The position numbers and the translations under genes were made by a program. This document shows, piece by piece, positions 1 through 64,000 of a DNA stretch of 64,000 bases (the first letter of the stretch is position 1; each line of letters begins with the position of its first letter). The DNA is from Wenjunlia tyrosinilytica (lineage in GTDB: Bacteria > Actinomycetota > Actinomycetes > Streptomycetales > Streptomycetaceae), in the NCBI RefSeq assembly GCF_014646055.1, contig NZ_BMMS01000012.1, positions 62,001 to 126,000 of the forward strand, read 5' to 3'. The notes beneath the pieces are model-generated. The model was not told the origin of the DNA. It saw only the letters and a program-made list of their open reading frames with translations, and searched no databases.

Positions 1-2
1 CC

Positions 3-788
3 AAGCGCTACCCGACGGTCCATGTGGACCCGCGTGAGCTCTTCGTGGACGACGGGGACGTGCTCACCAGCGCCGGCACGGCGGCGGGAATCGACCTGTG
101 CCTGCACGTGGTGCGCACCGACCACGGCGCCGACGTCGCCAGCGCGCTGGCCCGCCGCCTGGTCGTGCCACCGCGCAGACCGGGCGCGCAGGACCGCTAC
201 CTCGACAGGTCTTTACCGGAGGAGATCGGCGGCGACCCGCTCGCGGAGGTCGTGGCGTGGGCGCTCGAGCACATCAACGAACAGTTCGACGTCGAGACCC
301 TCGCCGCCCGTGCCTACATGAGCCGCCGCACGTTCGACCGGCGGTTCCGGACGCTGACCGGGAGCGCACCTCTGCAGTGGCTGATCACGCAGCGGGTCCT
401 CCAGGCCCAGCGGCTTCTGGAGACCTCCGACTACTCCGTGGACGAGGTCGCCCAGCGCTGCGGCTTCCGCTCCCCGGTGGCGCTGCGCGGGCACTTCCGC
501 CGCCAGCTGGGGGCCTCCCCCGCCTCCTACCGTGCCTCGTACCGGGCGCGGCGGGGCCAGGAGGAGGCCGTGGAGGCCGCGGCCGAGCCGAAGCCGCCGA
601 TGGACATGTACTCGTCCAAGCTGCCGGAACAGCACTCCCGCGCGGACTCTCTCGGGCGGCCGGACGCACAGGAAGGAGGACGGCAGCGGGCACGGGTCGA
701 GCAGTCTCCGGTCCAGGCGCGCGCGGCGACGGGTCGGCCCACTCGTGGGCCCATAGTGCCTGGACAGCGTGATCGCGCCGTAGGGTGA
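3..788 (+). CDS. GlxA-type AraC-family transcriptional regulator (5' end outside window)
   Basis: The reading frame is open at the left edge, so the start lies outside the window. The first ~60 codons match the end of a DJ-1/PfpI-like domain. An AraC-type double helix-turn-helix follows: one helix around the MSRRTFDRRF stretch, the second around VDEVAQRCGFRSPVALRGHF. This is the architecture of the GlxA family, cytoplasmic DNA-binding regulators with an amidase-like sensor domain. The C-terminal ~70 residues after the HTH are low-complexity and charged. The stop lies just before orn, with 5 nt between them, so the two may be co-transcribed. The regulated genes cannot be told from this window. 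Confidence 0.85.
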   Translation, partial: KRYPTVHVDPRELFVDDGDVLTSAGTAAGIDLCLHVVRTDHGADVASALARRLVVPPRRPGAQDRYLDRSLPEEIGGDPLAEVVAWALEHINEQFDVETLAARAYMSRRTFDRRFRTLTGSAPLQWLITQRVLQAQRLLETSDYSVDEVAQRCGFRSPVALRGHFRRQLGASPASYRASYRARRGQEEAVEAAAEPKPPMDMYSSKLPEQHSRADSLGRPDAQEGGRQRARVEQSPVQARAATGRPTRGPIVPGQRDRAVG

Positions 789-793
789 GACAC

Positions 794-1420
794 ATGAACG
801 ACCGGATGGTCTGGATCGACTGCGAGATGACGGGGCTGTCCCTGCGTGACGACGCCCTGGTGGAGGTGGCCGCACTGGTCACCGACTCCGAGCTGAACGT
901 GCTCGGCGAAGGGGTGGACATCGTGATCCGCCCGCCCGCCGAGGCCGTGGAGCAGATGCCGGAAGTGGTGCGCGAGATGCACACCGCTTCCGGCCTGCTC
1001 GACGAGCTCGACCAGGGGCTGACCCTGGCCGAGGCCGAGGAGCGGGTGCTGGCGTACATCCGCGAGCACGTGGCGGAGCCGCGCAAGGCCCCCCTGTGCG
1101 GAAATTCGGTGGCCACCGACCGGGGCTTCCTCGCCCGGGACATGCCCGACCTCGAAGGCCACCTGCACTACCGGCTCGTGGACGTCTCCTCGATCAAGGA
1201 GCTGGCCCGCCGCTGGTACCCGAGGGCGTACTACAACAGCCCCGAGAAGAACGGCAATCACCGGGCGCTGGCGGACATCCGCGAGTCGATCGCGGAGCTG
1301 AAGTACTACCGCGAGGCGGTCTTCGTGCCGCAGCCGGGCCCGGACACGGACACCTCGCGCACGATCGCCGCGAAGTACGTGCTGCCGCCCACCCCGACGG
1401 AGTCCTCGACGGCCTCCTGA
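794..1420 (+). CDS. orn: Oligoribonuclease
   Basis: 3'-to-5' exoribonuclease of the DEDDh superfamily that finishes RNA decay by degrading short oligoribonucleotides, including pGpG from c-di-GMP turnover. Visible motifs: Exo I WIDCEMTGL with Asp9 and Glu11, Exo II around CGNSVATDRGFL, and Exo III around YNSPEKNGNHRALADI with the catalytic His and Asp. The length of 208 aa is normal for the family apart from a slightly long Pro/Thr-rich tail. ATG 794 is preferred because the family begins MNDRMVWIDCE; GTG 785 would add three residues. The gene follows the AraC regulator and precedes tRNA-His, the usual Streptomyces order. Confidence 0.97.
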   Translation: MNDRMVWIDCEMTGLSLRDDALVEVAALVTDSELNVLGEGVDIVIRPPAEAVEQMPEVVREMHTASGLLDELDQGLTLAEAEERVLAYIREHVAEPRKAPLCGNSVATDRGFLARDMPDLEGHLHYRLVDVSSIKELARRWYPRAYYNSPEKNGNHRALADIRESIAELKYYREAVFVPQPGPDTDTSRTIAAKYVLPPTPTESSTAS

Positions 1421-1510
1421 GCGGTCGGCGCGCCGCCCGAAAACGTGGCGGCGAGCACCCCCTCGGACCCTGTACACTTTTTCAGGCCGGTGCGAAACAG
1501 CGCCGGTGAT

Positions 1511-1584
1511 GGTGGGTGTAGCTCAGTTGGTAGAGCACCTGGTTGTGGTCCAGGTGGCCGCGGGTTCAAGTCCCGTCACTCACC
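1511..1584 (+). tRNA. tRNA-His (anticodon GTG)
   Basis: A full cloverleaf can be drawn. The acceptor arm GTGGGTG (1512-1518) pairs with CACTCAC (1577-1583) with one G-U. The D stem is GCTC/GAGC, the anticodon stem CCTGG/CCAGG with loop TTGTGGT places GTG at 1545-1547, and the T arm has loop TTCAAGT. The histidine-specific extra G at -1 (1511) faces discriminator C73 (1584). CCA is not encoded. Confidence 0.98.
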
Positions 1585-1592
1585 CTTTCAGG

Positions 1593-1627
1593 ATCGGGCC
1601 CGGACGGCATCGCCGTCGGGGCCCGAT
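1593..1627 (+). terminator. Hairpin terminator after tRNA-His
   Basis: A 16-bp stem (1593-1608 with 1612-1627), interrupted by one G/G mismatch, encloses a 3-nt loop 9 nt beyond the mature tRNA end. There is no T tract, as is common in Streptomyces. Confidence 0.8.
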
Positions 1628-1841
1628 GCGCGCCGGGGGCTCATGGGCATCCCGGGACCGGTGCGGCTTCCCGCACCCGGCGCCCGGTGAGGATGTTTTG
1701 CCCCGGGAGGGTGGGGCTTCCTACCGTGGGCACGGCGCTGTTCCGCGCCCGCCCCTCGAACCGGTGCTCACGCCACCGGACCCCGGAGGGTGAGGGGGAC
1801 CTCGAGTCCTCGGAACGCCGAACCGATTCCTTCGCCCTTCC

Positions 1842-2075
1842 GTCGGCTACGAGCAGGCGCGCGGCCTGCGGGTGCCGGGCCGGAGCGGCCCGCGGGTGCC
1901 GGGCCGGAGCGGTGACGGGCGGTTCCGGGCCAACGCGAGCAAGACGGTCGATGTGCCCGTGGAGCGCCTGTACACCTCGTTCGAGGACGCGGCCGAGCGT
2001 TCCGCCTGGCCGGCGGGCGACTTCGAGATCCGCACGGCCACCGCGCCCGAGTCCCTTCGCGCGGACTGGCCCGGT
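1842..2075 (+). pseudogene. Remnant of a DUF4287/SRPBCC-type protein
   Basis: About 78 codons, starting VGYEQARGLRVPG and running through SKTVDVPVERLY, resemble the middle of Streptomyces proteins that join a DUF4287 tail to an SRPBCC/AHSA1 domain. There is no start codon or N-terminal half. The similarity stops near position 2075, after which the frame becomes Gly-rich low complexity. A 24-bp tandem duplication at 1868-1912 has repeated eight codons (RVPGRSG twice). I read this as a decayed fragment. The family label is from memory and should be checked by a protein search. Confidence 0.5.
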
Positions 2076-2204
2076 GGTGGTGGCCGCGGCGTTGGTGCCG
2101 GCGGTGGCACAGGCCGTCGCGTTGGTGGTGACGCAGGCCGTGGCGGCGGTGGTGGCCTTCGTCGGGGCGCACGGCCGCGCCGCCTGCCTCGGGGCCGGGC
2201 GGCT

Positions 2205-2375
2205 CATCTCGGCGCGGATGGGTACGCCGGTCTCCTGGAGCGCCTTCAGGGCCCGCTCCCGCCCGGTGCGGGTGCCGACCTCGAAGTGCCGCGCCGGCCG
2301 CCGGGCGCCGCGGGGCATCGGCGCCATCGCGCGCAGTGCCTCCACGAGCGTGTACAGCCGGTCCGTGCGGTTCAC
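2205..2375 (-). pseudogene. Remnant of a WYL/YafY-type transcriptional regulator
   Basis: Read on the minus strand from a GTG at 2375, about 57 codons begin VNRTDRLYTLVEALRA and include ARHFEVGTRTGRERALKALQ and TGVPI. This is the N-terminal winged helix of WYL-domain (YafY/DeoR-like) regulators. The WYL ligand domain is absent: the frame continues into Ala/Thr-rich low complexity and then the neighbouring remnant. It faces the DUF4287-like remnant at 1842-2075, so the two look like the surviving ends of two convergent genes joined by a deletion. Confidence 0.55.
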
Positions 2376-2480
2376 GGGCGTAGACCCCACGCGCCCCACG
2401 CGCGGCGCCCACTGCGCCAAATGAGCGGCGTCGCAACGCAATTGGGGTGCGCGGACCGCCGGTCGGCCCACAATGTGCGG

Positions 2481-2852
2481 ATGGATGGAGAGTTCGAGGC
2501 CGCGTTCGAGCCAGTCCTGCGGGACCTGCGGGCGAGTTGCGCCGTGCTGCCCGACGTCCGCGTGGAGGACCACTGGGTCATGCTCTTCGCCCCGGACGGC
2601 AGCGGCCAGGGCGTCGCGGTCTGGCCCTGCCAGGAGTTCCCCGACCAGGTGGCCAACCTCGCCGACCAGGTCCAGGAGTGGGCCGTCGAGGCCCTGTGGT
2701 CGCAAGGTCTCCCGGCCGTCTGGCCCCAGTGCCCCGACCACCCCGACGCCCACCCCCTCACGGCAGTGGTGTCCGCCTGCGAAGCAGTCTGGACCTGTCC
2801 CAAAACCGCCCGCCAGGTGGCCGCGGTGGGCCAACTCCCCGGCCTCTCGTAG
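2481..2852 (+). CDS. Hypothetical protein, 123 aa
   Basis: A small acidic soluble protein beginning MDGEFEAAFEPVLRDLRA. It contains VEDHWVMLFAPDGSGQGVAVWP and a C-terminal stretch rich in Trp, Cys and His (WPQCPDHPDAHPL, WTCPK). It has no signal peptide or membrane segment. Codon use is typical Streptomyces, so it is probably a real gene. A GTG two codons upstream (2475) is an alternative start. Family not recognised and no function proposed. It is convergent with the LacI regulator downstream. Confidence 0.7.
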   Translation: MDGEFEAAFEPVLRDLRASCAVLPDVRVEDHWVMLFAPDGSGQGVAVWPCQEFPDQVANLADQVQEWAVEALWSQGLPAVWPQCPDHPDAHPLTAVVSACEAVWTCPKTARQVAAVGQLPGLS

Positions 2853-2945
2853 CCGTAGGAGAGCGAACACTCACCCCCGGTCTTGGGCGCGACGGCGTGG
2901 CCGGGGGCCCGGTGCGAGCCCCGGGGCGCCGCTGAGGGTGGCGTG

Positions 2946-3977
2946 CTACGCCGAGCGTCTTCTCACCAGCTCCGTCGGGAGGACCATCCGGCGGTGGTCG
3001 CGGCCCGGGGTCGCCATTTCCTCGAGGAGCAGGCGCGCCATCGTGCGGCCCATTTCCTCCGTGGGCTGGCGGACGCTGGTCAGGGGTGGGTCGGTGTGGC
3101 GGGCGACCACCGAGTCGTCGAAGCCGATCAGCGCGACGTCGTCCGGGACCGAGCGGCCGCTCTCGCGCAGGATCCGCAGGGCGCCCGAAGCCATGACGTC
3201 CGAGGCGGCGAACACCGCGTCCACGTCGGGGCGGCGCACCAGGAGCCTGCGCATCGCCTCGCGGCCGCCCTCCTCGGTGAAGTCCGCGTGGGCGACCAGC
3301 CGCTCGTCGGGCTCGTGGCCGCTGTCCGCGATTGCCTGCCGGTAGCCGTCTAGGCGGCATCGCGCCACGTCCATGTCCGGCGGGCCGGTGATGGTGGCGA
3401 CGGCCCTGCTGCCGCGGACCTCCACCAGGTGGCGGACGGCGAGGCGAGCTCCCCCGACGTTGTCGGAGTCCACATGGCTCACCGGCTCCGGCCCCGAGCG
3501 GCGGCCGGACAGGACGGCCGGCATCTCGATCCGTTTCAGCAGGTCGGGCAGAGGGTCGTCCTGGTGGACCGAGACCATGAGGACCCCGTCCACCCGGTGG
3601 GCGGACAGGTATTGGGCGAGGCGCTGGCGCTCGTGGGAGGTGCGGACGAGGGTCAGCAGGAGCTGCATGTCGGTGCCGGCGAGCTCCGCGCTGACACCGC
3701 GGACGATGTCGGAGAAGTAGGGTTCGGCGAACAGCCGGGTCTGCGGCTCGGGGATCACCAGGGCGACGGCGTCCGTCCTGCTGGTGACGAGGGAGCGGGC
3801 CACGCGGTTGGGCACATAGCCGAGCTCCGCGATGGCCTCCTGCACGGCGGCCCTCGCCTGCTCGCTGACCCTGGGCGATCCATTGATGACCCGGGAGACC
3901 GTGCCCCGGCCGACCCCGGCCCGGACCGCCACCTCCTCCAGTGTGGGCCTGCGGCCCCGCGCTCTCGTCTGTGTCAT
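2946..3977 (-). CDS. LacI-family transcriptional regulator, CebR-like
   Basis: A 343-residue repressor. The N-terminal LacI helix-turn-helix (PTLEEVAVRAGVGRGTVSRV, about residues 11-30) is followed by the hinge helix and a periplasmic-binding-protein-like sugar-sensing domain (about residues 65-340). The ATG at 3977 (MTQTRARGRRP) was chosen over an upstream ATG at 4010, which would add 11 residues unlike the family. It is divergent from a sugar ABC importer. Between them, at 4072-4085, is a perfect palindrome identical to the operator known for CebR, the cellobiose/cellotriose-responsive repressor of Streptomyces. It therefore probably represses the importer and is released by a cello-oligosaccharide or similar sugar. 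The ligand is inferred. Confidence 0.9.
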   Translation of the reverse strand: MTQTRARGRRPTLEEVAVRAGVGRGTVSRVINGSPRVSEQARAAVQEAIAELGYVPNRVARSLVTSRTDAVALVIPEPQTRLFAEPYFSDIVRGVSAELAGTDMQLLLTLVRTSHERQRLAQYLSAHRVDGVLMVSVHQDDPLPDLLKRIEMPAVLSGRRSGPEPVSHVDSDNVGGARLAVRHLVEVRGSRAVATITGPPDMDVARCRLDGYRQAIADSGHEPDERLVAHADFTEEGGREAMRRLLVRRPDVDAVFAASDVMASGALRILRESGRSVPDDVALIGFDDSVVARHTDPPLTSVRQPTEEMGRTMARLLLEEMATPGRDHRRMVLPTELVRRRSA

Positions 3978-4059
3978 CCCCGCCCCTCTCCCCGGACCGC
4001 ACACCGCCAACTACGCAATGATCTCGCCCCCGTGGCCGAAATAGCTCCGTTCGCAAGTA

Positions 4060-4089
4060 TTGACACCCTAATGGGAGCGCTCCCACACT
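4060..4089 (+). promoter_or_regulatory. Promoter with CebR-type operator
   Basis: A TTGACA -35-like element (4060-4065) is followed by the perfect 14-bp palindrome TGGGAGCGCTCCCA at 4072-4085. The palindrome fills the spacer up to a weak -10-like region near 4083-4089. It lies 36 bp upstream of the binding-protein start codon and between the divergent repressor and importer genes. The palindrome matches the known CebR operator. Bound repressor would block this promoter directly. Confidence 0.85.
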
Positions 4090-4121
4090 CTCACACAACG
4101 TGCTGCCGCTAGGAGGACCGA

Positions 4122-5438
4122 ATGCGAACCCCCCGCAAAGGACACCCCGGAAGAACCGCCGCGCTTCTGTGCGCCGCCGTGCTCGCGACCGGGCTCGCGG
4201 GATGCGGTGGTGACGGCGGCGGGGACGGACAGGGCTCGTCCGGCGGCAGGACCACGCTCAACCTCGGCCTGTTCGGCGTCATGGGCTACGAGGAGGCCGG
4301 GCTGTTCAAGGAGTACGAGGCCCAGCACCCGGACATCCGGATCAAGTCGACGTCCACCGCGGACGAGCAGAACTACTACCGCACCCTCCAGACCCGCCTC
4401 GCCGCCAACTCCGGCCTCGCCGACATCCAGGCGCTCGAGGTCGGCCGCATCCGCGAGGTCGCCACCGTCCAGTCGGCGAAGTTCACGGACATGTCCACCG
4501 CCGCGGGGGTGAAGGAGGACGGCTGGCTGCCGTGGAAGTGGGCGCAGGCCAAGGCCCCGGACGGCAAGGTCATCGGACTCGGCACCGATATAGGGCCCAT
4601 GGCGATCTGCTACCGCAAGGACATGTTCGCCAAGGCCGGGCTGCCCACCGACCGGCAGGCGGTGGCCGGCCTGTGGTCCTCGGGCTGGGACGCCTACGTG
4701 GAGGCCGGGCGGAAGTTCAAGAAGGACTACCCCGACCGCAAGGTGGCCTACATGGACACCGCCAGCGGCCTCAACAACGCCATGACCGCCTCCGCCGCCA
4801 GGCAGTACTACGACGCCGACGGCAAGGCGATCTACAAGGACAACCCCTTGGTCCGCAAGGCCTGGACGCTTTCCACCCAGGCCGCTCGGGACGGACTCAC
4901 CGCGAAACTGCGCCAGTTCGACACCGCGTGGGACCAGGGCTTCTCCAACTCCCGCTTCGCCACCGTGGTCTGCCCCGCCTGGATGACCGCGCACATCGCC
5001 GACAAGGCCGGTCCGGCGAACAAGGACAAGTGGGATGTGGCCGCTCCCCCGGCCGGCGCCAACTGGGGCGGCTCCTTCCTCGCCGTCCCGGCCACCGGCA
5101 AGCACGTCAAGGAGGCGCAGGCGCTCGCCGCCTGGCTGACCGCCCCCGAGCAGGAGGCGAAGCTGTTCGAGGAACAGGGCCTCTTCCCGTCCTCGACCGG
5201 CGCGATCTCCGCCTCCGGGGTCTCGGCCGCCAAGCTCGCCTACTTCAACAACGCCCCGATAGGCAAGATCTTCGGGGACTCGGCGAAGTCCATCCCCGTG
5301 GCGGTCCTCGGGCCGAAGGACGGCGCCATCAAGGACAGCATCTCCAACGGCATCCAACTCGTCGAGCAGCAGGGCAAGAGCCCCGAGGACGCCTGGAAGG
5401 CGACGACGAAGACGATCGACAAGGACGTCATCGGCTGA
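4122..5438 (+). CDS. Sugar ABC transporter substrate-binding lipoprotein, CebE-like
   Basis: A 438-residue extracellular solute-binding protein (family 1). It has a lipoprotein signal peptide with the lipobox LAGC (Cys28) followed by a Gly/Asp-rich linker. The body contains VIGLGTDIGPMAICYRKDMF and NWGGSFLAVPATGKH, closely resembling CebE, which binds cellobiose and cellotriose at the membrane surface. The start is fixed by a strong AGGAGG at 4111-4116. It is first in an operon with two permeases and sits next to a CebR-type operator. No ATPase gene is linked, as expected for Streptomyces sugar importers that share the ATPase MsiK. Substrate is inferred. Confidence 0.88.
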   Translation: MRTPRKGHPGRTAALLCAAVLATGLAGCGGDGGGDGQGSSGGRTTLNLGLFGVMGYEEAGLFKEYEAQHPDIRIKSTSTADEQNYYRTLQTRLAANSGLADIQALEVGRIREVATVQSAKFTDMSTAAGVKEDGWLPWKWAQAKAPDGKVIGLGTDIGPMAICYRKDMFAKAGLPTDRQAVAGLWSSGWDAYVEAGRKFKKDYPDRKVAYMDTASGLNNAMTASAARQYYDADGKAIYKDNPLVRKAWTLSTQAARDGLTAKLRQFDTAWDQGFSNSRFATVVCPAWMTAHIADKAGPANKDKWDVAAPPAGANWGGSFLAVPATGKHVKEAQALAAWLTAPEQEAKLFEEQGLFPSSTGAISASGVSAAKLAYFNNAPIGKIFGDSAKSIPVAVLGPKDGAIKDSISNGIQLVEQQGKSPEDAWKATTKTIDKDVIG

Positions 5439-5518
5439 CCCGCGCGGCACGCGCAGACTCCGGCCGGTCCGCTCAGCACCCGCGGGCCGGCCCGGCCGCC
5501 CGACGGAAGGACGCCCCC

Positions 5519-6493
5519 TTGGCCGCCCCCGCACTCACCGACACGCACGACGCGCCCGCTCCCGTCCCGCAGGCACCACCGGGGCGCACGAGGCGGTCCC
5601 TGTCCGACTGGCTCGACCGCACGGCGGCCCCGTACGCCTATGTCACCCCGTTCTTCGCCGTGTTCGCGGCCTTCGGCCTCTATCCGCTGCTCTACACGGG
5701 CTGGATCTCCCTGCACCGGGTGGAGTTGCAGACCCCGGACCGGCGCGAATGGGTGGGGCTCGGCAACTACACCGAGATGCTGGTCGACGACCGGTTCTGG
5801 AACGCGCTGTGGAACACCTTCACGATCGGGGTGATCTCCACCGTCCCGCAGTTGCTGATGGCGCTGGGCCTGGCGCACCTGCTCAACTACAAACTGCGCG
5901 GCTCCGCCTTCTTCCGCGTCGCCGTGCTCACCCCGCACGCGACCTCGGTGGCGGCGGGCACGCTGGTGTTCTCCCTGATGTTCGGCCGCGACTTCGGCAT
6001 GATCAACTGGCTGCTGGACCTCGTCGGAGTGCACCCGGTCGACTGGGAGTCCGGCCACTGGACCTCGCAGATCGCGATCGGCTCCATCGTCACCTGGCGC
6101 TGGACCGGCTACAACGCGCTCGTCTACCTCGCCGCGATGCAGTCCGTCCCCACCGACCTCTACGAGGCATCCGCGATCGACGGTGCCTCACGATGGCAGC
6201 AGTTCAGGAAGGTGACCATCCCCTCGCTGCGGCCGACGATCCTGTTCACCGTCGTGGTCTCGACGATCGGCGCGACCCAGCTGTTCGGTGAGCCGCTGCT
6301 GTTCGGCGGCACCGCGGGGGCCCGCGGAGGGACCGACGGGCAGTACCAGACCCTGGGGGTGCTGCTGTACCAGCAGGGCTGGGCGCTGTTCCACTTCGGC
6401 CGCGCGGCCGCCATCGCCTGGGCGATGTTCCTGATCCTCATCCTGATCGCCGCCGTCAACGCCCTTGTCTCGCGCCGTCTGCGCCGAGCCTGA
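5519..6493 (+). CDS. Sugar ABC transporter permease (CebF-like)
   Basis: A 324-residue inner-membrane permease of the MalF/CebF type with six predicted transmembrane segments. The binding-protein-dependent transport signature appears near the C-terminal third as ASAIDGASRWQQFRKVTIPSL (the EAA loop that contacts the ATPase). The start is a TTG at 5519, supported by GGAAGG about 8 nt upstream; no ATG or GTG fits before the first membrane segment. It lies 80 bp after the binding protein and 18 bp before the second permease, clearly one operon. Confidence 0.9.
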   Translation: MAAPALTDTHDAPAPVPQAPPGRTRRSLSDWLDRTAAPYAYVTPFFAVFAAFGLYPLLYTGWISLHRVELQTPDRREWVGLGNYTEMLVDDRFWNALWNTFTIGVISTVPQLLMALGLAHLLNYKLRGSAFFRVAVLTPHATSVAAGTLVFSLMFGRDFGMINWLLDLVGVHPVDWESGHWTSQIAIGSIVTWRWTGYNALVYLAAMQSVPTDLYEASAIDGASRWQQFRKVTIPSLRPTILFTVVVSTIGATQLFGEPLLFGGTAGARGGTDGQYQTLGVLLYQQGWALFHFGRAAAIAWAMFLILILIAAVNALVSRRLRRA

Positions 6494-6511
6494 CGTCCTG
6501 GAGCAGCCGAC

Positions 6512-7369
6512 ATGACCACCCCTGCCCTGCGCCTGCGGCCCGGTGCGGGACGCCAGCTCCACGGCGGCCCGGTCACCTTCGTGGTACTCGCCGTCGCCGC
6601 CATCGTCTCGCTCTTCCCCCTGTACTGGACGGTGGTGGCCGCGTCCACCTCCAACAACAGGATCACCCGGACCCCGCCGCCGCTCGTGCCCGGCGCGAAC
6701 CTGGCGCACAACCTCAAGGAGGCCTACACCCAGGTCCACATGGGCACCGCCCTGGTGAACACCTTCTTCGTCGCAGGGTCGGTGGCGCTGGCCACGGTGC
6801 TGTTCGCGACGCTCGCCGGATTCGCCTTCGCCAAGCTGCGGTTCAAAGGCCGCAGTCTCCTGCTCATGCTGGTGATCGGCACGATGATGGTGCCGCCGCA
6901 GCTCGGTGTGGTGCCGCTGTTCATGCTCATGGGCGACCTGGGCTGGAGCAACCAGCTCCAGGCGGTCGTCCTGCCCACCCTCGTCAGCGCCTTCGGTGTG
7001 TTCTTCATGCGGCAGTACCTGGCCGAGGCACTGCCGACCGAGCTGATCGAGGCCGCCCGGGTGGACGGCGCCCACTCACTGCGGATCTTCTGGCATGTGG
7101 TGCTGCCGGTGGCCAGGCCCGCGATGGCCGTGCTGGGCATGCTGACCTTCGTCCAGTCCTGGAACGACCTGTTCTGGCCCATGATCGTGCTCAACGGGGA
7201 CAACCCGACCGTCCAGGTCGCGCTCAGCGAGCTCGGTCAGGGGTATGTCCCCGACCGCTCCGTCATCATGGCCGGCGCCCTCCTGGGGACCCTGCCGCTC
7301 CTGCTCGTCTTCGTGGTCCTCGGCAGGCAGATCGTCGGCGGGATCATGCAGGGCGCGGTCAAGGGTTAG
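6512..7369 (+). CDS. Sugar ABC transporter permease (CebG-like)
   Basis: A 285-residue MalG/CebG-type permease with six predicted membrane segments. The EAA-loop region is IEAARVDGAHSLRIFWHVVLP. It pairs with the upstream permease to form the membrane channel for the sugar bound by the lipoprotein. It is the last gene of the operon. In the known ceb operons a beta-glucosidase gene follows here, but in this window the operon ends in two strong hairpins. Intracellular hydrolysis must therefore be encoded elsewhere, possibly partly by the GH3 gene at 41.7 kb. Confidence 0.9.
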   Translation: MTTPALRLRPGAGRQLHGGPVTFVVLAVAAIVSLFPLYWTVVAASTSNNRITRTPPPLVPGANLAHNLKEAYTQVHMGTALVNTFFVAGSVALATVLFATLAGFAFAKLRFKGRSLLLMLVIGTMMVPPQLGVVPLFMLMGDLGWSNQLQAVVLPTLVSAFGVFFMRQYLAEALPTELIEAARVDGAHSLRIFWHVVLPVARPAMAVLGMLTFVQSWNDLFWPMIVLNGDNPTVQVALSELGQGYVPDRSVIMAGALLGTLPLLLVFVVLGRQIVGGIMQGAVKG

Positions 7370-7496
7370 CGCCGCCTCCCCCACCCCCTTCCCCGCCCTT
7401 CCCCGCCCTCTTCACACCTGTCCGCACCCCTTCGACGGGAGGCTTGCCACATGACCGCCGCGGGAGCCGGCGAGCCCCTCGGGCGCGGAGCCCGAA

Positions 7497-7529
7497 CCGC
7501 CGAGCCCGGACGCGGTCCGGGCTCGGCGG
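7497..7529 (+). terminator. Hairpin terminator, first of two
   Basis: A perfect 15-bp stem (7497-7511 with 7515-7529) with a GCG loop, about 130 bp after the second permease. Together with the next hairpin it separates the importer operon from the convergent glycosidase gene. A short ATG frame at 7451-7672 covers both hairpins and is not credible as a gene. Confidence 0.85.
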
Positions 7530-7542
7530 GAAGGAGCAGGCG

Positions 7543-7588
7543 GGCGGCGGGGCGCTCCGGGTCCTCCCTTCCGGAGCGTCCCGCCGCC
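7543..7588. terminator. Hairpin terminator, second of two
   Basis: An 18-bp stem (7543-7560 with 7571-7588), with a single G-T wobble and a 10-nt loop. It lies between convergent genes and could terminate transcription from either side. Confidence 0.8.
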
Positions 7589-7668
7589 GCGTTCGCCAGG
7601 GCCTGTCCTCCCTGGCCGCCGTCGGGTGCCGGGGGCGCCCTTCGGCCGCTGGTGGGCGCGGCTGCCGC

Positions 7669-9159
7669 CTAGTCGGTGTAGGCGCCGAACGCCTTGGTGA
7701 AGGCCAGCCGGGACTGGCTGATGCTGCTGCAGGTGGCCTGAGCGGAGTTCTGCGGGCCGCCGTCGCACTCCTTGTCGCGGGTCGAGGACCACATCGACAG
7801 CCAGGCCAGGTTCTTGGACTTGGCGAAGGTGACCAGCTGGTCCGCGTCGTCGACCTTGAAGATCTCCGATGACACGTCGTTGACGCCGATCATCGGGGTG
7901 ACCGCGACGGCCTTCCAGGCGGCGGCGTCGGACAGGCCGAGCACGCCCTTGATCTGGCCGTGCGTGGCGGTGGCCGCGTCGATCGCGAGCTGGCCCATGT
8001 CACCGTCGAACGACGTGCCGTAGTCCATCGCCATGATGTTCACGGCCGAGGTGTCGACGCCGTTCTTCTTGGCGTCGGCGACGAGGTCCACACCGTCCTG
8101 GGTCAGACCGCTGGGCAGGACCGGCAGGGTGAACGAGACCTCCAGGTCCGGGTGGTCCTTCTGGAGCTCGGCGATGGCCCGCGCCCGGCGGGAGTTGGCG
8201 GCCTTGTTCGCCAGCGCGCCGCCCTCGATGTCGAAGTCCACCTTGGTCAGCTTGAACTGGTCGATGACCTTGCCGTAGGCGTCGGCCAGCTCGGAGGGGC
8301 TGCCGCAGACCGTCCCCAGCTCGGAGCCGACGGCCCCGCCGAAGGACACCCGGACGTCTCCACCGGACTTGCGCAGGTCACCGATCCGCGCGGCCACGGC
8401 GTCGGAACCGAGCTCGGTCACGCCGCCCCACTTGGGCGTGCAGCCCCCGCCGGAGGTGATGAAGGCGAGGTTGAACTCCTTGACCCCGGTGGCCTTCGCG
8501 GCGGCCAGCAGGTCGAACGGCGGGAACAGCGAGGTGTCGACGTAGGGTGCGAAGGCCGCCGAGCCGCCGCCCCCGGTGGGGGACGGGGTGGGGGTGGGCG
8601 TCGGCGTCGGCGGCTTGGTCTGGGTGGGGGTGGGCGTGGGCTTCGTGGGGGTGGGGGTGGGCTTGGTGGTGGGGGTGGCCGTCGGCGTGGCGGTGGGGCG
8701 CCCGCTCGGCTCGGGTACGGGTGAGTCGTCGACGGAGCACTTCTCGCCGTCGATACGGCAGTTGACCGGGTCGGCGCCCTTGGCGGCGGCCTTGGTGACA
8801 AAGCCGATCGACACCGACTTGTGGGCCGCGATGGACTTGGTCCACTCCTCCGCGGTCACCGAGACATGCTGCCCGGAGACGGTGGACTTGGCGTTCCACA
8901 GCGTGCCGAGTTCGGTGCCCTGCGGCAGGTCGAACTCCAGCTTCCAGTCCGACAGCGGCTTGTCCGAGTTGTTGGTCACGACGTACTGCGCGGTGTAGCC
9001 ACCGCTCCAGTCGCTGGTCCGGGTGTAGGCGGCGCCGAGCGAGGCGGCCGACGCGGTGCCGGACAGGAGGACCGCGGCACCGGCGGCCACGACGCTGGTC
9101 GCGGTGACCACGCCTATGGCCTTGGCCCTGCGGCTGATGCTCTTGCGGTGGGTACTCAT
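7669..9159 (-). CDS. Secreted CBM2-linker-GH18 glycoside hydrolase (chitinase-like)
   Basis: A 496-residue exported enzyme. A Tat/Sec-like signal peptide with a twin-Arg SRRAKA and cleavage near ASA at residue 38 is followed by a family-2 carbohydrate-binding module (about 40-141, with DWSGGYTAQYVV and a Cys134/Cys141 pair). A Pro/Thr linker (about 145-195) leads to a GH18-like TIM barrel (about 200-496). The barrel keeps the catalytic acid in VDFDIEGG (Glu312), a shortened form of the DxxDxDxE signature. It should act outside the cell on chitin or a related beta-1,4-glycan. It is convergent with the sugar importer. Confidence 0.88.
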   Translation of the reverse strand: MSTHRKSISRRAKAIGVVTATSVVAAGAAVLLSGTASAASLGAAYTRTSDWSGGYTAQYVVTNNSDKPLSDWKLEFDLPQGTELGTLWNAKSTVSGQHVSVTAEEWTKSIAAHKSVSIGFVTKAAAKGADPVNCRIDGEKCSVDDSPVPEPSGRPTATPTATPTTKPTPTPTKPTPTPTQTKPPTPTPTPTPSPTGGGGSAAFAPYVDTSLFPPFDLLAAAKATGVKEFNLAFITSGGGCTPKWGGVTELGSDAVAARIGDLRKSGGDVRVSFGGAVGSELGTVCGSPSELADAYGKVIDQFKLTKVDFDIEGGALANKAANSRRARAIAELQKDHPDLEVSFTLPVLPSGLTQDGVDLVADAKKNGVDTSAVNIMAMDYGTSFDGDMGQLAIDAATATHGQIKGVLGLSDAAAWKAVAVTPMIGVNDVSSEIFKVDDADQLVTFAKSKNLAWLSMWSSTRDKECDGGPQNSAQATCSSISQSRLAFTKAFGAYTD

Positions 9160-9267
9160 GGGCGCCCGTACCTCTTCTTCGTCCGGGTGTGGGGGGTGCG
9201 AGCATCACGCTAGCCCCCGCGGACGGGACGAATTACCTGTTCAGGGCGGTGAGGTCACTTCTTATGG

Positions 9268-9281
9268 CGGGCTTAAGCCCG
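9268..9281. promoter_or_regulatory. 14-bp perfect palindrome upstream of the GH18 gene
   Basis: CGGGCTTAAGCCCG lies 13 bp beyond the histidine kinase stop and about 108 bp upstream of the GH18 start, on the same transcription path. It could be a weak 5-bp hairpin terminator with a TTAA loop, or an operator. The sequence alone does not decide. Confidence 0.4.
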
Positions 9282-9294
9282 TGCTGAAGGAGGG

Positions 9295-10650
9295 TTAACG
9301 GTCGACGCCCTGCGGGGCCTTCGCCTTCTCCCTCCTGCGGCGCATCCGGTGCCCCCGGCGGTCGGGGAGCGCGGTCGGCGGTCCCTGCTGGAGCCACACC
9401 CGGATCTCGGCGCCGCCGAGCACCGAGCGGCCGATGGTGACATCCCCGCCGGTCGACTCCGCGACCCTGCGCACGATGTCCAGGCCGAGCCCGGTGGAGC
9501 CCTCTCCGCCCGCGCCGTGACCGCGCCGCAGCGCCGCCCCCGGGTCCTTGATGCCGGGGCCGGCGTCCGAGACCAGCAGGATCACGGCCTCCTCGCCGGT
9601 GTGCACGTCCACGGAGAAGGCGGTGCCCTCGGGGGTGTGCCGGAAGACGTTGCCGAGCATCGCGTCGAGCGCGGCGACGAGTTCGGGGCGGGCGACGGGT
9701 ACCGGCGTGGAGCGGCCCACGCCCGCCAGGCGCACCTCGCGGCCCTGGTCCTCGGCCAGCGCCGACCAGAACGCCATGCGCTCACGGATGACCTCGGCGG
9801 CGTCACTGGAAAGGCCTGGTCCTGGAGTCTGGTGCCTGGCGGCGCGGATGATCTGGTCGACCTCGCGCTCCAGTTGGGAGACCGCGGCCCTGGTCTGGTC
9901 GGCGGCGGGACCCGCACCGAGCGAGGCGGCGTTGAGGCGCAGCACGGTCAGCGGGGTGCGCAGCCGGTGGGACAGGTCGGCGGCCATCTCCCGTTCGTTC
10001 GCGAGGAGCTGCTTGACCCGGTCGGCCATGGAGTTGAACGCGACGGCGGCCGAGCGCAGTTCGGAGGGACCCGCCTCGGGCACCCGGACGTCGAGGTCGC
10101 CGCGGCCCAGGCCGCGGGCGGCCTCGGCGAGGCTGCGGGCCGGCAGGACCATTCGGCTGCCGAGCCGGTCGGCGACGGCCACCGAGCCGACGATGATCCC
10201 GATGCCGACCCCGGCGAGGACGAGCCAGGCGGTGGCGACACCGCGGGTGACGTCGCTGTCGGGCACGAACACCTCGACGACCGTGATCGCCCCCGAGCCC
10301 ACGGCGAGCGGGTGCAGCAGCGCGTAGCCGCCGCGGACATGGACCCTGGCCGCGCGGCCCATACGGGAGGCAGCGGCAAGGTCGGCGTCCGAGGCGTGCT
10401 GGTGGCCGACGACCGGCTGCTTGGGCAGATGGACGGCGATCTTGGCGTCGCTGGTGGCCACGGCCCGTTTCAGCGAGTCCCGGTCGGTGGTGATCGCCAG
10501 CGCCGAGTCGAGGGCGGAGGCCTGCCGTTCGGCCGCGGTGAACGCCCGGTCGCGGGCCATCTCCTTGACCATGAGACCCAGCGGCAGGGCGAAGGCCAGC
10601 ACCACCATGGCGGTGACGGCCAGCGAGACCTTGACCAGCGCCCACCTCAC
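9295..10650 (-). CDS. Sensor histidine kinase
   Basis: A 451-residue membrane-bound two-component kinase. It has a first transmembrane helix at about residues 5-27, an extracellular sensor of about 110 residues, a second helix at about 140-160, then HAMP. The HisKA box DLSHRLRTPL carries phosphoacceptor His228. The HATPase domain has DAGPGI and GSTGLGLDIVRR. The GTG start at 10650 overlaps the upstream response-regulator stop as GTGA, so translation is coupled and the pair is one operon. The C-terminus is Arg/Lys-rich. The signal is unknown. Confidence 0.92.
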   Translation of the reverse strand: MRWALVKVSLAVTAMVVLAFALPLGLMVKEMARDRAFTAAERQASALDSALAITTDRDSLKRAVATSDAKIAVHLPKQPVVGHQHASDADLAAASRMGRAARVHVRGGYALLHPLAVGSGAITVVEVFVPDSDVTRGVATAWLVLAGVGIGIIVGSVAVADRLGSRMVLPARSLAEAARGLGRGDLDVRVPEAGPSELRSAAVAFNSMADRVKQLLANEREMAADLSHRLRTPLTVLRLNAASLGAGPAADQTRAAVSQLEREVDQIIRAARHQTPGPGLSSDAAEVIRERMAFWSALAEDQGREVRLAGVGRSTPVPVARPELVAALDAMLGNVFRHTPEGTAFSVDVHTGEEAVILLVSDAGPGIKDPGAALRRGHGAGGEGSTGLGLDIVRRVAESTGGDVTIGRSVLGGAEIRVWLQQGPPTALPDRRGHRMRRRREKAKAPQGVDR

Positions 10651-11324
10651 GCCGGGGGCTCCAGCTTCACGCCGACGCCCCGCACCGTGTGGAGGTAGCG
10701 GGGATCGGCCGCGGTCTCTCCGAGTTTGCGGCGCAGCCAGGACAGATGAACGTCGATGGTCTGGTCGTCGCCGTAGGACTGCTGCCACACCTCGGCGAGC
10801 AGTTCCCGGCGCGCCACCACGACGCCGGGGCGGGCGGCGAGGAACGAGAGCAGGTCGAACTCCCTGCGGGTGAGGTCGAGCGCGTTGCCGTCCAGGGTCG
10901 CCTGCCGGCGCAGCAGGTCGATGTGCAGACCGCCGACCCGGAGCAACTGGGCCGCCTCCGAGCCGCGCGAGCGGCGCAGCACGGCCGCCATGCGGGCGCT
11001 CAGGTGCTCCACGGAGAACGGTTTTACCAGGTAGTCGTCGGCGCCGGCGTTGAGCAGGCTGACGATTCCGGCCTCGTCGTCCCTGGCCGTGGCGATGATC
11101 ACGGGGACGTCGGTGATCCCCCGCAGCATCTTCAGCGCCTCGGCTCCGTCGAGATCGGGCAGCCCAAGATCAAGGATGACCAGGTCGAATCCGACCTGGG
11201 CCACCTCACGCAGCGCCTCGAGGGCGGTGCCGACGCTGCGCACGGTGTGCGACGCCTCGGTGAGATGGCGGATCAGGGCCGAGCGGACGAACGGATCGTC
11301 CTCGACCACCAGCACACTTGCCAT
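10647..11324 (-). CDS. OmpR/PhoB-family response regulator
   Basis: A 225-residue DNA-binding regulator. The receiver domain (about 1-115) has acidic residues in VEDD, phosphoacceptor Asp52 in VILDLGLP, and the conserved Lys101 in DDYLVKPF. The C-terminal winged helix (about 128-222) contains LTRREFDLLSFLA and the recognition-helix region IDVHLSWLRRKLGE. The start MASVLVVEDD at 11324 fits the family; a longer frame upstream adds a low-quality extension. It is cognate to the adjacent kinase and divergent from a small exported protein at 11367 that may be a target. Confidence 0.93.
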   Translation of the reverse strand: MASVLVVEDDPFVRSALIRHLTEASHTVRSVGTALEALREVAQVGFDLVILDLGLPDLDGAEALKMLRGITDVPVIIATARDDEAGIVSLLNAGADDYLVKPFSVEHLSARMAAVLRRSRGSEAAQLLRVGGLHIDLLRRQATLDGNALDLTRREFDLLSFLAARPGVVVARRELLAEVWQQSYGDDQTIDVHLSWLRRKLGETAADPRYLHTVRGVGVKLEPPA

Positions 11325-11366
11325 GGCCCGACACCGTACGCCATACGGGTGGTGCACTATGTGCTG

Positions 11367-11909
11367 ATGCGTCGAGGAGTAATACATACCGGAGCGTGGC
11401 TGGCGGCGACGACAGCCGCTGTCGCGCTGTCGTGGTTCGGGGTCCACTCGGTGCTGGCGGGTACCGCCTACGACCCGCCGCGAGCCGTGGCCACCACGGG
11501 CGGGCGGTCGCCGGACTCGGCGAGCTCCAAGCCGCTCCCCCCGGCCTCGCCGTCCGCGAGCCGCAAGGCGGGTTCGTCCCCGTCACCGTCGGCCCCCGTC
11601 ACGCCGAGCCGCCGCGGCTCGTTGGGCGATGTCGCGAACAGCCCGACGAACACGCCCAAGCAGAGCTCCTCCCCGGACGCCGACTGGGGCGACGTCAAGA
11701 GCTACACGGTCTCCGGCGGCCGGGTGGCGTTCGATCTGGGCGGGAGCACCGGCAAGCTGGTCTCCGCCACCCCGGACTCGGGATGGCGGATGAAGGTGTG
11801 GAACGAACCGGCCTGGATCAGGGTGGACTTCACCGAGGGCGGCACGACGTCGTCGGTCTTCTGCACCTGGAACGGCCACCCCCCGACGGTGGACACCTGG
11901 CACTCGTAG
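11367..11909 (+). CDS. Small secreted or membrane-anchored protein, 180 aa
   Basis: An N-terminal hydrophobic segment (about residues 8-30, GAWLAATTAAVALSWFGVHS) suggests a signal peptide or membrane anchor. A Ser/Pro/Ala-rich linker (about 35-105) follows, then a compact C-terminal domain with VAFDLGGSTGKLVSATPDSG, a Cys and several Trp. This looks like a small extracellular beta domain. There is no recognisable RBS; GTG 11361 is an alternative start. It is divergent from the two-component operon, separated by only 42 bp, so they may share control. Family not recognised. Confidence 0.75.
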   Translation: MRRGVIHTGAWLAATTAAVALSWFGVHSVLAGTAYDPPRAVATTGGRSPDSASSKPLPPASPSASRKAGSSPSPSAPVTPSRRGSLGDVANSPTNTPKQSSSPDADWGDVKSYTVSGGRVAFDLGGSTGKLVSATPDSGWRMKVWNEPAWIRVDFTEGGTTSSVFCTWNGHPPTVDTWHS

Positions 11910-11916
11910 GCCGCAG

Positions 11917-11937
11917 GCGCCCGGTTCCCCCGGGCGC
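11917..11937. terminator. Hairpin terminator between convergent genes
   Basis: A perfect 8-bp GCGCCCGG/CCGGGCGC stem with a 5-nt loop, in the 32-bp gap between the small secreted protein gene and the convergent TPR regulator. Confidence 0.75.
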
Positions 11938-11941
11938 ACGG

Positions 11942-13435
11942 TCAGGCCGGGATGCCGGAGCCCCGGCTCGTTTCCTCGTAGGCGTCGAGGAACGCGGCCA
12001 CGTCGTGGTTGGCGCGGTGGGCGGTCAGGGTTCGGGCGGTGGCGCCGATCATGCCGCGGATTCGGGACGAGTTGACCTGGTCGAGCAGGCCCAGGACGCG
12101 TCGGCCCTGGTGGGCGGCCTCGACCACCTCTCCTCGGCCGGTCAGGTCGTGTGCCAGCTCCGCGGTGAACAGGGCGATATTGCGCACGAAGTGGCCGTCC
12201 TGGAATTCCACCGCCCGCCGAGCGTGCTCGGCCGCGCGCTCATAGTCGCCCAGCGCCGACCAGCACTGCGCCTCGAGCCCGGCGAGCTCGCCGGGGCCGA
12301 AGAACGACATCCACTCCGGGTCGCGGTCGCCGGGGCCCTTGTCGAACTGGCGGTGGGCGTGCTTCAGGGCCCTTTCGCACGAGGAGCGGTCCCGCAGTCC
12401 CGCCCAGCCCCCGGCCTCTCGCAGCGACAGCAGGGACATCAGCCGCGGGGACGAGAGCTTCTTGGCGGCCTGCCGCGCCGCCTGGGCGGCCCGCACGGCC
12501 TCGCGGGGACGGCCCGCGTCACGGGCGAGGAAGGCCGTGTTGCAGAAGGCGTGCGCCTCGAGCGCCGGGTCGCCCGCCATCCGCGCGGTGGACAGGGCCT
12601 CGGCGTAGTACGAGCGCGCGTCGTCGAGGCGGCCGCAGTCATGGGCGAGCCATCCCACGGAGATGGCCAGTTCGCCCGCGCCCGAGTGCAGCAGGCCCGC
12701 GACCCGGGGGTCGTAGGAGCCCTCGTCGAGCAGGAGGTAGGCGGTGCGCAGCGAGCGCCCGGCCTGCCGGTACAGCGCGTCGGCGCCGTGCCGGTCGTCG
12801 AGGACCCGGATCTGGCGGACGGCCTCTTCCACGGCCCGCGCCTCCCTTCTGCCGACTCGCCGGGGCACTCCTCGGGCCCTCGGGAGCACGGGAGGCGGCG
12901 CCGCGGCCGGCGGCTCGGGCAGGGGTGCCGCCGCGGCCGGCCGCTCCAGCGAGAGGGCGGCGGTGATCGCCGCGGGACCGCCGGTCATGAACGCGCGACG
13001 GAGCACGTCGCTCTCCTCGTCGTACAGGTCGAAGTCGGCTGGTCCGCCCTCGTGGACGCCACCCTCGGGGTTCCCACCGAGCAGCCAGGGCTGCGGACGT
13101 GGCACGACCGGTCCGCACGGAACCACGAGGCCGGGTCCCACGGGGCCGTCGACCCATCTTCCCCGGACCTTCTCGCGTGGGGCGAAGCCGAGGTCCTGAA
13201 GAGAGTTGCCCGGGAACATGTGCCGAAACACACGCTCGTACGCGTAGTTGGGGCACTTGATCTCCCCGGACTCCACACGTCCGACGTACCGGGCGTCACA
13301 GGAGACCTGTTCGCCGATCTCTCGTGCCGCCCGGCGCACCGCCGAGGCGAACTCGTTGGGGGACAGGTCCCCTCTGAGCGCGCGGAAAGCGGTGTTCGGT
13401 ACTGGCCCCGGTCGCGGGTCTCGAGGAAGCGCCAT
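11942..13435 (-). CDS. XRE/TPR-type developmental-style regulator, 497 aa
   Basis: The N-terminal region (about residues 20-75, SPNEFASAVRRAAREIG ... CDARYVGRVESGEI) resembles the atypical helix-turn-helix of Streptomyces regulators that carry a C-terminal helical TPR array. A Pro/Ala-rich linker follows, then TPR-like helices from about residue 190 to the end (DARSYYAEALSTARMAGDPALEAHA and similar). NsdA, a negative regulator of development and antibiotic production, has this general layout, but I cannot say this is its orthologue. The start MALPRD at 13435 is preceded by an AGGGGG. It is divergent from a small gene at 13684. Confidence 0.8.
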   Translation of the reverse strand: MALPRDPRPGPVPNTAFRALRGDLSPNEFASAVRRAAREIGEQVSCDARYVGRVESGEIKCPNYAYERVFRHMFPGNSLQDLGFAPREKVRGRWVDGPVGPGLVVPCGPVVPRPQPWLLGGNPEGGVHEGGPADFDLYDEESDVLRRAFMTGGPAAITAALSLERPAAAAPLPEPPAAAPPPVLPRARGVPRRVGRREARAVEEAVRQIRVLDDRHGADALYRQAGRSLRTAYLLLDEGSYDPRVAGLLHSGAGELAISVGWLAHDCGRLDDARSYYAEALSTARMAGDPALEAHAFCNTAFLARDAGRPREAVRAAQAARQAAKKLSSPRLMSLLSLREAGGWAGLRDRSSCERALKHAHRQFDKGPGDRDPEWMSFFGPGELAGLEAQCWSALGDYERAAEHARRAVEFQDGHFVRNIALFTAELAHDLTGRGEVVEAAHQGRRVLGLLDQVNSSRIRGMIGATARTLTAHRANHDVAAFLDAYEETSRGSGIPA

Positions 13436-13683
13436 CGCCGCACCCCCTAATTGCCGCTGGGCCGACGGCCGTTGCCGAGGACCCATCGCCGTTGGGTAGC
13501 GCGACGAAGGTACCGGCTCCACGTCGGGGGTTACCCGGAGTTCGACCACAAAAGGGACAAGTCGTACCCGATCTGCTATGAAATGCCATCCCTTAGGCGG
13601 TCCGTGCCCGTGGCTGTTGACGGGTTCGCGCGTTGAACACCGCACCAGGCGATCCGCGCCCGACAGGCAGGAGGACGGTTTCC

Positions 13684-14079
13684 GTGAGTCCCAGGACGTC
13701 GTACATGACATCGGCATGGCTCGGTCGCACGTCGGCGCAGGGGGCGCCCCCCTGCGACCTGGTCACGGTCCCGGCCCGGCAGGGACTCGAGGCGGTGGAC
13801 ATCCTGAGGATGCGTACGGCGGTGGGGCCGGTGCTGCACGACCGCGCCGCGGACACGCTCGGCTTCGTCGTCCCCGAGGGCACCGCGGAACGCTGGGACC
13901 TTCCGGGCAGCTCCTGTTCGGTCACCTGTCCCCAGCCGATGCTCGCGGGGCTGCCTCCGGGCTCCTCGACGGGGTGGCTGCTGCCTCCGAATGTCGCGGC
14001 CCCGTACACCGATCCCGTCCAGCTGCGGGACGCGCTGGGGCTGGCCGCGGTGACCCTGGCGGCGGCCGACGGCCTCTGA
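13684..14079 (+). CDS. Hypothetical protein, 131 aa
   Basis: A small soluble protein. GTG 13684 (VSPRTSYMTSAW) is preferred because AGGAGG lies about 9 nt upstream; the longer frame from TTG 13633 lacks an RBS. It contains VLHDRAADTLGFVVPEGTAERWDLPG and two Cys in SSCSVTCPQPM. This region resembles the N-terminal part of small Streptomyces proteins related to the bifunctional primase/polymerase fold, as in the gene at 21781. No catalytic residues can be assigned. It is divergent from the TPR regulator, a neighbour pairing that may be functional. Confidence 0.72.
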   Translation: MSPRTSYMTSAWLGRTSAQGAPPCDLVTVPARQGLEAVDILRMRTAVGPVLHDRAADTLGFVVPEGTAERWDLPGSSCSVTCPQPMLAGLPPGSSTGWLLPPNVAAPYTDPVQLRDALGLAAVTLAAADGL

Positions 14080-14278
14080 GCCGCCCATGCCCGCGCGGGA
14101 GCGGAGCCGTCCCGGCGCATCCGCCCCGACCAGGCTCCTGATCACCGACCCCGCCGTGCCGCGCGGCCGGTGCTTCGGCAATGTGCTGCTCCTCGCCGGG
14201 CATACGGAGCTTCCCGTCCCCGAGCCGACCCGGCGGGTGGCCGCGGGCCCCTTCCCCGGGCGGGTGGAGCACGGCCGG

Positions 14279-14875
14279 TCAGCCCTCCAGGTGCGCCGTG
14301 TCGTTCCACCGCTCCAGCGCGGGCTGATCGTAGGACCATCCGAGCACCGACAGCGCGGCGGGGGCCAGTGGCATCGCGGCGCCCCTGGCGGGGCCGAGGC
14401 CCAGCCAACGGGCGGCGAGCGTCCTGGAGAAGTGGCCGTGCGAGAAGACCAGCACATCGCGGTCGCCGCCGCGGACCCACTCGACGACCTTGTCCGCGCG
14501 GGCCGCCACGTCCTCCAGCCGCTCCCCGCCGGGAACGCCGTCCCGCCAGATCATCCACCCCGGCCGCTCGGTCCTGATCTCCTCCGTCGTCCTGCCCTCG
14601 TACTCGCCGTAGTCCCACTCGGCGAGCGTGTCCCAGGGCTCGCAGCGGTCGCCGAACCCGGCCAGCCGGCAGGTCTCGGTGGCCCGCACACGCGGGCTGG
14701 TCCTGACCACCGCGTCCTTGAGGCCGTTCCACGGGGCGCCCTCGAGCCGCTCACCCAGCAGGCGGACGGTGCGCCGCCCCTCCTCGGTGAGCGGGATGTC
14801 GGTGCGCCCGGTGTGCTGGTTGGACAGCGACCACTGGGTCTGCCCATGGCGTACCAGGATGACGCGCGCCGGCAT
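14279..14875 (-). CDS. Histidine phosphatase family protein (phosphoglycerate mutase-like)
   Basis: A 198-residue cytoplasmic phosphatase. The catalytic [10 protein letters not shown] at the N-terminus carries the phospho-His, and a second His appears in [11 protein letters not shown] near residue 146. [11 protein letters not shown] and [14 protein letters not shown] are typical of the branch-1 family. The substrate is undefined; acid phosphatase or phosphoglycerate mutase-like labels are common for such proteins. It lies 21 bp downstream of the TetR gene on the same strand, so the two are probably co-transcribed. The 200 bp between this gene and the one ending at 14079 show no convincing gene. 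Confidence 0.9.
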
Positions 14876-14896
14876 GTCCCACCTCCGATGTCGGGA

Positions 14897-15580
14897 TCAG
14901 CCGACTGCCCGGCTGCTCCCGCCATGATCCATCACACCGGCTCCGGCGGCTCGGGCGGCTTCGTCGCGCGGACCCTCCACGAGCCCGTCGAGCAGGGCCT
15001 CCAGGCCGTACTGGAACTGGGGTTCACCGCCGGGCGGGCACCGCTCCGTGCCGTCGCCCCCGTACCTCGCCCGGTCGGCGCCGCGTGCCGCCCACCGGGC
15101 GACACCGAGGGTGTACTGCATGAGCGCCATCTGCGCCCGCGAGGCGTCGGCGGGGCCGAGGCCGCAGCGGCGCAGCAGGCCGACCATGTGCTCGACGCCC
15201 GCTGACGCGGCGTCGCAGCGCTCGGGCCGCCCGATGAGCAGCTCGATGACGGAGGGGTGCTCCGCGAAGAGCCGGTAGACGGCGATACAGGACTCGCGCA
15301 ACTGCTCGCGGGGGCTGCCTTCCGCGCCGACGGGCTGGTAGCGGGCGAGGAGCCGTTCGCGCGCGGCGTCGAAGAGCTCCTCCTTGCCCTGGAAATAGGT
15401 GTAGAGGGCCATCGCTCCGACCCCGAGCTCCTGGGCGAGGGCGCGCATGGTGAAGGCACCGACGCCCTCGCCGTCGAGCAGGCGCAGGGCCGACTCGATG
15501 ATGAGCTCGCGGTTGAGCGAATTGCGTGGTGCGCGGCGCCGTGGGGAGCGGGCCGGTTCCATATGTGTCATGGCGGACAC
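14897..15580 (-). CDS. TetR/AcrR-family transcriptional regulator
   Basis: A 227-residue regulator with an N-terminal TetR helix-turn-helix (about residues 20-66: LNRELIIESALRLLDGEGV, then GVGAMALYTYFQGKEEL). A C-terminal all-helical ligand domain follows with the TetR_C-like stretch around LLARYQPVGAEGSPREQLRES. GTG 15580 gives MSAMTHMEP; shorter starts are possible. It is divergent from the PAP2-type membrane protein gene, and a near-palindromic GTAC-rich site lies between them. It probably represses itself and perhaps that gene; the ligand is unknown. Confidence 0.9.
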   Translation of the reverse strand: MSAMTHMEPARSPRRRAPRNSLNRELIIESALRLLDGEGVGAFTMRALAQELGVGAMALYTYFQGKEELFDAARERLLARYQPVGAEGSPREQLRESCIAVYRLFAEHPSVIELLIGRPERCDAASAGVEHMVGLLRRCGLGPADASRAQMALMQYTLGVARWAARGADRARYGGDGTERCPPGGEPQFQYGLEALLDGLVEGPRDEAARAAGAGVMDHGGSSRAVG

Positions 15581-15760
15581 CGAGGGGGAGTGCGGCGCCG
15601 GGTTCGCCGAGGCGGGGACAGCGGTCCTGGCGACCCCGCGTTGCGCCGAGGGGTGAGTGAGCGGATACTGCCCGGTCCGACCTGCGAGAAGATGACCTGG
15701 GGACGGCTGGAGGATGAAATGATTGGCGCGAATCTCTGGGGTCGGTCCGTGCTCTCCTTA

Positions 15761-15773
15761 GCGTACGTCGTAC
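15761..15773. promoter_or_regulatory. Candidate TetR-type operator
   Basis: CGTACGTCGTACG is two CGTACG palindromes flanking a single T, so it reads almost the same on both strands. It lies 180 bp upstream of the TetR gene and 75 bp upstream of the PAP2-type gene, where an operator for the divergent pair is expected. Assignment is by position only. Confidence 0.5.
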
Positions 15774-15848
15774 GGTAGAGGTTCGACGTTCGCCATACAG
15801 GACGTTCGCGTTCACAGCTTCACAGCCGAACCTGGGGGATTTCCTGCC

Positions 15849-16832
15849 GTGTCCATAGCCGTGCCTCGTCAGAGGGCCGACGGGAGCACGCCGAGCAAGC
15901 GGGGCGACTCCGAGGAACCGGGCATATCGGGGCCGGCGCGCCGCCTGCGCTGGTGGACCGAACTACTCCTGATCGGCGCCCTGTACGGGGCGTACTCCTT
16001 CGGACGGCTCCTGGCCAGGGGCGACGTCTCCACGGCCCTCGACCACGGCAAGCGGATCCTGCACGTCGAGCGCGTCCTGCGCCTGGACATGGAACGGGCC
16101 CTCAACGGCCTGCTCACCCACAGCACCGCCGTCGGCGTGGCCTGCGACTTCGCCTACGCGGCCCTGCACTACCTGGTGACCCCCGCGGTCCTGCTGTGGA
16201 TGTGGCACCGGCGCCAGAAGCACTACAGCGCCGTCCGCACCTGGCTCGCGATATCCACCGTCCTGGGCCTCGTCGGGTTCACTCTGATGCCGACGGCGCC
16301 GCCGCGGCTGCTGGAGCGCTCCTACGGGTTCGTGGACTCCATGGCCCAGTACGCCTCGTTCGGCTGGTGGGGCAGCGAGGCCAGCGCGCCGCGCGGACTG
16401 GGCGGGATGACCAACCAGTACGCGGCCATGCCGAGCCTGCACGTCGGCTGGGCGCTGTGGTGCGGAGTGCTGCTGTGGCGGTACGGGCGCTCCCCCGCGG
16501 TCCGGGTGCTCGGTGTGCTGTATCCGCTGGTCATCACCTTCGTGGTGATGGCGACCGCCAACCACTACCTGCTCGACGCGGTCGCCGGAGCGGCGGTCAT
16601 GGGCATCGGCGCGCTGCTGGCCCGCCCGGCGATGCGGCTCGCCGACCGGCTGCGGAGCACGTGGGACGCATGCCGCGGCGGCAACGCCGCCGGTGACGGG
16701 CCGTCGCGGCACGGGACCGCCGCGGTCATCCCGCTCCAGAGCCACCGCCGCGTCCCCGGTCCCCGGCAGGAACCGGCACTCGATCCCGACCTCGGCACCG
16801 GCATCGAACCGGGCTCCGCCGTGGGCTCCTGA
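15849..16832 (+). CDS. PAP2-superfamily membrane protein (AUR1/inositolphosphotransferase-like)
   Basis: A 327-residue integral membrane protein with about six hydrophobic segments between residues 38 and 270. The PAP2-type motifs are PSLHVGW (about residue 197) and NHYLLDAVAG (about residue 238), with the catalytic His residues on the outer face. The classical first KxxxxxxRP motif is not evident, which is characteristic of the AUR1-like subgroup that transfers phospho-head groups between lipids. The C-terminal 60 residues are charged and disordered. It begins with GTG 15849 and is divergent from the TetR gene. Confidence 0.85.
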   Translation: MSIAVPRQRADGSTPSKRGDSEEPGISGPARRLRWWTELLLIGALYGAYSFGRLLARGDVSTALDHGKRILHVERVLRLDMERALNGLLTHSTAVGVACDFAYAALHYLVTPAVLLWMWHRRQKHYSAVRTWLAISTVLGLVGFTLMPTAPPRLLERSYGFVDSMAQYASFGWWGSEASAPRGLGGMTNQYAAMPSLHVGWALWCGVLLWRYGRSPAVRVLGVLYPLVITFVVMATANHYLLDAVAGAAVMGIGALLARPAMRLADRLRSTWDACRGGNAAGDGPSRHGTAAVIPLQSHRRVPGPRQEPALDPDLGTGIEPGSAVGS

Positions 16833-16868
16833 CCCCCGCTGTCACACCGAGGTGCGAGACTGCGGCGC

Positions 16869-18164
16869 GTGAGCACCACACTCGAGTCCCGGCTCGCGGC
16901 TCTGCGCGGAAGCGCGCCGCCGCGGCCCATGGACGCGCGCACCCTGGCGGCGCTGGCCGCCAACCCCGGCTGCGGGCGCCGGGCCCTGCTCGACGCGGCG
17001 GGAGTCGACAAGGGGGCGGTGGCCGAACACCTGGGCAGACCCGCGCCGTTCGGGCAGTCCCAGTTCTCGATCGTGCGGGGCAACGCGTTCGAGGCACGGG
17101 TCAAGGCCGACGGCTGCGCGGAGTTGCTGCGGCTGCTGTGCGAACGGCTGGGCCTGCCCGCCCCGGACGAGGCCGCGCTGCCCGACCTGTCGGCGGTCGG
17201 CCCGGCCGGGCGCGCGGAGCGGACCCGGCAGGCGCTGGAGGAGGCCACGGCCGCGGGCGGCTGGTCGCTGCTCGACCATCCGATGCTGCGCCTGGAGGTC
17301 GCCGGGTCGGCGGTCCACCTGGAGCCGGACGCCGTCGTCGTGCGGCCCGACGGGCGCTGGACGGTGGTGGAGATCAAGTCGTTCCCGATCCTCGACGGCT
17401 GCGCCGACCCCGCGAAGGTGGGGGCCGCGGCGCGGCAGTCGGCGGTGTACGTGCTGGCGCTGCGCGCGCTCGCGGAGCGGATCGGCCGGGGAGAGCCCGA
17501 GCACACCGTGGTGCTGGTCTGCCCGAAGGACTTCTCCAACCTCCCGACGTGCGCGGCGGTGGACGTCCGCAAGCAGCTTTCGGTCACCGTGCGGCAGCTC
17601 ACGAGGCTCACGAGGGTCGAGGACATCGTCTCGGAGCTGCCGGAGGGCACCACTTTCGACCTGGCGCTCGACGACGACCGCAGGACGCCTCGGCGGCCGG
17701 TCGAGGAGCTGGCCGCCGCGGTCGACGCCGTGCCGGCGGCGTACGCCCCCGACTGCCTGTCCGTGTGCGAGCTGGCGTTCCACTGCCGCGCCCGCGCCCA
17801 TGAGTGCGGGGCGGTGGAAGCGCTGGGGCGCGGTGTGCGCGGAGAGTTGGGGGCACTGGCTTCCGTGGACGAGGTCCTGGCCGCCGCCGCTGCGGGACTT
17901 GGCGGGGCGTGGCAGGCGGACGGCGAGGGGAGCGCGCCCGCGGAACACGTGAGCGGCGGGGGCTGCGGGGTCGGCGGGGGTACCGACGCGCACGGGTACG
18001 CCGAGGACGGCGGGGACTTCGGCGGCGGGGACTTCGGCGGCGGGGACTTCAGCGGCGGGGACCGCCGGGACTTCGGGGACGACGCGGTGACCTGGCGGCT
18101 GCGTGAGGCGGCCCGGCTGCGGGCGGAGGCGCTGGCGGGCACCGCCGCGGGTGGCCGGGCATGA
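16869..18164 (+). CDS. PD-(D/E)XK nuclease with Cas4/Dna2/AddB-like iron-sulfur cysteines
   Basis: A 431-residue predicted DNA nuclease. The catalytic core is Asp154 in LEPDAVVV and Glu168/Lys170 in VVEIKSF, with the downstream Gln of the RecB-type motif in ARQSAVYVLAL. One N-terminal Cys (Cys35 in NPGCGRRALL) precedes the core, and Cys296, Cys300, Cys306 and Cys313 follow it. This N-Cys plus C-terminal Cys cluster is how Cas4, AddB and Dna2 hold a 4Fe-4S cluster around the nuclease. A Gly/Asp-rich repeat (18009-18062) lies in the C-terminal linker. GTG start 16869. It overlaps the next gene by 4 bp and belongs to a three-gene operon with a helicase. Function inferred as DNA end processing, repair or defence. 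Confidence 0.85.
   Translation: MSTTLESRLAALRGSAPPRPMDARTLAALAANPGCGRRALLDAAGVDKGAVAEHLGRPAPFGQSQFSIVRGNAFEARVKADGCAELLRLLCERLGLPAPDEAALPDLSAVGPAGRAERTRQALEEATAAGGWSLLDHPMLRLEVAGSAVHLEPDAVVVRPDGRWTVVEIKSFPILDGCADPAKVGAAARQSAVYVLALRALAERIGRGEPEHTVVLVCPKDFSNLPTCAAVDVRKQLSVTVRQLTRLTRVEDIVSELPEGTTFDLALDDDRRTPRRPVEELAAAVDAVPAAYAPDCLSVCELAFHCRARAHECGAVEALGRGVRGELGALASVDEVLAAAAAGLGGAWQADGEGSAPAEHVSGGGCGVGGGTDAHGYAEDGGDFGGGDFGGGDFSGGDRRDFGDDAVTWRLREAARLRAEALAGTAAGGRA
18009..18062 (+). repeat. 15-bp in-frame tandem repeat in nuclease gene
   Basis: Three to four imperfect copies of a GGCGGCGGGGACTTC unit encode GGGDF repeats between the nuclease cluster and the C-terminal helix. It is likely a flexible linker and variable in length between strains. 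Confidence 0.8.
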
Positions 18165-19696
18165 GCCTGATCGCCACGCTGGCGCGGATGGAGGCGCTGC
18201 GGGAGGGCCGGGCGCGGCCGCTGGCCACGGTGCGGCACCGGCATCTGTCGGAGCGCCCGATGGTCTTCGTGCCCCTGACCACCGCGGGTGAGGCCGGAGC
18301 GCCGCTGGGGGCGCTGTTCGGCACGGACCGGGAGGAGCCGACGCTGCTCGTCGTGCCGCAGCCGCGCGACCGCGACCTGCGGTTCGCCTTCCTGGCGCAG
18401 CTGGCGCAGGGGATGCTGCCGTACCTCGAGGGGTACGCCGACGACGTCGACGTGGAAGTGAGGAAGGGCAAGGACCCGGAGACGGGCGAGCCGGTCGAGG
18501 TGGAGCGCGAGCTGTGCCGGGACGCCCCGCAGTTGCTCGTCCCCAATGGCTCGGGAGTGCGGTACGTCCGCCTGCTGGGCCGCTCCATGCGCTTTCGCCG
18601 CACCGCGGAGGAGGCGCCCGACGAGCCGTACCCGGTGCCGTCGCGGGTGCCGCTGCTCGGCCGGTGGATGACCCACTTCGGCGAGCGGGCGCTGACCCCC
18701 GGCTCGTGCCTGCTGGTGTCGATGACCGACCTGCTCTCCCGCCACTGGGCGAGCGGCCAGAGCGGCCTCGAGGACCAGCACCTGGGCGCGCTGCTGGCGT
18801 GGCTCGATCCCCCGCCGGGCGTGCACGGCTCCGAGGCGGCGCTGCGGGCGGAGACCGCCAGGGACGAACGCGGCCTGCTGGAGTGCCCGCCCGCGGGCCC
18901 GGCCACCGACCCGGCGTTCGACAACAAGCTGCTCGCTCCGGCGATCACCCGCTACGACGCGGGGCTCTCAGGCGCGGAACGGGCGGTGAGGGATCTCGTC
19001 GGGAGCCAGCTGCGGCCCACCTGGGACCACGTGTGGCGCGGGCTGGACCTGCTGCGTGAGCTGCCGCCTGGAGACAGGGTGGCGGCTCGCTGGGAGGGCG
19101 ACCGCTGGTCGTACACCGGCCACCGGGACCGCCTTCGCGCGGGCGAGCCCCCGCAGCCGAAGCGGGACGACGCGGTGACGGCGGCGGCAAAGCTGGTGCG
19201 GCGCGAGACCGACCAGGTGCGCCTGGACGCCCACGAGGCCCTGGACGATCCGCTGGTCATGGCCGAACGGCGCCTGGCGGGCGAGGCGTTCGCCGGTGAG
19301 GTCGTCGCGGTCGAGATGGCGTACAGCGAGGGGCGCTCGCCCCGGCCGCGGCCGCTGGTGTCGGTGAGCACACACGACCGTCCGCATGTGGAGCCGGGCA
19401 CGCGGGTGTTCCGGCGGCTCGCGGGCAAGGCGCAGGAGGCGCAGGTCGCGGCGGCCGAGCCCGGCCTGGTGGTGGTCCGGCTGGTCAACCAGATGGGGCG
19501 CGGCAGGGTCCCGGCCGAGGGCACGGTGCCCGAGCCCGGCGACGTGGTGTGCCTGACGGCGTTCGAGCACGACCCCCGGCCGGCCGCTCCGCTGCCCCCG
19601 CCGGAGGAGACACCGTGGACGCACGGCGGACCGCCCGGCGAGGCCGCCATGGGCGCCTCCGCACCCGACCCGCACACCGCGGAGGACTACCTGTGA
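18161..19696 (+). CDS. Unknown 511-aa protein in nuclease/helicase operon
   Basis: A soluble, acidic protein with no signal peptide, membrane helix or recognisable enzymatic motif. Visible blocks: FVPLTTAGEAGAPLGALFG, a basic/acidic central region, DNKLLAPAITRYDAGLSGAERAV, and a C-terminal part (about 370-470) with alternating beta strands such as PRPLVSVSTHDRPHVEPGTRVF and EPGDVVCLTAFEHD. The last could be an OB- or SH3-like nucleic-acid-binding domain. It overlaps the nuclease gene by 4 bp (ATGA) and the helicase by 4 bp (GTGA), so all three are translationally coupled and probably form one complex. Function unknown; a DNA-binding or bridging subunit is an inference. Confidence 0.75.
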   Translation: MSLIATLARMEALREGRARPLATVRHRHLSERPMVFVPLTTAGEAGAPLGALFGTDREEPTLLVVPQPRDRDLRFAFLAQLAQGMLPYLEGYADDVDVEVRKGKDPETGEPVEVERELCRDAPQLLVPNGSGVRYVRLLGRSMRFRRTAEEAPDEPYPVPSRVPLLGRWMTHFGERALTPGSCLLVSMTDLLSRHWASGQSGLEDQHLGALLAWLDPPPGVHGSEAALRAETARDERGLLECPPAGPATDPAFDNKLLAPAITRYDAGLSGAERAVRDLVGSQLRPTWDHVWRGLDLLRELPPGDRVAARWEGDRWSYTGHRDRLRAGEPPQPKRDDAVTAAAKLVRRETDQVRLDAHEALDDPLVMAERRLAGEAFAGEVVAVEMAYSEGRSPRPRPLVSVSTHDRPHVEPGTRVFRRLAGKAQEAQVAAAEPGLVVVRLVNQMGRGRVPAEGTVPEPGDVVCLTAFEHDPRPAAPLPPPEETPWTHGGPPGEAAMGASAPDPHTAEDYL

Positions 19697-21021
19697 CCGC
19701 TCCCGTGGGAGACCCGTCGGCGGAGGCCGCCAGGGTCACCGAGGAGATCCTGCACGACACCCTGCACAGCCCCCGCCGCGGTGTCGTGGTGGACTCCCCG
19801 CCCGGAGCGGGGAAGTCGACGCTGGTGGTGCGGGCGGCGCGTGAGCTGGCCGCGGCGGGCGAGAAGCCGATGGTGGTGGCGCAGACCAACAGCCAGGTGG
19901 ACGACCTGGTGAAACGGCTGGCGAAGGAGGATCCTCGGCTCCCGATCGGGCGCCTGCACGGAAGCGACTCCCCGCCGGACCCGGCTCTGTCCGAGCTGCC
20001 CTCGGTGGTGCTGTCCTCCTCCGTGGGGGACCTGGCCGGGCGCGAGGTGGTGATCGCCACGGCGGCGAAGTGGGCGTTCGTCAAGGATGTCCCGGCGTGG
20101 CGGCACGCCATCGTGGACGAGGCGTACCAGATGCGCTCGGACGCGTTGCTGAAGGTGGCCGGGCTCTTCGAGCGGGCGCTGTTCGTGGGCGATCCGGGCC
20201 AGCTCGACCCGTTCACGGTCGTGGGCGCCGACCAGTGGGCGGGGCTGTCGTACGATCCCTCGGCGAGCGCGGTGGTCACCCTGCTCGCCCACAACCCCGA
20301 GCTGCCGCAGCACCGGCTGCCCGTGTCCTGGCGGCTGCCCGCGTCGGCGGCGCGGCTGGTCTCGGACGCGTTCTACCCCTACACCCCCTTCCGCGCGGGC
20401 ACCGGTCATGAGGACCGGCGGCTGTCCTTCGCGGCGGCGGGCGACGGATCGGCCCACGACCGCGTCCTGGATCTGGCCGCCGAGTCGGGCTGGGGGCTGC
20501 TGGAGCTCCCGGAGCGGCGCACGGTCCGTACCGACCCCGAGGCGGTGGCGGCGGTGGCCACCTTGGTGCGGCGGCTGCTGGACCGGGGAGGGCGGACCCT
20601 GTCGGAGAAGGGCACGGCGGCGCTGACGGCGGACCGGATCGCGGTCGGCACGGCGCACCGGGACCAGGCGGCGGCCGTGCGCTCGGCCCTTGCCGGGCTG
20701 GGGGTGGCCGGGGTCACCGTGGACACCGCCAACCGCCTCCAGGGCCAGGAGTACGACGTGACCGTGGTCCTGCACCCGCTGTCGGGGCGGCCGGACGCGA
20801 CCGCGTTCCATCTGGAGACCGGGCGGCTGTGCGTGCTCGCCTCGCGGCACCGGCACGCCTGCGTGGTGGTCTCGAGGGCGGGGGTGGAGCGGCTGCTGGA
20901 CGAGCACCCGTCGACGGAGCCCGTGCAGCTGGGGGTGACCGTGAAGTTCCCGGACGGCTGGGAGGCGAACCACGCCGTGCTGGCCCACCTCAACGAGCGC
21001 CGGGTGCGGTACCGCCCGTGA
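19693..21021 (+). CDS. Superfamily-1 DNA helicase (Upf1/Dna2-like ATPase)
   Basis: A 442-residue helicase with the SF1 motifs in order: Walker A SPPGAGKS (35-42), motif Ia VVAQTNSQVDDL, Walker B VDEAYQ (about 141-146), motif III LFVGDPGQLDP (163-173), motif IV VSWRLP (211-216), motif V around VDTANRLQGQEYDV, and motif VI around VLASRHRH. The compact size and motif III resemble the Upf1/Dna2 SF1B group rather than UvrD. GTG 19693 overlaps the preceding stop. With the iron-sulfur nuclease two genes upstream, the operon encodes the two activities that eukaryotic Dna2 carries in one chain. The product is presumably an ATP-driven translocase feeding the nuclease. Confidence 0.88.
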   Translation: MTAPVGDPSAEAARVTEEILHDTLHSPRRGVVVDSPPGAGKSTLVVRAARELAAAGEKPMVVAQTNSQVDDLVKRLAKEDPRLPIGRLHGSDSPPDPALSELPSVVLSSSVGDLAGREVVIATAAKWAFVKDVPAWRHAIVDEAYQMRSDALLKVAGLFERALFVGDPGQLDPFTVVGADQWAGLSYDPSASAVVTLLAHNPELPQHRLPVSWRLPASAARLVSDAFYPYTPFRAGTGHEDRRLSFAAAGDGSAHDRVLDLAAESGWGLLELPERRTVRTDPEAVAAVATLVRRLLDRGGRTLSEKGTAALTADRIAVGTAHRDQAAAVRSALAGLGVAGVTVDTANRLQGQEYDVTVVLHPLSGRPDATAFHLETGRLCVLASRHRHACVVVSRAGVERLLDEHPSTEPVQLGVTVKFPDGWEANHAVLAHLNERRVRYRP

Positions 21022-21075
21022 CCCGGCCGCCCCGCACCGACCGCCCGTGACCCGGCCGCCCGTGACCCGGCCGCC
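21014..21075 (+). repeat. 18-bp direct repeats after helicase gene
   Basis: Three copies of GCCCGTGACCCGGCCGCC, at 21014, 21043 and 21058. The first copy overlaps the helicase stop codon, so the repeat probably grew from the end of the gene. The rest of the gap to 21291 is GC-rich low complexity with no gene. Confidence 0.8.
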
Positions 21076-21291
21076 CGCGCCGCGGCGGGCCCGGCCCGGC
21101 CACCGGCTTGACGCGGCCGGCTTGACCCTGCCGCCCCTGGCCCGGCCGTCCCGCACCGACCGCACCGACCGCAGGCTCGGCCTGGCCCGGCCGCCCCTCG
21201 CCCGCTCCGCCCCGGCCCCGACCGAGGTCGCCGCAGGGGTCTTGCGCCCGCAAGGACAATGGAAGAGATCAGAACGACGGAGGTTCCACGC

Positions 21292-21660
21292 ATGGCAGAT
21301 CCGCAGTCGTCCCGACACGAGGGGCGCCCCGACCAGCAGCGCCGCCTGCGCCCCGCTCCGCTGCTGTTCGAGCCCGGTCAGCAGGAGAGCGGTCCGGAGC
21401 ACTTCTTCGACCTGGAGTCGATGGAGGACGCCGGCGAGCTGCTGGACCGGTCGACGGAGCTGCTGCTGGCGTTCCGGGCCGCGGCGGAGCGCGCGATGGA
21501 GTTCCAGGCCCTGGCGGCGGCCCAGCTCGCCGATCCCCGGCGCTTCGACCAGGTGTCGTTCGAGGCCATCGCCGAGCGCGCGGACTGGACCCCGGACTAC
21601 GCCAAGAAGATGGTCGAGTTCGGCAGGGACCTCATCAAAAACGGTCGCGCCGGAGAATGA
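21292..21660 (+). CDS. Hypothetical protein, 122 aa
   Basis: A small, mostly helical, acidic protein beginning MADPQSSRHEGRP. The start is set by GGAGG 8 nt upstream; an ATG at 21259 lacks an RBS. The C-terminal half (SMEDAGELLDRSTELLLAFR ... AERADWTPDYAKKMVEFG) suggests a small helical bundle. It is 270 bp after the helicase and may or may not belong to that operon. No family recognised. Confidence 0.65.
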   Translation: MADPQSSRHEGRPDQQRRLRPAPLLFEPGQQESGPEHFFDLESMEDAGELLDRSTELLLAFRAAAERAMEFQALAAAQLADPRRFDQVSFEAIAERADWTPDYAKKMVEFGRDLIKNGRAGE

Positions 21661-21780
21661 ATCAGCCAGAAGCATTCACCTCTGGCATATGCGGGGGATC
21701 GTAGCGCATCACCCCCTCCCTTGTACGCAATTCAACGAATGTCCCATTCCTGAAGCACGCGCTTGGCCACGCTGTGGGCC

Positions 21781-22374
21781 ATGGATGGTTGGGACAACGG
21801 ACTCTGGGAAGCCGCCGACTCGGTCGAGTACGTGACCGCGGAGGGGGCCGCCTGGCTCGCTTCGTCGAGCGACTTCCCGCGCAGTGTGCGAGCGCTGTGG
21901 ACGGCCCGCCCATGGGCGCCCAGCGTGCTTCCGTGCGGGAACGTGTTCGACGTGATCAACCTGCCGGTGCTCTTCGGCCGGCGCGTGCTGGAGCAGCTGT
22001 GGTCGGCCGGCCCCGGCTGCGGCCCCGTGGCGGTGCACCGGAGCCGGCTGCTCGCCTTCTGCCGCCCCGGCACCGCCGACCGCCTCCCGTCCCTGCTGAC
22101 CTGGGAGGAGTGGGGACCTCGGGTGCCCGCGATGCTCTGCCACGGCGCCGGTGACGCAGTAACGATTCCGCCTCTGCACCGGATGACCAACATCCCGTCG
22201 CGGTGGGTGGTGGCCCCCGACACCGGCGACCCCTGGCTGCCCGGTCCCGACGTGCTGATCTGGGCCTGCGTCCGCGCCGCCCGGGCCGAGGCGGCGGCCC
22301 TCGGGAGCGCCCCCGAGGCCTCGCGCCCCCGTGTGCGCCAAACCGATTTTTCGTCGCCCCGGACTGGATGCTAA
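21781..22374 (+). CDS. Small bifunctional primase/polymerase-like protein
   Basis: A 197-residue soluble protein starting MDGWDNGLWEAADSVEY; a TTG at 21763 would add six residues, and neither start has a clear RBS. The blocks VLPCGNVFDVINLPVLFGRR, GPVAVHRSRLLAFCRPG and DAVTIPPLHRMTNIPSRWVV resemble short Streptomyces proteins annotated as the N-terminal domain of bifunctional DNA primase/polymerase. The metal-binding acidic residues of active primases are not evident, so catalysis is doubtful. It ends 18 bp before tRNA-Lys, an arrangement that looks conserved in the genus (from memory). Confidence 0.7.
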   Translation: MDGWDNGLWEAADSVEYVTAEGAAWLASSSDFPRSVRALWTARPWAPSVLPCGNVFDVINLPVLFGRRVLEQLWSAGPGCGPVAVHRSRLLAFCRPGTADRLPSLLTWEEWGPRVPAMLCHGAGDAVTIPPLHRMTNIPSRWVVAPDTGDPWLPGPDVLIWACVRAARAEAAALGSAPEASRPRVRQTDFSSPRTGC

Positions 22375-22392
22375 TCTCTTCGACGTCAGCGA

Positions 22393-22465
22393 GCGCCGCT
22401 AGCTCAACTGGCAGAGCAGCTGGCTCTTAACCAGCGGGTTCGGGGTTCGAGTCCCTGGCGGCGCA
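22393..22465 (+). tRNA. tRNA-Lys (anticodon CTT)
   Basis: Acceptor GCGCCGC (22393-22399) pairs perfectly with GCGGCGC (22458-22464), with discriminator A at 22465. The anticodon stem GCTGG/CCAGC holds loop CTCTTAA with CTT at 22426-22428. The T arm has loop TTCGAGT. CCA is not encoded. tRNA genes are common integration sites, but I see no integrase or repeated 3' end nearby. Confidence 0.98.
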
Positions 22466-22488
22466 CTCACGGTCCAACCGTTGACTTG

Positions 22489-22514
22489 GGCGTTCTCCTC
22501 ACGAGGGGGACGCC
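22489..22514 (+). terminator. Hairpin terminator after tRNA-Lys
   Basis: An 11-bp stem (22489-22499 with 22504-22514, two G-T pairs) with a CACG loop, followed by TTCTGTC. It lies 24 nt beyond the tRNA and also faces the convergent gene ending at 22597. Confidence 0.7.
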
Positions 22515-22596
22515 TTCTGTCATTCCCTGGCCCCCTCCCATTCCTGGCCCCCTCCGAAGGCGGGCGCACCTCACCGCCGCCGTTGGCCGCTGCCTC

Positions 22597-23400
22597 TCAC
22601 CGCTGCCGTTTGAAGGCCTCGCGGGCGAGGTGGTCCTCGGGCGGGAGGACGGCTCCGTCCTGGTCGACCGCCATGGGGCCCTCCTTGGCCCCGGGTGCGC
22701 CGTCGGCGGCGGGAACGGGGCTGGCCAGGCGCTCGGCGTAGGGGGAGTCGGGATGGGCGGCGAGCACGCGGACCCGTGCGTCGCCCGAGCCACGGGGGGA
22801 GACCGGGACCACCGCGACCGGCAGGCCCCGCTGGTCGGTCACGAACAGCTCGAAGTCGTCGAATCTGAAGTGGTCGATGTCCACGATCGGCTTCGGGTAG
22901 TGGTGGTAGCCCGCCGCTTTCGGGAGTACCCCCGAGTGGGTGCCCGCCGGCAGCGGAACCGAGGCGTTGAAGATCGAGTCCGTCCACTCGGCCACCTGCT
23001 CGGCGGTCTTGATGGGGGTCTCCAGCAGGCGCTCACCGTGGTCGTAGCCGAATTCGGCGTACCCGGGGAGGGTGTCGGGGAACGCCTTGACCACCCGGGC
23101 GGCGCTGCGGCGCATCCGGTCCACCTTCTTCGGGTCCGCGCAGAACTGCGCCGACCACTCGACGCCGAGCGGCATGAACAGGCACTGCCATCCGTCGCTG
23201 TCCTTGACCCACACTCCCCCGCCGTGGTGGTCCTGGTACGGGCCGGGGGCGAAGGCCCACTCGGCGGTCGTGTCGACGAGCTTGCGCATCAGCTTCTTGC
23301 TCGCCCGGTACTGCGCGCTCTCGGTGCGCGGCGGATGGTCCGCCACGGAGATCGTCCAGGGGAAGTCCTCGTGCCGCGGGTGGCTGCCGTCCGTGCCCAT
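22597..23400 (-). CDS. Hypothetical protein linked to a caspase-like protease (DUF6424-like)
   Basis: A 267-residue soluble protein beginning MGTDGSHPRHEDFPWTISV. It contains WAFAPGPYQDHHGGGVWVKD, VEWSAQFCADPKKVD, DSIFNASVPLP and HHYPKPIVDIDHFRFDDF. The sequence reminds me of a Streptomyces family labelled DUF6424; that label is from memory. ATG 23400 lies 14 bp after the metacaspase stop, so the two are one operon. It could be a substrate, inhibitor or effector of the protease. Nothing in the sequence proves this. Confidence 0.75.
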   Translation of the reverse strand: MGTDGSHPRHEDFPWTISVADHPPRTESAQYRASKKLMRKLVDTTAEWAFAPGPYQDHHGGGVWVKDSDGWQCLFMPLGVEWSAQFCADPKKVDRMRRSAARVVKAFPDTLPGYAEFGYDHGERLLETPIKTAEQVAEWTDSIFNASVPLPAGTHSGVLPKAAGYHHYPKPIVDIDHFRFDDFELFVTDQRGLPVAVVPVSPRGSGDARVRVLAAHPDSPYAERLASPVPAADGAPGAKEGPMAVDQDGAVLPPEDHLAREAFKRQR

Positions 23401-23414
23401 GTCGTGGCCCGCTC

Positions 23415-24272
23415 TCAGATCGTGAACGGTGTCTGGCGCAGGAACGCGCTGTCCAGGTGCCCCACCCTCAGCAGGTTGGGGATCTGGTTCATCGGCATCT
23501 TCTTCATGATCTGGCGGTGGAACGCCCGGTAGCCGCCCTTGAAGTGACCGCCGTTCCAGGTCTCGAGGAGCTTGGAGGTGAACAGGCCGTTGCGCAGGCC
23601 GTCGGCGGAGGTCTGGCAGTCCTGGCAGCCGGAGATGAGCAGGATCGAGGCGGCGATGTCGGCGGCGTCCTTGGCCGGTTGTTCGGCCTGGATCCCGTCG
23701 TAGAGCTTCTTGTCCCTCTTGTTGACCTTGGCCTGGGTCTTCAGGGGCATCACCCGGATGCGCTTCTCGACCTCCGCCGCGTCCTGCGTCTGGAACTGCC
23801 TCTCCAGCGCGGCCGGGCTGAGCAGCTGGGGCACCTCCTTGACGACCGACCCGCTGTGACAGCTGTCGGAGAACACCAGGATGCGGACACCGGCGGCGAA
23901 GGTCCCCAGAAGGGCGAAGAGCTCGTCGTCGACGAACTGCCGGTCGTGGAGCACCCAGGTCTCGTCCAGCCGGTCCGGCTCGTCCTCCGGGCCGTTGAGG
24001 TCCTCCACCTGCCCGCCGTGGCCGGAGTACGTCAGGAGGAGCACGTCCTCCTTCTTCAGCGACCCGGCCGCCTCCCGCAGCGCGGCGGTGACTCTCTTCG
24101 CGGTGGCGTCGGCGGTGAGCAGCGGAGGGGTGACGGTGAAGCCGGAGTTCTTGGCGAGCTGCGCCATGTCCTGCGCGTCCTGCTCGCAGGCGATGAGCTC
24201 GCCGTCCCAGCCCTCGTACCGGGCGGGATCGACTGCGTTGAGGCCGATGTGGATGGACAGACCAGTGGGCAT
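23415..24272 (-). CDS. Caspase-family (peptidase C14) metacaspase-like protease
   Basis: A 285-residue cytoplasmic cysteine protease of clan CD. The p20-like fold begins with GLSIHIGLNAVDPARYEGW. The catalytic dyad is His85 in TYSGHGG and Cys138 in FSDSCHSG, and the acidic residue that follows the His motif in metacaspases lies in DLNGPEDEPD. There is no pro-domain, transmembrane anchor or WD/NACHT extension. ATG 24272 is preceded by GAGGAGAG, which decides the start against an upstream frame. It is followed by the unknown gene at 22597. Bacterial metacaspases cleave after Arg/Lys and some act in cell death or defence; its role here is inferred only. Confidence 0.9.
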   Translation of the reverse strand: MPTGLSIHIGLNAVDPARYEGWDGELIACEQDAQDMAQLAKNSGFTVTPPLLTADATAKRVTAALREAAGSLKKEDVLLLTYSGHGGQVEDLNGPEDEPDRLDETWVLHDRQFVDDELFALLGTFAAGVRILVFSDSCHSGSVVKEVPQLLSPAALERQFQTQDAAEVEKRIRVMPLKTQAKVNKRDKKLYDGIQAEQPAKDAADIAASILLISGCQDCQTSADGLRNGLFTSKLLETWNGGHFKGGYRAFHRQIMKKMPMNQIPNLLRVGHLDSAFLRQTPFTI

Positions 24273-24384
24273 GGGGCTCTCCTCGACGCGGGCGGGACGA
24301 TCCACGGGGATGCGTTCCACGCTCCACCCAGGCGCTAATCAGTTCATAACACCAATCCCCCACCCAGCCCAGTCCCCCGACACG

Positions 24385-24520
24385 GCGTCGGGAGGTCCGG
24401 GTCGCGGCAAGGAGGGTACGGATGGCCGCGGTGTTGTCCGGGCGCCGCAACGGATACCGGGGGCGGGGGCAGCCGGTGCCGCCTTGAGGTTTCGGTGAGA
24501 TCGCTGGCAGCTTGGGCCAC
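24385..24520 (-). pseudogene. Fragment of a phosphotransferase (APH-like) gene
   Basis: About 135 bp resemble, at the DNA level, the segment near 28420-28550 of the intact phosphotransferase gene at 27977. For example, both encode DNxAAIRTxLAATRT in the same orientation. Everything before and after is missing. Together with the regulator fragment at 24950-25711 it looks like the last trace of a third regulator/phosphotransferase pair. Confidence 0.7.
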
Positions 24521-24949
24521 AGGCGTGACCACGGCCAGAGCGCCGGTGGGGGGACTAGGGCGACCAGGGCGAGGTGGACACCAGCATGGCGGTGGTCCCC
24601 GCCGTCCTCGCCTCGTCCGACTGCGCCGCCGTCGTTGAGGTGACTGCGCGTGGGGCGTTCGAAGGATCGGTTTCGGCTCCCCAACTCCGGCGCGGATGGG
24701 AGCAGCATGTCATCAGCGTCCTACCGCCCCGTCATGAGAGACAGCAGAGAGCGCACCGAGCATCGCCAGGGCCGCGGAGTCGATGACGCCCTCGACTGTC
24801 GCGAACATCACGACTCACTGGACGAGTGCACATAGGCACGGGCCATCAACGGCGGTGCCCTGGTTCGAGCCGAACTTCCGGGGCGCAACGACGAACGGCC
24901 GCAGGAGACGACCACTTCGAGGGCGCATGCCGTCCGACCGTGCAGGGCT
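24521..24949. other. Intergenic stretch without a supportable gene
   Basis: Short open frames here have no RBS and no recognisable product, and base composition is less GC-biased than in the neighbouring genes. I see no RNA gene, clear hairpin or transposon end. It separates two decayed fragments and probably represents degraded coding DNA. Confidence 0.5.
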
Positions 24950-25711
24950 TCAGACCGCTTCCCGCAGCCACGTCCTGGCGCGCTCGTCCAACTCCAGCGC
25001 CGAGCGGGCACCGCGCGAACGGAACGGTGCCAGGTCCGAGCGCATGGACTGGACCGACTTTCGGGCGCGGGCCGAGCGGATGCCGGTCATCGTGTCCAGC
25101 GCCTTGCCCCAGGTGACGCACGCCGCCTCGATCTGCCCTTGCTTCAGCTGGGCGCGGCCCTCGGCTGCGGCCGACAGCGCGGCAATCCGCTGGTGTGCCG
25201 TCGAGCCGTACCTCTTCCGAGCACCCGCGTAATGCGCCTCGGCAGCTGCGTGGTCGCCGACTCGGGCGTAGATCTTCGCCGTGTGCGAATCGACCGTGGC
25301 GGACGGCGCTCCCCACAAAGAGGCCCACCCCGTCATCTCGCCGATCTCCCCCCGCGCCACCATGTCCCGGACAGCCTCCACCTCGGCGGCTCCGATGACG
25401 CCGCCTCTCACGGCGTGCTCGGTGCGGCCCTGGATCTCGCCTGCTACGCCTAGAGGCAGGGCGGCGCCGGCCACGGAGTATGCGGCTGTGGTCAAGAGGG
25501 TTCGTCGCTCGATGTCAGCTCTCCCAATCCGCCCCAGCGTCTCCACTGGATCGCCTTCGACGGTAAGCCCCAAGTCGGCCTGGTCGAAATGGTCGTCGGC
25601 TGGGGCGAGCCCCCGAGCACCATGGCGTAGCACAGCTGTCGAGGAGTGGCGCGCTACAAATCCCAGTCCATGCCCAGGGTCGTGGTCCGTTGCGGCCTCG
25701 GAGGCAGCCAA
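24950..25711 (-). pseudogene. 5'-truncated XRE-TPR-type regulator
   Basis: The open frame encodes the central and C-terminal part of a Streptomyces TPR regulator: ADIERRTLLTTAAYSVAGAA, then AEVEAVRDMVARGEIGEM, TPR-like helices (DHAAAEAHYAGARKRYG) and the typical end ELDERARTWLREAV. The DNA-binding N-terminal domain is absent. The first ~20 codons of the frame overlap the end of the neighbouring phosphotransferase remnant and are not homologous sequence. The TPR part also looks shorter than usual. It is one of three regulator copies in this 6-kb region. Confidence 0.7.
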
Positions 25712-26542
25712 CGCGGTACTGGGCCTGCTGACGCCAGGCGCGGTGAGTGGATGCGTGTTGTGCGGCGTAGGTGGTCATCCGCAGCTCCCGGGCGGCACGC
25801 ATGGTGGTGTACCCGGGCCACTCCAGCACATCGAGGCCGTATGCGTCGCAGAACTCCTTGTACTCCTGCGCCGACACCGACCCGGTGCTGGTGAACTTCA
25901 CCGCGTGGATACGAGGTCCCATTCGGGTTGCCCTTGCGAGCAACGCTCGAGGTCCATCAAGAGGGTCTTGCCACTGTCGAACACGCGAGCGACGTTGCCC
26001 GCCCAGGCGTCGCCGTGGACCACGCACTCCGGAAGCCCGGCGGGCAGGTCCTGCCATGCGGCTTGGAGGTCGCGGAGGAAGTCTCGCAGCCAATCGCGGT
26101 CGTTCTCAGTGAGTGTGTCGGCGACATCGATACGTTGACTGACTCTGGTGAAGGGGTCGAGACGGCCCACCGGGAAAGGCGGCGGGGGCAGAGCATGGAG
26201 CTGCCGCAGCAGGGCGGCGACGTCCAGCACCGAGCCGTGCTCGTGCGGCGGCAGTTCCTCCCAGAAGGAGACCGGTCGGCAGCATGCGACGACCATGGCC
26301 CGCACCCCTGGGTGGGGCCGCACGACGGGAAGGCCCATGTCCGCCAGCCATCGCGCAAGGCGCAGCTCGCGCTCCGTCTCGGCGCGTTGTCCGGCTTTGG
26401 CGACGCGGGCGACGACGCCTCCGGGCAGGCGCCAAATGGCTTTCTCCGCCAGACGTATGGGCTCTGCGCCACTGGCGGACAATCCGAGGGCCGCGCAGGC
26501 CGCCGCCAGAGCGATGCGGGTGTCCTCGCTCTGACTGCTCAC
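25659..26542 (-). pseudogene. Phosphotransferase (APH-like) gene with a frameshift
   Basis: GTG 26542 begins MSSQSEDTRIALAAACAALG and reads through an APH/choline-kinase-like fold with the catalytic loop CVVHGDAWAGNVAR and the metal-binding DLERCSQGQPEWD. At about 25905-25915 the frame ends in TGA. The expected continuation (VKFTSTGSVSAQEYKEFCDAY ... CLRGRNGPRPWAWT) follows in another frame, so one base appears lost from an ACGGCGGTG-like site. The start overlaps the stop of the upstream regulator remnant as GTGA, the same coupling as in the intact pair at 28915-28918. It may be a true pseudogene or a single-base sequencing error. Confidence 0.8.
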
Positions 26543-27255
26543 GCAGGCACGGTAGCGGCGATACGTTCACGCAGTGACACTGCGTTCGAATTCTTGGGAT
26601 GCTTGGCCGCGAGGCGACCCAGCTCGCGCACGTCGTCCGCCGCTCGTCGGGAGTGCATGTGTCCGACCTCCGACAGCGCTCGGTGTCCGATCTCAGCCGC
26701 CTCGTTCGGATCGCCGGTGGCCATGGTCAGTGATGCGAGCTTCGTACGGCTGATCGCGCGAGATCGCGCGTAGTGGTCGTCGTGCCCTTCCACCGCGGTG
26801 TTGAGACGGCGGGCCGCGCGAGCCGGATCGTGGCCCAGAACGGCTGGGTCGTACAGCGCGTGGCCGGTGTCGCCATTGTGCTGCGCCATGTCGTAGTAGG
26901 CCATCCACGGAGCGTCTTCCCCGGGACGAGCGTGAGCGAAGGCGTCATCGGCTTCGCCGACCGCGCACAGCGTCTGATGGACGTGCCCCATCTTCGCGAA
27001 CGCGCGGGCGCGCGCCGTGTGCAGCATCGCTCGTTCAGTGGCCGTGAGGCGGTCGGATCGCGCAAGCCCCAGCTCTGCGAATGTCAGCCCCTCGTCGGGC
27101 TCGCCGATCCAGATGGCTTGGCGAGCGAGGAGCGAGTACGACTTGGCCCGTAGGTGCCACTCCTTCGCCTCTTCGGCGCAGACGGCCGCGAAGCGGAAGG
27201 TCTGTCGCGCGTCGGCGTGCGCGCACGCATCGAAGTGGCTCGCACCGACCACCAT
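26539..27255 (-). pseudogene. 5'-truncated XRE-TPR-type regulator, second copy
   Basis: The C-terminal half of a Streptomyces HTH-TPR regulator: VVGASHFDACAHADARQTFRF, EEAKEWHLRAKSYSLLARQA, ERAMLHTARARAFAKMG and the terminal LRERIAATVPA. In-frame similarity continues about 20 codons upstream of the first ATG (GGLRSALFVAVARLG) before a stop, so the ATG at 27255 is not a real start. The HTH half is lost, and 27256-27550 shows no intact gene. It is followed with GTGA overlap by the frameshifted phosphotransferase. Confidence 0.75.
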
Positions 27256-27550
27256 GCCGAGGCGGGCGACCGCGACGAAGAGCGCGGAGCGGAGGCCGCC
27301 GTGTCGGTCCTGCCCAGATCAGCGCGGCACTTGGCCTGGAGAAGGTCCTCGGCCCACAGCATGGCCGTGGTCGCTGTCTGCCTCACGATGCCGTCGCCAC
27401 CGGCGAAAAGGCACTGGATCGGATCCAAGACGTATCTTCTCGCCCACGTGAGCGCGCAGGCGATTCTGAGCCCGCTCCGAACGATCGCCGAGCCGATGGA
27501 CGCGCAGCGGGCGATCGATCGACGTCGAGAGCGGGTGATCCGGGACAGCC

Positions 27551-27935
27551 TCACGCCCCCTGCGCCAACGAAGGAGCGGTAATCCACGATCGCACCGGGC
27601 CGACGCCGGGTCGGACGTGGCCGGGACCCAGGCGTGTTAGCTCCTCGGCGGTCAGCAGGCACACCCGCTGCGGGCTCACCCCGCGCTCGGCCGCGACCGT
27701 GGAACGCCGTGCCGGTCGAGGCGGGTCCCGACGGACCGTCCAGCGAGCTGCGTGAGATTCCGCCCAGGAGTCTCCACGGCGGAAATGCTCGGCCCACCTC
27801 GTCGCACAGGCGCAGTTGCGCCTCGCTGTCCCGTACGCCCAGGGAGTACTGGTTCTGCACGTCGGCGAGCCGGTCGCCGAGGACGGTGCAGGCCCGGTGG
27901 ATCTGCTCGACGCTCACATTCGAGATCCCCGCCCT
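27551..27935 (-). pseudogene. Aldo/keto reductase remnant
   Basis: Minus-strand sequence encodes ISNVSVEQIHRACTVLGDRL, DVQNQYSLGVRDSEAQLRLC and LGGISRSSLDGPSGP, which is the second half of an aldo/keto reductase barrel. After that the frame breaks. Sequence continues in another frame as AAERGVSPQRVC joined directly to LTAEELTRLG, so an internal segment is also missing, and the remnant ends at a TGA near 27551. The N-terminal half with the catalytic Tyr and Asp is absent. It is clearly non-functional. Confidence 0.8.
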
Positions 27936-27976
27936 CCTTACAGGCTGAAGCCCCGTCCGCGGCCCGACGCGCAGGC

Positions 27977-28918
27977 CTACAGGATGCTCCACGCCAGGTC
28001 TCCTTCCGACTCCCGCAGGCCTGCGATCCGGCGGCGTACCTCGGCGATCGTTCCCGGCGCGTGGTGGGCCTTGCGGGCGTTCGTAGTGATCATGCGCAGC
28101 TCTCGGATGTCGCGGAGCACCGGGTACCCGGACCATGCGGTCACGTCGAAGCCGTAGGTGTCGGCGAAGGACGCGTAGTGCGGTTGGCCGTAGCCGAACC
28201 GGCGGCAGTGGACCTCGACCGTGGTCAGGTCCCACTCCGGCTGCCCATAAGCGATCGTGTCCCAGTCGCACAGGACGGTCCGGTTGCGGTCGCGCAGGGC
28301 GTTGCGGTGCTGCGGGTCGCCTTGGATCACCGCTTCGGGCAGGACGAAGGCGACGCCGCTCAGGGCATGCTCCAACTGGTCGGCTACGCGGGCGAGAAAG
28401 GCGAGGTCGGCGTCGGGAAGCGTGCGGGTCGCGGCAAGGGAGGTGCGAATGGCCGCGATGTTGTCCAGGCGCGGCAGCGGAACCGGGGCCGGGGGCAGCC
28501 GGTGCAGCGCTTTGAGGGGCTCGGCGAGATCGGCGGCGGTGATGGAGGCGGCCGTTGGAGGCAGGTAAGTCCAGAAGGTCACCGCATGCCCGTTGACGAC
28601 CATGGGCTGCTCAGGGCCCGTGTGGAGCGGCACCGTGGGGAAGCCCTGGCTCATCAGCCAGCGTACGAACGCAACCGTGTGCCCCACCTTCACCGGCGGC
28701 GTGCCCTTTCGTGCGATCTTGACCACGACAGGTGCACGGCGCAGACGCACGACCGCGTTGGTGTGGCCGCGCAGGAGATCGCTTTCGCTGCTGTCGAGCC
28801 CCGCGACCGCGCAGGCCCGCTCCAGGACGTCGTACATCTCGGATTTCTCGAAGCCGCCGTGCAGCGGCGCCGGTGCAGTCATGGGCCAAGGCTGACCGAC
28901 CGGCGTCCCGAGTGTCAC
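27977..28918 (-). CDS. Phosphotransferase family protein (APH/choline-kinase-like)
   Basis: A protein of 313 aa (301 from ATG 28882) with a small-molecule kinase fold. It has a nucleotide-binding lobe with VVVKIARKG, the catalytic loop VIQGDPQHRNAL, and the metal-binding CDWDTIAYGQPEWDL. GTG 28918 overlaps the regulator stop as GTGA. The decayed pair at 26542 has the same overlap, so I favour this start although ATG 28882 is also possible. The substrate is unknown: such genes are often annotated aminoglycoside phosphotransferase, but nothing shows an antibiotic substrate. It is co-transcribed with the XRE-TPR regulator upstream. Confidence 0.85.
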   Translation of the reverse strand: MTLGTPVGQPWPMTAPAPLHGGFEKSEMYDVLERACAVAGLDSSESDLLRGHTNAVVRLRRAPVVVKIARKGTPPVKVGHTVAFVRWLMSQGFPTVPLHTGPEQPMVVNGHAVTFWTYLPPTAASITAADLAEPLKALHRLPPAPVPLPRLDNIAAIRTSLAATRTLPDADLAFLARVADQLEHALSGVAFVLPEAVIQGDPQHRNALRDRNRTVLCDWDTIAYGQPEWDLTTVEVHCRRFGYGQPHYASFADTYGFDVTAWSGYPVLRDIRELRMITTNARKAHHAPGTIAEVRRRIAGLRESEGDLAWSIL

Positions 28919-30324
28919 CTCCCTGCTGGCTGTTCCAGGACCTGTCCGAGCTCACGGGCCGCTCGGGCAGACCTCATCGCGGGTGGAAGGACACTGATGA
29001 CATGCCGCGCCCGCGCACCGAGGATCGGTGTGCGGTGCTGCTCGGGGACTTCCAGATAGGTGACTGCGGCCAGTTGGCACGCCTCGGTGAGGCTGCGGTC
29101 CTGGGCCAGGCAGATCGCCTCCTCCAGCCGGAGCAGGGCCGGGTCGATGCCGCCCTCGTCCGGATAGAGACCAAGCGCCTGCCGCTGGACCTGCCGGGCC
29201 TGGCGATTGCGACCGAGGTAGGTGTAGGTGCCGCTCAGGTAGAGCAGCAATCGGCGCTCGGGGAAGGCGAAGGCATCATCGTCGGCGCCCTGGTCACAGT
29301 GCTCGAAGTCCGACCGGGCGCGGTGAATGGCGTGCTCGGCTCCCTTGGCATCTCCCAGTCGTGCGAGAGCACGGGCCTCGGCGGCTGCGGCGAGCACGCT
29401 TGTCGCTGTTGGCCGGTTGCGGCAGATCAACCGGGCTTCCCGGGCCAGGGTGACTGCCGATTCCAGGAGCCCGTAGTAGTAAGGCAGCATCGCCGCCTGA
29501 GCTCGAACACGAGCGCGCAGCTCGACGTTTCCGCTGTCGTCGGCGGCGGTCGTGGCGGTGGCGTACCACGCGCGGGACTGCCGCAGCTTGCCCAGTTTCA
29601 TCAACGCGTCGGCCACCAAGGTGGCCAGGAGCGCCGTCATCTCCGACAGCCTCGTCTGGACGGCCGCCGGCTGACGCTCCGTCGCGAGCGCGTGGACCTC
29701 CTCCATCTCCGACAAGAGCAGGCTCAGCATCGGTATGGGCGCGGTGAAGATGTACTGGTGGCGGAGCCACAGCATCCGTTCGTCCAGCAGATCGAGTTGG
29801 GCTTGGGTGACGGTGGCCCGAGCCAGCGTGCGGTCGACGCTGCGGCGCGCGTCCTCCACCAACCGGTCGAGCGGACCGGTGGTCACGTCCATCTCCGCGC
29901 GGAACGGCGCAAGGCCCTGTAAGAAGTGCGGAGCCGCATGATCGCCCTGGTCCACGACCGGGACAGTCTCTGGTGGCTGTTCGTGGTAATCACCGGCCAG
30001 ACCCAGCCCCTGAGCGTTGGTGCGGTACAGCCGGCACAGCAGGTCGATGGTCTGGATGCGAGGACTGCGTTTCGGATCGGTCTCCCACAGACGCAGTTGG
30101 TCCTCATCCAGCCTTGCGGCACCCGAAACGTTCTGGGCCAGGACTCGGTACTGGTCCACGGCGCCACGTAGCGTCCAGCCCCGGGCCAGGCGATGTGCCC
30201 GCAGTCTGCTGACTCCGCAACATCGGATGATCGACGCAACGGTCTCCTGGTGCTCCCATCCCTCTGCGGCCGCATGCTCTCGTATCCGCCCTGCACAAGA
30301 GGGGCGATGCTGGTGACCTGCCAC
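28915..30324 (-). CDS. XRE-TPR transcriptional regulator
   Basis: A 469-residue regulator. The N-terminal third holds a Streptomyces-type HTH (ARGWTLRGAVDQYRVLAQ ... LRLWETDPKRSPRIQTIDLL, about residues 45-100). The remainder is a helical TPR array (for example AWYATATTAADDSGNVELRA, AVTLAREARLICRNRP). GTG 30324 is chosen because GAGGAGG lies 5 nt upstream. It is followed with a 4-bp overlap by a phosphotransferase. Two degraded copies of this gene pair lie downstream, so it appears to be the surviving member of a tandem family. The divergent 298-bp gap to the gene at 30623 has no gene and probably holds both promoters. Confidence 0.85.
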   Translation of the reverse strand: MAGHQHRPSCAGRIREHAAAEGWEHQETVASIIRCCGVSRLRAHRLARGWTLRGAVDQYRVLAQNVSGAARLDEDQLRLWETDPKRSPRIQTIDLLCRLYRTNAQGLGLAGDYHEQPPETVPVVDQGDHAAPHFLQGLAPFRAEMDVTTGPLDRLVEDARRSVDRTLARATVTQAQLDLLDERMLWLRHQYIFTAPIPMLSLLLSEMEEVHALATERQPAAVQTRLSEMTALLATLVADALMKLGKLRQSRAWYATATTAADDSGNVELRARVRAQAAMLPYYYGLLESAVTLAREARLICRNRPTATSVLAAAAEARALARLGDAKGAEHAIHRARSDFEHCDQGADDDAFAFPERRLLLYLSGTYTYLGRNRQARQVQRQALGLYPDEGGIDPALLRLEEAICLAQDRSLTEACQLAAVTYLEVPEQHRTPILGARARHVISVLPPAMRSARAARELGQVLEQPAGR

Positions 30325-30622
30325 GTTCACCTCCTCGATGACCCTTGGAAGCCCAGGGTAATGATCCGGGCGACAGTCAGTAACGACAGCCCGTGACCTT
30401 TCACTGGATCTGGGGCTGTTTCCGTCGATCCACACGGCTGTGGCCGATTCCGCGTCTTTTCCAGGTTGTTCCGCCGGGTCGGCTCGTCGAACCTGGGCGT
30501 CGCAAGTTCAGCGAGGAAGCGCCCCCTCACCGCCGTCCGAAGGCGGCTGTGTCAACCGAAGCGCGTCCGACCGACCCGGCACGGCACGCAGATACCGCCC
30601 GGCGTACAGGAAAGGAACATGG

Positions 30623-31282
30623 ATGACCCCCGACCCAGCGCAGGACTGCGTGCTCGCTGTCCCGCCCGCAAACACGGCATCGGACGAGGCGGCTCCCGCA
30701 CATCGGCCCGGGAAGGCCAATCCGGCCGCGGTCATGTCCTTCATCCTCCACGACCCTGCAACGGTCTCCGCATCCCTTGAAATCCGCAGCGATGCCCGAG
30801 CCGCCGGTCGGGCACGCAGGTTCGCAGTGGAGAAGCTCGGCGAGTGGGGATGCGCCGAAATCGAGTACTCGGCCGAGCTCATCTGCAGCGAGTTGGCCAC
30901 CAACGCCGTCGTGCACGGCCGCACCGGACCGCGTGAGGAGGACGAGAGGATCTGCCTCGTCCTGACTCTGCGGCCGGGCGCTGGGCTCCTGATCCAGGTG
31001 GCGGACAACTCCAGCGCCTTGCCCTTACCCCGCGTCACCGGGCCAGAAGCCGTATCCGGCCGCGGGCTTCGACTGGTGGCCGAACTGGCCGATGCGTGGG
31101 CCTCATGGCCGAACAGCGGCGGGAGCGGAAAGAGGGTGTGGGTCTACCTTCGCTTGTCGGCGGTCCGGAACGGTGCCCTTCACCACCCGCTCCGGCCGGT
31201 GACGGAAGGCCAGCGGACGGCCCGAGCGGGCGCCGCGCACAACGAGCACAGTCATCACCGTGGGAGGAATCGTGATCACTGA
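30623..31282 (+). CDS. ATP-binding regulatory protein (anti-sigma/HATPase_c_2-like)
   Basis: A 219-residue cytoplasmic protein with a GHKL ATPase fold: the N-box SAELICSELATNAVVHGR, then VLTLRPGAGLLIQVADNS and SGRGLRLVAELADAW, typical of the serine/threonine-kinase-like anti-sigma family abundant in Streptomyces. It has no histidine kinase partner domain. ATG 30623 is preceded by AAAGGAA. The last codons overlap the next gene by 11 bp. The standard genus arrangement is ATPase, HTH protein and often a DUF397 peptide, acting in development or metabolism. The DUF397 member is absent here. Confidence 0.87.
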   Translation: MTPDPAQDCVLAVPPANTASDEAAPAHRPGKANPAAVMSFILHDPATVSASLEIRSDARAAGRARRFAVEKLGEWGCAEIEYSAELICSELATNAVVHGRTGPREEDERICLVLTLRPGAGLLIQVADNSSALPLPRVTGPEAVSGRGLRLVAELADAWASWPNSGGSGKRVWVYLRLSAVRNGALHHPLRPVTEGQRTARAGAAHNEHSHHRGRNRDH

Positions 31283-31667
31283 AGACCTGACGCAGCCCTC
31301 CGAAGCTCTGAGGTACTTCGGTCAGGTGGCCCGGCACTTCCGCAGACGCGCACGACTCACCCACACGGAGTTGGGAGAGAAGCTGCGCTACGCCAGTGCG
31401 CTGGTCGGCCATGTGGAGACCGCCACCCGCATTGCCACGGACGAGTACACGCTGCGGCTCGAGGACGTGCTGGACGCGAACGGGCTCCTGGCAGCGGCGC
31501 TGCCCATGCTGGAAGCGGAACGGCGCAGAGCCGAGTCGAGGCCGGTGCACGTCTTCGTCGTCGAGGGGTCGGTGGAGAAAATGCCGGAGCCGATGGCGGC
31601 GACACTGCTCAGGCTGTTGGCGAAGGGCGCGAACGCCGCCCCGACCGACCGCCGGGCGGACGGGTAG
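31272..31667 (+). CDS. Short XRE-family DNA-binding protein
   Basis: A 131-residue protein. It begins ITEDLTQPSEALRYFGQV and has an XRE helix-turn-helix (RRRARLTHTELGEKLRYASALVGHVE, about residues 25-52). The usual partner of the ATPase gene carries a further ~200-residue C-terminal ligand-like domain (DUF5753); here the protein stops after a short helical tail, so it is truncated or a minimal version. GTG 31272 follows GGGAGGA closely; GTG 31260 would also be in frame. It is coupled to the upstream ATPase gene. Confidence 0.78.
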   Translation: MITEDLTQPSEALRYFGQVARHFRRRARLTHTELGEKLRYASALVGHVETATRIATDEYTLRLEDVLDANGLLAAALPMLEAERRRAESRPVHVFVVEGSVEKMPEPMAATLLRLLAKGANAAPTDRRADG

Positions 31668-31726
31668 CACCCCCGGAACCGCCTCGGCGGCGAACAGACG
31701 GCGGCCCTTCAGCTATTCATATGGCC

Positions 31727-32743
31727 TCAGACCGCCTGCGGTTCGAACGTCGGCTCCTTGGGACGTCCCGGCGCCCCCTGACCGAGCACGGATGTGGCCA
31801 CCTGCCGCAGCTCCTCCAGGCCCGAGTCCTCGTCCATCACCGTGTTCAGGCACACCGGCAGGGGCTCCCCTCCTCTGGGCAGGCGCCGCACCAGCTGGGT
31901 GAGATACGGGCGGGGACCGATCTCGACGACATGCGTGTAGCCGTCGCACAGCAGTGCCTCGATCGCCTCGCCGAAGCGCACGGCGGCGCTGACGTGCTCG
32001 GTCCAGTAGGGCCCGTCCAGAGGTTCCCCGCCGAGACGGCGGCCGAGCATCGTGGAGTAGAACGGAATCCGGGGCACCCTTCCGTGCGACCGGATCGCCA
32101 CCCGCGCGAACCGGGTGATCATCGGGTACATCAGCGGGGAGTGGAAGCCGTGCGACACCCGGACGGGCACGGTGGTGACGCCCCGCTCCTTCAGCACACC
32201 GCCGATACGGTCCAGCGCGAGCAGATCGCCGGACAGGACGGTCTCGCGGGGGCCGTTGTCCGCCCCGATGCCCACCGTGGGTTCGGAGTCGACGAGACGC
32301 TGGACCTCGGAGCGCCCGGCGCGGACGGTGAGCATGCCGCCGCCGTCCGGCAGCGACTGCATGAACGCTCCCCGGACCGCCACCAGGCGGGCGGCGTCGT
32401 GCAGGGTCAGCGCGCCCGAGACGCAACCGGCGGCGAACTCGCCGATGCTGTAGCCGAGGACCGCGGCCGGCCGGACCCCCAGTTCCTGGAGCGTCTTGGC
32501 CAGCGCGTACTGCACGGCGAACAGGCCCGGCTGGGTGAAGCCGGTCCAGTCGACCCGCTCGTCGCCGGCCAGCAGAAGCTCCGCCATGTCCTCGCGGGTG
32601 TAGGGCAAGAGCGCCTGCGCGGCCTCGTCCAGGTGCATCCGGTACACCGGCGACTGCCGGTACAGCTTCATGGTCATAGCCGGGTACTGGGCCCCCTGTC
32701 CGGTGAACAGGTAGGCGACACGGGCTCCGCGCGCGGCGCTCAT
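31727..32743 (-). CDS. Discrete ACP S-malonyltransferase (acyltransferase)
   Basis: A 338-residue FabD/AT-type acyltransferase that loads an acyl unit from CoA onto an acyl carrier protein. The N-terminal FTGQGAQYPAM, the nucleophile elbow GYSIGE with Ser99, and His201 in VSHGFHSP fit the catalytic pair. The GFHS sequence is of the malonyl-selective HAFH type. The elbow has Tyr where most have His (GHSxGE). It is the last gene of a five-gene operon, and its ATG overlaps the ACP stop as ATGA. It presumably charges the ACP at 32740-33033. Confidence 0.9.
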   Translation of the reverse strand: MSAARGARVAYLFTGQGAQYPAMTMKLYRQSPVYRMHLDEAAQALLPYTREDMAELLLAGDERVDWTGFTQPGLFAVQYALAKTLQELGVRPAAVLGYSIGEFAAGCVSGALTLHDAARLVAVRGAFMQSLPDGGGMLTVRAGRSEVQRLVDSEPTVGIGADNGPRETVLSGDLLALDRIGGVLKERGVTTVPVRVSHGFHSPLMYPMITRFARVAIRSHGRVPRIPFYSTMLGRRLGGEPLDGPYWTEHVSAAVRFGEAIEALLCDGYTHVVEIGPRPYLTQLVRRLPRGGEPLPVCLNTVMDEDSGLEELRQVATSVLGQGAPGRPKEPTFEPQAV

Positions 32744-33033
32744 TCCCCGCCTCCCGTCCCGGTCGCCGCGCGCTGGGCCGCCTGGGAGGCGACGAAGCGC
32801 GCGAGCCCGGCGATCGTGGGGTAGTCCCAGACCACGGTCGGTTCCAGGTAGAAGCCGTACTCGTCCTCGATGTCCCCGAAGAGGCTGAGCGCCGCCACCG
32901 AGTCCAGGCCGTACTCGGCGAACGGCACCCGGAGGTCGATCTCGTCCTCCGGCCGCCGCAGATACAGGCTCAAGCGGTTGATCAGCCAGTCACGGAACTC
33001 CGCTTCCGTGCGGGTGGGCTGAGGCACGGCCAT
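32740..33033 (-). CDS. Acyl carrier protein
   Basis: A 97-residue ACP with a phosphopantetheine site at Ser45 in EYGLDSVAALSL, four predicted helices, and acidic residues around the site. It begins MAVPQPTRTE with AAGGAG about 7 nt upstream. It lies between an acyl-CoA dehydrogenase-like gene and the acyltransferase, so the acyl chain is probably carried by this protein while being oxidised or activated by its neighbours. The C-terminal tail is Ala/Thr/Gly-rich. Confidence 0.93.
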   Translation of the reverse strand: MAVPQPTRTEAEFRDWLINRLSLYLRRPEDEIDLRVPFAEYGLDSVAALSLFGDIEDEYGFYLEPTVVWDYPTIAGLARFVASQAAQRAATGTGGGE

Positions 33034-33077
33034 GTGCGCTCCTTGGAGGGTCGGACGGCTTGGGGCGGGGACGGGGT

Positions 33078-34889
33078 TCAGCCCTGCCCGCCCAGCGGTG
33101 TGTCGTACAGATCGAAGCTGCGGTCGTCGAAGGTGCGGGCGAGCAACTCGTCCCACACCGCCTCCGAGCAGCCGTCGGGGATCGGCGGCAGGGCATGGCC
33201 GAGCCGTCCGGCGATCCGCCGCAGGGCGGCGACGAGCCAGGCGGGCTCGGACAGGAACGGGGTGGCGGCCTCGTCGCGCTGTCCGCGCCAGACGCCCAGG
33301 CAGGCGGACGCGGCCAGTAGGAGCGCGTACCGGTCGGCGAGGCCGTACACCCGCGGGTCGGCGAGCACGGTGCGGTCCTGCGGGGCGAGTGCGGCGCACT
33401 CCTCCCGGAGGGCGCGCAGTTCACCGGTGAACCCGCGGACCAGGGTGCGCAGCGCATCGGTGTACTCGCCCGCGTCGGTGGAGGTCTCGGCCGCCTCCGC
33501 CGCGGCGAGCAGCGAGGCGGCGAGGGAGTCGCCGCCGCTGACCAGGGCGAGGCGGTCGGTGTCGAGCGGCGGCAGATCGTCATGGACCCCGAACAGCGCC
33601 TCGGGGGCCTGCGGGCCGCTGAACCACGAGCGCCTGGCCAGCCGCGGCAGTTGCGGGATGACCGTGGCCTGGCAGGCGGCGGCGCCGGAGTGGCCGAGGG
33701 TGGCCACGGGAAGGTCGCGCACATGCTTTTGGAAGGCGCCGTACTCTCCCTGCCGGACATAGAAGTTGGCGCCGAGGACCACGGACATCTCGTATGTGGC
33801 CTCGCCGAGGAGCTTGGGCACCAGGTACTTGGTGGAGGAGGCGATGACCGCGGCCTCCTCGGGGAGCACATGCACGGCCCGGGTGGCGGCCAGGGCCATG
33901 CAGTCCCCGACCAGCAGGTCCAGGAAGGCACCGGTCAGCGTCGCGCGGGCGTGCGGGATCTCGCGCACGGACCGTCCGTAGAGCTGGCGGTCCACGGCGA
34001 AGCCGACCACGGTCCGCAGCGCGGTGTCGGCGTTGCCCAGCACCATGGAGGGCACGCAGCTGCGGGTGAGCTGGAACGAGCGCAGGGCCAGTTCGACCCC
34101 GCCGCCCTCGGTGCCGACGACCGCGTCGCCGGGCAGCGGGCAGTCGGTGAACTCCACTCCCCCGATGAGGCATCCGCGCATCCCGGCGGTGGCGAAGCGG
34201 GGCAGATAGCCGATGCGGTCGGCGGGGACGGCGGCCTTGTCGACCAGGAGGACGGAGTGGCTGCGGCTGCCGGGGGCGGTGTTGGTGCGGGCGAACAGCA
34301 CGAGTGCCTCGGCCCGCTCCACGTTGTTGATCACCTCCTTGCGGCCGTTGAGGAGGTAGCCGCCGTCCTGCGGCAGCGCGCTGAACTCATTGCGGACGAG
34401 GTCGTTGCCGTGGGCGAGTTCGTGGAACGCCACAGCGAGCCGCCCGCCGCCGAGCAGGAGTTCGGCGGTGCGGCGCTTCTGCTCGTCGGTGCCCCCCGCC
34501 CACACGCTCACCGAGGCGAGCAGGGAGGTGGCTCCGTACCCGAGGCCGAGGGAGGCATCACGGCGGAACACCCCTCGCAGCACCCGGCCGAGCGTGTCCA
34601 CGCGGTCCAGCCGCCCACCGAGGGCACGCGGGACGAACTCCGCGTTGAGGCCGAACTCCGTGAGCATCACCTCGGCCTCGGCGATCAGTTCCGCCCGTTC
34701 GTCGGCGGCGAGGACGGCTGCGTGGCCGAACGGGTTCTCCGGGTCCCGGGGGTCGCCGAGGCGGCTCTCCAGCTCGTCGACGCGGGCCCGGACCTCGGCC
34801 TCGGCCGCGCCGACGGGCGGGTCGGCCTCACTCGCGTCGGCGGCGCTGCTGTGCCCGGATGACGGGTAGAGCGACGTGTCGTTCAGCAT
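33078..34889 (-). CDS. Acyl-CoA dehydrogenase/oxidase-like flavoprotein (first)
   Basis: A 603-residue protein of the acyl-CoA dehydrogenase superfamily, longer than the usual 380 aa and closer to acyl-CoA oxidases. The helical N-domain is about 30-150. The beta domain has LAVAFHELAHGNDLVRNEF and a central flavin-binding region. The helical C-domain contains SFQLTRSCVPSMVLGNADTA, and an extra ~150-residue C-terminal helical part follows. ATG 34889 follows GAGGGAC. Its start overlaps the upstream homologue by 7 bp. It probably acts on the ACP-bound or CoA-bound acyl chain of this operon. Confidence 0.87.
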   Translation of the reverse strand: MLNDTSLYPSSGHSSAADASEADPPVGAAEAEVRARVDELESRLGDPRDPENPFGHAAVLAADERAELIAEAEVMLTEFGLNAEFVPRALGGRLDRVDTLGRVLRGVFRRDASLGLGYGATSLLASVSVWAGGTDEQKRRTAELLLGGGRLAVAFHELAHGNDLVRNEFSALPQDGGYLLNGRKEVINNVERAEALVLFARTNTAPGSRSHSVLLVDKAAVPADRIGYLPRFATAGMRGCLIGGVEFTDCPLPGDAVVGTEGGGVELALRSFQLTRSCVPSMVLGNADTALRTVVGFAVDRQLYGRSVREIPHARATLTGAFLDLLVGDCMALAATRAVHVLPEEAAVIASSTKYLVPKLLGEATYEMSVVLGANFYVRQGEYGAFQKHVRDLPVATLGHSGAAACQATVIPQLPRLARRSWFSGPQAPEALFGVHDDLPPLDTDRLALVSGGDSLAASLLAAAEAAETSTDAGEYTDALRTLVRGFTGELRALREECAALAPQDRTVLADPRVYGLADRYALLLAASACLGVWRGQRDEAATPFLSEPAWLVAALRRIAGRLGHALPPIPDGCSEAVWDELLARTFDDRSFDLYDTPLGGQG

Positions 34890-36691
34890 GGTGGTCCCTC
34901 GGCTGTCCGGCAGGGCAGGAGCGAGAAGAGGTCCCCCTCCTCGTACTGCGCGTTGAGGTGCGCGAGCATGCGGTCGAAGAGTTCGTCGGGAGGAGTCGGG
35001 CGGGTGCCGGACAGACCGGGGGCACCGCCCGCGGCCAGCCGGTCCAGCAGCCTGGTCAGGGCGGCGTGCAGCCACAGCCCGTCGCGCCACAGGCCGCCGG
35101 TGCGCCCGGCCCCGGCGGCCTCGTGGTTGTGCCGCCACAGCCCGATGCACGCGGCTCCGGCGAAGCACAGGGCGTAGGCCTGGGCGTCGGCGAAGGACTC
35201 CTCGCCGGCGCCCGCGATGGTCTCGGCGCGGTCCCGGAACCGGTCGTGCAGCTGCTCGGTGACGTCGGTGAGGCGGCGGGCGCACTCGGCGGCCCCGGCG
35301 AGCGCGGGGTTGTCGCGCGCGGCCTCGGCCAGCTCGGCGGCGGCCTCGGGCATTGTTCCCAGGACGGTGCTGCCGTGGCGGGAGAGAAGGCTCAGCCGCC
35401 CGGGGTCCAGCGCGGGAAGCCCGCGCCGCAGGTCGTACAGCGGCTCGAGGTCGGCGCGGTGGGGCTGCCGACGCAGGAAGTTCCTGGCCAGGGAGCGGAA
35501 CTGGGCGACGAGCTGGTACTGGTTGACCAGCGTGTTGCCGTCGAAGATGCCCACGATCCGGTGGTCGCGCTCGACCTTCTGGAACATCCCGTGCGCGTAG
35601 TGGTCCGCGAGGAACGAGCGGGCTCCGAGCACCGAGCCCAGCCTGGCGACGGCCCGGTCGACGGTGCTGGGCACCAGGTACTTGGCGACGGCGGCGGTGA
35701 CGCTCAGCTCACCGGTCAGCGCCTGGATGCTGCGGGCCGAGACGATGCTGACGGCCTCGGCGGTGAGCAGGTCGGCGTAGCTCTCCGCCAGGACACCGCG
35801 GGTCAGGGGCAGTTCGGTGAGCCGCTTGCCGTACAGCTCGCGCTCCCGGGCGAACCGCAGGGTCAGCCGCATGGCGTGGTCCGCCGCGCCGAGGGAGAGC
35901 GCGGGGCAGAGGGTCCGGGTGATCTGCAGGGCCTTCAGCAGCAGTTCGCTGCCGCAGCCCTCGTCGCCCAGGAGCGAGAGCCGGTCCACGGGAGCGCCGT
36001 CGAGGACGATGCCGCTGATGTCCGCGCCCCTGATACCGAGGGTGGGCACCTTGGGCGAGCAGCGGTACGTCCCGGCGGGCAGGGTCTCCTTGTCCACGAG
36101 CAGGAGGCTGAAGCCGCGGGGGCCGCCGACCGGCGAGGTCCGGGCGAGCACGCACAGCAGGCGGCCCCTGGTCGCGTTGTTGATCAGCCACTTCTCACCG
36201 CTGACGCGGTAGTGGCCGTTCCTGGGCTCGGCGGTGAGCTCACCGGCCATCAGGTCGCTGCCGTGCGAGCGTTCGGTCAGCCCGAGGCAGACCTGGGCGC
36301 CCGAGCGGATGAGCCCGCCCAGCCGCAGCGCGGTCGCCGGGTCCCCGGCGACCCAGGCGCACACCGAGCCGAGGAAGGTCTTGCCGTGCCCGATCGCGAC
36401 GGTGAGGTCGCGGCGGGCCATCGTCCGGATGAGGCCGAGCAGTTCCTCGTAGCTGGTGAGCGCGCCGCCGTACTCGGCGGGCACGTAGTAGTCGGCCAGC
36501 CCCCAGGCGTTGAGCTCTGCGCACACCCGCTCGGGGAATGCCTCCCTGACGTCGTGGTCCACGGCGTCCTGGTAGGAGAAGACGCTGTCCGGGTCGTGCG
36601 GATCGCCGAGGTGGTGGTCGAGGCGCTCGGCGAGTTCGAGTGGTGCGTACCTCAGTGCGTTGCGTGTCTCGGCCTCTTGGATCGCTGTCAT
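34883..36691 (-). CDS. Acyl-CoA dehydrogenase/oxidase-like flavoprotein (second)
   Basis: A 602-residue paralogue of the neighbouring enzyme, with the same domain order and the same long C-terminal extension. Visible family segments are LTERSHGSDLMAGELTAEP (flavin/substrate loop), YRVSGEKWLINNATRG and ITRTLCPALSLGAADHAM. ATG 36691 starts MTAIQEAETRNALRYAP. Two different dehydrogenase-like proteins encoded in tandem with an overlap suggest a heteromeric enzyme or two successive oxidations of one acyl chain. It follows the small gene at 36775 by 83 bp. Confidence 0.87.
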   Translation of the reverse strand: MTAIQEAETRNALRYAPLELAERLDHHLGDPHDPDSVFSYQDAVDHDVREAFPERVCAELNAWGLADYYVPAEYGGALTSYEELLGLIRTMARRDLTVAIGHGKTFLGSVCAWVAGDPATALRLGGLIRSGAQVCLGLTERSHGSDLMAGELTAEPRNGHYRVSGEKWLINNATRGRLLCVLARTSPVGGPRGFSLLLVDKETLPAGTYRCSPKVPTLGIRGADISGIVLDGAPVDRLSLLGDEGCGSELLLKALQITRTLCPALSLGAADHAMRLTLRFARERELYGKRLTELPLTRGVLAESYADLLTAEAVSIVSARSIQALTGELSVTAAVAKYLVPSTVDRAVARLGSVLGARSFLADHYAHGMFQKVERDHRIVGIFDGNTLVNQYQLVAQFRSLARNFLRRQPHRADLEPLYDLRRGLPALDPGRLSLLSRHGSTVLGTMPEAAAELAEAARDNPALAGAAECARRLTDVTEQLHDRFRDRAETIAGAGEESFADAQAYALCFAGAACIGLWRHNHEAAGAGRTGGLWRDGLWLHAALTRLLDRLAAGGAPGLSGTRPTPPDELFDRMLAHLNAQYEEGDLFSLLPCRTAEGPPC

Positions 36692-36774
36692 CTACCCGTC
36701 CCTCACTGCCGCGTAGGTCGCAGCTTCGGGTTGCCCGTGGCGTTCGGAGCGTGCGGGCCGGGGCTAAAGCGCGC

Positions 36775-37005
36775 CTAGAAGAGCTCTGGGAGCTTTTCCA
36801 GTGGTCCCAGGTCATGGAGCAGGAATCGCTCCAGGTCGGTCAGCGGGACGTCGGAGCGCAGCCGCTCGGGGTGGCCGATCGGCGGACCGCTGCCCTCGAC
36901 GGCGCGCGAGGGCGTGTGCACCCAGTGGGTGCCGAACGAGATGAGTCCCTCGACCAGATTCCGCAGGAAGCGATCGAGGAGTCCCCATCCGGTGGGGCGT
37001 CGCAT
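36775..37005 (-). CDS. Small protein (DUF6059-like), 76 aa
   Basis: Begins MRRPTGWGLLDRFLRNLVEG, with an amphipathic or weakly hydrophobic N-terminal helix. The conserved-looking C-terminal part is GHPERLRSDVPLTDLERFL. AGGAG lies 7-8 nt upstream. The pattern recalls the small DUF6059 proteins that accompany natural-product-like operons in Streptomyces; that label is from memory. It is the first gene of the acyltransferase/dehydrogenase operon. Function unknown, perhaps membrane association of the pathway. Confidence 0.7.
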   Translation of the reverse strand: MRRPTGWGLLDRFLRNLVEGLISFGTHWVHTPSRAVEGSGPPIGHPERLRSDVPLTDLERFLLHDLGPLEKLPELF

Positions 37006-37246
37006 AAGCGTTTCTCCTGTTCCGTGCCCGCTCGCGGTACGGGCACGGCCCATACGGTGGGCAGCCGCGCTCGAGTCTCGATATAGCGCCGCCCTGCCGC
37101 GGCCTACCGGGGGCTCAGGGCGCAGCCGAGTGCGGACGCGGGCGCCGGAGGCGGAAACGGCGCCGCCTTCCGCACAGGAACGTGCGCAATCCCACGGAAG
37201 ATCAGTACGGTCGGGGGACCCGCCCTCCCGAGGAGCACTGGCCGCC

Positions 37247-38269
37247 ATGACCGCACAACGCCGCCGCCCACCCACCGTCCTGGCCATGGCGGACGAGGTG
37301 CGCTCGGCCCTGCTGGACGCCGAGGCGCTGGACCGGCTGGCCGGCGCCGCCGAGACCGCTCCCGGCGCGGCGGTCACCGACTTCGCCGACCCCCGGTACG
37401 CCGCCGCGCTCGCCCGTGCCGAGGTCCTGCTGACCTGCTGGGGCTGCCCTCCGCTGGACGAGGCGGCGCTGGAGCGCATGCCGGAGCTCAGGGCCGTGGT
37501 CCACGCGGCGGGCTCGGTCAAGGGCCTGGTCACCGAGGCCTGCTGGCGGCGCGGCATCGCCGTGTCCACCGCGGCCTCGGCCAACGCCGTGCCGGTGGCC
37601 GAGTACACGGTCGCGGCGATCCTGTTCGCCGGGAAGCGGGTGCTGCCCACGGCCCATACCTACGCGCGCGAGCGCGGTGGGTGGGGCTTCGAGGTGCTCG
37701 GCGGCCCGCACCGGGGCAACTACGGGCGGGTCGTGGGCGTCGTCGGGGCCTCCCGGATCGGCCGCCTGGTCGTCGAGCGGCTGCGCCCCTTCGACTTCCA
37801 CGTCCTGCTCCATGACCCCTGTATCGGTGCGAAGGAAGCCGCCGGGCTCGGCGTGGAGGCGGTCGGTCCGGACGAGCTGGCCGCCCGCAGCGATGTGGTG
37901 ACCCTGCACGCGCCCGCGCTGCCGCAGACCCGGCACCTCTTCGACCGCCGTCGTCTGGCCCTGCTGCGGGACGGCGCCACGCTGATCAACACCGCCCGTG
38001 GCTCGCTGGTCGACACCGCTGCGCTGACCGAGGAGCTGGTCCATGGCCGGATCGACGCGGTGCTCGACGTCACCGACCCCGAGCCGCTGCCCGGGGACTC
38101 CCCGCTGTACGGCCTGCCGAACGTTCTGCTGACCCCGCATGTGGCCGGGTCGCTGGGCAATGAGCTGGGCCGCCTGGCGCACGCCGCCCTCGCGGAGCTG
38201 GAGCGGTACGCGGCCGGGCTGCCGTTCGAGGAGCCGGTGGAGCGGGGGGCGCTGGACCGCTCGGCCTGA
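37247..38269 (+). CDS. D-isomer-specific 2-hydroxyacid dehydrogenase
   Basis: A 340-residue NAD(P)-dependent oxidoreductase. The Rossmann fold shows VVGVVGASRIGRLVVERLRP (about residues 165-180). The catalytic Arg lies in INTARGSLVD, the Glu region in DVTDPEPLPGDSPL, and the catalytic His in LTPHVAGS. ATG 37247 follows GAGGAG, and the preceding ~240 bp is a promoter region shared with the divergent acyltransferase operon. It reduces 2-keto acids or oxidises D-2-hydroxy acids; the exact substrate is not evident. Confidence 0.92.
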   Translation: MTAQRRRPPTVLAMADEVRSALLDAEALDRLAGAAETAPGAAVTDFADPRYAAALARAEVLLTCWGCPPLDEAALERMPELRAVVHAAGSVKGLVTEACWRRGIAVSTAASANAVPVAEYTVAAILFAGKRVLPTAHTYARERGGWGFEVLGGPHRGNYGRVVGVVGASRIGRLVVERLRPFDFHVLLHDPCIGAKEAAGLGVEAVGPDELAARSDVVTLHAPALPQTRHLFDRRRLALLRDGATLINTARGSLVDTAALTEELVHGRIDAVLDVTDPEPLPGDSPLYGLPNVLLTPHVAGSLGNELGRLAHAALAELERYAAGLPFEEPVERGALDRSA

Positions 38270-38270
38270 G

Positions 38271-38342
38271 CAGGAGGCGGGGGGCGGGGACGAGGGGCGG
38301 GGAAGAGGGGCGGGACGAGGGGCGAGGGAGGGGGCGGAAGGC
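38271..38342 (+). repeat. Purine-rich G-tract low-complexity run
   Basis: About 70 nt of GGGGCGGG/GACGAGGGG units directly after the dehydrogenase stop. It is followed by a 14-bp direct repeat (GCAGGCACGGCCCG twice, near 38364-38391). No coding potential; it may form G-quadruplexes. Confidence 0.8.
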
Positions 38343-38405
38343 GCGCCTCGGGCCCGGCGCCGGGCAGGCACGGCCCGGCAGGCACGGCCCGGCTCGCGCA
38401 AACGC

Positions 38406-38442
38406 CGCGGCGCGGCCCACCTCGACGGTGGACCGCGCCGCG
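38406..38442. terminator. Hairpin terminator between convergent genes
   Basis: A 16-bp stem (38406-38421 with 38427-38442) with one mismatch and a 5-nt loop. It lies 33 bp before the end of the convergent CHRD gene. Confidence 0.8.
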
Positions 38443-38474
38443 TGGCCGGCCTCGTACGGCCGCCCGGTTGCCGC

Positions 38475-39431
38475 TTACTTGGTCACGAACAGGTAGTCGG
38501 CCTGGTAGGGCACTCCCACCTTGGGGTGCGTGTACGGGTCGCAGGTACCGGCCGGGGCGACACCGCCGACGGTGTTGAGCCGGAGGATCTCAGCGGTCTT
38601 CGACAGCAGGCCCGACTTCTTGCCGGACTGGTTGGCCAGCAGGTCGAGCTCCGGGATGTTGTCGGTGCCGTTGGGGGTCTTGGTGACGAGCGTGCCGGTC
38701 ACGGCGGAGCCGTCGGGCGCCTTCCACTGCGGCGGCCCGGCGTTCGGGTGGACGAAGGAGTGGGCGATGCCGCGGTCCAGCTTGGCGCTCACGTTGTTCT
38801 GGGTGAACTTGTACGAGCCGTCGGACTGCTTGGTGCAGGCGTAGATCTGCTTGCCCTTGACGACGGACGCCTGGAAGCTGCCCAGCGCCTTGTTGATGGC
38901 GACGGGCTCGGTCAGCTTGTGCAGCTGGCCCCGCACGGCGCCGCCGGGGAACTCACCCGTGTGCAGGTTGAAGTAGAAGCTGCTCGGGTCGTTGATGATG
39001 TCCTTGAGCAGGTGGGCATCGTTGACGGTGACGCTGCCGGTCACCGAGTTCAGGCTGTCGGGCAGCTTCTCGTGGAAGAAGTCGATCTTGACCGGGCCGT
39101 TGGCGCCCTTCTTGCCCTGGTGGATGTGGGCATTGGTGGGCGCCTTGATGCCCTTCCACTGGATGGCGAACGAGACCTTGTTGCCCTGGATCTTCACGAA
39201 CTCGATCGCGCGGCCGTCCTTGTCCCCCGTGGCCGGGCCGCCGGGGACGGGCACCTCGTTGGCGCCCGTGAGGCTGCCCGCGAAGTACCACGCCTTGGCG
39301 TACGCCGGAGCGGTGGAGTGGCCCTGGCTGTGGGCCGACACCGGCGAGACGGCGAGGGTCAGCCCCGCTCCCGCGATTGCCGCGACTACTCCGACGGCCC
39401 TGGCCGTGCGGCGCCCCGTGGTCATGTTCAT
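38475..39431 (-). CDS. Secreted CHRD-DUF3455 protein
   Basis: A 318-residue exported protein. The signal peptide is MNMTTGRRTARAVGVVAA with cleavage near VSA. A CHRD domain spans about residues 45-165 (YFAGSLTGANEVPVPGGPAT, NAHIHQGKKGANGPVKIDFF, FYFNLHTGEFPGGAVRGQL). A DUF3455-like domain spans about 180-318 (KQIYACTKQSDGSYKF, HFHxxP-like HSFVHPNAGPPQWKAPDGSAV). The start is placed at ATG 39431 after GGGAGGGAAC; ATG 39425 is two codons later. Both domains are usually found separately, so the fusion is notable. Extracellular role unknown. Confidence 0.87.
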   Translation of the reverse strand: MNMTTGRRTARAVGVVAAIAGAGLTLAVSPVSAHSQGHSTAPAYAKAWYFAGSLTGANEVPVPGGPATGDKDGRAIEFVKIQGNKVSFAIQWKGIKAPTNAHIHQGKKGANGPVKIDFFHEKLPDSLNSVTGSVTVNDAHLLKDIINDPSSFYFNLHTGEFPGGAVRGQLHKLTEPVAINKALGSFQASVVKGKQIYACTKQSDGSYKFTQNNVSAKLDRGIAHSFVHPNAGPPQWKAPDGSAVTGTLVTKTPNGTDNIPELDLLANQSGKKSGLLSKTAEILRLNTVGGVAPAGTCDPYTHPKVGVPYQADYLFVTK

Positions 39432-39771
39432 TTCGAGTTCCCTCCCGGTGGAGCCGGCGCTCCCTGCGCCGACTTCTCGGGCTTTGGTACGCACCGGACC
39501 GTCTGGGCGACTCGACAGGAAATTGGGGGCTACATCACAGCGATGCGGTTGAACCGGGGACCTCGCGGGTGCGTCTGCGTTTGACCGCTTCCGCCACACT
39601 TCTGGCATGCCCGCGCCACATCAAGCAGGAGCCTGCTGTATTCGGCCACTCGGACCAAGGGCATGGCCGAAAAATTTCCTTCCTCAGCGTTGAGTCCCCT
39701 CGCCATTGGACCCGTAGTGATAGGTGCGAGCTCTTGCCCTGTCCACCCACGAACACCAAGGGGAGTCGGCC

Positions 39772-40136
39772 ATGCACAAGACCACGCGCATCAGCCTGCT
39801 CGCCGTGTCCGGGGGCGCCGCGCTCGCGACAGGCAACGCACCCTCGGGGGCATGCCCCTCCACCGCTTCTCCATGGACATCACGCCCGGGGACGCCATTG
39901 ACCAGGGGGTCGACGGCGTGTGGTTCGTGAGCAGTCCCCAGGGCAAGAAGGCCCATCCATCCCCCCTGAGCCAGGACTACGGGACCAATGACGGGACCAC
40001 GGCCGACAGCGGCTCCAGCGGCGACACGGGCACCGACTCCAGCGAAACCGACGCGACCTATGACAGCGGCTACGACTACGGACCCGACTCGGGCCCCGGC
40101 GCCGGCCACCCGGCCGGCCCCTCCACCCGTTACTGA
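39772..40136 (+). pseudogene. Frameshifted small secreted-protein gene
   Basis: ATG 39772, with GGGAG upstream, begins MHKTTRISLLAVSGGAALAT, a clear signal-peptide-like start. The frame then runs into unlikely sequence. From about 39851 a different frame gives MPLHRFSMDITPGDAIDQGV, a coherent protein with a Ser/Asp/Tyr/Gly-rich end (DATYDSGYDYGPDSG) finishing at 40136. A single-base change near 39840 would join them. It may be a decayed gene, a sequencing error, or two overlapping frames; I consider a frameshift most likely. Confidence 0.5.
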
Positions 40137-40224
40137 TCCAATGGTCAGTAAAACCTTCAGTGTTCCTTCTCACAACCCTACTTGCCATCGATTGTCCAGA
40201 GCTTCTCTCGACCGGGAGGTACGG

Positions 40225-40821
40225 GTGCGCAAGGATGCCGCCGTGACCAACGACCATCCTTCGAGGAGCCGGGACTCGGAATCCGCCGCAGGATCCGGCC
40301 CACGGCACCGCGCGGCACCGGACGAGGAGCTGATGCGGGCGCTCTACCGCGAACACGCGGGTCCGCTGCTCGCATACGTACTCAGGCTGGTAGCGGGCGA
40401 CCGGCACCGCGCGGAAGACGTGGTCCAGGAGACGCTGCTGCGGGCCTGGAAGAACGTCGACCAGCTCAACCGTGCCACGGGGTCCATACGCCCGTGGCTG
40501 GTGACGGTCGCGCGCCGGATCGTGATCGACAGCCACCGGAGCCGGCTCGCCCGGCCCAAGGAGGTCGACGCGACTCCCCTGGAAGTCATGCCGGCCGAGG
40601 ACGAGATCGACAAAGCGCTATGGCTCATGACCATCACAGACGCGCTCGACGACCTGACCGACGCCCACCGGGAGGTGCTCGTTGCCACCTACCTCAAGGG
40701 ACGTACGGTGAACGAGGCGGCCACAGCGCTCGGCATACCCGCCGGAACCGTGAGGTCGCGCATCTTCTACGCACTGCGGTCCCTGAAGCTCGCACTGGAG
40801 GAAAGGGGGGTGACGGCATGA
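40225..40821 (+). CDS. ECF RNA polymerase sigma factor
   Basis: A 198-residue extracytoplasmic-function sigma factor. Region 2 (about residues 40-105: LYREHAGPLLAYVLRLVAGD, then AEDVVQETLLRAWKNVDQL) and region 4 (about 140-195: HREVLVATYLKGRTVNEAATALGI and TVRSRIFYALRSLK) are complete. GTG 40225 is preferred, with GGGAGG 5 nt upstream; ATG 40141 would add 28 residues. Its stop overlaps the start of the anti-sigma gene as ATGA, so the two are made together. Confidence 0.92.
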   Translation: MRKDAAVTNDHPSRSRDSESAAGSGPRHRAAPDEELMRALYREHAGPLLAYVLRLVAGDRHRAEDVVQETLLRAWKNVDQLNRATGSIRPWLVTVARRIVIDSHRSRLARPKEVDATPLEVMPAEDEIDKALWLMTITDALDDLTDAHREVLVATYLKGRTVNEAATALGIPAGTVRSRIFYALRSLKLALEERGVTA

Positions 40822-41576
40822 CGTCCCATGGGCAGGACCAGCATGTCGACGTCGGAGCTTACGTCCTCGGTGTCCTCGACGACTCGGACGCCGTCGTGTT
40901 CGAGGAGCACCTGAACTCGTGCGCGCGGTGCTCCCAGGAGTTCGACTCGCTCGTGGGCCTGGGATCCATCCTCTCCGAGTTCTCGGCCTCGGCGCCCACC
41001 GCCGAGACGCTGACCGCACGCCCCAGCCAGGGCATGCTCGACCGGCTCGTGGACGAGGTCGCGGTCAAGCGCCGCACGCAGCGTCAGCGCCGTCTGTACC
41101 TGGTGGCGGCCGCGGCCGCGCTGATCGTCGGCGGACCGCTGGCGGTGGGCACGCTCAGCGCCTCGGACGTTCACGGCGGCAGTGCTGAACTGGCGGAATT
41201 CCACAAGAGCCCGGCGAAGTTCTTCTTCGACACGATGAAGGAGAACGGGACCAGCGGCACCGACCCGCAGACCAAGGTCCAGGCCACCGTCAAGACGGAG
41301 CCGAAGGACTGGGGCACGCACGTCGTCATGCAGATCGGCAATGTCAGGGGGCCGTTCAAGTGCGATCTGATCGCCGTCTCCAAGAACGGCGAGAAGCAGA
41401 CGGTCACGACGTGGACGGTCGGGAAGTGGGGTTACGGCATCAAGAAGCCGACCGACCCCAGGGACAACAAGCAGCCGCTCTACATGCACGGCGGGGCCGC
41501 CATGTCCCCCCAGGACATCGACCACTTCGAGGTCAACACCCTGGACGGCAAGCACCTGGTCAGCGTCAAGGCATAG
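40818..41576 (+). CDS. Membrane anti-sigma factor with zf-HC2-like domain
   Basis: A 252-residue regulator. The N-terminal zinc-finger-like anti-sigma domain (HVDVGAYVLGVLDDSDAVVFEEHLNSCARC, with the HxxxCxxC-type HLNSCARC) should bind the sigma factor. One transmembrane helix follows (about 93-112, LYLVAAAAALIVGGPLAVG). The extracytoplasmic domain is about 140 residues, beta-rich, and ends DGKHLVSVKA. Translation is coupled to the sigma gene. Signal-dependent release of the sigma factor is the expected mechanism; the signal is unknown. Confidence 0.9.
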   Translation: MTSHGQDQHVDVGAYVLGVLDDSDAVVFEEHLNSCARCSQEFDSLVGLGSILSEFSASAPTAETLTARPSQGMLDRLVDEVAVKRRTQRQRRLYLVAAAAALIVGGPLAVGTLSASDVHGGSAELAEFHKSPAKFFFDTMKENGTSGTDPQTKVQATVKTEPKDWGTHVVMQIGNVRGPFKCDLIAVSKNGEKQTVTTWTVGKWGYGIKKPTDPRDNKQPLYMHGGAAMSPQDIDHFEVNTLDGKHLVSVKA

Positions 41577-41589
41577 CGGCGGGCGAGGC

Positions 41590-41624
41590 GGGACCCGGGT
41601 GACGACAGACACCCGGGTCCCTTT
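41590..41624 (+). terminator. Rho-independent terminator
   Basis: A perfect 12-bp stem (41590-41601 with 41610-41621), an 8-nt loop and a short TTT run, just beyond the anti-sigma gene and before the convergent GH3 gene. Confidence 0.9.
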
Positions 41625-41653
41625 GACGTGCTCTCACGCGTGGGCCGCAGGGC

Positions 41654-44296
41654 TCACGGCCGCACGTCGAAGTCCACGCCCAGCCGGAGGTCGGCGTACG
41701 AGCGTCCCACCTCGACGCGGTAGGGGCCGGGGACGGTGCGCCAGCCGTCGTCCCAGATCCGGGCGCACCGCAGCGGGACCGTGACGGTCGCCTCGGCGCT
41801 CTCGCCGGGCTCGGCGGTCACGGCCGCGAAGCCCGCCAGCACCCGCCGGGGCCGGTTCTCGTCACCCTCCGCCGGGGCCAGATACACCTGGACGACCTCG
41901 CGCCCGACCCGCCGCCCGGTGTTGCGCACCCGGACGGTCACGGTGCCCAGTGCCTCCGCCTCGGCCCCCTGCGCCTCGTCCGCCTCTTCTTCGGCCCCCT
42001 GCGCCTCGTCCACCTCCGCCTCGTCCCCCTCGGCCTTGTCCCCCTTGTACGGGGCCCAACTCGCCGACTCGTACTCCCACGCGGTGTAGCCGAGCCCGTG
42101 CCCGAACCAGAACGCCGGAGCCGTCCCACCGCGCTCCCAGGCCCGGTACCCGATGAACACGCCCTCGTCATAGGGGAGTTCGCCGTCCACCGGCTCGGTC
42201 GACAGGACCGGGCAGTCCTCCATGCGCACCGGCCAGGTGGTGGGCAGCCGTCCACCGGGCTCCGCCTCGCCGAGCAGGACGTCGGCGAGCGCGGCGCCGC
42301 ACTCCTGGCCGGGGAACCAGCCGAGCAGTACCGACGGCACCTCGTCCAGCCACGGCATCTCCACCGGCGAACCGGAGTTGACGACCACGACCGTGCGCGG
42401 GTTGACGGCTGCGACCCGGGCGACGAGTTCGTCCTGGCGTCCGGGGAGCTTCAGCGAGGTGCGGTCGTGGCCCTCGCTCTCGACAGTGCTGGTGGTGGCC
42501 ACAACAACCACGGCCGCGTCCGCCTCACGGGCCGCCGCGACCGCCTCCTCGATCGCGGTCTCCGGATCCCTCTCGGGCTCGGCATGGGCGAGGGAGAAGC
42601 ACACGAAGGGGATGGGGAAGTCCGCGGGGACGACCGTGTGGTGCAAAGAGACCTCCACCGGCTCGCCCGCGACGAGGTCGATCGGCAGTTCCTCCGGCGG
42701 GTAGGCGTGCAGCGCGGAGAGCGGGTCCTCGAGCAGGGGGGCCTGGTCGCCGTCGTAGAGGGTCTTGCCCGCCACCGTCAGCCGGAACGGGCCCACTCCC
42801 CCGACACCGAAGCGGTGCGGGCCGCCGACGGCGGGAGTGAACGTCCCCACCGTCTCCACGCTGTCCAACTCCTCGTACGCCGGCCCCTCGGGAAGCTCGC
42901 CCAGCCACTGCACCAGACCGTTCGGCAGCGGCACCTCGGCCAGCACCCTGCCCTCCTCGTCCCTGCAGATCGCCCTGAGCTGGAAACCCCGTTCGGCCGG
43001 AGGCAGTTCGGTGGACGGATCGGCGCCGACGCGGTGGGTCAGCCGGACGGAATCGGGCAGGGCGGCTCGCAGACCGTCCAGCGGGGAGACGACATGGTCG
43101 GGGAAGACCGTCGCCGAGCCCCCGCCCATCACCCGGGCGTCCCGCGCGGCCGCGCCGATCAGGGCCACACTGCCCAGCTCCGCCGGGTCCAGCGGCAGTG
43201 CCCCGCCCTCGTTGCGGACCAGGACGAACGAGCGGACCGCCACCTCACGGGCAACGGCGGAGCCGCTCTGCTCGGGCGGCAGGTCCCGGACCGCGGCCGG
43301 CACGTCCTCGAGAGCGCCCACCCGAGCGGCCAGGCGCAGCACCCGCCTCACCGCGTCGTCCACGACCCGTTCGTCCACCGCCCCTTCGCGTACGGCCTGC
43401 GCCAGTGCCTCGCCGTAGACGGTGAGCGGCCCCGGCATCGCCACGTCGAGACCGCCGTTGGCGGCGGCCACCGTGTCGCGGGCGGCGGTCCAGTCGGAGA
43501 CGATGAATCCGTCGAAGCCCCACTCACCGCGCAGCACACCGTTGTTGAGTTCGGCGTGCTCGGTCATGGTGGGGCCGTTGACGCGGTTGTAGGCGTCCAT
43601 GACGCCCCAGGCGCCGGCCCGCCGGACCACGGCCTCGAACGGGGCGAGGTAGAGCTCGCGCAGGGTGCGTGCCGTGGCGCGCACGTCGACGCTCATCCGG
43701 TCGGTCTCGGAGTCGTTGGCCACGTAGTGCTTGACGGTGGTGGCGACCCCTCCCTCCTGTACACCGGTGATGTAGCCGACGGCGATCTCCGAGGTGAGCA
43801 GCGGGTCCTCGGAGTAGCACTCGAAGTGCCGTCCGCCCAGCGGGGTCCTGTGCAGGTTGACCGTGGGCGCCAGCAGGACGTGGACGCCCTTGCGGCGCGC
43901 CTCCTGGGCGAGCAGGTGCCCCACCCGGCGGGCGAGGCCGGGATCCCAGGCGGCGGCGAGGGCCGTGGGGCTGGGCAGCGCCACGGACGGGTCGTCAGGG
44001 GTCCAGCGCAGGCCGCGTACGCCGATGGGGCCGTCGGACATGACCACCGACGCCAGTCCGATCCGGGGCTCCGCGGGAAGTGACCACATGTCCCGGCCGG
44101 ACAGGATGCGGGTCTTGGCGTCCAGGTCGAGCTCGGCCAGGCGTGCGGTGACGGCCTCTTCGACGGCTGCCCGCGCGGCTGCGCGTCGATCCGCGGCCGG
44201 GTCCGCGGCCGGGTCCGCGGCCCTGTCTTCGGCCGCGGCTTCTGCTGGGGTGCCGGCTGGGGTGCCGGCTGGGGTAACGGCTGCGTTCCGCGCCAT
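41654..44296 (-). CDS. GH3-family beta-glycosidase
   Basis: An 880-residue cytoplasmic enzyme (no signal peptide). The N-terminal Ala/Thr/Asp repeats (AGTPAGTPAE, AADPAADPAAD) precede the GH3 (alpha/beta)8 domain. The nucleophile region is GFIVSDWTAARD, with VKHYVANDSETDR and LAPTVNLHRTPLGGRHFECY. A PA14-like insert occurs around residues 430-560, then the (alpha/beta)6 sandwich (VVVVNSGSPVEMPW) and a C-terminal fibronectin-III-like domain. An acidic Glu/Ala repeat of about 30 residues is inserted between the last two domains. ATG 44296 follows GGGAGCC. It probably hydrolyses beta-glucosides or xylosides. Confidence 0.9.
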   Translation of the reverse strand: MARNAAVTPAGTPAGTPAEAAAEDRAADPAADPAADRRAAARAAVEEAVTARLAELDLDAKTRILSGRDMWSLPAEPRIGLASVVMSDGPIGVRGLRWTPDDPSVALPSPTALAAAWDPGLARRVGHLLAQEARRKGVHVLLAPTVNLHRTPLGGRHFECYSEDPLLTSEIAVGYITGVQEGGVATTVKHYVANDSETDRMSVDVRATARTLRELYLAPFEAVVRRAGAWGVMDAYNRVNGPTMTEHAELNNGVLRGEWGFDGFIVSDWTAARDTVAAANGGLDVAMPGPLTVYGEALAQAVREGAVDERVVDDAVRRVLRLAARVGALEDVPAAVRDLPPEQSGSAVAREVAVRSFVLVRNEGGALPLDPAELGSVALIGAAARDARVMGGGSATVFPDHVVSPLDGLRAALPDSVRLTHRVGADPSTELPPAERGFQLRAICRDEEGRVLAEVPLPNGLVQWLGELPEGPAYEELDSVETVGTFTPAVGGPHRFGVGGVGPFRLTVAGKTLYDGDQAPLLEDPLSALHAYPPEELPIDLVAGEPVEVSLHHTVVPADFPIPFVCFSLAHAEPERDPETAIEEAVAAAREADAAVVVVATTSTVESEGHDRTSLKLPGRQDELVARVAAVNPRTVVVVNSGSPVEMPWLDEVPSVLLGWFPGQECGAALADVLLGEAEPGGRLPTTWPVRMEDCPVLSTEPVDGELPYDEGVFIGYRAWERGGTAPAFWFGHGLGYTAWEYESASWAPYKGDKAEGDEAEVDEAQGAEEEADEAQGAEAEALGTVTVRVRNTGRRVGREVVQVYLAPAEGDENRPRRVLAGFAAVTAEPGESAEATVTVPLRCARIWDDGWRTVPGPYRVEVGRSYADLRLGVDFDVRP

Positions 44297-44417
44297 GGTG
44301 GGCGGCTCCCTTCCCCGGGTCCTCCCGGGCTCAGACTGCCTGCGAGAAGCATGCAGCCCGGGAAGCGGATCAGGGAGAGGGCGTCGCACCCCGCGTCCGG
44401 AGGAGACACCCGCGGCC

Positions 44418-45686
44418 CTACCCCTTGGTCACCCGGACGGTGTAGCGGCCGTCGTCGTCCTTGGCGACGACGTCGACCGCGGTGCGGGTGAGGGGGTCGC
44501 GGTAGACGCCTCCGACACCGAAGGGCGCGTCGTTGTGGGAGTTGAAGGAGTTACTGCTCGTCTCGCACGCCGCCGTCCGGGGATTGGCGTCCATCACCCG
44601 TATCGGCCCCTGGCCGGAGGATATGTCGGTGCGCACCCAGTAGACGAGCACGCCCTCGCTGCATGCCGAGCTGTCGTTGCCCTGCTTGCTGCGCACCTCG
44701 ACGGCGAAGGCTCCGTGTTCCCCCTCCGGCACCACGACCATCTTCGTTCCGCCGGGAGTCTCGACCGGGCTGAGCTGGTACTCGCTGGTGCCATCGCCTA
44801 CCGCGCAGTCGACCTGGCCCGTGTCCAGCCAGCCGAGCCTCCATTTGTGCCAGGCGAGGAAGTCGTTCTGCAGCCCCCAGTCGAGCGACATCATGTCCCA
44901 CTGCCCGGCCAGTCGGTCGGTGCGGCGGAAGTCGGTGCCCGAGTACAGGTCGGGCAGGCCGAATATGTGCCCGTTCTCGTGGTTGAGGACGCGGTACCTG
45001 GCGGCGTCGTGCCCGTAGATGACGGAGACCTTGTCCAGGGCGCCGCCCTCGTCGCTGACGGCGGCGGTGGCTCCGGTCCAGGTGACGGACAGGACGGTCT
45101 CGGAGGCGGGAGGGCCGGCGTTGGGGGTGACCAGGACGTTGACGAGGTCGAAATCCTTGAAGTCGACCTGTTTGTCCGCCACTTTGAGCAGATCCCGCAT
45201 CATCTGCTGGTGCACCTGCCAGCCGTAGCCGCGTTCGATCCCGTACTCGGTGAAACTGCGGGGCAGGGTGAAGTACTTGAGCACCGGCACGGGTTCGTAC
45301 TCGAGCTTTCCGTAGGAGGCGGTGGCGAACCACTGCTGCGCGGCGGGGAAGAACTCGTCGTACCGTGCCTGCGCGCTCGCGTCGGCGCGGGCGTCGGGGA
45401 AGTCGATGAACAGGGTCAGGGCGCGTATCCGTCCCGAGGCCCGGGAGAAGGTCGAGTAGTCGACGGGGAAGCCCTCGGACATGGTGACGCCGTCCACGGA
45501 ACGCAGGGCGCACGCCGCCTCGGAGGCGCTGCCGTGGGCAACGGGCCTGGGGGGCCGGGCTGTCGCGCTCGGTATGCCCGTGCTCAGCGCCAGGGCGACC
45601 ACCACAGCCGCGGACTTGACACACCGCAGGGCCGGAGACCGCCGCGCCAGGGATATGGCGCCTTCGCCGTCCGTCGACTGCTTCAC
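44418..45686 (-). CDS. Secreted M6-type zinc metalloprotease (first of tandem pair)
   Basis: A 422-residue exported protease. A signal sequence (about 1-44) ends near ATA. The catalytic zinc motif is NHENGHIFGLPDLYSG with His236, Glu237 and His240. The preceding GIERGYGWQVHQQMMRDLL and following WDMMSLDWGLQNDFLAWHKWRLGW are typical of the immune-inhibitor-A/M6 group. It has four or more Cys, suggesting disulfides. It acts outside the cell on proteins. A close paralogue lies immediately upstream on the same strand with the same arrangement. Confidence 0.9.
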   Translation of the reverse strand: MKQSTDGEGAISLARRSPALRCVKSAAVVVALALSTGIPSATARPPRPVAHGSASEAACALRSVDGVTMSEGFPVDYSTFSRASGRIRALTLFIDFPDARADASAQARYDEFFPAAQQWFATASYGKLEYEPVPVLKYFTLPRSFTEYGIERGYGWQVHQQMMRDLLKVADKQVDFKDFDLVNVLVTPNAGPPASETVLSVTWTGATAAVSDEGGALDKVSVIYGHDAARYRVLNHENGHIFGLPDLYSGTDFRRTDRLAGQWDMMSLDWGLQNDFLAWHKWRLGWLDTGQVDCAVGDGTSEYQLSPVETPGGTKMVVVPEGEHGAFAVEVRSKQGNDSSACSEGVLVYWVRTDISSGQGPIRVMDANPRTAACETSSNSFNSHNDAPFGVGGVYRDPLTRTAVDVVAKDDDGRYTVRVTKG

Positions 45687-45797
45687 TCCGGCCTCCTACG
45701 TGAGCGATCGCAACCACATTGACACCATTCGCGAACCTTCTCCTCCTTTGCTCGGCCGGATGGGCTAGGCCCTGGCGGGGCCTCATCGGCGCTCCGG

Positions 45798-47006
45798 TCA
45801 GCGGTTCCGGGTGGCCTCGACGGTGTAACTGCCGTCCGGGCCACGGCCGAGGACCCTGACCACCACCTCGTGCGCGAGGTCGCGGAATGCGGACCCGGCT
45901 CCGAACGGGGCGTCGGCCAGGGGCGAGAAGACCGACCTGCCCGAGCAGGCGGCGGAGTCGGGGTGGGCGTCCATCACCCGGATCGGCCCGGATCCCGAGC
46001 CGACGTCGGAGCGGACGCGGTAGACCAGCACCCCCTCCGTGCATCCCTGGGCGTCGTTGCCCTCCAGGGAGCGCACTTCCACGGCGTAGACGGAGCTGCT
46101 GTCGATGGGGACGACCAGGAGCTTGACGCCTCCCGGCCGCTCGACCGGTGTCAGCGTCCGGCGGACGGTGCCCGGCTTGGCCAGGCAGGCGACCTGTCCG
46201 CCGTCCAGCCAGCCGAACTTCCACTTGTGCCAGGCGAACAGCTCGGGTGAGAGCCCCTTCTGGTCGCCCATCAGGTCCCAGTCCCCCACCCGTGTGTTCC
46301 ACTCGCCCGCCGGCGCCCCGTCACCCGGCCGGGTGTAGAGGTCGGGCAGGTCGAAGATGTGGGCGCTCTCGTGGGCGAGGACGTGGTGGTCCGGAGGATG
46401 GGCCTCGAAGATCGTGCCCATGTGGTCCAGCCGGACGCCGTCGGCGACGATCGGGCGGCCCAGATTGACGATCTTGGTGGCGTCCGGGTCGACCCCGGGG
46501 GCCTCCGGGTCGGCGACGAAGAAGACGACGTCGTAGGCGCTGAAGTCCACCAGGGGGTCGGCCGCCGCGACGGCGTCCCGCAGGTAGCGGCGCCGGTCCT
46601 TGGGGTTCCAGTCCCGCTCGATGCCGTAGCCGGTGGAGGCGGTGGGCATCCGGACATAGCCGGGGACGGGGTCGAGGTGGTAGTCGAACCGCCCGTACGA
46701 GGCGGTGCGGAAGTAGTCCCGCGTGTCCGGGATGTGGTCGTCGGCCAGTTCCCGCGTGGACACGGTGGGGGTGGAGTCGGGGAAGCTGAGGAACACCAGT
46801 GCCGCGTCTATCCGACCGAGGGGACGGGTGTAGGAGCCGTTCCAGGAGTCCACGCCCTCGGAGTGGTGGACGGTGGTGCGCACCAGGGCACAGGGCCCCT
46901 CGGGCTCGGCGGGTGAGGCCGGCCCGGCGGTCGCGAGGGTCCAGGTCATCGCGGCAAGGGCCGCCATGACTCCGGAGAGCAGGCTACGGCTACGCATAGC
47001 GATCAT
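45798..47006 (-). CDS. Secreted M6-type zinc metalloprotease (second of tandem pair)
   Basis: A 402-residue paralogue of the downstream protease. The signal peptide runs to about residue 33 (SPAEP). The zinc motif is LAHESAHIFDLPDLY with His212, Glu213 and His216, and VGDWDLMGDQKGLSPELFAWHKWKFGW follows. Start ATG 47006 (MIAMRSRS) or 46997; no clear RBS is visible, and AT-rich sequence lies just upstream, so the promoter may be close. The two genes probably arose by tandem duplication and have since diverged considerably. Confidence 0.88.
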   Translation of the reverse strand: MIAMRSRSLLSGVMAALAAMTWTLATAGPASPAEPEGPCALVRTTVHHSEGVDSWNGSYTRPLGRIDAALVFLSFPDSTPTVSTRELADDHIPDTRDYFRTASYGRFDYHLDPVPGYVRMPTASTGYGIERDWNPKDRRRYLRDAVAAADPLVDFSAYDVVFFVADPEAPGVDPDATKIVNLGRPIVADGVRLDHMGTIFEAHPPDHHVLAHESAHIFDLPDLYTRPGDGAPAGEWNTRVGDWDLMGDQKGLSPELFAWHKWKFGWLDGGQVACLAKPGTVRRTLTPVERPGGVKLLVVPIDSSSVYAVEVRSLEGNDAQGCTEGVLVYRVRSDVGSGSGPIRVMDAHPDSAACSGRSVFSPLADAPFGAGSAFRDLAHEVVVRVLGRGPDGSYTVEATRNR

Positions 47007-47170
47007 TTTGTAACTTAATGACCGCTGATTGCCCGTTTTGCTGCGCTGTCCGGGCGCAGGCTGATCGATCGCCGGAGTGACCTGTTCAGCCTGTACGGCA
47101 ACCCGACAAGAGGATGGGGTGACTACGGTCAGTAGTCGTACTCGTATGTCCTTCGGTCGAGTGTGGTGCC

Positions 47171-49054
47171 GTGAATCACCATGGACGACGCTGGAACGGG
47201 CCGAGAGCCAGCCTCTATGATCGCCACATTTCCAGTGCGGTACCCGGACGACGGCGAGACATTGGCATGCGGGAGCGAGCTGTGGGCAGGCCGGACGGCA
47301 GTCCGGGCGGTGCGAGCCGCCACCAGGCATCCGTCCCCGCGTCCGTCACGGAACGTAACGAGTCCTGCAAGGGTGTGTCCGCCAGCCATCTTCGGGACGC
47401 CCTGGCCGCCGCCGGGATCGCCGTCGGCCTGGTCGACCCCGAGGGGCACATCCGCGAGCCCAACGGCGCCCTGCGCGCGTTCGGCGAGGGACTGGAGCCG
47501 CTCACGCACGACGACGCCCGCTCCGGAAGGGCCTACCGCGAGCTGATGCGGGGCGAGCGCGACCGCGTCCGCTACACCCGCAGGTTCAAGCACCGCGACG
47601 GCCACACGGTCTGGGCGAGAGTGACCCTGACCCCCATTCGCGAGGCCGGCGGCGCGGCGCGCTGGTCGCTGCTGACCGCCGAGGACATCACCGGGCAGCG
47701 CGAACTCCAGCAGCGGCTGCGCCATCTGCGGATGCACGACCCGCTGACCCGGCTTCCCAACCGGGAGCTGTTCTTCGAACGGCTCTCCAGCGCGCTGGGC
47801 GAGGGAGCGTCCGGAAGCCGCATCGGCCTGTGCTACCTGGACGTCGACGGCTTCAAGGCGGTCAACGACACCCTGGGGCACCGCATCGGCGACCGGCTGC
47901 TGTCCGCCGTGGCCGAGCGCCTGGCGATGTGGGCGGAGCCCGCGGGACATCTGGTGGCGCGCCTGGGCGGGGACGAGTTCGCCGTGCTCATCGAGGGCTC
48001 CCGAGGAACCGCCCATGCCACGGCGGTCGCCGACGCCATCCTGGGCGCCCTCGACCTCCCGTTCGACATCGAGGGGCAGCGCCTCGCGGTCTCGGCGAGC
48101 GTCGGCGTCGTCGAGCGTCCCGTCTCCGGGACCACGCCCACCGGTCTCATGCAGGCCGCCGACACCACGCTGTACTGGGCCAAGACCGACGGCAAGGCGC
48201 GGTGGACACTGTTCGACCCCGAGCGCAACGCGCACCGGATGACCCGTCAGGCGCTGTCGAGCACGCTGCGCCCGGCGGTGGAGCGCGGCGAGTTCGTGAT
48301 CGAGTACCAGCCGCTGGTGGGCATCCGCGACGGCGCCCTGCGGGGAGCGGAGGCGCTGGTGCGCTGGCGCCACCCGGAGCTGGGCACGCTCGCGCCGAAC
48401 CGGTTCATCGGGCTGGCCGAGGAGAACGGCGCCATCGTGCAGCTCGGCCGCTGGGTGCTCGCCGAGTCCTGCCGCCAGGCCCGCATCTGGCAGCTGGCCC
48501 ACCCCAGCAGGGTCGCGCCCTTCGTCAGCGTCAATGTCGCCGTGCGCCAGGTCTGGGACTCCGATCTCGTGGCCGACGTCGCCGCGATCCTGGCCGAGAC
48601 CGGGCTCGCCCCCGAACTCCTCCAGCTGGAGCTGACCGAGAGCGCGGTGATGGGCTCGGCCGGGCGGCCGCTCCAGGCGCTGCACGCGCTGTCCGAGATG
48701 GGGGTGCACATCGCCATCGACGACTTCGGCACCGGCTACTCCAACCTGGCGTATCTGAGCCGGCTGCCCGTGCGCGGGCTCAAGCTCGACGGCTCGTTCG
48801 TCCGCGGCTTCGGCGCGCAGCCCCACCCGAACCCGGCGGACGAGACGATCGTGACCGCGCTGGTGCAGCTCGCCCATGAGCTGGGGCTGACGGTGACGGC
48901 GGAGTGCGTGGAGAGCGAGGCACAGGCGCGGCGGCTGCACGCGATCGGGTGCGACACCGCCCAGGGCTGGTTCTACTCGCGGCCGGGGCCGCCGGAGCTC
49001 ATCGACTCGATCCTGAGCGGGGCACCGCTGCGGGCGGTGCACAACAACGCGTAG
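47171..49054 (+). CDS. PAS-GGDEF-EAL protein (c-di-GMP turnover)
   Basis: A protein of up to 627 residues. A PAS sensor domain lies at about 75-175 (RDALAAAGIAVGLVDPEGHI ... RWSLLTAEDITGQ). The GGDEF domain has an intact RLGGDEFAVL (266-270) and the EAL domain an intact AEALVRWRHPE (394-396) with the distal DDFGTGYSN and KLDGSFVRG motifs. Both synthesis and hydrolysis of c-di-GMP are therefore possible. There is no transmembrane segment, as in RmdA-type proteins of Streptomyces. The true start is uncertain: GTG 47171 is the longest, ATG 47267 a likely alternative. c-di-GMP controls BldD and development in this genus. Confidence 0.88.
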   Translation: MNHHGRRWNGPRASLYDRHISSAVPGRRRDIGMRERAVGRPDGSPGGASRHQASVPASVTERNESCKGVSASHLRDALAAAGIAVGLVDPEGHIREPNGALRAFGEGLEPLTHDDARSGRAYRELMRGERDRVRYTRRFKHRDGHTVWARVTLTPIREAGGAARWSLLTAEDITGQRELQQRLRHLRMHDPLTRLPNRELFFERLSSALGEGASGSRIGLCYLDVDGFKAVNDTLGHRIGDRLLSAVAERLAMWAEPAGHLVARLGGDEFAVLIEGSRGTAHATAVADAILGALDLPFDIEGQRLAVSASVGVVERPVSGTTPTGLMQAADTTLYWAKTDGKARWTLFDPERNAHRMTRQALSSTLRPAVERGEFVIEYQPLVGIRDGALRGAEALVRWRHPELGTLAPNRFIGLAEENGAIVQLGRWVLAESCRQARIWQLAHPSRVAPFVSVNVAVRQVWDSDLVADVAAILAETGLAPELLQLELTESAVMGSAGRPLQALHALSEMGVHIAIDDFGTGYSNLAYLSRLPVRGLKLDGSFVRGFGAQPHPNPADETIVTALVQLAHELGLTVTAECVESEAQARRLHAIGCDTAQGWFYSRPGPPELIDSILSGAPLRAVHNNA

Positions 49055-49077
49055 GGCCGGGGATCGCTCCCCGGCCC
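49054..49077 (+). terminator. Hairpin terminator between convergent genes
   Basis: A perfect 9-bp GGGCCGGGG/CCCCGGCCC stem with a 6-nt loop, starting at the last base of the GGDEF-EAL stop codon. Confidence 0.8.
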
Positions 49078-49145
49078 CACTCGTATCCGCCTGCCGCGCC
49101 GTCAGCGGGCCTTGCCCGGTCCGCCCGTCGAGCGCGTTCGCCCGG

Positions 49146-50966
<1,821 letters not shown>

Positions 50967-51045
50967 GGCGGAGCCTCCGATGATGGGGGGGGGAGACGGG
51001 GCGAGGATTGGCAAAGATGTATCCCCGCGGCCACCGGCTCGTCAA

Positions 51046-51076
51046 TGGTTTGGACTAGACCTAGGGCTAGACCAAT
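51046..51076 (-). promoter_or_regulatory. Chitinase-type direct repeat / DasR-like operator
   Basis: On the minus strand two copies of GGTCTAG occur within TTGGTCTAGCCC and TAGGTCTAGTCC, 80-110 bp upstream of the chitinase start. Streptomyces chitinase promoters carry TGGTCTAGACCA-like repeats bound by DasR and other regulators. Here the repeats are imperfect, so this is a probable rather than certain site. Confidence 0.65.
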
Positions 51077-51242
51077 CTATGGGGAAACGCCGTCGTCAGA
51101 GACGTGCCGACAGCTCGCCGACCGCTCAACACCCCGGGCAGCAAGCAGTTTTAGGGATGCCTTAAGGCAGGCCCGCAGGCCCTCGCGGGGAGGAACCACA
51201 GCCGATCGCGAAACCCGTATTTAACCCCTGCCGCAGGCCTTC

Positions 51243-52298
51243 TCAACTCCGGTGGGCCTGCGCGACGATCTCGTAGGACCGCAGTCGGCGCTCGCGGCCG
51301 TGCACATTGGACGTCAGCATCAACTCGTCGGCGTCCGTGAGCGCCCGCAGGTCGTCGAGCCCCTGGCGGACCTTGTCGCGGTCGCCGTGGATCACATTCG
51401 ACAGCCAGCTGTCGACGAACTCGCGCTCGAGCTCGTTGAACGGGTAGCCGTCCGCCTCCTCCGGCGAGGGGAACAGGCCCGGGCGGCCGGTCCTCAGGCG
51501 CAGCATCGCCAGCGCCCCGGCACGGGCGGAACTGCGCGCCTCCTTCTCGGTGTCGGCCGCGATCACACCGGCGGCGACCATCGCGTAGGGCTTGTCCAGG
51601 ACCTCAGAGGGCCGGAAGGACTCGCGGTAGATCTCCAGCGCGGGAAGGGTGTTGGCCGGGGAGAAGTGGTGGGCGAACGAGAACGGCAGCCCGAGCGCAC
51701 CCGCGAGCCGGGCGCTGTAGCCGCTGGAGCCGAGCAGCCAGACGGGAGGCCGGGAGGCCGACTGCACTCCGCCGGGCACCTTTCCCTGCACCGGGCCGGG
51801 GATGGCGTGGATGCGGGCGTAGGGGTGGCCTTCGGGGAAGGAGTCGTCGAGGAAGCGGATCAGCTCGGCGAGCTGCTGGGGGAAGTCGTCCACGGAGAGG
51901 GCCTCGGCGCTGCGGCGCAGCGCACGGGCGGTCGCCTGGTCGGTGCCGGGGGCGCGGCCGAGGCCCAGATCGATGCGGCCGGGGTGCAGCGCTTCGAGCA
52001 GGCCGAACTGCTCGGCGATCACGAGCGGGGCGTGGTTGGGGAGCATGACTCCGCCGGAGCCGAGCCGGATGGTGCTGGTGGCGGCGGCGAGATGGGCGAG
52101 AAGGACGGCGGGCGAAGCGCTGGCGACCCCCGGCATGGAGTGGTGCTCCGCCACCCAGTACCGGTGGAACCCCCACTCCTCCGCCCGGCGCGCCAGCTCG
52201 GTGCTGGTGGCCAGCGCCTCGGAGGCGGTGTGCCCGGTCCCGACCGTTGCCAGATCCAGTACGGACAGCGGTACGGGAGAGTTCAAGGGGCTGGTCAC
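51243..52298 (-). CDS. LLM-class flavin-dependent oxidoreductase
   Basis: A 351-residue luciferase-like monooxygenase-family protein (bacterial TIM-barrel). The typical segments are [40 protein letters not shown] and [14 protein letters not shown]. The annotation-style family is MsnO8/YhbW-like LLM class. ATG 52298 begins [20 protein letters not shown]. It binds FMN; the substrate is unknown. It stands alone, with the chitinase promoter region downstream and a repeated GC-rich stretch upstream. Confidence 0.92.
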
Positions 52299-52390
52299 GC
52301 GCGCACTCCTTCGGGCGGTTGCTCCGGCGGGACGTCGAGCCGGACGAGGACCCGATCAAGGACTTCCAACCGGACAAACCCTCCGCATAT

Positions 52391-52461
52391 TCCCCGCGGG
52401 GGCGCGGCTCGTATCCCCCGCGGGTGCGCGGCTCGTTTCCCCCGGTGAGGCGCGGCTCACC
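52391..52461. repeat. Three 23-24-bp imperfect direct repeats
   Basis: Units of about TCCCCCGCGGGTGCGCGGCT start at 52391, 52414 and 52438. The third overlaps the stop of the lipoprotein gene (52457-52459), so the array probably expanded from the gene end. Each unit contains a small CCGCGG core. No CRISPR-type spacers. Confidence 0.75.
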
Positions 52462-53116
52462 GGCCCGGGGCGGCGAAGCGGTCCTTGATCAGGGCCGCCA
52501 GTTCGGCGTGCCCCAGCCTGCCCTGGGGGGAGATCACCACCAGGGCGGGGTGCGACGCGTCGGCCGGGTGGGTCAGGTCGATGACCGCCACTGGCTCGGT
52601 CCAGGTGCGGCAGGAGTTGGTGCATTCGTAGTAGCGCTGGTCGAAGACCAGGGCCGAGCCGATGGCCGTGGGGACCCTTTCCGCGCTGCCGCGCAGGTCG
52701 GCGGGGATGTCTTCGGGGGAGCGGTAGACACCGTGGTAGCCGTTGCCCGGTTTGTCGTTGTCGCGGGTCGGCTCGCAGGACTTGGCGAAGACCTGGAACG
52801 AGGCGATGCGGTCCTTGCCGCGCTCCAGCGTCGCGCTCTGGTCCGCGCCGCCGTTGCACTGCCGGGCCGCGGACGGGCTCGGCGCGGGGGTGAAGCTCAG
52901 CCGCTCCGCGGGTGTCACCTTGAAGCGGAACGCCATCTGCGGGGTGTCGACCGCCTGGTACGCGTTCGGCGTGGCGCTGCCGTCCGGCTCGGGGTCCTGT
53001 CCGCCGCCGCCCTCGCCGCCGCCGTCGCCACCGGTGCCCCAGCATCCCGCCAGGGCGACCACCGCCAGGGCCGCCGCCGCGGCCCCGAGCCCCGCCCTTC
53101 GCCTGGAAGCCGCCAT
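52457..53116 (-). CDS. Hypothetical lipoprotein, 219 aa
   Basis: A lipoprotein signal peptide with lipobox ALAGC (Cys25) is followed by a Gly/Asp-rich linker and an extracellular domain. That domain has three further Cys residues (ARQCNGG, AKSCEPT, YECTNSCRTW) and a beta-rich pattern ending in LIKDRFAAPGR. The strong GGGGGAGGAAC upstream of ATG 53116 decides the start. It is divergent from the GntR regulator by 223 bp, so it could be controlled by it. Family not recognised. Confidence 0.8.
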   Translation of the reverse strand: MAASRRRAGLGAAAAALAVVALAGCWGTGGDGGGEGGGGQDPEPDGSATPNAYQAVDTPQMAFRFKVTPAERLSFTPAPSPSAARQCNGGADQSATLERGKDRIASFQVFAKSCEPTRDNDKPGNGYHGVYRSPEDIPADLRGSAERVPTAIGSALVFDQRYYECTNSCRTWTEPVAVIDLTHPADASHPALVVISPQGRLGHAELAALIKDRFAAPGR

Positions 53117-53339
53117 CGCCCGTTCCTCCCCCGCCACTGTGCTCTGTCGGTGAGTGTGGACGGGCGCGGGCCCCTTCGCGGTTCCCGCCCCGAGGTGGCA
53201 GATCTTGTGCTCGCGACGGTGAAGCCCCAGGTCACCCGGACCGCGCACCCCGCGCAGGTGGCGCAACACTGCGGCAACACCACTGCCCCGCACTGCTCGG
53301 TATGGTCCATGTGACCGAAACCGAGCCCCTGGAGCCCCG

Positions 53340-54110
53340 ATGCCCGCCGAGCGAAGCCGCGAGCACACCGCGCCCGTCGCGGCCGCGCGGCGGCGGATGC
53401 TGCGGGCGGACGGGGCGCGCCGGCTCGCCGACCTGCTGCGGGGGCAGGTGCTCGCCCAGGGGTTTCCCGGCGGGGTGCTGCCCCACGAGGACAGGATCGG
53501 CACGGAGTACGGGGTCTCCCGCAACACCGTCCGGCAGGCACTCGACCTGCTCCGCGCCGAACAGCTCGTCGAGCGCCTGCCCGGGGTGGGCACGGTCGTC
53601 GTGGGCCAGAAGTACCCGCACGGGCTCGACCGGCTGATGGGCCTGGCCGAGACCCTGCACCAGCACGGGCAGGTGACCAACGAGGTCCGCTCCATGGGCC
53701 CCGTTGCCGCCCCCTCGCCCGTGGCCGAGCGGCTGGGGGTCGCCCCCCGCGACGACGTGCTCTGTATCGAGCGGCTGCGCAGTCTTGACGCGCTGCCGCT
53801 CTCCCTGGATCTGACCTACATCCCGATGGACATCGGCATCGACCTGCTCGGGGCCGACCTGGAGAACACCGACGTCTTCCGGCTGCTCGAGGAGATCACC
53901 GGCCAGCCGCTGGGAACCGCCGAGATCACCTTGGAAGCCGTCAACGCCGACGCGCACTCCGCGGCCGTCCTCCAGGCCCCGCGCGGGGCCGCCGTGCTCA
54001 TGCTGGAGCGGCTGACCCATCTGTCCGACGGGCGGCCGGTGGACCTGGAGTTCATCCGGTTCCGCGGCGACCGCATCACCATGCGCGGGCTGCTGCACCG
54101 GTCCGTCTGA
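53340..54110 (+). CDS. GntR-family regulator with UTRA sensor domain
   Basis: A 256-residue regulator. The N-terminal winged helix (about 22-90) contains EYGVSRNTVRQALDLLRAEQLV, and the C-terminal UTRA-type effector domain (about 100-250) contains DDVLCIERLRSLDALPLSLDL, PLGTAEITLEAVNADAHSAA and PRGAAVLMLERL. This makes it an HutC-like GntR protein that senses a small molecule. It heads the ferredoxin/importer/flavoprotein operon, 111 bp upstream of the ferredoxin, and probably controls it. Confidence 0.9.
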   Translation: MPAERSREHTAPVAAARRRMLRADGARRLADLLRGQVLAQGFPGGVLPHEDRIGTEYGVSRNTVRQALDLLRAEQLVERLPGVGTVVVGQKYPHGLDRLMGLAETLHQHGQVTNEVRSMGPVAAPSPVAERLGVAPRDDVLCIERLRSLDALPLSLDLTYIPMDIGIDLLGADLENTDVFRLLEEITGQPLGTAEITLEAVNADAHSAAVLQAPRGAAVLMLERLTHLSDGRPVDLEFIRFRGDRITMRGLLHRSV

Positions 54111-54221
54111 CCGTCCCTGCCCGTCCCCGGGTCGCCCCTCGACCGGTCTGCGCCCCGGTCCGCGCCCCGGTCCACCGCGCCCCCATGCCGATCCGCGCTG
54201 CCCGGATGTCTGGAGACACCC

Positions 54222-54449
54222 ATGCCGCTGGTGCCCCAACGCGCCGACGTTCCCGTGACCATCGACGAGTCCAAGTGCATCGACGGCTGCACGCTCTGCG
54301 TGGACATGTGCCCGCTGGACTCCCTCGCCATCGACCCCGACACCAGCAAGGCGTACATGCACGTCGACGAGTGCTGGTACTGCGGCCCCTGTGCCGCCCG
54401 CTGCCCCACGGGCGCCGTCACCGTCAACATGCCCTACCTGCTCCGATGA
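54222..54449 (+). CDS. Two-cluster 4Fe-4S ferredoxin (AprB-like)
   Basis: A 75-residue iron-sulfur protein. Cluster 1 ligands are in CIDGCTLCVDMCP (Cys19, 23, 26, 30); cluster 2 ligands are in CWYCGPCAARCP (Cys51, 54, 57, 61). The first loop has CxxxC rather than CxxC. The short tail ends in TVNMPYLLR. The cysteine layout and the flavoprotein at the end of the operon recall the beta and alpha subunits of adenylylsulfate reductase, but lineage is inferred. It is probably the electron acceptor or donor for that flavoprotein. Confidence 0.9.
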   Translation: MPLVPQRADVPVTIDESKCIDGCTLCVDMCPLDSLAIDPDTSKAYMHVDECWYCGPCAARCPTGAVTVNMPYLLR

Positions 54450-54463
54450 GAGGTCCCAGTCCG

Positions 54464-55861
54464 ATGACGCGCAAGCACCTCGCCGCGGCGGCCGCCGCCG
54501 CCCTCCTCCTCCCCCTCGCCGGGTGCGGCGGCGACGCCGGGGCGCAGGACGACGGGACGGTCACCGTCACCGTCGGCTACCAGTCCAAGACGATCAACAC
54601 CGTCACCGCGGGCACCCTGCTGCGCTCGCTCGGGTACTTCGAGCGGGAGTTGGGGGAGCTCGGCCGCCGGGAGGGCCGGACGTACAAGGTGAAGTGGCAG
54701 GACTACGCCACCGGTGCCCCCATCACCGCCCAGATGATGGCGGGGAAGGTGGACATCGGGTCGATGGGCGACTTCCCGCTGCTGATCAACGCCGCCAGGG
54801 GAAAGCAGATGAAGGCGCCCACCCGGCTGGTCTCGGTGACCGGCTACAACCTGCGCGGCGGCCTCAACACCATTGTCACCAGGCCGGACTCGCCCCTGCG
54901 CTCGCTGAGCGACCTCCGGGGCAAGAGGGTGTCCACGAGCGTGGGCTCGGCCGCCGACGGCACCCTCATCCGCGCCCTCCAGCGCGCGGGCATCGACGCC
55001 GGCAAGGACATCCGCAAGCTCAACCAGCAGCCCGCCGTGGGGGCCTCCGCCCTCCAGTCCGGTGGCGCCGACGCCCTCTCGCAGTTCGTGGCGTGGCCGG
55101 GCCTGCTGGTCTTCCAGGGCAGGGCGAAACCGCTGTACGACGGAGCCGCGCTCGATCTGCCCACGTTCCACGGGGTCACCGTGCGTGAGAGGTTCGGCGA
55201 CCAGCGGCGAGAGGTCGTCGAGGCGTTCCTCAAGGCCCAGATCGCGGCGGGCGGCTATCTGCACCACCACCCGCTGGAGGCGGCACGGCGGGTGGCCACC
55301 GCGACCGGCCTTCCGCCGGAGGTCGTCTACCTCTACAACGGGGCCGGCGGTGTGGCCAGCTTCGACCCCACACTCAAGCCCCGACTCGTCTCGGCGCTCA
55401 AGAAGGATGTGCCGGTGCTGCGTTCGGCGAAGCTCATCGGTCCCGTCGACGTGGACGGCTTCGTGGACGACAGCTTCATCAAACGGGCCTTCGGCAGCGG
55501 CTACGCCAAGGCGCTCGACTCCACCGCCAACCCCGCCCCGGTCAGCGGCACCGACCCGCTCACCCACACGGACGTCAACGACCCGGCCACCGCGAGCGAG
55601 GCACTGACCGGCAAGGGCTCCGTCCCGTTCGCCACGCCCGACTCCCTGCTGCGGTACCTGGCCGACCACCGGGTGGCCGCCGCCTATGTGCCGGACGCGG
55701 CCACGGGCAACCGCTGGTTCGCGGACAAGTCCACCTGGGTCCTGGACGCCGGACATCTGCGCCCGTTCACCACACCGGACGGCGCGGCGAAGTGGGCCGC
55801 CCGGCATCCGGGCTCGAGGACGGTCTCCTACCAGGCCGCGCTGAAGGAGGCGAAACGGTGA
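54464..55861 (+). CDS. ABC transporter substrate-binding lipoprotein (SsuA/TauA-like)
   Basis: A 465-residue binding protein with lipobox LAGC (Cys21), unusually long for the nitrate/sulfonate/taurine (NMT1-like) family. The core shows VTVGYQSKTINTVTAGTLLR, AQMMAGKVDIGSMGDFPLLI and KRVSTSVGSAADGTLIRALQ, typical of proteins that bind sulfonates or other small oxyanions. About 100 extra residues follow the core, including [20 protein letters not shown] 54464 starts right after the ferredoxin; ATG 54446 overlapping its stop is an alternative. It is first of an importer set. Confidence 0.87.
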   Translation: MTRKHLAAAAAAALLLPLAGCGGDAGAQDDGTVTVTVGYQSKTINTVTAGTLLRSLGYFERELGELGRREGRTYKVKWQDYATGAPITAQMMAGKVDIGSMGDFPLLINAARGKQMKAPTRLVSVTGYNLRGGLNTIVTRPDSPLRSLSDLRGKRVSTSVGSAADGTLIRALQRAGIDAGKDIRKLNQQPAVGASALQSGGADALSQFVAWPGLLVFQGRAKPLYDGAALDLPTFHGVTVRERFGDQRREVVEAFLKAQIAAGGYLHHHPLEAARRVATATGLPPEVVYLYNGAGGVASFDPTLKPRLVSALKKDVPVLRSAKLIGPVDVDGFVDDSFIKRAFGSGYAKALDSTANPAPVSGTDPLTHTDVNDPATASEALTGKGSVPFATPDSLLRYLADHRVAAAYVPDAATGNRWFADKSTWVLDAGHLRPFTTPDGAAKWAARHPGSRTVSYQAALKEAKR

Positions 55862-56700
55862 CGGCGACGGCGACGACCGCGGCCCCCGCGGTGCCCGAAG
55901 CAACGAGCGCCCACCGCCGCCCCTGGGGCCGGTACGCCCTGCGCGCCGCCTCCCTCCTGGCCGCGCTGGGGCTGTGGCAGGTGCTGACCGGCCTCGATGT
56001 ACGGCTGTGGGTGCACTTCGACCAACTGCCGACCGTGGCCGAGGTGGGGCGCGAGTTCGGGCAGCGCATCGGCGACGGCCTGTACTGGCAGGACCTCGCC
56101 GACAGCCTGCGCCGTATCCTCACCGGCTTCGCCCTCGCCGCCGTCCTGGGCGTCGCCACCGGCATCGGGATCGCCAGGTCGACGGTCGCCGCGGACATCC
56201 TCGGTCCGGTGCTGGAGGTGCTTCGGCCGATCCCCGCCATCGCGCTGGTGCCCGTGGCCATCCTGCTCTTCCCCAGCAATGAGCAGGGGATCGTGTTCAT
56301 CACCTTCGCCGCCGCGTTCTTCCCCGTCCTGGTCAGCACCCGGCACGCGGTGGGGGCGCTGACCCCCGTGTGGGAGGAGGCGGTGCTCACCATGGGCGGC
56401 GGGCGGTGGCGGGTCCTGGCCCAGGTCGTGCTGCCGGGGGCGCTGCCCGGCATCCTCGGCGGGCTCTCCGTGGGGATCGGCGTCTCGTGGATCTGTGTGA
56501 TCTCCGCCGAGATGATCTCCGGCGAGTACGGCGTCGGCTACCGCACCTGGCAGGACTACACGATCGTCGACTACCCCGGGGTGCTGGTCGGGATGGCCAC
56601 GATCGGCGTGCTCGGCTGGATCACCTCCGCCGCGGTGGAATTCGCCGGCCGCCGCGTCACCCGCTGGCTGCCCCGCACCGACCGGAGGGCATCCCGATGA
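55858..56700 (+). CDS. ABC transporter permease (SsuC/TauC-like)
   Basis: A 280-residue membrane permease with about six helices. The permease signature is EAVLTMGGGRWRVLAQVVLP. GTG 55858 overlaps the binding-protein stop (GTGA) and is preceded by GGAGG. The family is that of sulfonate/nitrate/taurine importers. It overlaps the ATPase gene downstream (ATGA), so the three transporter genes are coupled. Confidence 0.92.
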   Translation: MTATATTAAPAVPEATSAHRRPWGRYALRAASLLAALGLWQVLTGLDVRLWVHFDQLPTVAEVGREFGQRIGDGLYWQDLADSLRRILTGFALAAVLGVATGIGIARSTVAADILGPVLEVLRPIPAIALVPVAILLFPSNEQGIVFITFAAAFFPVLVSTRHAVGALTPVWEEAVLTMGGGRWRVLAQVVLPGALPGILGGLSVGIGVSWICVISAEMISGEYGVGYRTWQDYTIVDYPGVLVGMATIGVLGWITSAAVEFAGRRVTRWLPRTDRRASR

Positions 56701-57503
56701 GCTCACCCGCCGTCGAAGGCACCACCGTCACCGCGCCCGAGCGGGCCGTCGAAGCCCCTCCCGGACTCGGGCTGCGCCTCGACGGCGCCGAGCTCGGCCG
56801 TCCGGGCGCACCCGTCCTCGAAGCACTCGACCTGGATGTGGCGCCCGGTGAACTCCTCACCGTCGTCGGCCCGTCCGGCTGCGGCAAATCGACGCTGCTG
56901 CGCACCCTCGCCGGGCTCCTGCCGCCGCTCGGCGGCAGCGTCACCGAGGACGGCCGCCCCATCACCCGGCCGGACGCGGACCGCGCGCTGGTCTTCCAGG
57001 AGGACGCCCTGCTGCCCTGGCGCAGCCTGCGGTCCAATGTCGAACTGCCTCTCGCCATCCGCGGGACGGAGCGGGCCCGGCGCCGCCGGACCGCCGAGGA
57101 GTGGCTGGCCAGGGTCGGCCTCGGCGGCCGTGAGAACCGGCTGCCGCACCGGGTCTCCGGAGGACAGCGGCAGCGGGTGCAGCTCGCCCGCGCCCTGGCC
57201 GGGTCACCGAGAGCGGTGCTGATGGACGAGCCGTTCGGCGCGCTCGACGCCCAGACCCGAGCCGGAATGCAGCAGTTGCTGGTGGATGTGCTGCGCGACA
57301 CCCGTGCCACGGTCGTCTTCGTCACGCACGACGTGGACGAGGCGGTCTTCCTCGGCGACCGGCTGGCCCTGCTAGGCACTTCGCGCGGGCCGGTGTGCCT
57401 GCTCGATGTGCCCCGTCCGCGGGACCGTGCCGCGCACAACGAGCCGGAGACCGCCGCGCTGCGCCGCGAAATCCTCGAATCCCTCGGCCCCCTCGGTTCC
57501 TGA
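56697..57503 (+). CDS. ABC transporter ATP-binding protein (SsuB/TauB-like)
   Basis: A 268-residue ATPase: Walker A GPSGCGKST (58-66), Q-loop LVFQEDALLPW, signature VSGGQRQRVQLARAL, Walker B AVLMDEPFGALD, and the H-loop FVTHDVDEA. The LLPWRSL after the Q-loop is typical of the nitrate/sulfonate/taurine subgroup. It energises the permease next to it. ATG 56697 overlaps the permease stop. Confidence 0.94.
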   Translation: MSSPAVEGTTVTAPERAVEAPPGLGLRLDGAELGRPGAPVLEALDLDVAPGELLTVVGPSGCGKSTLLRTLAGLLPPLGGSVTEDGRPITRPDADRALVFQEDALLPWRSLRSNVELPLAIRGTERARRRRTAEEWLARVGLGGRENRLPHRVSGGQRQRVQLARALAGSPRAVLMDEPFGALDAQTRAGMQQLLVDVLRDTRATVVFVTHDVDEAVFLGDRLALLGTSRGPVCLLDVPRPRDRAAHNEPETAALRREILESLGPLGS

Positions 57504-57515
57504 AAGGCCACCCCC

Positions 57516-60227
57516 GTGACGACCATCCCCCCGCTCGGCGACACCGAGGAACTGGCCTGCGACGTCCTCGTCATCGGCGGAGGCACCGCCGGGACCATGG
57601 CGGCGCTGACCGCCGCCGAGCACGGCGCCTCCGTGCTGCTGTTGGAGAAGGCGCACGTCCGGCACTCGGGCGCCCTGGCCATGGGCATGGACGGCGTGAA
57701 CAACGCCGTCGTGCCGGGCCGGGCCACCCCGGAGGACTACGTCGCCGAGATCACCCGCGCCAACGACGGCATCGTGGACCAGCGGACGGTCCGTCAGACC
57801 GCGACGCTGGGCTTCGCGATGGTGAAGCGGCTGGAGCGGTACGGCGTCAAGTTCGAGAAGGACGAGCACGGCGAGTACGCCGTGCGCCAGGTGCACCGCT
57901 CCGGCAAGTACGTGCTGCCGATGCCCGAGGGCAAGGACGTGAAGAAGGTCCTGTACCGGCAGTTGAGGCGCCGTGAGATGCGGGAGCTGATCCGCGTCGA
58001 GAACCGGGTGATGCCGGTGCGGGTGCTCACCTCCGGCGACGGCCGGGCGGTGGGGGCGGCAGGCTTCAACACCCGCACGGGCGGCTTCGTCACCGTCTGC
58101 GCCTCGGCGGTGATCCTGGCGACGGGTGCCTGCGGGCGCCTCGGCCTGCCGGCGAGCGGCTACCTCTACGGCACGTACGAGAACCCCACCAACGCCGGTG
58201 ACGGCTACGCCATGGCGTACCACGCGGGGGCGGAGCTCAGCGGGATCGAGTGCTTCCAGATCAACCCCTTGATCAAGGACTACAACGGGCCCGCGTGCGC
58301 CTACGTCGCGAATCCCTTCGGCGGGTACCAGGTCAACCGGCACGGCGAGCGCTTCGTCGACTCGGACTACTGGTCCGGGCAGATGATGGCGGAGTTCGCG
58401 GCCGAGGTCGCCTCGGAGCGCGGCCCGGTGTACCTCAAGCTCAGCCATCTGCCGGAGGAGTCGGTGGCCGCCCTCGAGGGCATCCTGCACTCCACCGAGC
58501 GGCCGACCCGCGGCACCTTCCACGCCGGACGCGGGCACGACTACCGCACCCACGACGTGGAGATGCACATCTCGGAGATCGGGCTGTGCGGTGGGCATTC
58601 GGCGTCGGGGGTCTGGGTGGACGAGCACGCCAGGACCACCGTTCCGGGGCTGTACGCGGCCGGTGACCTGGCCTGCGTGCCGCACAACTACATGATCGGC
58701 GCCTTCGTCTTCGGCGACCTCGCCGGAGCGGACGCCGCCACCCTGCGGGGCCGGGCGCCCGGCGCGCTGCCCGCCGACCAGATCGCCGCCGCGCACGATC
58801 TGGTCTACCGGCCGCTGCGCAACCCCGACGGCCCTCCGCAGCCCCAAGTGGAGTACAAGCTTCGGCGCTTCGTGAACGACTACGTCGCTCCGCCCAAGAG
58901 CGGCGCCCGGCTCTCGCTGGCCGTCGAGTCGTTCGAGCGGATGCGCACCGAGATCGAGGCGATGGGCGCGACCACCCCGCACGAGCTGATGCGCTGCGCC
59001 GAGGTGACGTTCATCCGCGACTGCGCGGAGCTCGCCGCCCGCTCCTCGCTCGCCCGCACGGAGAGCCGCTGGGGGCTGTACCACGAGCGGACCGACCACC
59101 CTCGGCGTGATGACCGGGCCTGGCTGGCCCATCTCAATGTGCGCAAGTCCCCTTCGGGAGCGATGGAGTTCCTCACCCGGCCGGTGGCTCCCTATCTGGT
59201 CCCGGTGGAGGGCTTCGCACCAACGGGCGGGGACATCGACGTCATCGGGGAGGTCCACCCCGAGCCGGTCGCCACCGCCGGGCCCCGGGACGCCGCGCCG
59301 GTGGGCAGCGCCGCTGCCCCGGTCCGCTCGGCCGGTCCCTCGGTGCCGGCTTCTCCCCGCATCCTCGAACTCCTGGCCGTGGCCGAGGAGTCCCCCGATC
59401 TGAACCGGCTCTCCCCCTACCTCGGGGACCGCGACCCCGCCGTGCGCCGTGCGGCCGTCGACGCCCTCACCGAGACGGTCCCCGAGGGCACCGGACCGGC
59501 ACTGGCCCTCGCCCTGGCGGACGAGGACCGGGCCGTACGGGAGGCGGCGGCCGCGTCCTTGAGGGAACTGGTCGAAGTCCTCCCGGCCGAACCGGCGTTG
59601 CGTGAACCGCTGGTGGCGGCCCTCGCCTCCCCCGACGCCCAGGTCCGCGCGGCGGCGCTGGAGGTGCTGCGGGCGCTTCGGCTGGGCGGGACCGAGCTGT
59701 TCGCGAGCACGCTGGCCGACCCGGATCTGGAGGTGCGGGTGCAGACGGTGCGGGCGCTGGTCTCCGTGGACGCGGTGGCGCCGCTGTCCAGGGCCGCCGC
59801 CGATGCCTCACGCGAGGTGCGCGTCGCCGCCGCCAAGGGACTGGGGAGTGTGGCGGCGCCCCCGGAGCACGTGGTCCCGGCGCTCAAGGGCCTGCTCACC
59901 GACGAGGACCCGCTGGTGCGCGCCGCGGCCCTGGAGTCGGCGGCACCCGTCGGCTGCCCGCCCCCGCTGGACGGCGCGGCTCTCGCCGCGCTGGACGACC
60001 CGGCCTGGCAGGTGCGCAAGGCGGCCGCCACCGCCCTGTCCGCCGCTGCCCCCGACCTCGCCGTCCCGGCGCTGCGGTCGGCGCTCACCGATCCCCATGC
60101 CGATGTGCGCAAGGCGGCCGTTCAGTCGCTGCTGCCCCACTCGGCCCTGCCGCAGGTGCGTGAGGCACTGACCGCCGCGGCCGAGGACAGCGACGCGGAC
60201 GTCCGCGGCTACGCCAGACGCGGCTGA
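57516..60227 (+). CDS. AprA-like FAD-dependent oxidoreductase fused to HEAT-like repeats
   Basis: A 903-residue flavoprotein. The FAD-binding Rossmann motif is VLVIGGGTAGTMAALTAAEH (about 18-37). HSGALAMGMDGVNNAVVPG and VRQVHRSGKYVLPMPEGKDV are typical of the AprA/fumarate-reductase group. The active-site region around GPACAYVANPFGGYQVNRHG and the C-terminal helical domain end near residue 590. From about residue 612 to the end there are roughly eight HEAT/PBS-lyase-like helical repeats (RDPAVRRAAVDALTE, DPDLEVRVQTVRALVSV, DPAWQVRKAAATALSAA, and so on). GTG 57516 follows the ATPase by 12 bp. With the ferredoxin it probably forms a redox enzyme for the compound imported by this operon. Confidence 0.87.
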   Translation: MTTIPPLGDTEELACDVLVIGGGTAGTMAALTAAEHGASVLLLEKAHVRHSGALAMGMDGVNNAVVPGRATPEDYVAEITRANDGIVDQRTVRQTATLGFAMVKRLERYGVKFEKDEHGEYAVRQVHRSGKYVLPMPEGKDVKKVLYRQLRRREMRELIRVENRVMPVRVLTSGDGRAVGAAGFNTRTGGFVTVCASAVILATGACGRLGLPASGYLYGTYENPTNAGDGYAMAYHAGAELSGIECFQINPLIKDYNGPACAYVANPFGGYQVNRHGERFVDSDYWSGQMMAEFAAEVASERGPVYLKLSHLPEESVAALEGILHSTERPTRGTFHAGRGHDYRTHDVEMHISEIGLCGGHSASGVWVDEHARTTVPGLYAAGDLACVPHNYMIGAFVFGDLAGADAATLRGRAPGALPADQIAAAHDLVYRPLRNPDGPPQPQVEYKLRRFVNDYVAPPKSGARLSLAVESFERMRTEIEAMGATTPHELMRCAEVTFIRDCAELAARSSLARTESRWGLYHERTDHPRRDDRAWLAHLNVRKSPSGAMEFLTRPVAPYLVPVEGFAPTGGDIDVIGEVHPEPVATAGPRDAAPVGSAAAPVRSAGPSVPASPRILELLAVAEESPDLNRLSPYLGDRDPAVRRAAVDALTETVPEGTGPALALALADEDRAVREAAAASLRELVEVLPAEPALREPLVAALASPDAQVRAAALEVLRALRLGGTELFASTLADPDLEVRVQTVRALVSVDAVAPLSRAAADASREVRVAAAKGLGSVAAPPEHVVPALKGLLTDEDPLVRAAALESAAPVGCPPPLDGAALAALDDPAWQVRKAAATALSAAAPDLAVPALRSALTDPHADVRKAAVQSLLPHSALPQVREALTAAAEDSDADVRGYARRG

Positions 60228-60494
60228 ACGGCCCCCGGTATGTCCGGCGCGCTCGGCGGGTCGACGCCCGCGACGCGGTGCGGGGCACTCGGCGATCCGG
60301 GAGGCACCCGGAACCACCGCGGAGCGCCGGGGAAAGGATCACCCGTGTCCACCCGCGCGGGGTCCTGGCCCGGGGGGATCGACTCCTGCGCCCCCGGATG
60401 AACGCGCGGGATATGGGCGGGGCGTGAGACGCTGGCAAGGGAACGCCGACGGAGCAGTGGAGTACCGGCGAACCGCGAAAGCAGGGAGGCCGAT

Positions 60495-62351
60495 GTGACC
60501 TCTGAGGCCTATGTGACGGAGCGCCCGGGCAGGGGCGAGCAGCGGTATCTGCCCATCGCCGAGCATGGGCTGATCGGCGACCTGCGCAGCACCGCCCTGG
60601 TGGGCACCGACGGCACGATCGACTGGTACTGCCCCGGGCGCTTCGACGCGCCCAGCGTCTTCGCGTCGGTCCTCGACGCCGACCGGGGCGGATCGTTCCA
60701 GCTGGCCGCCGACCTGCCCTGCCGGACGAAGCAGTTCTACTTCCCCGACACCAATGTCCTGATCACCCGCTTCTTCGCGGAGGACGGGGTGGGTGAGGTC
60801 CAGGACTTCATGCCGATCGTCGAGCACGGGGACGCCCGGCACGCCGTCGAGGCCGACCGGCACCGGCTGATCCGCCGGGTCGTGTGCGTGCGGGGCACGC
60901 TGCCCTTCCGGGCCAGGGTGGCCCCGCGGTTCGAGTACGGCACACAGCCGCACATCGTGCACGTCGAGCCCGGCCAGGTGGTCTTCGAGTCGCCGTCGCT
61001 GTCCCTGGCCCTGATCTCGAGCACGCCGTTCGAGTGCGACGACCGGGACGCGTGGTCGCGCTTCAAACTCTCCGAGGGCGAGTCCGCCGTGTTCGCCCTC
61101 GACCGGCTCGACGACGACGTCTTCCCGCGGTCCTGCCCGCAGCGCGAGGCGCACGACGAGCTCAATGCCACGGTCCGCTTCTGGCGCCGCTGGCTCGCGG
61201 CGTCGCGCTACCGCGGGCGGTGGCGCGAGATGGTGCACCGCTCGGCGCTCACCCTCAAACTCCTCACCTACGCCCCGACCGGGGCGATCGTGGCCGCGCC
61301 GACGACGAGTCTGCCGGAGCAGATCGGCGGGGAGCGCAACTGGGACTACCGCTATGTGTGGATCCGGGACGCCGCGTTCTGCGTTTACGCGCTGCTGCGG
61401 CTGGGGTTCACTCAGGAGGCGGAGTCCTTCATGCACTTCCTGTCCGACCGCGTCCAGCTCGAAGGGCACGGCCCGAGCGGGCCGTTGCAGATCATGTACG
61501 GCATAGACGGCCGACGCGACCTGCCCGAGCGGGAACTGGGCCACCTCGAGGGGCACTTGGGCTCGGCACCGGTGCGGGTCGGCAATTCCGCGGTCTACCA
61601 GCTGCAACTGGACATCTACGGAGCCCTCCTGGACTCGCTCTACCTCTACGACAAGTGGGGGCAGCCGCTGTCCAGCGACAACTGGGAGACCGTCAGCGGT
61701 CTCGTGGACTGGGTGTGCGAGAACTGGGACCAGCCCGACGAGGGGATCTGGGAGACGCGGGGCGGGCGCAAGCCCTTCATCTATTCGCACCTGATGTGCT
61801 GGGTGGCGATCGAACGAGCCATGCGCATGGCCGTACGGCGCGGCCTGCCCGCCGACATGGCGCGGTGGGGCCGGGCCCGCGACACGGTCTACCGGCGGAT
61901 CATGGACCGCGGCTGGTCGCGTGAGCGGTCGGCGTTCGTCCAGTACGAGGGCGCCGACGTCCTCGACGCCTCCCTGCTGATGATGCCGCTGGGGAAGTTC
62001 GTCTCCCCGACCGATCCCAAGTGGCTCTCGACCCTGGACGCCCTGGGCCAGGAACTGGTGTCCGACTCGCTGGTCTACCGCTACGACCTCCACGCCCACC
62101 CCGACGGCCTTCGCGGCGAGGAGGGCACCTTCTCCATCTGCTCGTTCTGGTACGTCGAATCGCTGACCCGCGCCGGGCGGCTGGACGAGGCCCGGCTGGC
62201 CTTCGAGAAGATGCTCACCTACGCCAACCACCTCGGCCTGTACGCCGAGGAGATCGGCCCCACGGGCGAGCAGATCGGCAACTTCCCCCAAGCCTTCACC
62301 CATCTCGCCCTCATCAGCGCCGCCTTCAATCTGGACCGCGCCCTGGGGTAG
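60495..62351 (+). CDS. GH15-family glycoside hydrolase (trehalase/glucoamylase-like)
   Basis: A 618-residue cytoplasmic enzyme with an N-terminal beta-sandwich (about 1-220: IGDLRSTALVGTDGTIDWYC and DRGGSFQLAADL) and an (alpha/alpha)6 barrel (about 240-618: LPEQIGGERNWDYRYVWIRD, DNWETVSGLVDWVCENWD, YAEEIGPTGEQIGNFPQAF). The last two contain the likely catalytic acid residues. The architecture is that of actinobacterial GH15 trehalases and glucoamylases. GTG 60495. The 267-bp gap before it shows no gene. Substrate could be trehalose or an alpha-glucan. Confidence 0.92.
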   Translation: MTSEAYVTERPGRGEQRYLPIAEHGLIGDLRSTALVGTDGTIDWYCPGRFDAPSVFASVLDADRGGSFQLAADLPCRTKQFYFPDTNVLITRFFAEDGVGEVQDFMPIVEHGDARHAVEADRHRLIRRVVCVRGTLPFRARVAPRFEYGTQPHIVHVEPGQVVFESPSLSLALISSTPFECDDRDAWSRFKLSEGESAVFALDRLDDDVFPRSCPQREAHDELNATVRFWRRWLAASRYRGRWREMVHRSALTLKLLTYAPTGAIVAAPTTSLPEQIGGERNWDYRYVWIRDAAFCVYALLRLGFTQEAESFMHFLSDRVQLEGHGPSGPLQIMYGIDGRRDLPERELGHLEGHLGSAPVRVGNSAVYQLQLDIYGALLDSLYLYDKWGQPLSSDNWETVSGLVDWVCENWDQPDEGIWETRGGRKPFIYSHLMCWVAIERAMRMAVRRGLPADMARWGRARDTVYRRIMDRGWSRERSAFVQYEGADVLDASLLMMPLGKFVSPTDPKWLSTLDALGQELVSDSLVYRYDLHAHPDGLRGEEGTFSICSFWYVESLTRAGRLDEARLAFEKMLTYANHLGLYAEEIGPTGEQIGNFPQAFTHLALISAAFNLDRALG

Positions 62352-62358
62352 CGCGCAA

Positions 62359-62394
62359 CGCCGCCGGGCAGGTTCACCCCGTTGCCCGGCGGCG
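62359..62394. terminator. Hairpin terminator between convergent genes
   Basis: A perfect 12-bp stem (62359-62370 with 62383-62394) with a 12-nt loop, in the 65-bp gap between the GH15 and aldehyde dehydrogenase genes. Confidence 0.85.
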
Positions 62395-62416
62395 CCGTCG
62401 ACAGCGCTGCCCGTGA

Positions 62417-63883
62417 CTACACGTCCAGCGCCACGTACTTGGTCTCCAGGTACTCGTCGACGCCCGCATGCCCGCCCTCGCGGCCGAGGCCGGAGTGCTT
62501 GACGCCGCCGAAGGGGGCGGCCGGGGTGGAGACGATGCCCTTGTTGACGCCCACCATGCCGGACTCGATGCGCTCGGCGAAGCGGACCGCCCGGCGCAGG
62601 TTCTCGGTGAAGACGTAGGAGACCAGGCCGTGGACGGTGTCGTTGGCGTACTCGATGACCTCGTCGTCCTCGTCGAACGTCGCCACCGGCGCCGCCGGGC
62701 CGAAGATCTCCTCCTTCATCGCCCGGGCACTCGGCGGAACGTCGGCGAGGACCGTCGGCGCGTAGAAGTAGCCCGGACTGTGCTCGATCGGCCCGCCCTC
62801 GAGCAGCGGGCGCGCTCCCGCCGCGACCGCGTCCTTCACCAGCTCGTCCACCTTGTCCAGCGCCGCCTGGTCGATGAGCGGGCCGACCCTCACATCCCGC
62901 TCGGTCCCCCGGCCGACCTTCATCGAGCCCAGTTCCTCGGCCAGCCGCGAGGTGAACTCCTCCGCCAGCGACCGGTGCACATACATCCGGTTGGCGGCCG
63001 TGCAGGCCTCGCCGATGTTGCGCATCTTGGCCAGGACCGCCCCTTCCACCGCCTTGTCCAGGTCGGCGTCGGCGCAGACGATCAGCGGGGCATTGCCGCC
63101 CAGCTCCATGGAGGTGCGCAGCACCTGGTCGGCGCTCTGCTCGATGAGCTTGCGGCCGACCTCCGTCGAGCCGGTGAAGGAGACCTTGCGCACCCGCCCG
63201 TCCTTCAGCAGCGGCTCGACGACCTCGGCGGCGCGGGTGGTCGTCAGGATATTGAGGACTCCTTCGGGCAGCCCGGCCTCGCCGAGGATCTCGCCCAGCG
63301 CGAGCATGCTCAACGGCGTCTGGTGGGCGGGCTTGACGATCATCGTGCAGCCCGCGGCGACGGCCGGGCCGATCTTGCGGGTGCCCATCGCCATGGGGAA
63401 GTTCCACGGGGTGACGAGCACGGCCGGACCGACCGGCTGGCGCATGACGACGATGCGCCCATTGCCGTCCGGCGGCACCTGCCAGGTCCCGTCGGTGCGC
63501 ACCGCCGTCTCGGAGAACCAGCGGAAGAACTCCGCGGCGTACGCGATCTCGCCGAGGGACTCGGCGAGCGGTTTGCCCATCTCCAGCGTCATGAGGACGG
63601 CCAGGTCGTCCTGGCGCCGCATGATGATCTCGAAGGCGCGGCGGAGGATCTCCCCCCGCTCCCTCGGCGGGGTGGCCGCCCAGTCGCCCTGGGCCGCGGT
63701 GGCGGCGTCGAGGGCGGCGAAGGCGTCCTCACGCCGGGCGTCCGGCACGGAGCACAGCGGTGCGGCGATCGAGGGGTCCTCCACCTCGAACTCCGCGCCC
63801 GCGGCCGCCGGGACCCATTTGCCTCCGATGAGGAGTGCCTTGGGTACCCGGTCGATCACCATTTTCTCGTACTTGTCGTCGGC
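62417..63883 (-). CDS. NAD(P)-dependent aldehyde dehydrogenase, succinate-semialdehyde type
   Basis: A 488-residue aldehyde dehydrogenase. It has the Rossmann segments VLVTPWNFPMAM and VSFTGSTEVGRKL, catalytic Glu261 in MELGGNAPLI, catalytic Cys295 in NIGEACTAANR, and the C-terminal FGGVKHSGLGREGG. It resembles GabD-type succinate-semialdehyde dehydrogenases, which make succinate in GABA and putrescine breakdown. GTG 63883 is preferred because AAGGAAGG lies about 9 nt upstream; the longer frame from ATG 63907 puts its start inside that RBS. The upstream region has repeated TTCCATGG motifs. Confidence 0.9.
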   Translation of the reverse strand, partial: ADDKYEKMVIDRVPKALLIGGKWVPAAAGAEFEVEDPSIAAPLCSVPDARREDAFAALDAATAAQGDWAATPPRERGEILRRAFEIIMRRQDDLAVLMTLEMGKPLAESLGEIAYAAEFFRWFSETAVRTDGTWQVPPDGNGRIVVMRQPVGPAVLVTPWNFPMAMGTRKIGPAVAAGCTMIVKPAHQTPLSMLALGEILGEAGLPEGVLNILTTTRAAEVVEPLLKDGRVRKVSFTGSTEVGRKLIEQSADQVLRTSMELGGNAPLIVCADADLDKAVEGAVLAKMRNIGEACTAANRMYVHRSLAEEFTSRLAEELGSMKVGRGTERDVRVGPLIDQAALDKVDELVKDAVAAGARPLLEGGPIEHSPGYFYAPTVLADVPPSARAMKEEIFGPAAPVATFDEDDEVIEYANDTVHGLVSYVFTENLRRAVRFAERIESGMVGVNKGIVSTPAAPFGGVKHSGLGREGGHAGVDEYLETKYVALDV

Positions 63884-63900
63884 CACGATGTTCAGCCTTC

Positions 63901-63996
63901 CTTCCATGGAACGTCACTGCCCCGAGCGGCACGGACACTCCATGGACATCGACCGCGACCCACCGTTCCATGACCGTGTTCCATGGCGTTCCATGG
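63901..63996. promoter_or_regulatory. Cluster of TTCCATGG-type motifs
   Basis: Five copies of TTCCATGR or TCCATGG occur in 96 bp: 63902-63911 (the perfect palindrome TTCCATGGAA), 63939-63945, 63966-63972, 63979-63986 and 63989-63996. The last two are 10 bp apart, one helical turn. They lie directly upstream of the aldehyde dehydrogenase, as an operator array would. The regulator is unknown and may be encoded beyond the window edge. Confidence 0.55.
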
Positions 63997-64000
63997 CCGC

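Follow-up and report, generated by a model that had tools for sequence, protein, structure and literature searches.

The NUC, X and HEL genes of Wenjunlia tyrosinilytica appear to encode a helicase-nuclease of the DNA2/Bad type that is split into three polypeptides. We put the probability of this reading at roughly two in three, and it includes a probable housekeeping role for the core copy in processing DNA ends or flaps and a putative role for the accessory copies in degrading the DNA of invaders. In eukaryotes, where it is best known, the DNA2-type machine is a single essential protein; the accessible part of PMC7430649 describes bacterial examples as sporadic, single-chain and without an established role. 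Here the DNA2-type parts are distributed over several genes, belong to the near-core gene set of a large bacterial family and recur beside defence genes. No description of the NUC-X-HEL operon was found within the mainly openly accessible literature.

The three genes and their products

In the window, by which we mean the whole stretch of 64,000 nucleotides analysed, NUC, X and HEL lie on three open reading frames with their own stop codons (Table 1), rather than forming the one polypeptide of a DNA2-like helicase-nuclease. The ORF coordinates confirm both 4-bp overlaps reported in the preliminary description. A mechanically called ORF starting at 19549 is a longer version of the HEL frame. 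All three frames are taken as real because they are conserved across related genomes. A start codon allowing a 4-bp overlap was present at the NUC/X junction in 67 and at the X/HEL junction in 81 of the judgeable loci collected (113 and 114, respectively). The 133-aa gene next to HEL adjoins the operon in all ten 20-kb loci with a core copy examined (8 forward, 2 inverted), and a family search with its product found none.

Table 1. Features of the NUC-X-HEL locus in window positions.
Feature	Position	Strand	Basis or remark
NUC	16869-18164	+	ORF, 431 aa
NUC C35, first presumed Fe-S ligand	16971-16973	+	Alignment
NUC D154 ... E168-x-K170 catalytic motif	17328-17378	+	Alignment of NUC copies
NUC C296-x3-C300-x5-C306, other three presumed Fe-S ligands	17754-17786	+	Alignment
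NUC/X 4-bp overlap	18161-18164	+	
X	18161-19696	+	ORF, 511 aa
X residues 334-485, UPF1/DNA2-type stalk and beta-barrel (predicted)	19160-19615	+	VIA fold comparison
X/HEL 4-bp overlap (GTGA)	19693-19696	+	
HEL	19693-21021	+	ORF, 442 aa with conserved GTG start
HEL Walker A PPGAGKS	19798-19818	+	Motif conservation
133-aa gene	21259-21660	+	Directly 3' of HEL

The AlphaFold model of NUC (pLDDT 81.5) was compared with known structures using VIA. It matched Cas4 over model residues 3-315 (Z 10.7), human EXO5 (Z 9.4), the AddA nuclease domain over model residues 21-231 only (Z 9.2), AdnA (Z 8.3), AddB (Z 7.7) and Dna2 (Z 6.9), and RecE and lambda exonuclease were also among the fold matches. This predicted grouping with Cas4, EXO5, AdnA and Dna2 agrees with the earlier view of NUC as a PD-(D/E)XK nuclease with Cas4/AddB/Dna2-style cysteines. 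No motor domain was found in NUC by Pfam. PDB profile matches to designed repeat proteins, made via a 31-residue helical stretch, and to one ssDNA-binding protein (E 0.45) were discarded.

Alignment of the NUC copies revealed conservation of E75, D154, E168, K170, Q190 and Y194, with catalytic losses in one accessory branch. The D154/E168/K170 motif was intact in 17/17 core copies and 10/10 type A copies and degenerate in type B, where K170 was lost in all eight copies and E75/E168 in most (6/8). This suggests that NUC catalysis is dispensable in some copies. Outside type B deviations were few, D154 and E168 each differing in 2 of the 73 copies with a letter at the position. C296, C300 and C306 were cysteine in all 113 aligned NUC sequences and C35 in 109, with a gap in the remaining four (truncated or mis-started); the type B branch retained all four cysteines although its catalytic residues were gone. 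The preliminary list of cysteines thus holds for these four, whereas Cys313, present in the window, falls outside the conserved columns. With one cysteine before and three after a PD-(D/E)XK core, as judged from predicted fold and conservation, NUC is most likely an iron-sulphur ('iron-staple') single-strand DNA nuclease.

X had no family in NCBIfam, and Pfam gave one sub-cut-off match at E <= 0.1 and no family. Neither X nor NUC matched PHROGs or, at E <= 1, PADLOC. Foldseek searches with the predicted model of X (pLDDT 89.1) returned nothing at E <= 0.001 from the PDB or from a viral structure library, and the X sequence profile had no sequence match in the PDB. The barrel assignment therefore relies on the second structural comparison, VIA, in which residues 334-485 aligned with residues 5-159 of IGHMBP2 (4b3f; Z 10.5, 131 aligned, 5.2 A) and with a second IGHMBP2 entry (4b3g; Z 9.8, 87 aligned, 2.2 A). 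The six top rows were IGHMBP2 (two), Sen1 (three) and SETX. Only IGHMBP2 stood above unrelated barrels, which started at Z 8.5 and were tied with Sen1 and SETX (8.5-8.6) and Dna2 (8.0 and below). In the model, this part of X corresponds to the barrel and stalk found ahead of the RecA core in IGHMBP2. The gene 5' of HEL would thus encode a predicted barrel/OB-fold and stalk on the N-terminal side of RecA domain 1. The accessible part of PMC11090510 treats the combination of OB-fold and stalk as a hallmark of the UPF1/DNA2-like family as a whole. X had previously been described as an unrecognised 511-aa protein; that stands as regards database families and is partly resolved by the predicted fold of its C-terminal region. 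The strand order in the N-terminal ~330 residues recalls a PD-(D/E)XK core, an observation on which we make no claim.

HEL contains Pfam AAA_11 and AAA_12 above the cut-off and UvrD_C_2 only below it, and its PDB sequence matches at E <= 0.01 were to SMUBP-2 (IGHMBP2) and DNA2 only. Fifteen of the 16 helicase motif residues tested were kept in 123/123 copies; the sixteenth, S42, was Thr in two. HEL thus carries the motifs of an SF1 helicase of the UPF1/DNA2 type, in line with the earlier description of a compact SF1 helicase with all motifs. PADLOC matched it weakly to MkoA/MkoC (29.6 and 27.9 bits). HEL residues 28-80 align with IGHMBP2 205-257 and X matches IGHMBP2 5-159, so X followed by HEL gives the usual domain order of the family. 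Given the predicted barrel/stalk fold, the X tail and HEL look like one UPF1/DNA2-like helicase split over two genes, and with the NUC fold the gene order NUC-X-HEL becomes the domain order of Dna2. Collectively, the predicted folds and the gene order bear out the 'split Dna2-like' reading of the preliminary description.

The similarity of the X barrel to IGHMBP2, and then to Sen1 and SETX, would also suit a UPF1/IGHMBP2/Senataxin-like motor that, with the nuclease, acts on RNA or RNA-DNA hybrids, clearing R-loops or degrading foreign RNA. The accessible part of PMC11090510 likewise places UPF1-like CoCoNuT helicases in systems predicted to target RNA. We regard this as very improbable: NUC groups with DNA nucleases (Cas4, EXO5, AddAB, AdnAB), and the neighbours of the accessory copies are DNA systems (SbcCD, Wadjet, R-M).

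Distribution and surroundings of the core copy

Among 61 related genomes, 43 contained NUC, and it was these 43 that carried X and a strong HEL match. All three genes were present in 36/37 genomes of the family, where they form a fixed set on the chromosome. The survey of gene order proposed in the preliminary description found them contiguous in 67 of 80 named loci, and distant copies (L061/L062) keep both the order and the 4-bp overlaps. The loci with HEL separated from NUC-X were nearly all from Micromonosporaceae. This separation, together with plasmid operons that pair an X homologue with HEL without NUC, could point to a loose repair operon made up of a NUC-X unit and a separately acting helicase, HEL. 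That is improbable, as all ten genomes with HEL apart or cut off had NUC and X elsewhere, side by side, and X seems to supply a domain that HEL is without.

The window copy belongs to the core clade, which lacks the fourth gene, g0; the root order of the tree was weak. The preliminary description would have been refuted by an operon core to all Streptomyces with a known housekeeping role such as AddAB. The operon is indeed near-core, but no known role was found for it, and identity with AddAB/AdnAB is ruled out by motor type, HEL not being a UvrD-like SF1A motor fused to a nuclease. Two other large PDDEXK_1 proteins, encoded as a pair in the same genome, are taken as the AdnAB-like candidate.

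Could the core copy itself be an immobilised defence system, fixed in the family, that destroys phage or plasmid DNA on entry? Relatives in other parts of the genus adjoin defence genes, and of the 246 genomes in the genus taken as Streptomyces, 233 had X; its loss from 13 indicates that the core copy is dispensable, as expected of a defence trait. Against this, none of six core loci carried a defence gene of the reference set, and PADLOC matched one of ten window neighbours, weakly, to a caspase. The surroundings of the core copies are also largely syntenic, and their active site is intact throughout. We therefore consider a defence role of the core copy doubtful, and favour processing of DNA ends or flaps. 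The six core control loci contained none of the 23 reference neighbour proteins of the accessory copies, and Wadjet JetABCD was found neither in these loci nor among the ten neighbours scanned in the window. No Cas protein was found by PADLOC among the window neighbours, which does not suit a CRISPR-adaptation locus despite the Cas4-like fold of NUC.

To look at regulation, the 300 bp upstream of 17 core copies were scanned for LexA-like (8 fixed bases, one mismatch) and PafBC-like patterns. The single match was LexA-like (L175). With no LexA-type box upstream of the other 16 there is no sign of SOS control, which was rejected for the core operon. Promoter, terminator and Rfam scans showed only a tRNA. 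A phage origin was likewise rejected, as HEL had no match in 50,697 phage records and PHROGs was empty for NUC and X.

Accessory copies, g0 and defence genes

We examined 18 accessory (second) copies, a selection among the matches listed in Streptomyces rather than a census. All 18 carried g0, which is also present in most copies outside the core clade. Six precede Wadjet I or II operons and eight lie beside pPIWI-RE genes (PprRE and PprDinG), and for six of these eight PADLOC recognised another family downstream. Neither a Wadjet operon nor a pPIWI-RE gene clearly adjoins the other four (L059, L158, L162 and L163); the gene after L059 encodes a helicase that reaches 235 bits with a type IIG R-M model, and the one after L158 a helicase of UvrD-like type (up to 47 bits). 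SbcCD is often adjacent, and L061 and L169 adjoin a type III-like methyltransferase. PADLOC was run on chosen neighbours, several loci being covered only by similarity to a scanned locus (among them L162) and L163 by two proteins. It gave no match for those two proteins, the three downstream proteins of L165, three of four L158 proteins scanned or the 1930-aa protein of L164. The original choice between end processing, repair and defence is thereby narrowed: defence genes lie beside the accessory copies but not beside the window copy.

SbcCD are homologues of Mre11-Rad50, and MRN-DNA2 is the eukaryotic end-resection machine. The accessory cassette of SbcCD, g0 and NUC-X-HEL might be viewed as a portable bacterial counterpart of MRN-DNA2 aimed at the protein-capped ends of linear replicons, in which g0 would find the blocked end for SbcCD to open, while type B NUC would be a non-catalytic Fe-S subunit and a neighbouring PDDEXK_1 nuclease would be used instead. 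Four linear-plasmid records have a g0 homologue immediately upstream of a Tap-like gene and a tpg-like gene, and three genomes carry the cassette 5-25 kb away from a contig end, possibly the telomere. In contrast, the distance to contig ends is 0.5-2.9 Mb for the G453 copy and for the type B copies of three genomes with single or long contigs, and every clear g0 match among 199 genomes was beside NUC, none beside tap alone. This telomere scheme is speculative and, in our view, unlikely to be correct.

Proposed mechanism and comparison with known systems

For the split DNA2-type machine, we propose that the stalk and barrel at the X C-terminus dock on HEL, giving a complete UPF1/DNA2-like SF1B motor, and that the N-terminal two thirds of X may link this motor with NUC. 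As in DNA2 and Bad, loading of the complex would be expected at single-strand/duplex junctions; the motor would run 5' to 3' and unwind, and NUC would cut the strand so exposed. The core copy, without g0, would process DNA ends or flaps alongside the AdnAB-like enzyme. The divergent copies with g0, often beside SbcCD and known defence systems, would degrade invading DNA. NUC-X-HEL thus offers a tractable system in which to ask which DNA2 part does what and how a resection machine turns into a defence weapon, and type B raises the question of what purpose an Fe-S nuclease domain serves once its catalytic residues are gone.

AddAB and AdnAB have the PD-(D/E)XK domain in common with NUC, the AdnA and AddB matches spanning NUC including the cysteine region, but their motor is UvrD-like whereas that of HEL is UPF1-like. 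CoCoNuT CnuH, according to the accessible part of PMC11090510, is a UPF1-like helicase with OB-fold and stalk from a predicted defence operon of type IV restriction; it carries the OB-fold itself, in systems with the McrB-type GTPase CnuB. Plasmid operons of Xylanimonas (L145), Rhodococcus (L146), Cellulosimicrobium (L148) and Mycobacterium (L149) encode HEL relatives of 30-33% identity with an X homologue, X', upstream, and, in place of NUC, for which these records gave no match, have a VWA-like protein and an AAA ATPase (Pfam annotation covering L146 only). An alignment of five X' sequences matched X with an hhalign probability of 96.7 (E 3.6e-10); singly, L146 and L149 gave no better than E 0.01-0.02, and L147 of Euzebya gave 8.5e-11.

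Bad of Geobacillus, as presented in the accessible part of PMC7430649, likewise combines an iron-staple nuclease with four cysteines and an SF1B helicase, and adjoins a type III-like methyltransferase, as L061 and L169 do. Unlike Bad, which is one chain, the present system has nuclease, stalk/barrel and RecA core on three genes, an extra N-terminal part in X and, in most non-core copies, g0. Eukaryotic DNA2 is also one chain, of 10-13% identity over the aligned parts, and is the best match of neither NUC nor X; it nevertheless has the same order of nuclease, barrel/stalk and RecA core, as judged from the 5eaw, 5eax and 5ean matches and the HEL sequence match.

Gene layout and distribution of the operon

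The three genes encode an Fe-S-type PD-(D/E)XK nuclease (NUC), a 511-aa protein (X) and a UPF1/DNA2-like SF1 helicase (HEL), and lie within G000:C12:62001-126000 of an 8.49-Mb genome. A 490-aa ORF is the HEL frame taken from a GTG further upstream. HEL alone of the three scored above the Pfam cut-off (AAA_11, AAA_12 and others), and searches of Pfam, NCBIfam, PADLOC and PHROGs assigned NUC and X to no family. A relative of the neighbouring Prim-Pol-matching protein was observed near the operon in 8/10 loci of the family-wide chromosomal version (the core copy), one of them at 32% identity.

Window features of the operon and its downstream side
Feature	Position	Strand	Remarks
NUC	16869-18164	+	ORF in window
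X	18161-19696	+	ORF in window
HEL	19693-21021	+	GTG start overlapping X stop codon
Small protein, Prim-Pol match	21763-22374	+	27.7 bits, cut-off 22.8
tRNA-Lys(CTT)	22393-22466	+	Adjoins Prim-Pol-matching gene
DUF6424 match	~22597-23382		Just downstream of caspase-like gene
Caspase-like protein	23415-24320	-	NF047832 30.8 bits, below cut-off 140; PADLOC caspase 25 bits

NUC and X were present in an identical 43 of 61 related genomes, and strong HEL matches were found in the same 43. All three occurred in 36/37 genomes of the window's family, 7/14 of a second family of the order and 0/10 others. X was detected in 233 of 246 genomes of the genus of G009, taken for Streptomyces; 11 of the 13 X-less genomes meet limits of 90% completeness and 5% contamination. 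A phylum-wide X profile search was positive in 16/396 genomes, of which two lie outside the class. X in two genomes (G382, G438) was 90-91% identical to that of a Streptomyces plasmid.

The named genomes among the best 80 HEL loci include Nocardia, Actinomadura, Nonomuraea, Streptosporangium, Micromonospora, Actinoplanes and relatives. NUC-X-HEL was contiguous in 67 of these loci; in 4, NUC-X lay nearby but parted from HEL, in 8 HEL stood alone within the fetched stretch, and a contig end cut 1 more. Whole-genome searches found NUC and X side by side elsewhere in 10/10 genomes (8 HEL-only, 1 cut and G259). The X reading of one genome, G690, contains an internal TGA. Two distant loci (L061, L062; 20-33% identity to the window) kept both the gene order and the 4-bp overlaps. 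In Micromonosporaceae (L113, L120, L122, L135, HEL-only loci), HEL lies outside the operon and NUC-X is still paired, which provides a naturally occurring test of which junction is breakable.

Predicted folds of NUC and X

The NUC model (41 sequences; mean pLDDT 81.5, residues 346-402 disordered) ranked Cas4 top in a structural second look (Z 10.7, 195 residues, 4.2 A), followed by human EXO5 (Z 9.4), the AddA nuclease domain (Z 9.2, 130 residues), RecE (Z 8.8), lambda exonuclease and AdnA (both Z 8.3), AddB (Z 7.7) and Dna2 (Z 6.9). For the X model (43 sequences; mean pLDDT 89.1), Foldseek alone gave zero significant matches, and clear structural relatives were limited to residues ~334-485. 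This region matched two IGHMBP2 entries (Z 10.5, 131 residues, 5.2 A; Z 9.8, 87 residues, 2.2 A), Sen1 and SETX (Z 8.5-8.6) and Dna2 (Z 8.0), the scores of the last three proteins being level with unrelated barrels, which start at 8.5. We trust the IGHMBP2 match because the domain directly precedes a helicase of the same family, and because an OB-fold and stalk characterise the UPF1/DNA2-like family according to PMC11090510. Together, the predicted folds of NUC and X and the relationship of HEL suggest that the operon is co-linear with DNA2, its predicted order thus being nuclease, stalk and barrel, RecA core. X has ~330 residues that are additional to this layout.

HEL matches were found on 50 plasmid records. 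A recurrent operon on plasmids of Xylanimonas (L145), Rhodococcus (L146), Cellulosimicrobium (L148) and Mycobacterium (L149) encodes, in order, an AAA ATPase, a VWA-like protein (DUF2201 in L146), a small protein, an X homologue and a HEL relative. NUC was not found in these four operons, which are an X-HEL pair with another partner set. In Euzebya (L147), a cytosine methyltransferase precedes an X homologue and HEL.

Accessory copies, g0 and their neighbours

Many copies carry a fourth gene, g0 (~280 aa), directly upstream of NUC; two members tested had no Pfam or NCBIfam family. It was found in 72/103 loci and, among the 61 relatives, in 3 genomes, always directly before NUC, and was absent from the window and all 10 core-copy 20-kb loci. 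Of the second copies in the genus we examined 18, comprising 16 genomic ones chosen from among the matches listed and 2 from Streptomyces plasmid records; 18/18 carried g0. A tree built from 110 concatenated copies placed the family core copies in a single clade, all without g0 (n=17, support 0.995). Accessory copies fell into two groups: type A with L052/L053 (n=12, support 0.999) and type B (n=8, support 1.0), g0 being present in all of both clades. Support at the deepest branches was weak (0.52-0.74); the presence of g0 may be ancestral.

NUC active-site residues were complete in 17/17 core copies and 10/10 of type A. Type B had Arg at K170 in 8/8, Leu at E168 and His at E75 in 6/8, and Gln at D154 in 2/8; other actinobacterial copies with a letter at the position kept K170 in 73/73 and D154 and E168 in 71/73 each. 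All type B copies retained the HEL motifs, and C35, C296, C300 and C306 were kept in 8/8. Retention of the cysteines despite loss of the catalytic residues suggests that NUC's Fe-S region is required even where its chemistry is gone. The adjacent PDDEXK_1 protein appeared, by eye in two sequences, to have an intact D...E-x-K and its own CxxC-x5-C.

In 8/8 type B copies the neighbours are this divergent PDDEXK_1 nuclease and, after it, PprRE and PprDinG (one representative of each was run against Pfam and PADLOC, the remainder assigned by similarity); these belong to the three-gene pPIWI-RE system, a predicted restriction system according to PMC3702460. A divergent SbcD-like gene lies upstream of g0 in 10/10 type A copies (incomplete in L159, fragmented in L144) and also in L224, L226 and L227. 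HEL is followed in type A by Wadjet I (L143, L144, L160) or Wadjet II (L157, L159, L161). The downstream side of type B loci carries Hma (L060), a type III R-M pair whose Mod scored strongly and Res weakly (L169), PD-Lambda-1 (L164), a protein of the GmrSD kind (L170) or one of the SNF2 kind (L166, L167). By location only, the accessory copies would act in defence. Outside the genus, SbcD/SbcC-like genes also adjoin the operon in differing arrangements (L099, L052, L053), as does an SbcC-like gene without SbcD in L136.

None of 23 reference neighbour proteins lay within 20 kb of six core copies from genomes that also have an accessory copy, and PADLOC matched 1/10 window neighbours, weakly. 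Our best guess for the core copy is end or flap processing alongside an AdnAB-like enzyme; the main rival is that it is a fixed defence system.

Several cassettes lie near contig ends, which may be telomeres: 4.7-9.6 kb from the end of an 8.27-Mb contig in G438, with a Tap-like gene 6.4 kb past HEL; 20-25 kb from the left end in G398 and G472, with a second g0 and NUC ~25 kb from the right end; and 11-16 kb from the end of linear plasmid NZ_CP108489.1. Counting against an end-location rule are the G453 cassette (~0.52 Mb from the end) and type B in G539, G521 and G359 (1.2-2.9 Mb). Most remaining accessory copies sit on draft contigs. Because Wadjet is enriched at Streptomyces chromosome ends, as PMC10482375 reports, the end location may simply be due to the neighbours.

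Six further plasmid records carry g0, and the four examined are all linear Streptomyces plasmids (L153-L156). On these, g0 lies directly upstream of a gene for a Tap-like protein (NF047542 307.6 bits in L153, below the cut-off of 600; the other three 67-74% identical to it over most of its length), followed by a small gene, presumably tpg. An HU gene was seen upstream of the g0 homologue in 3/4. In 17/199 genomes g0 was clear and always beside NUC, with one further, weak match; g0 directly before tap was therefore seen on plasmids only.

Comparison with DNA2 and Bad

The operon matches DNA2-like enzymes in the parts tested, except that DNA2 is a single chain. We therefore group it with DNA2 and Bad as a split variant and do not equate it with DNA2. 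According to PMC7430649, Bad of Geobacillus adjoins a type III-like methyltransferase; similarly, the distant copy L061 has a type III R-M pair as its neighbour.
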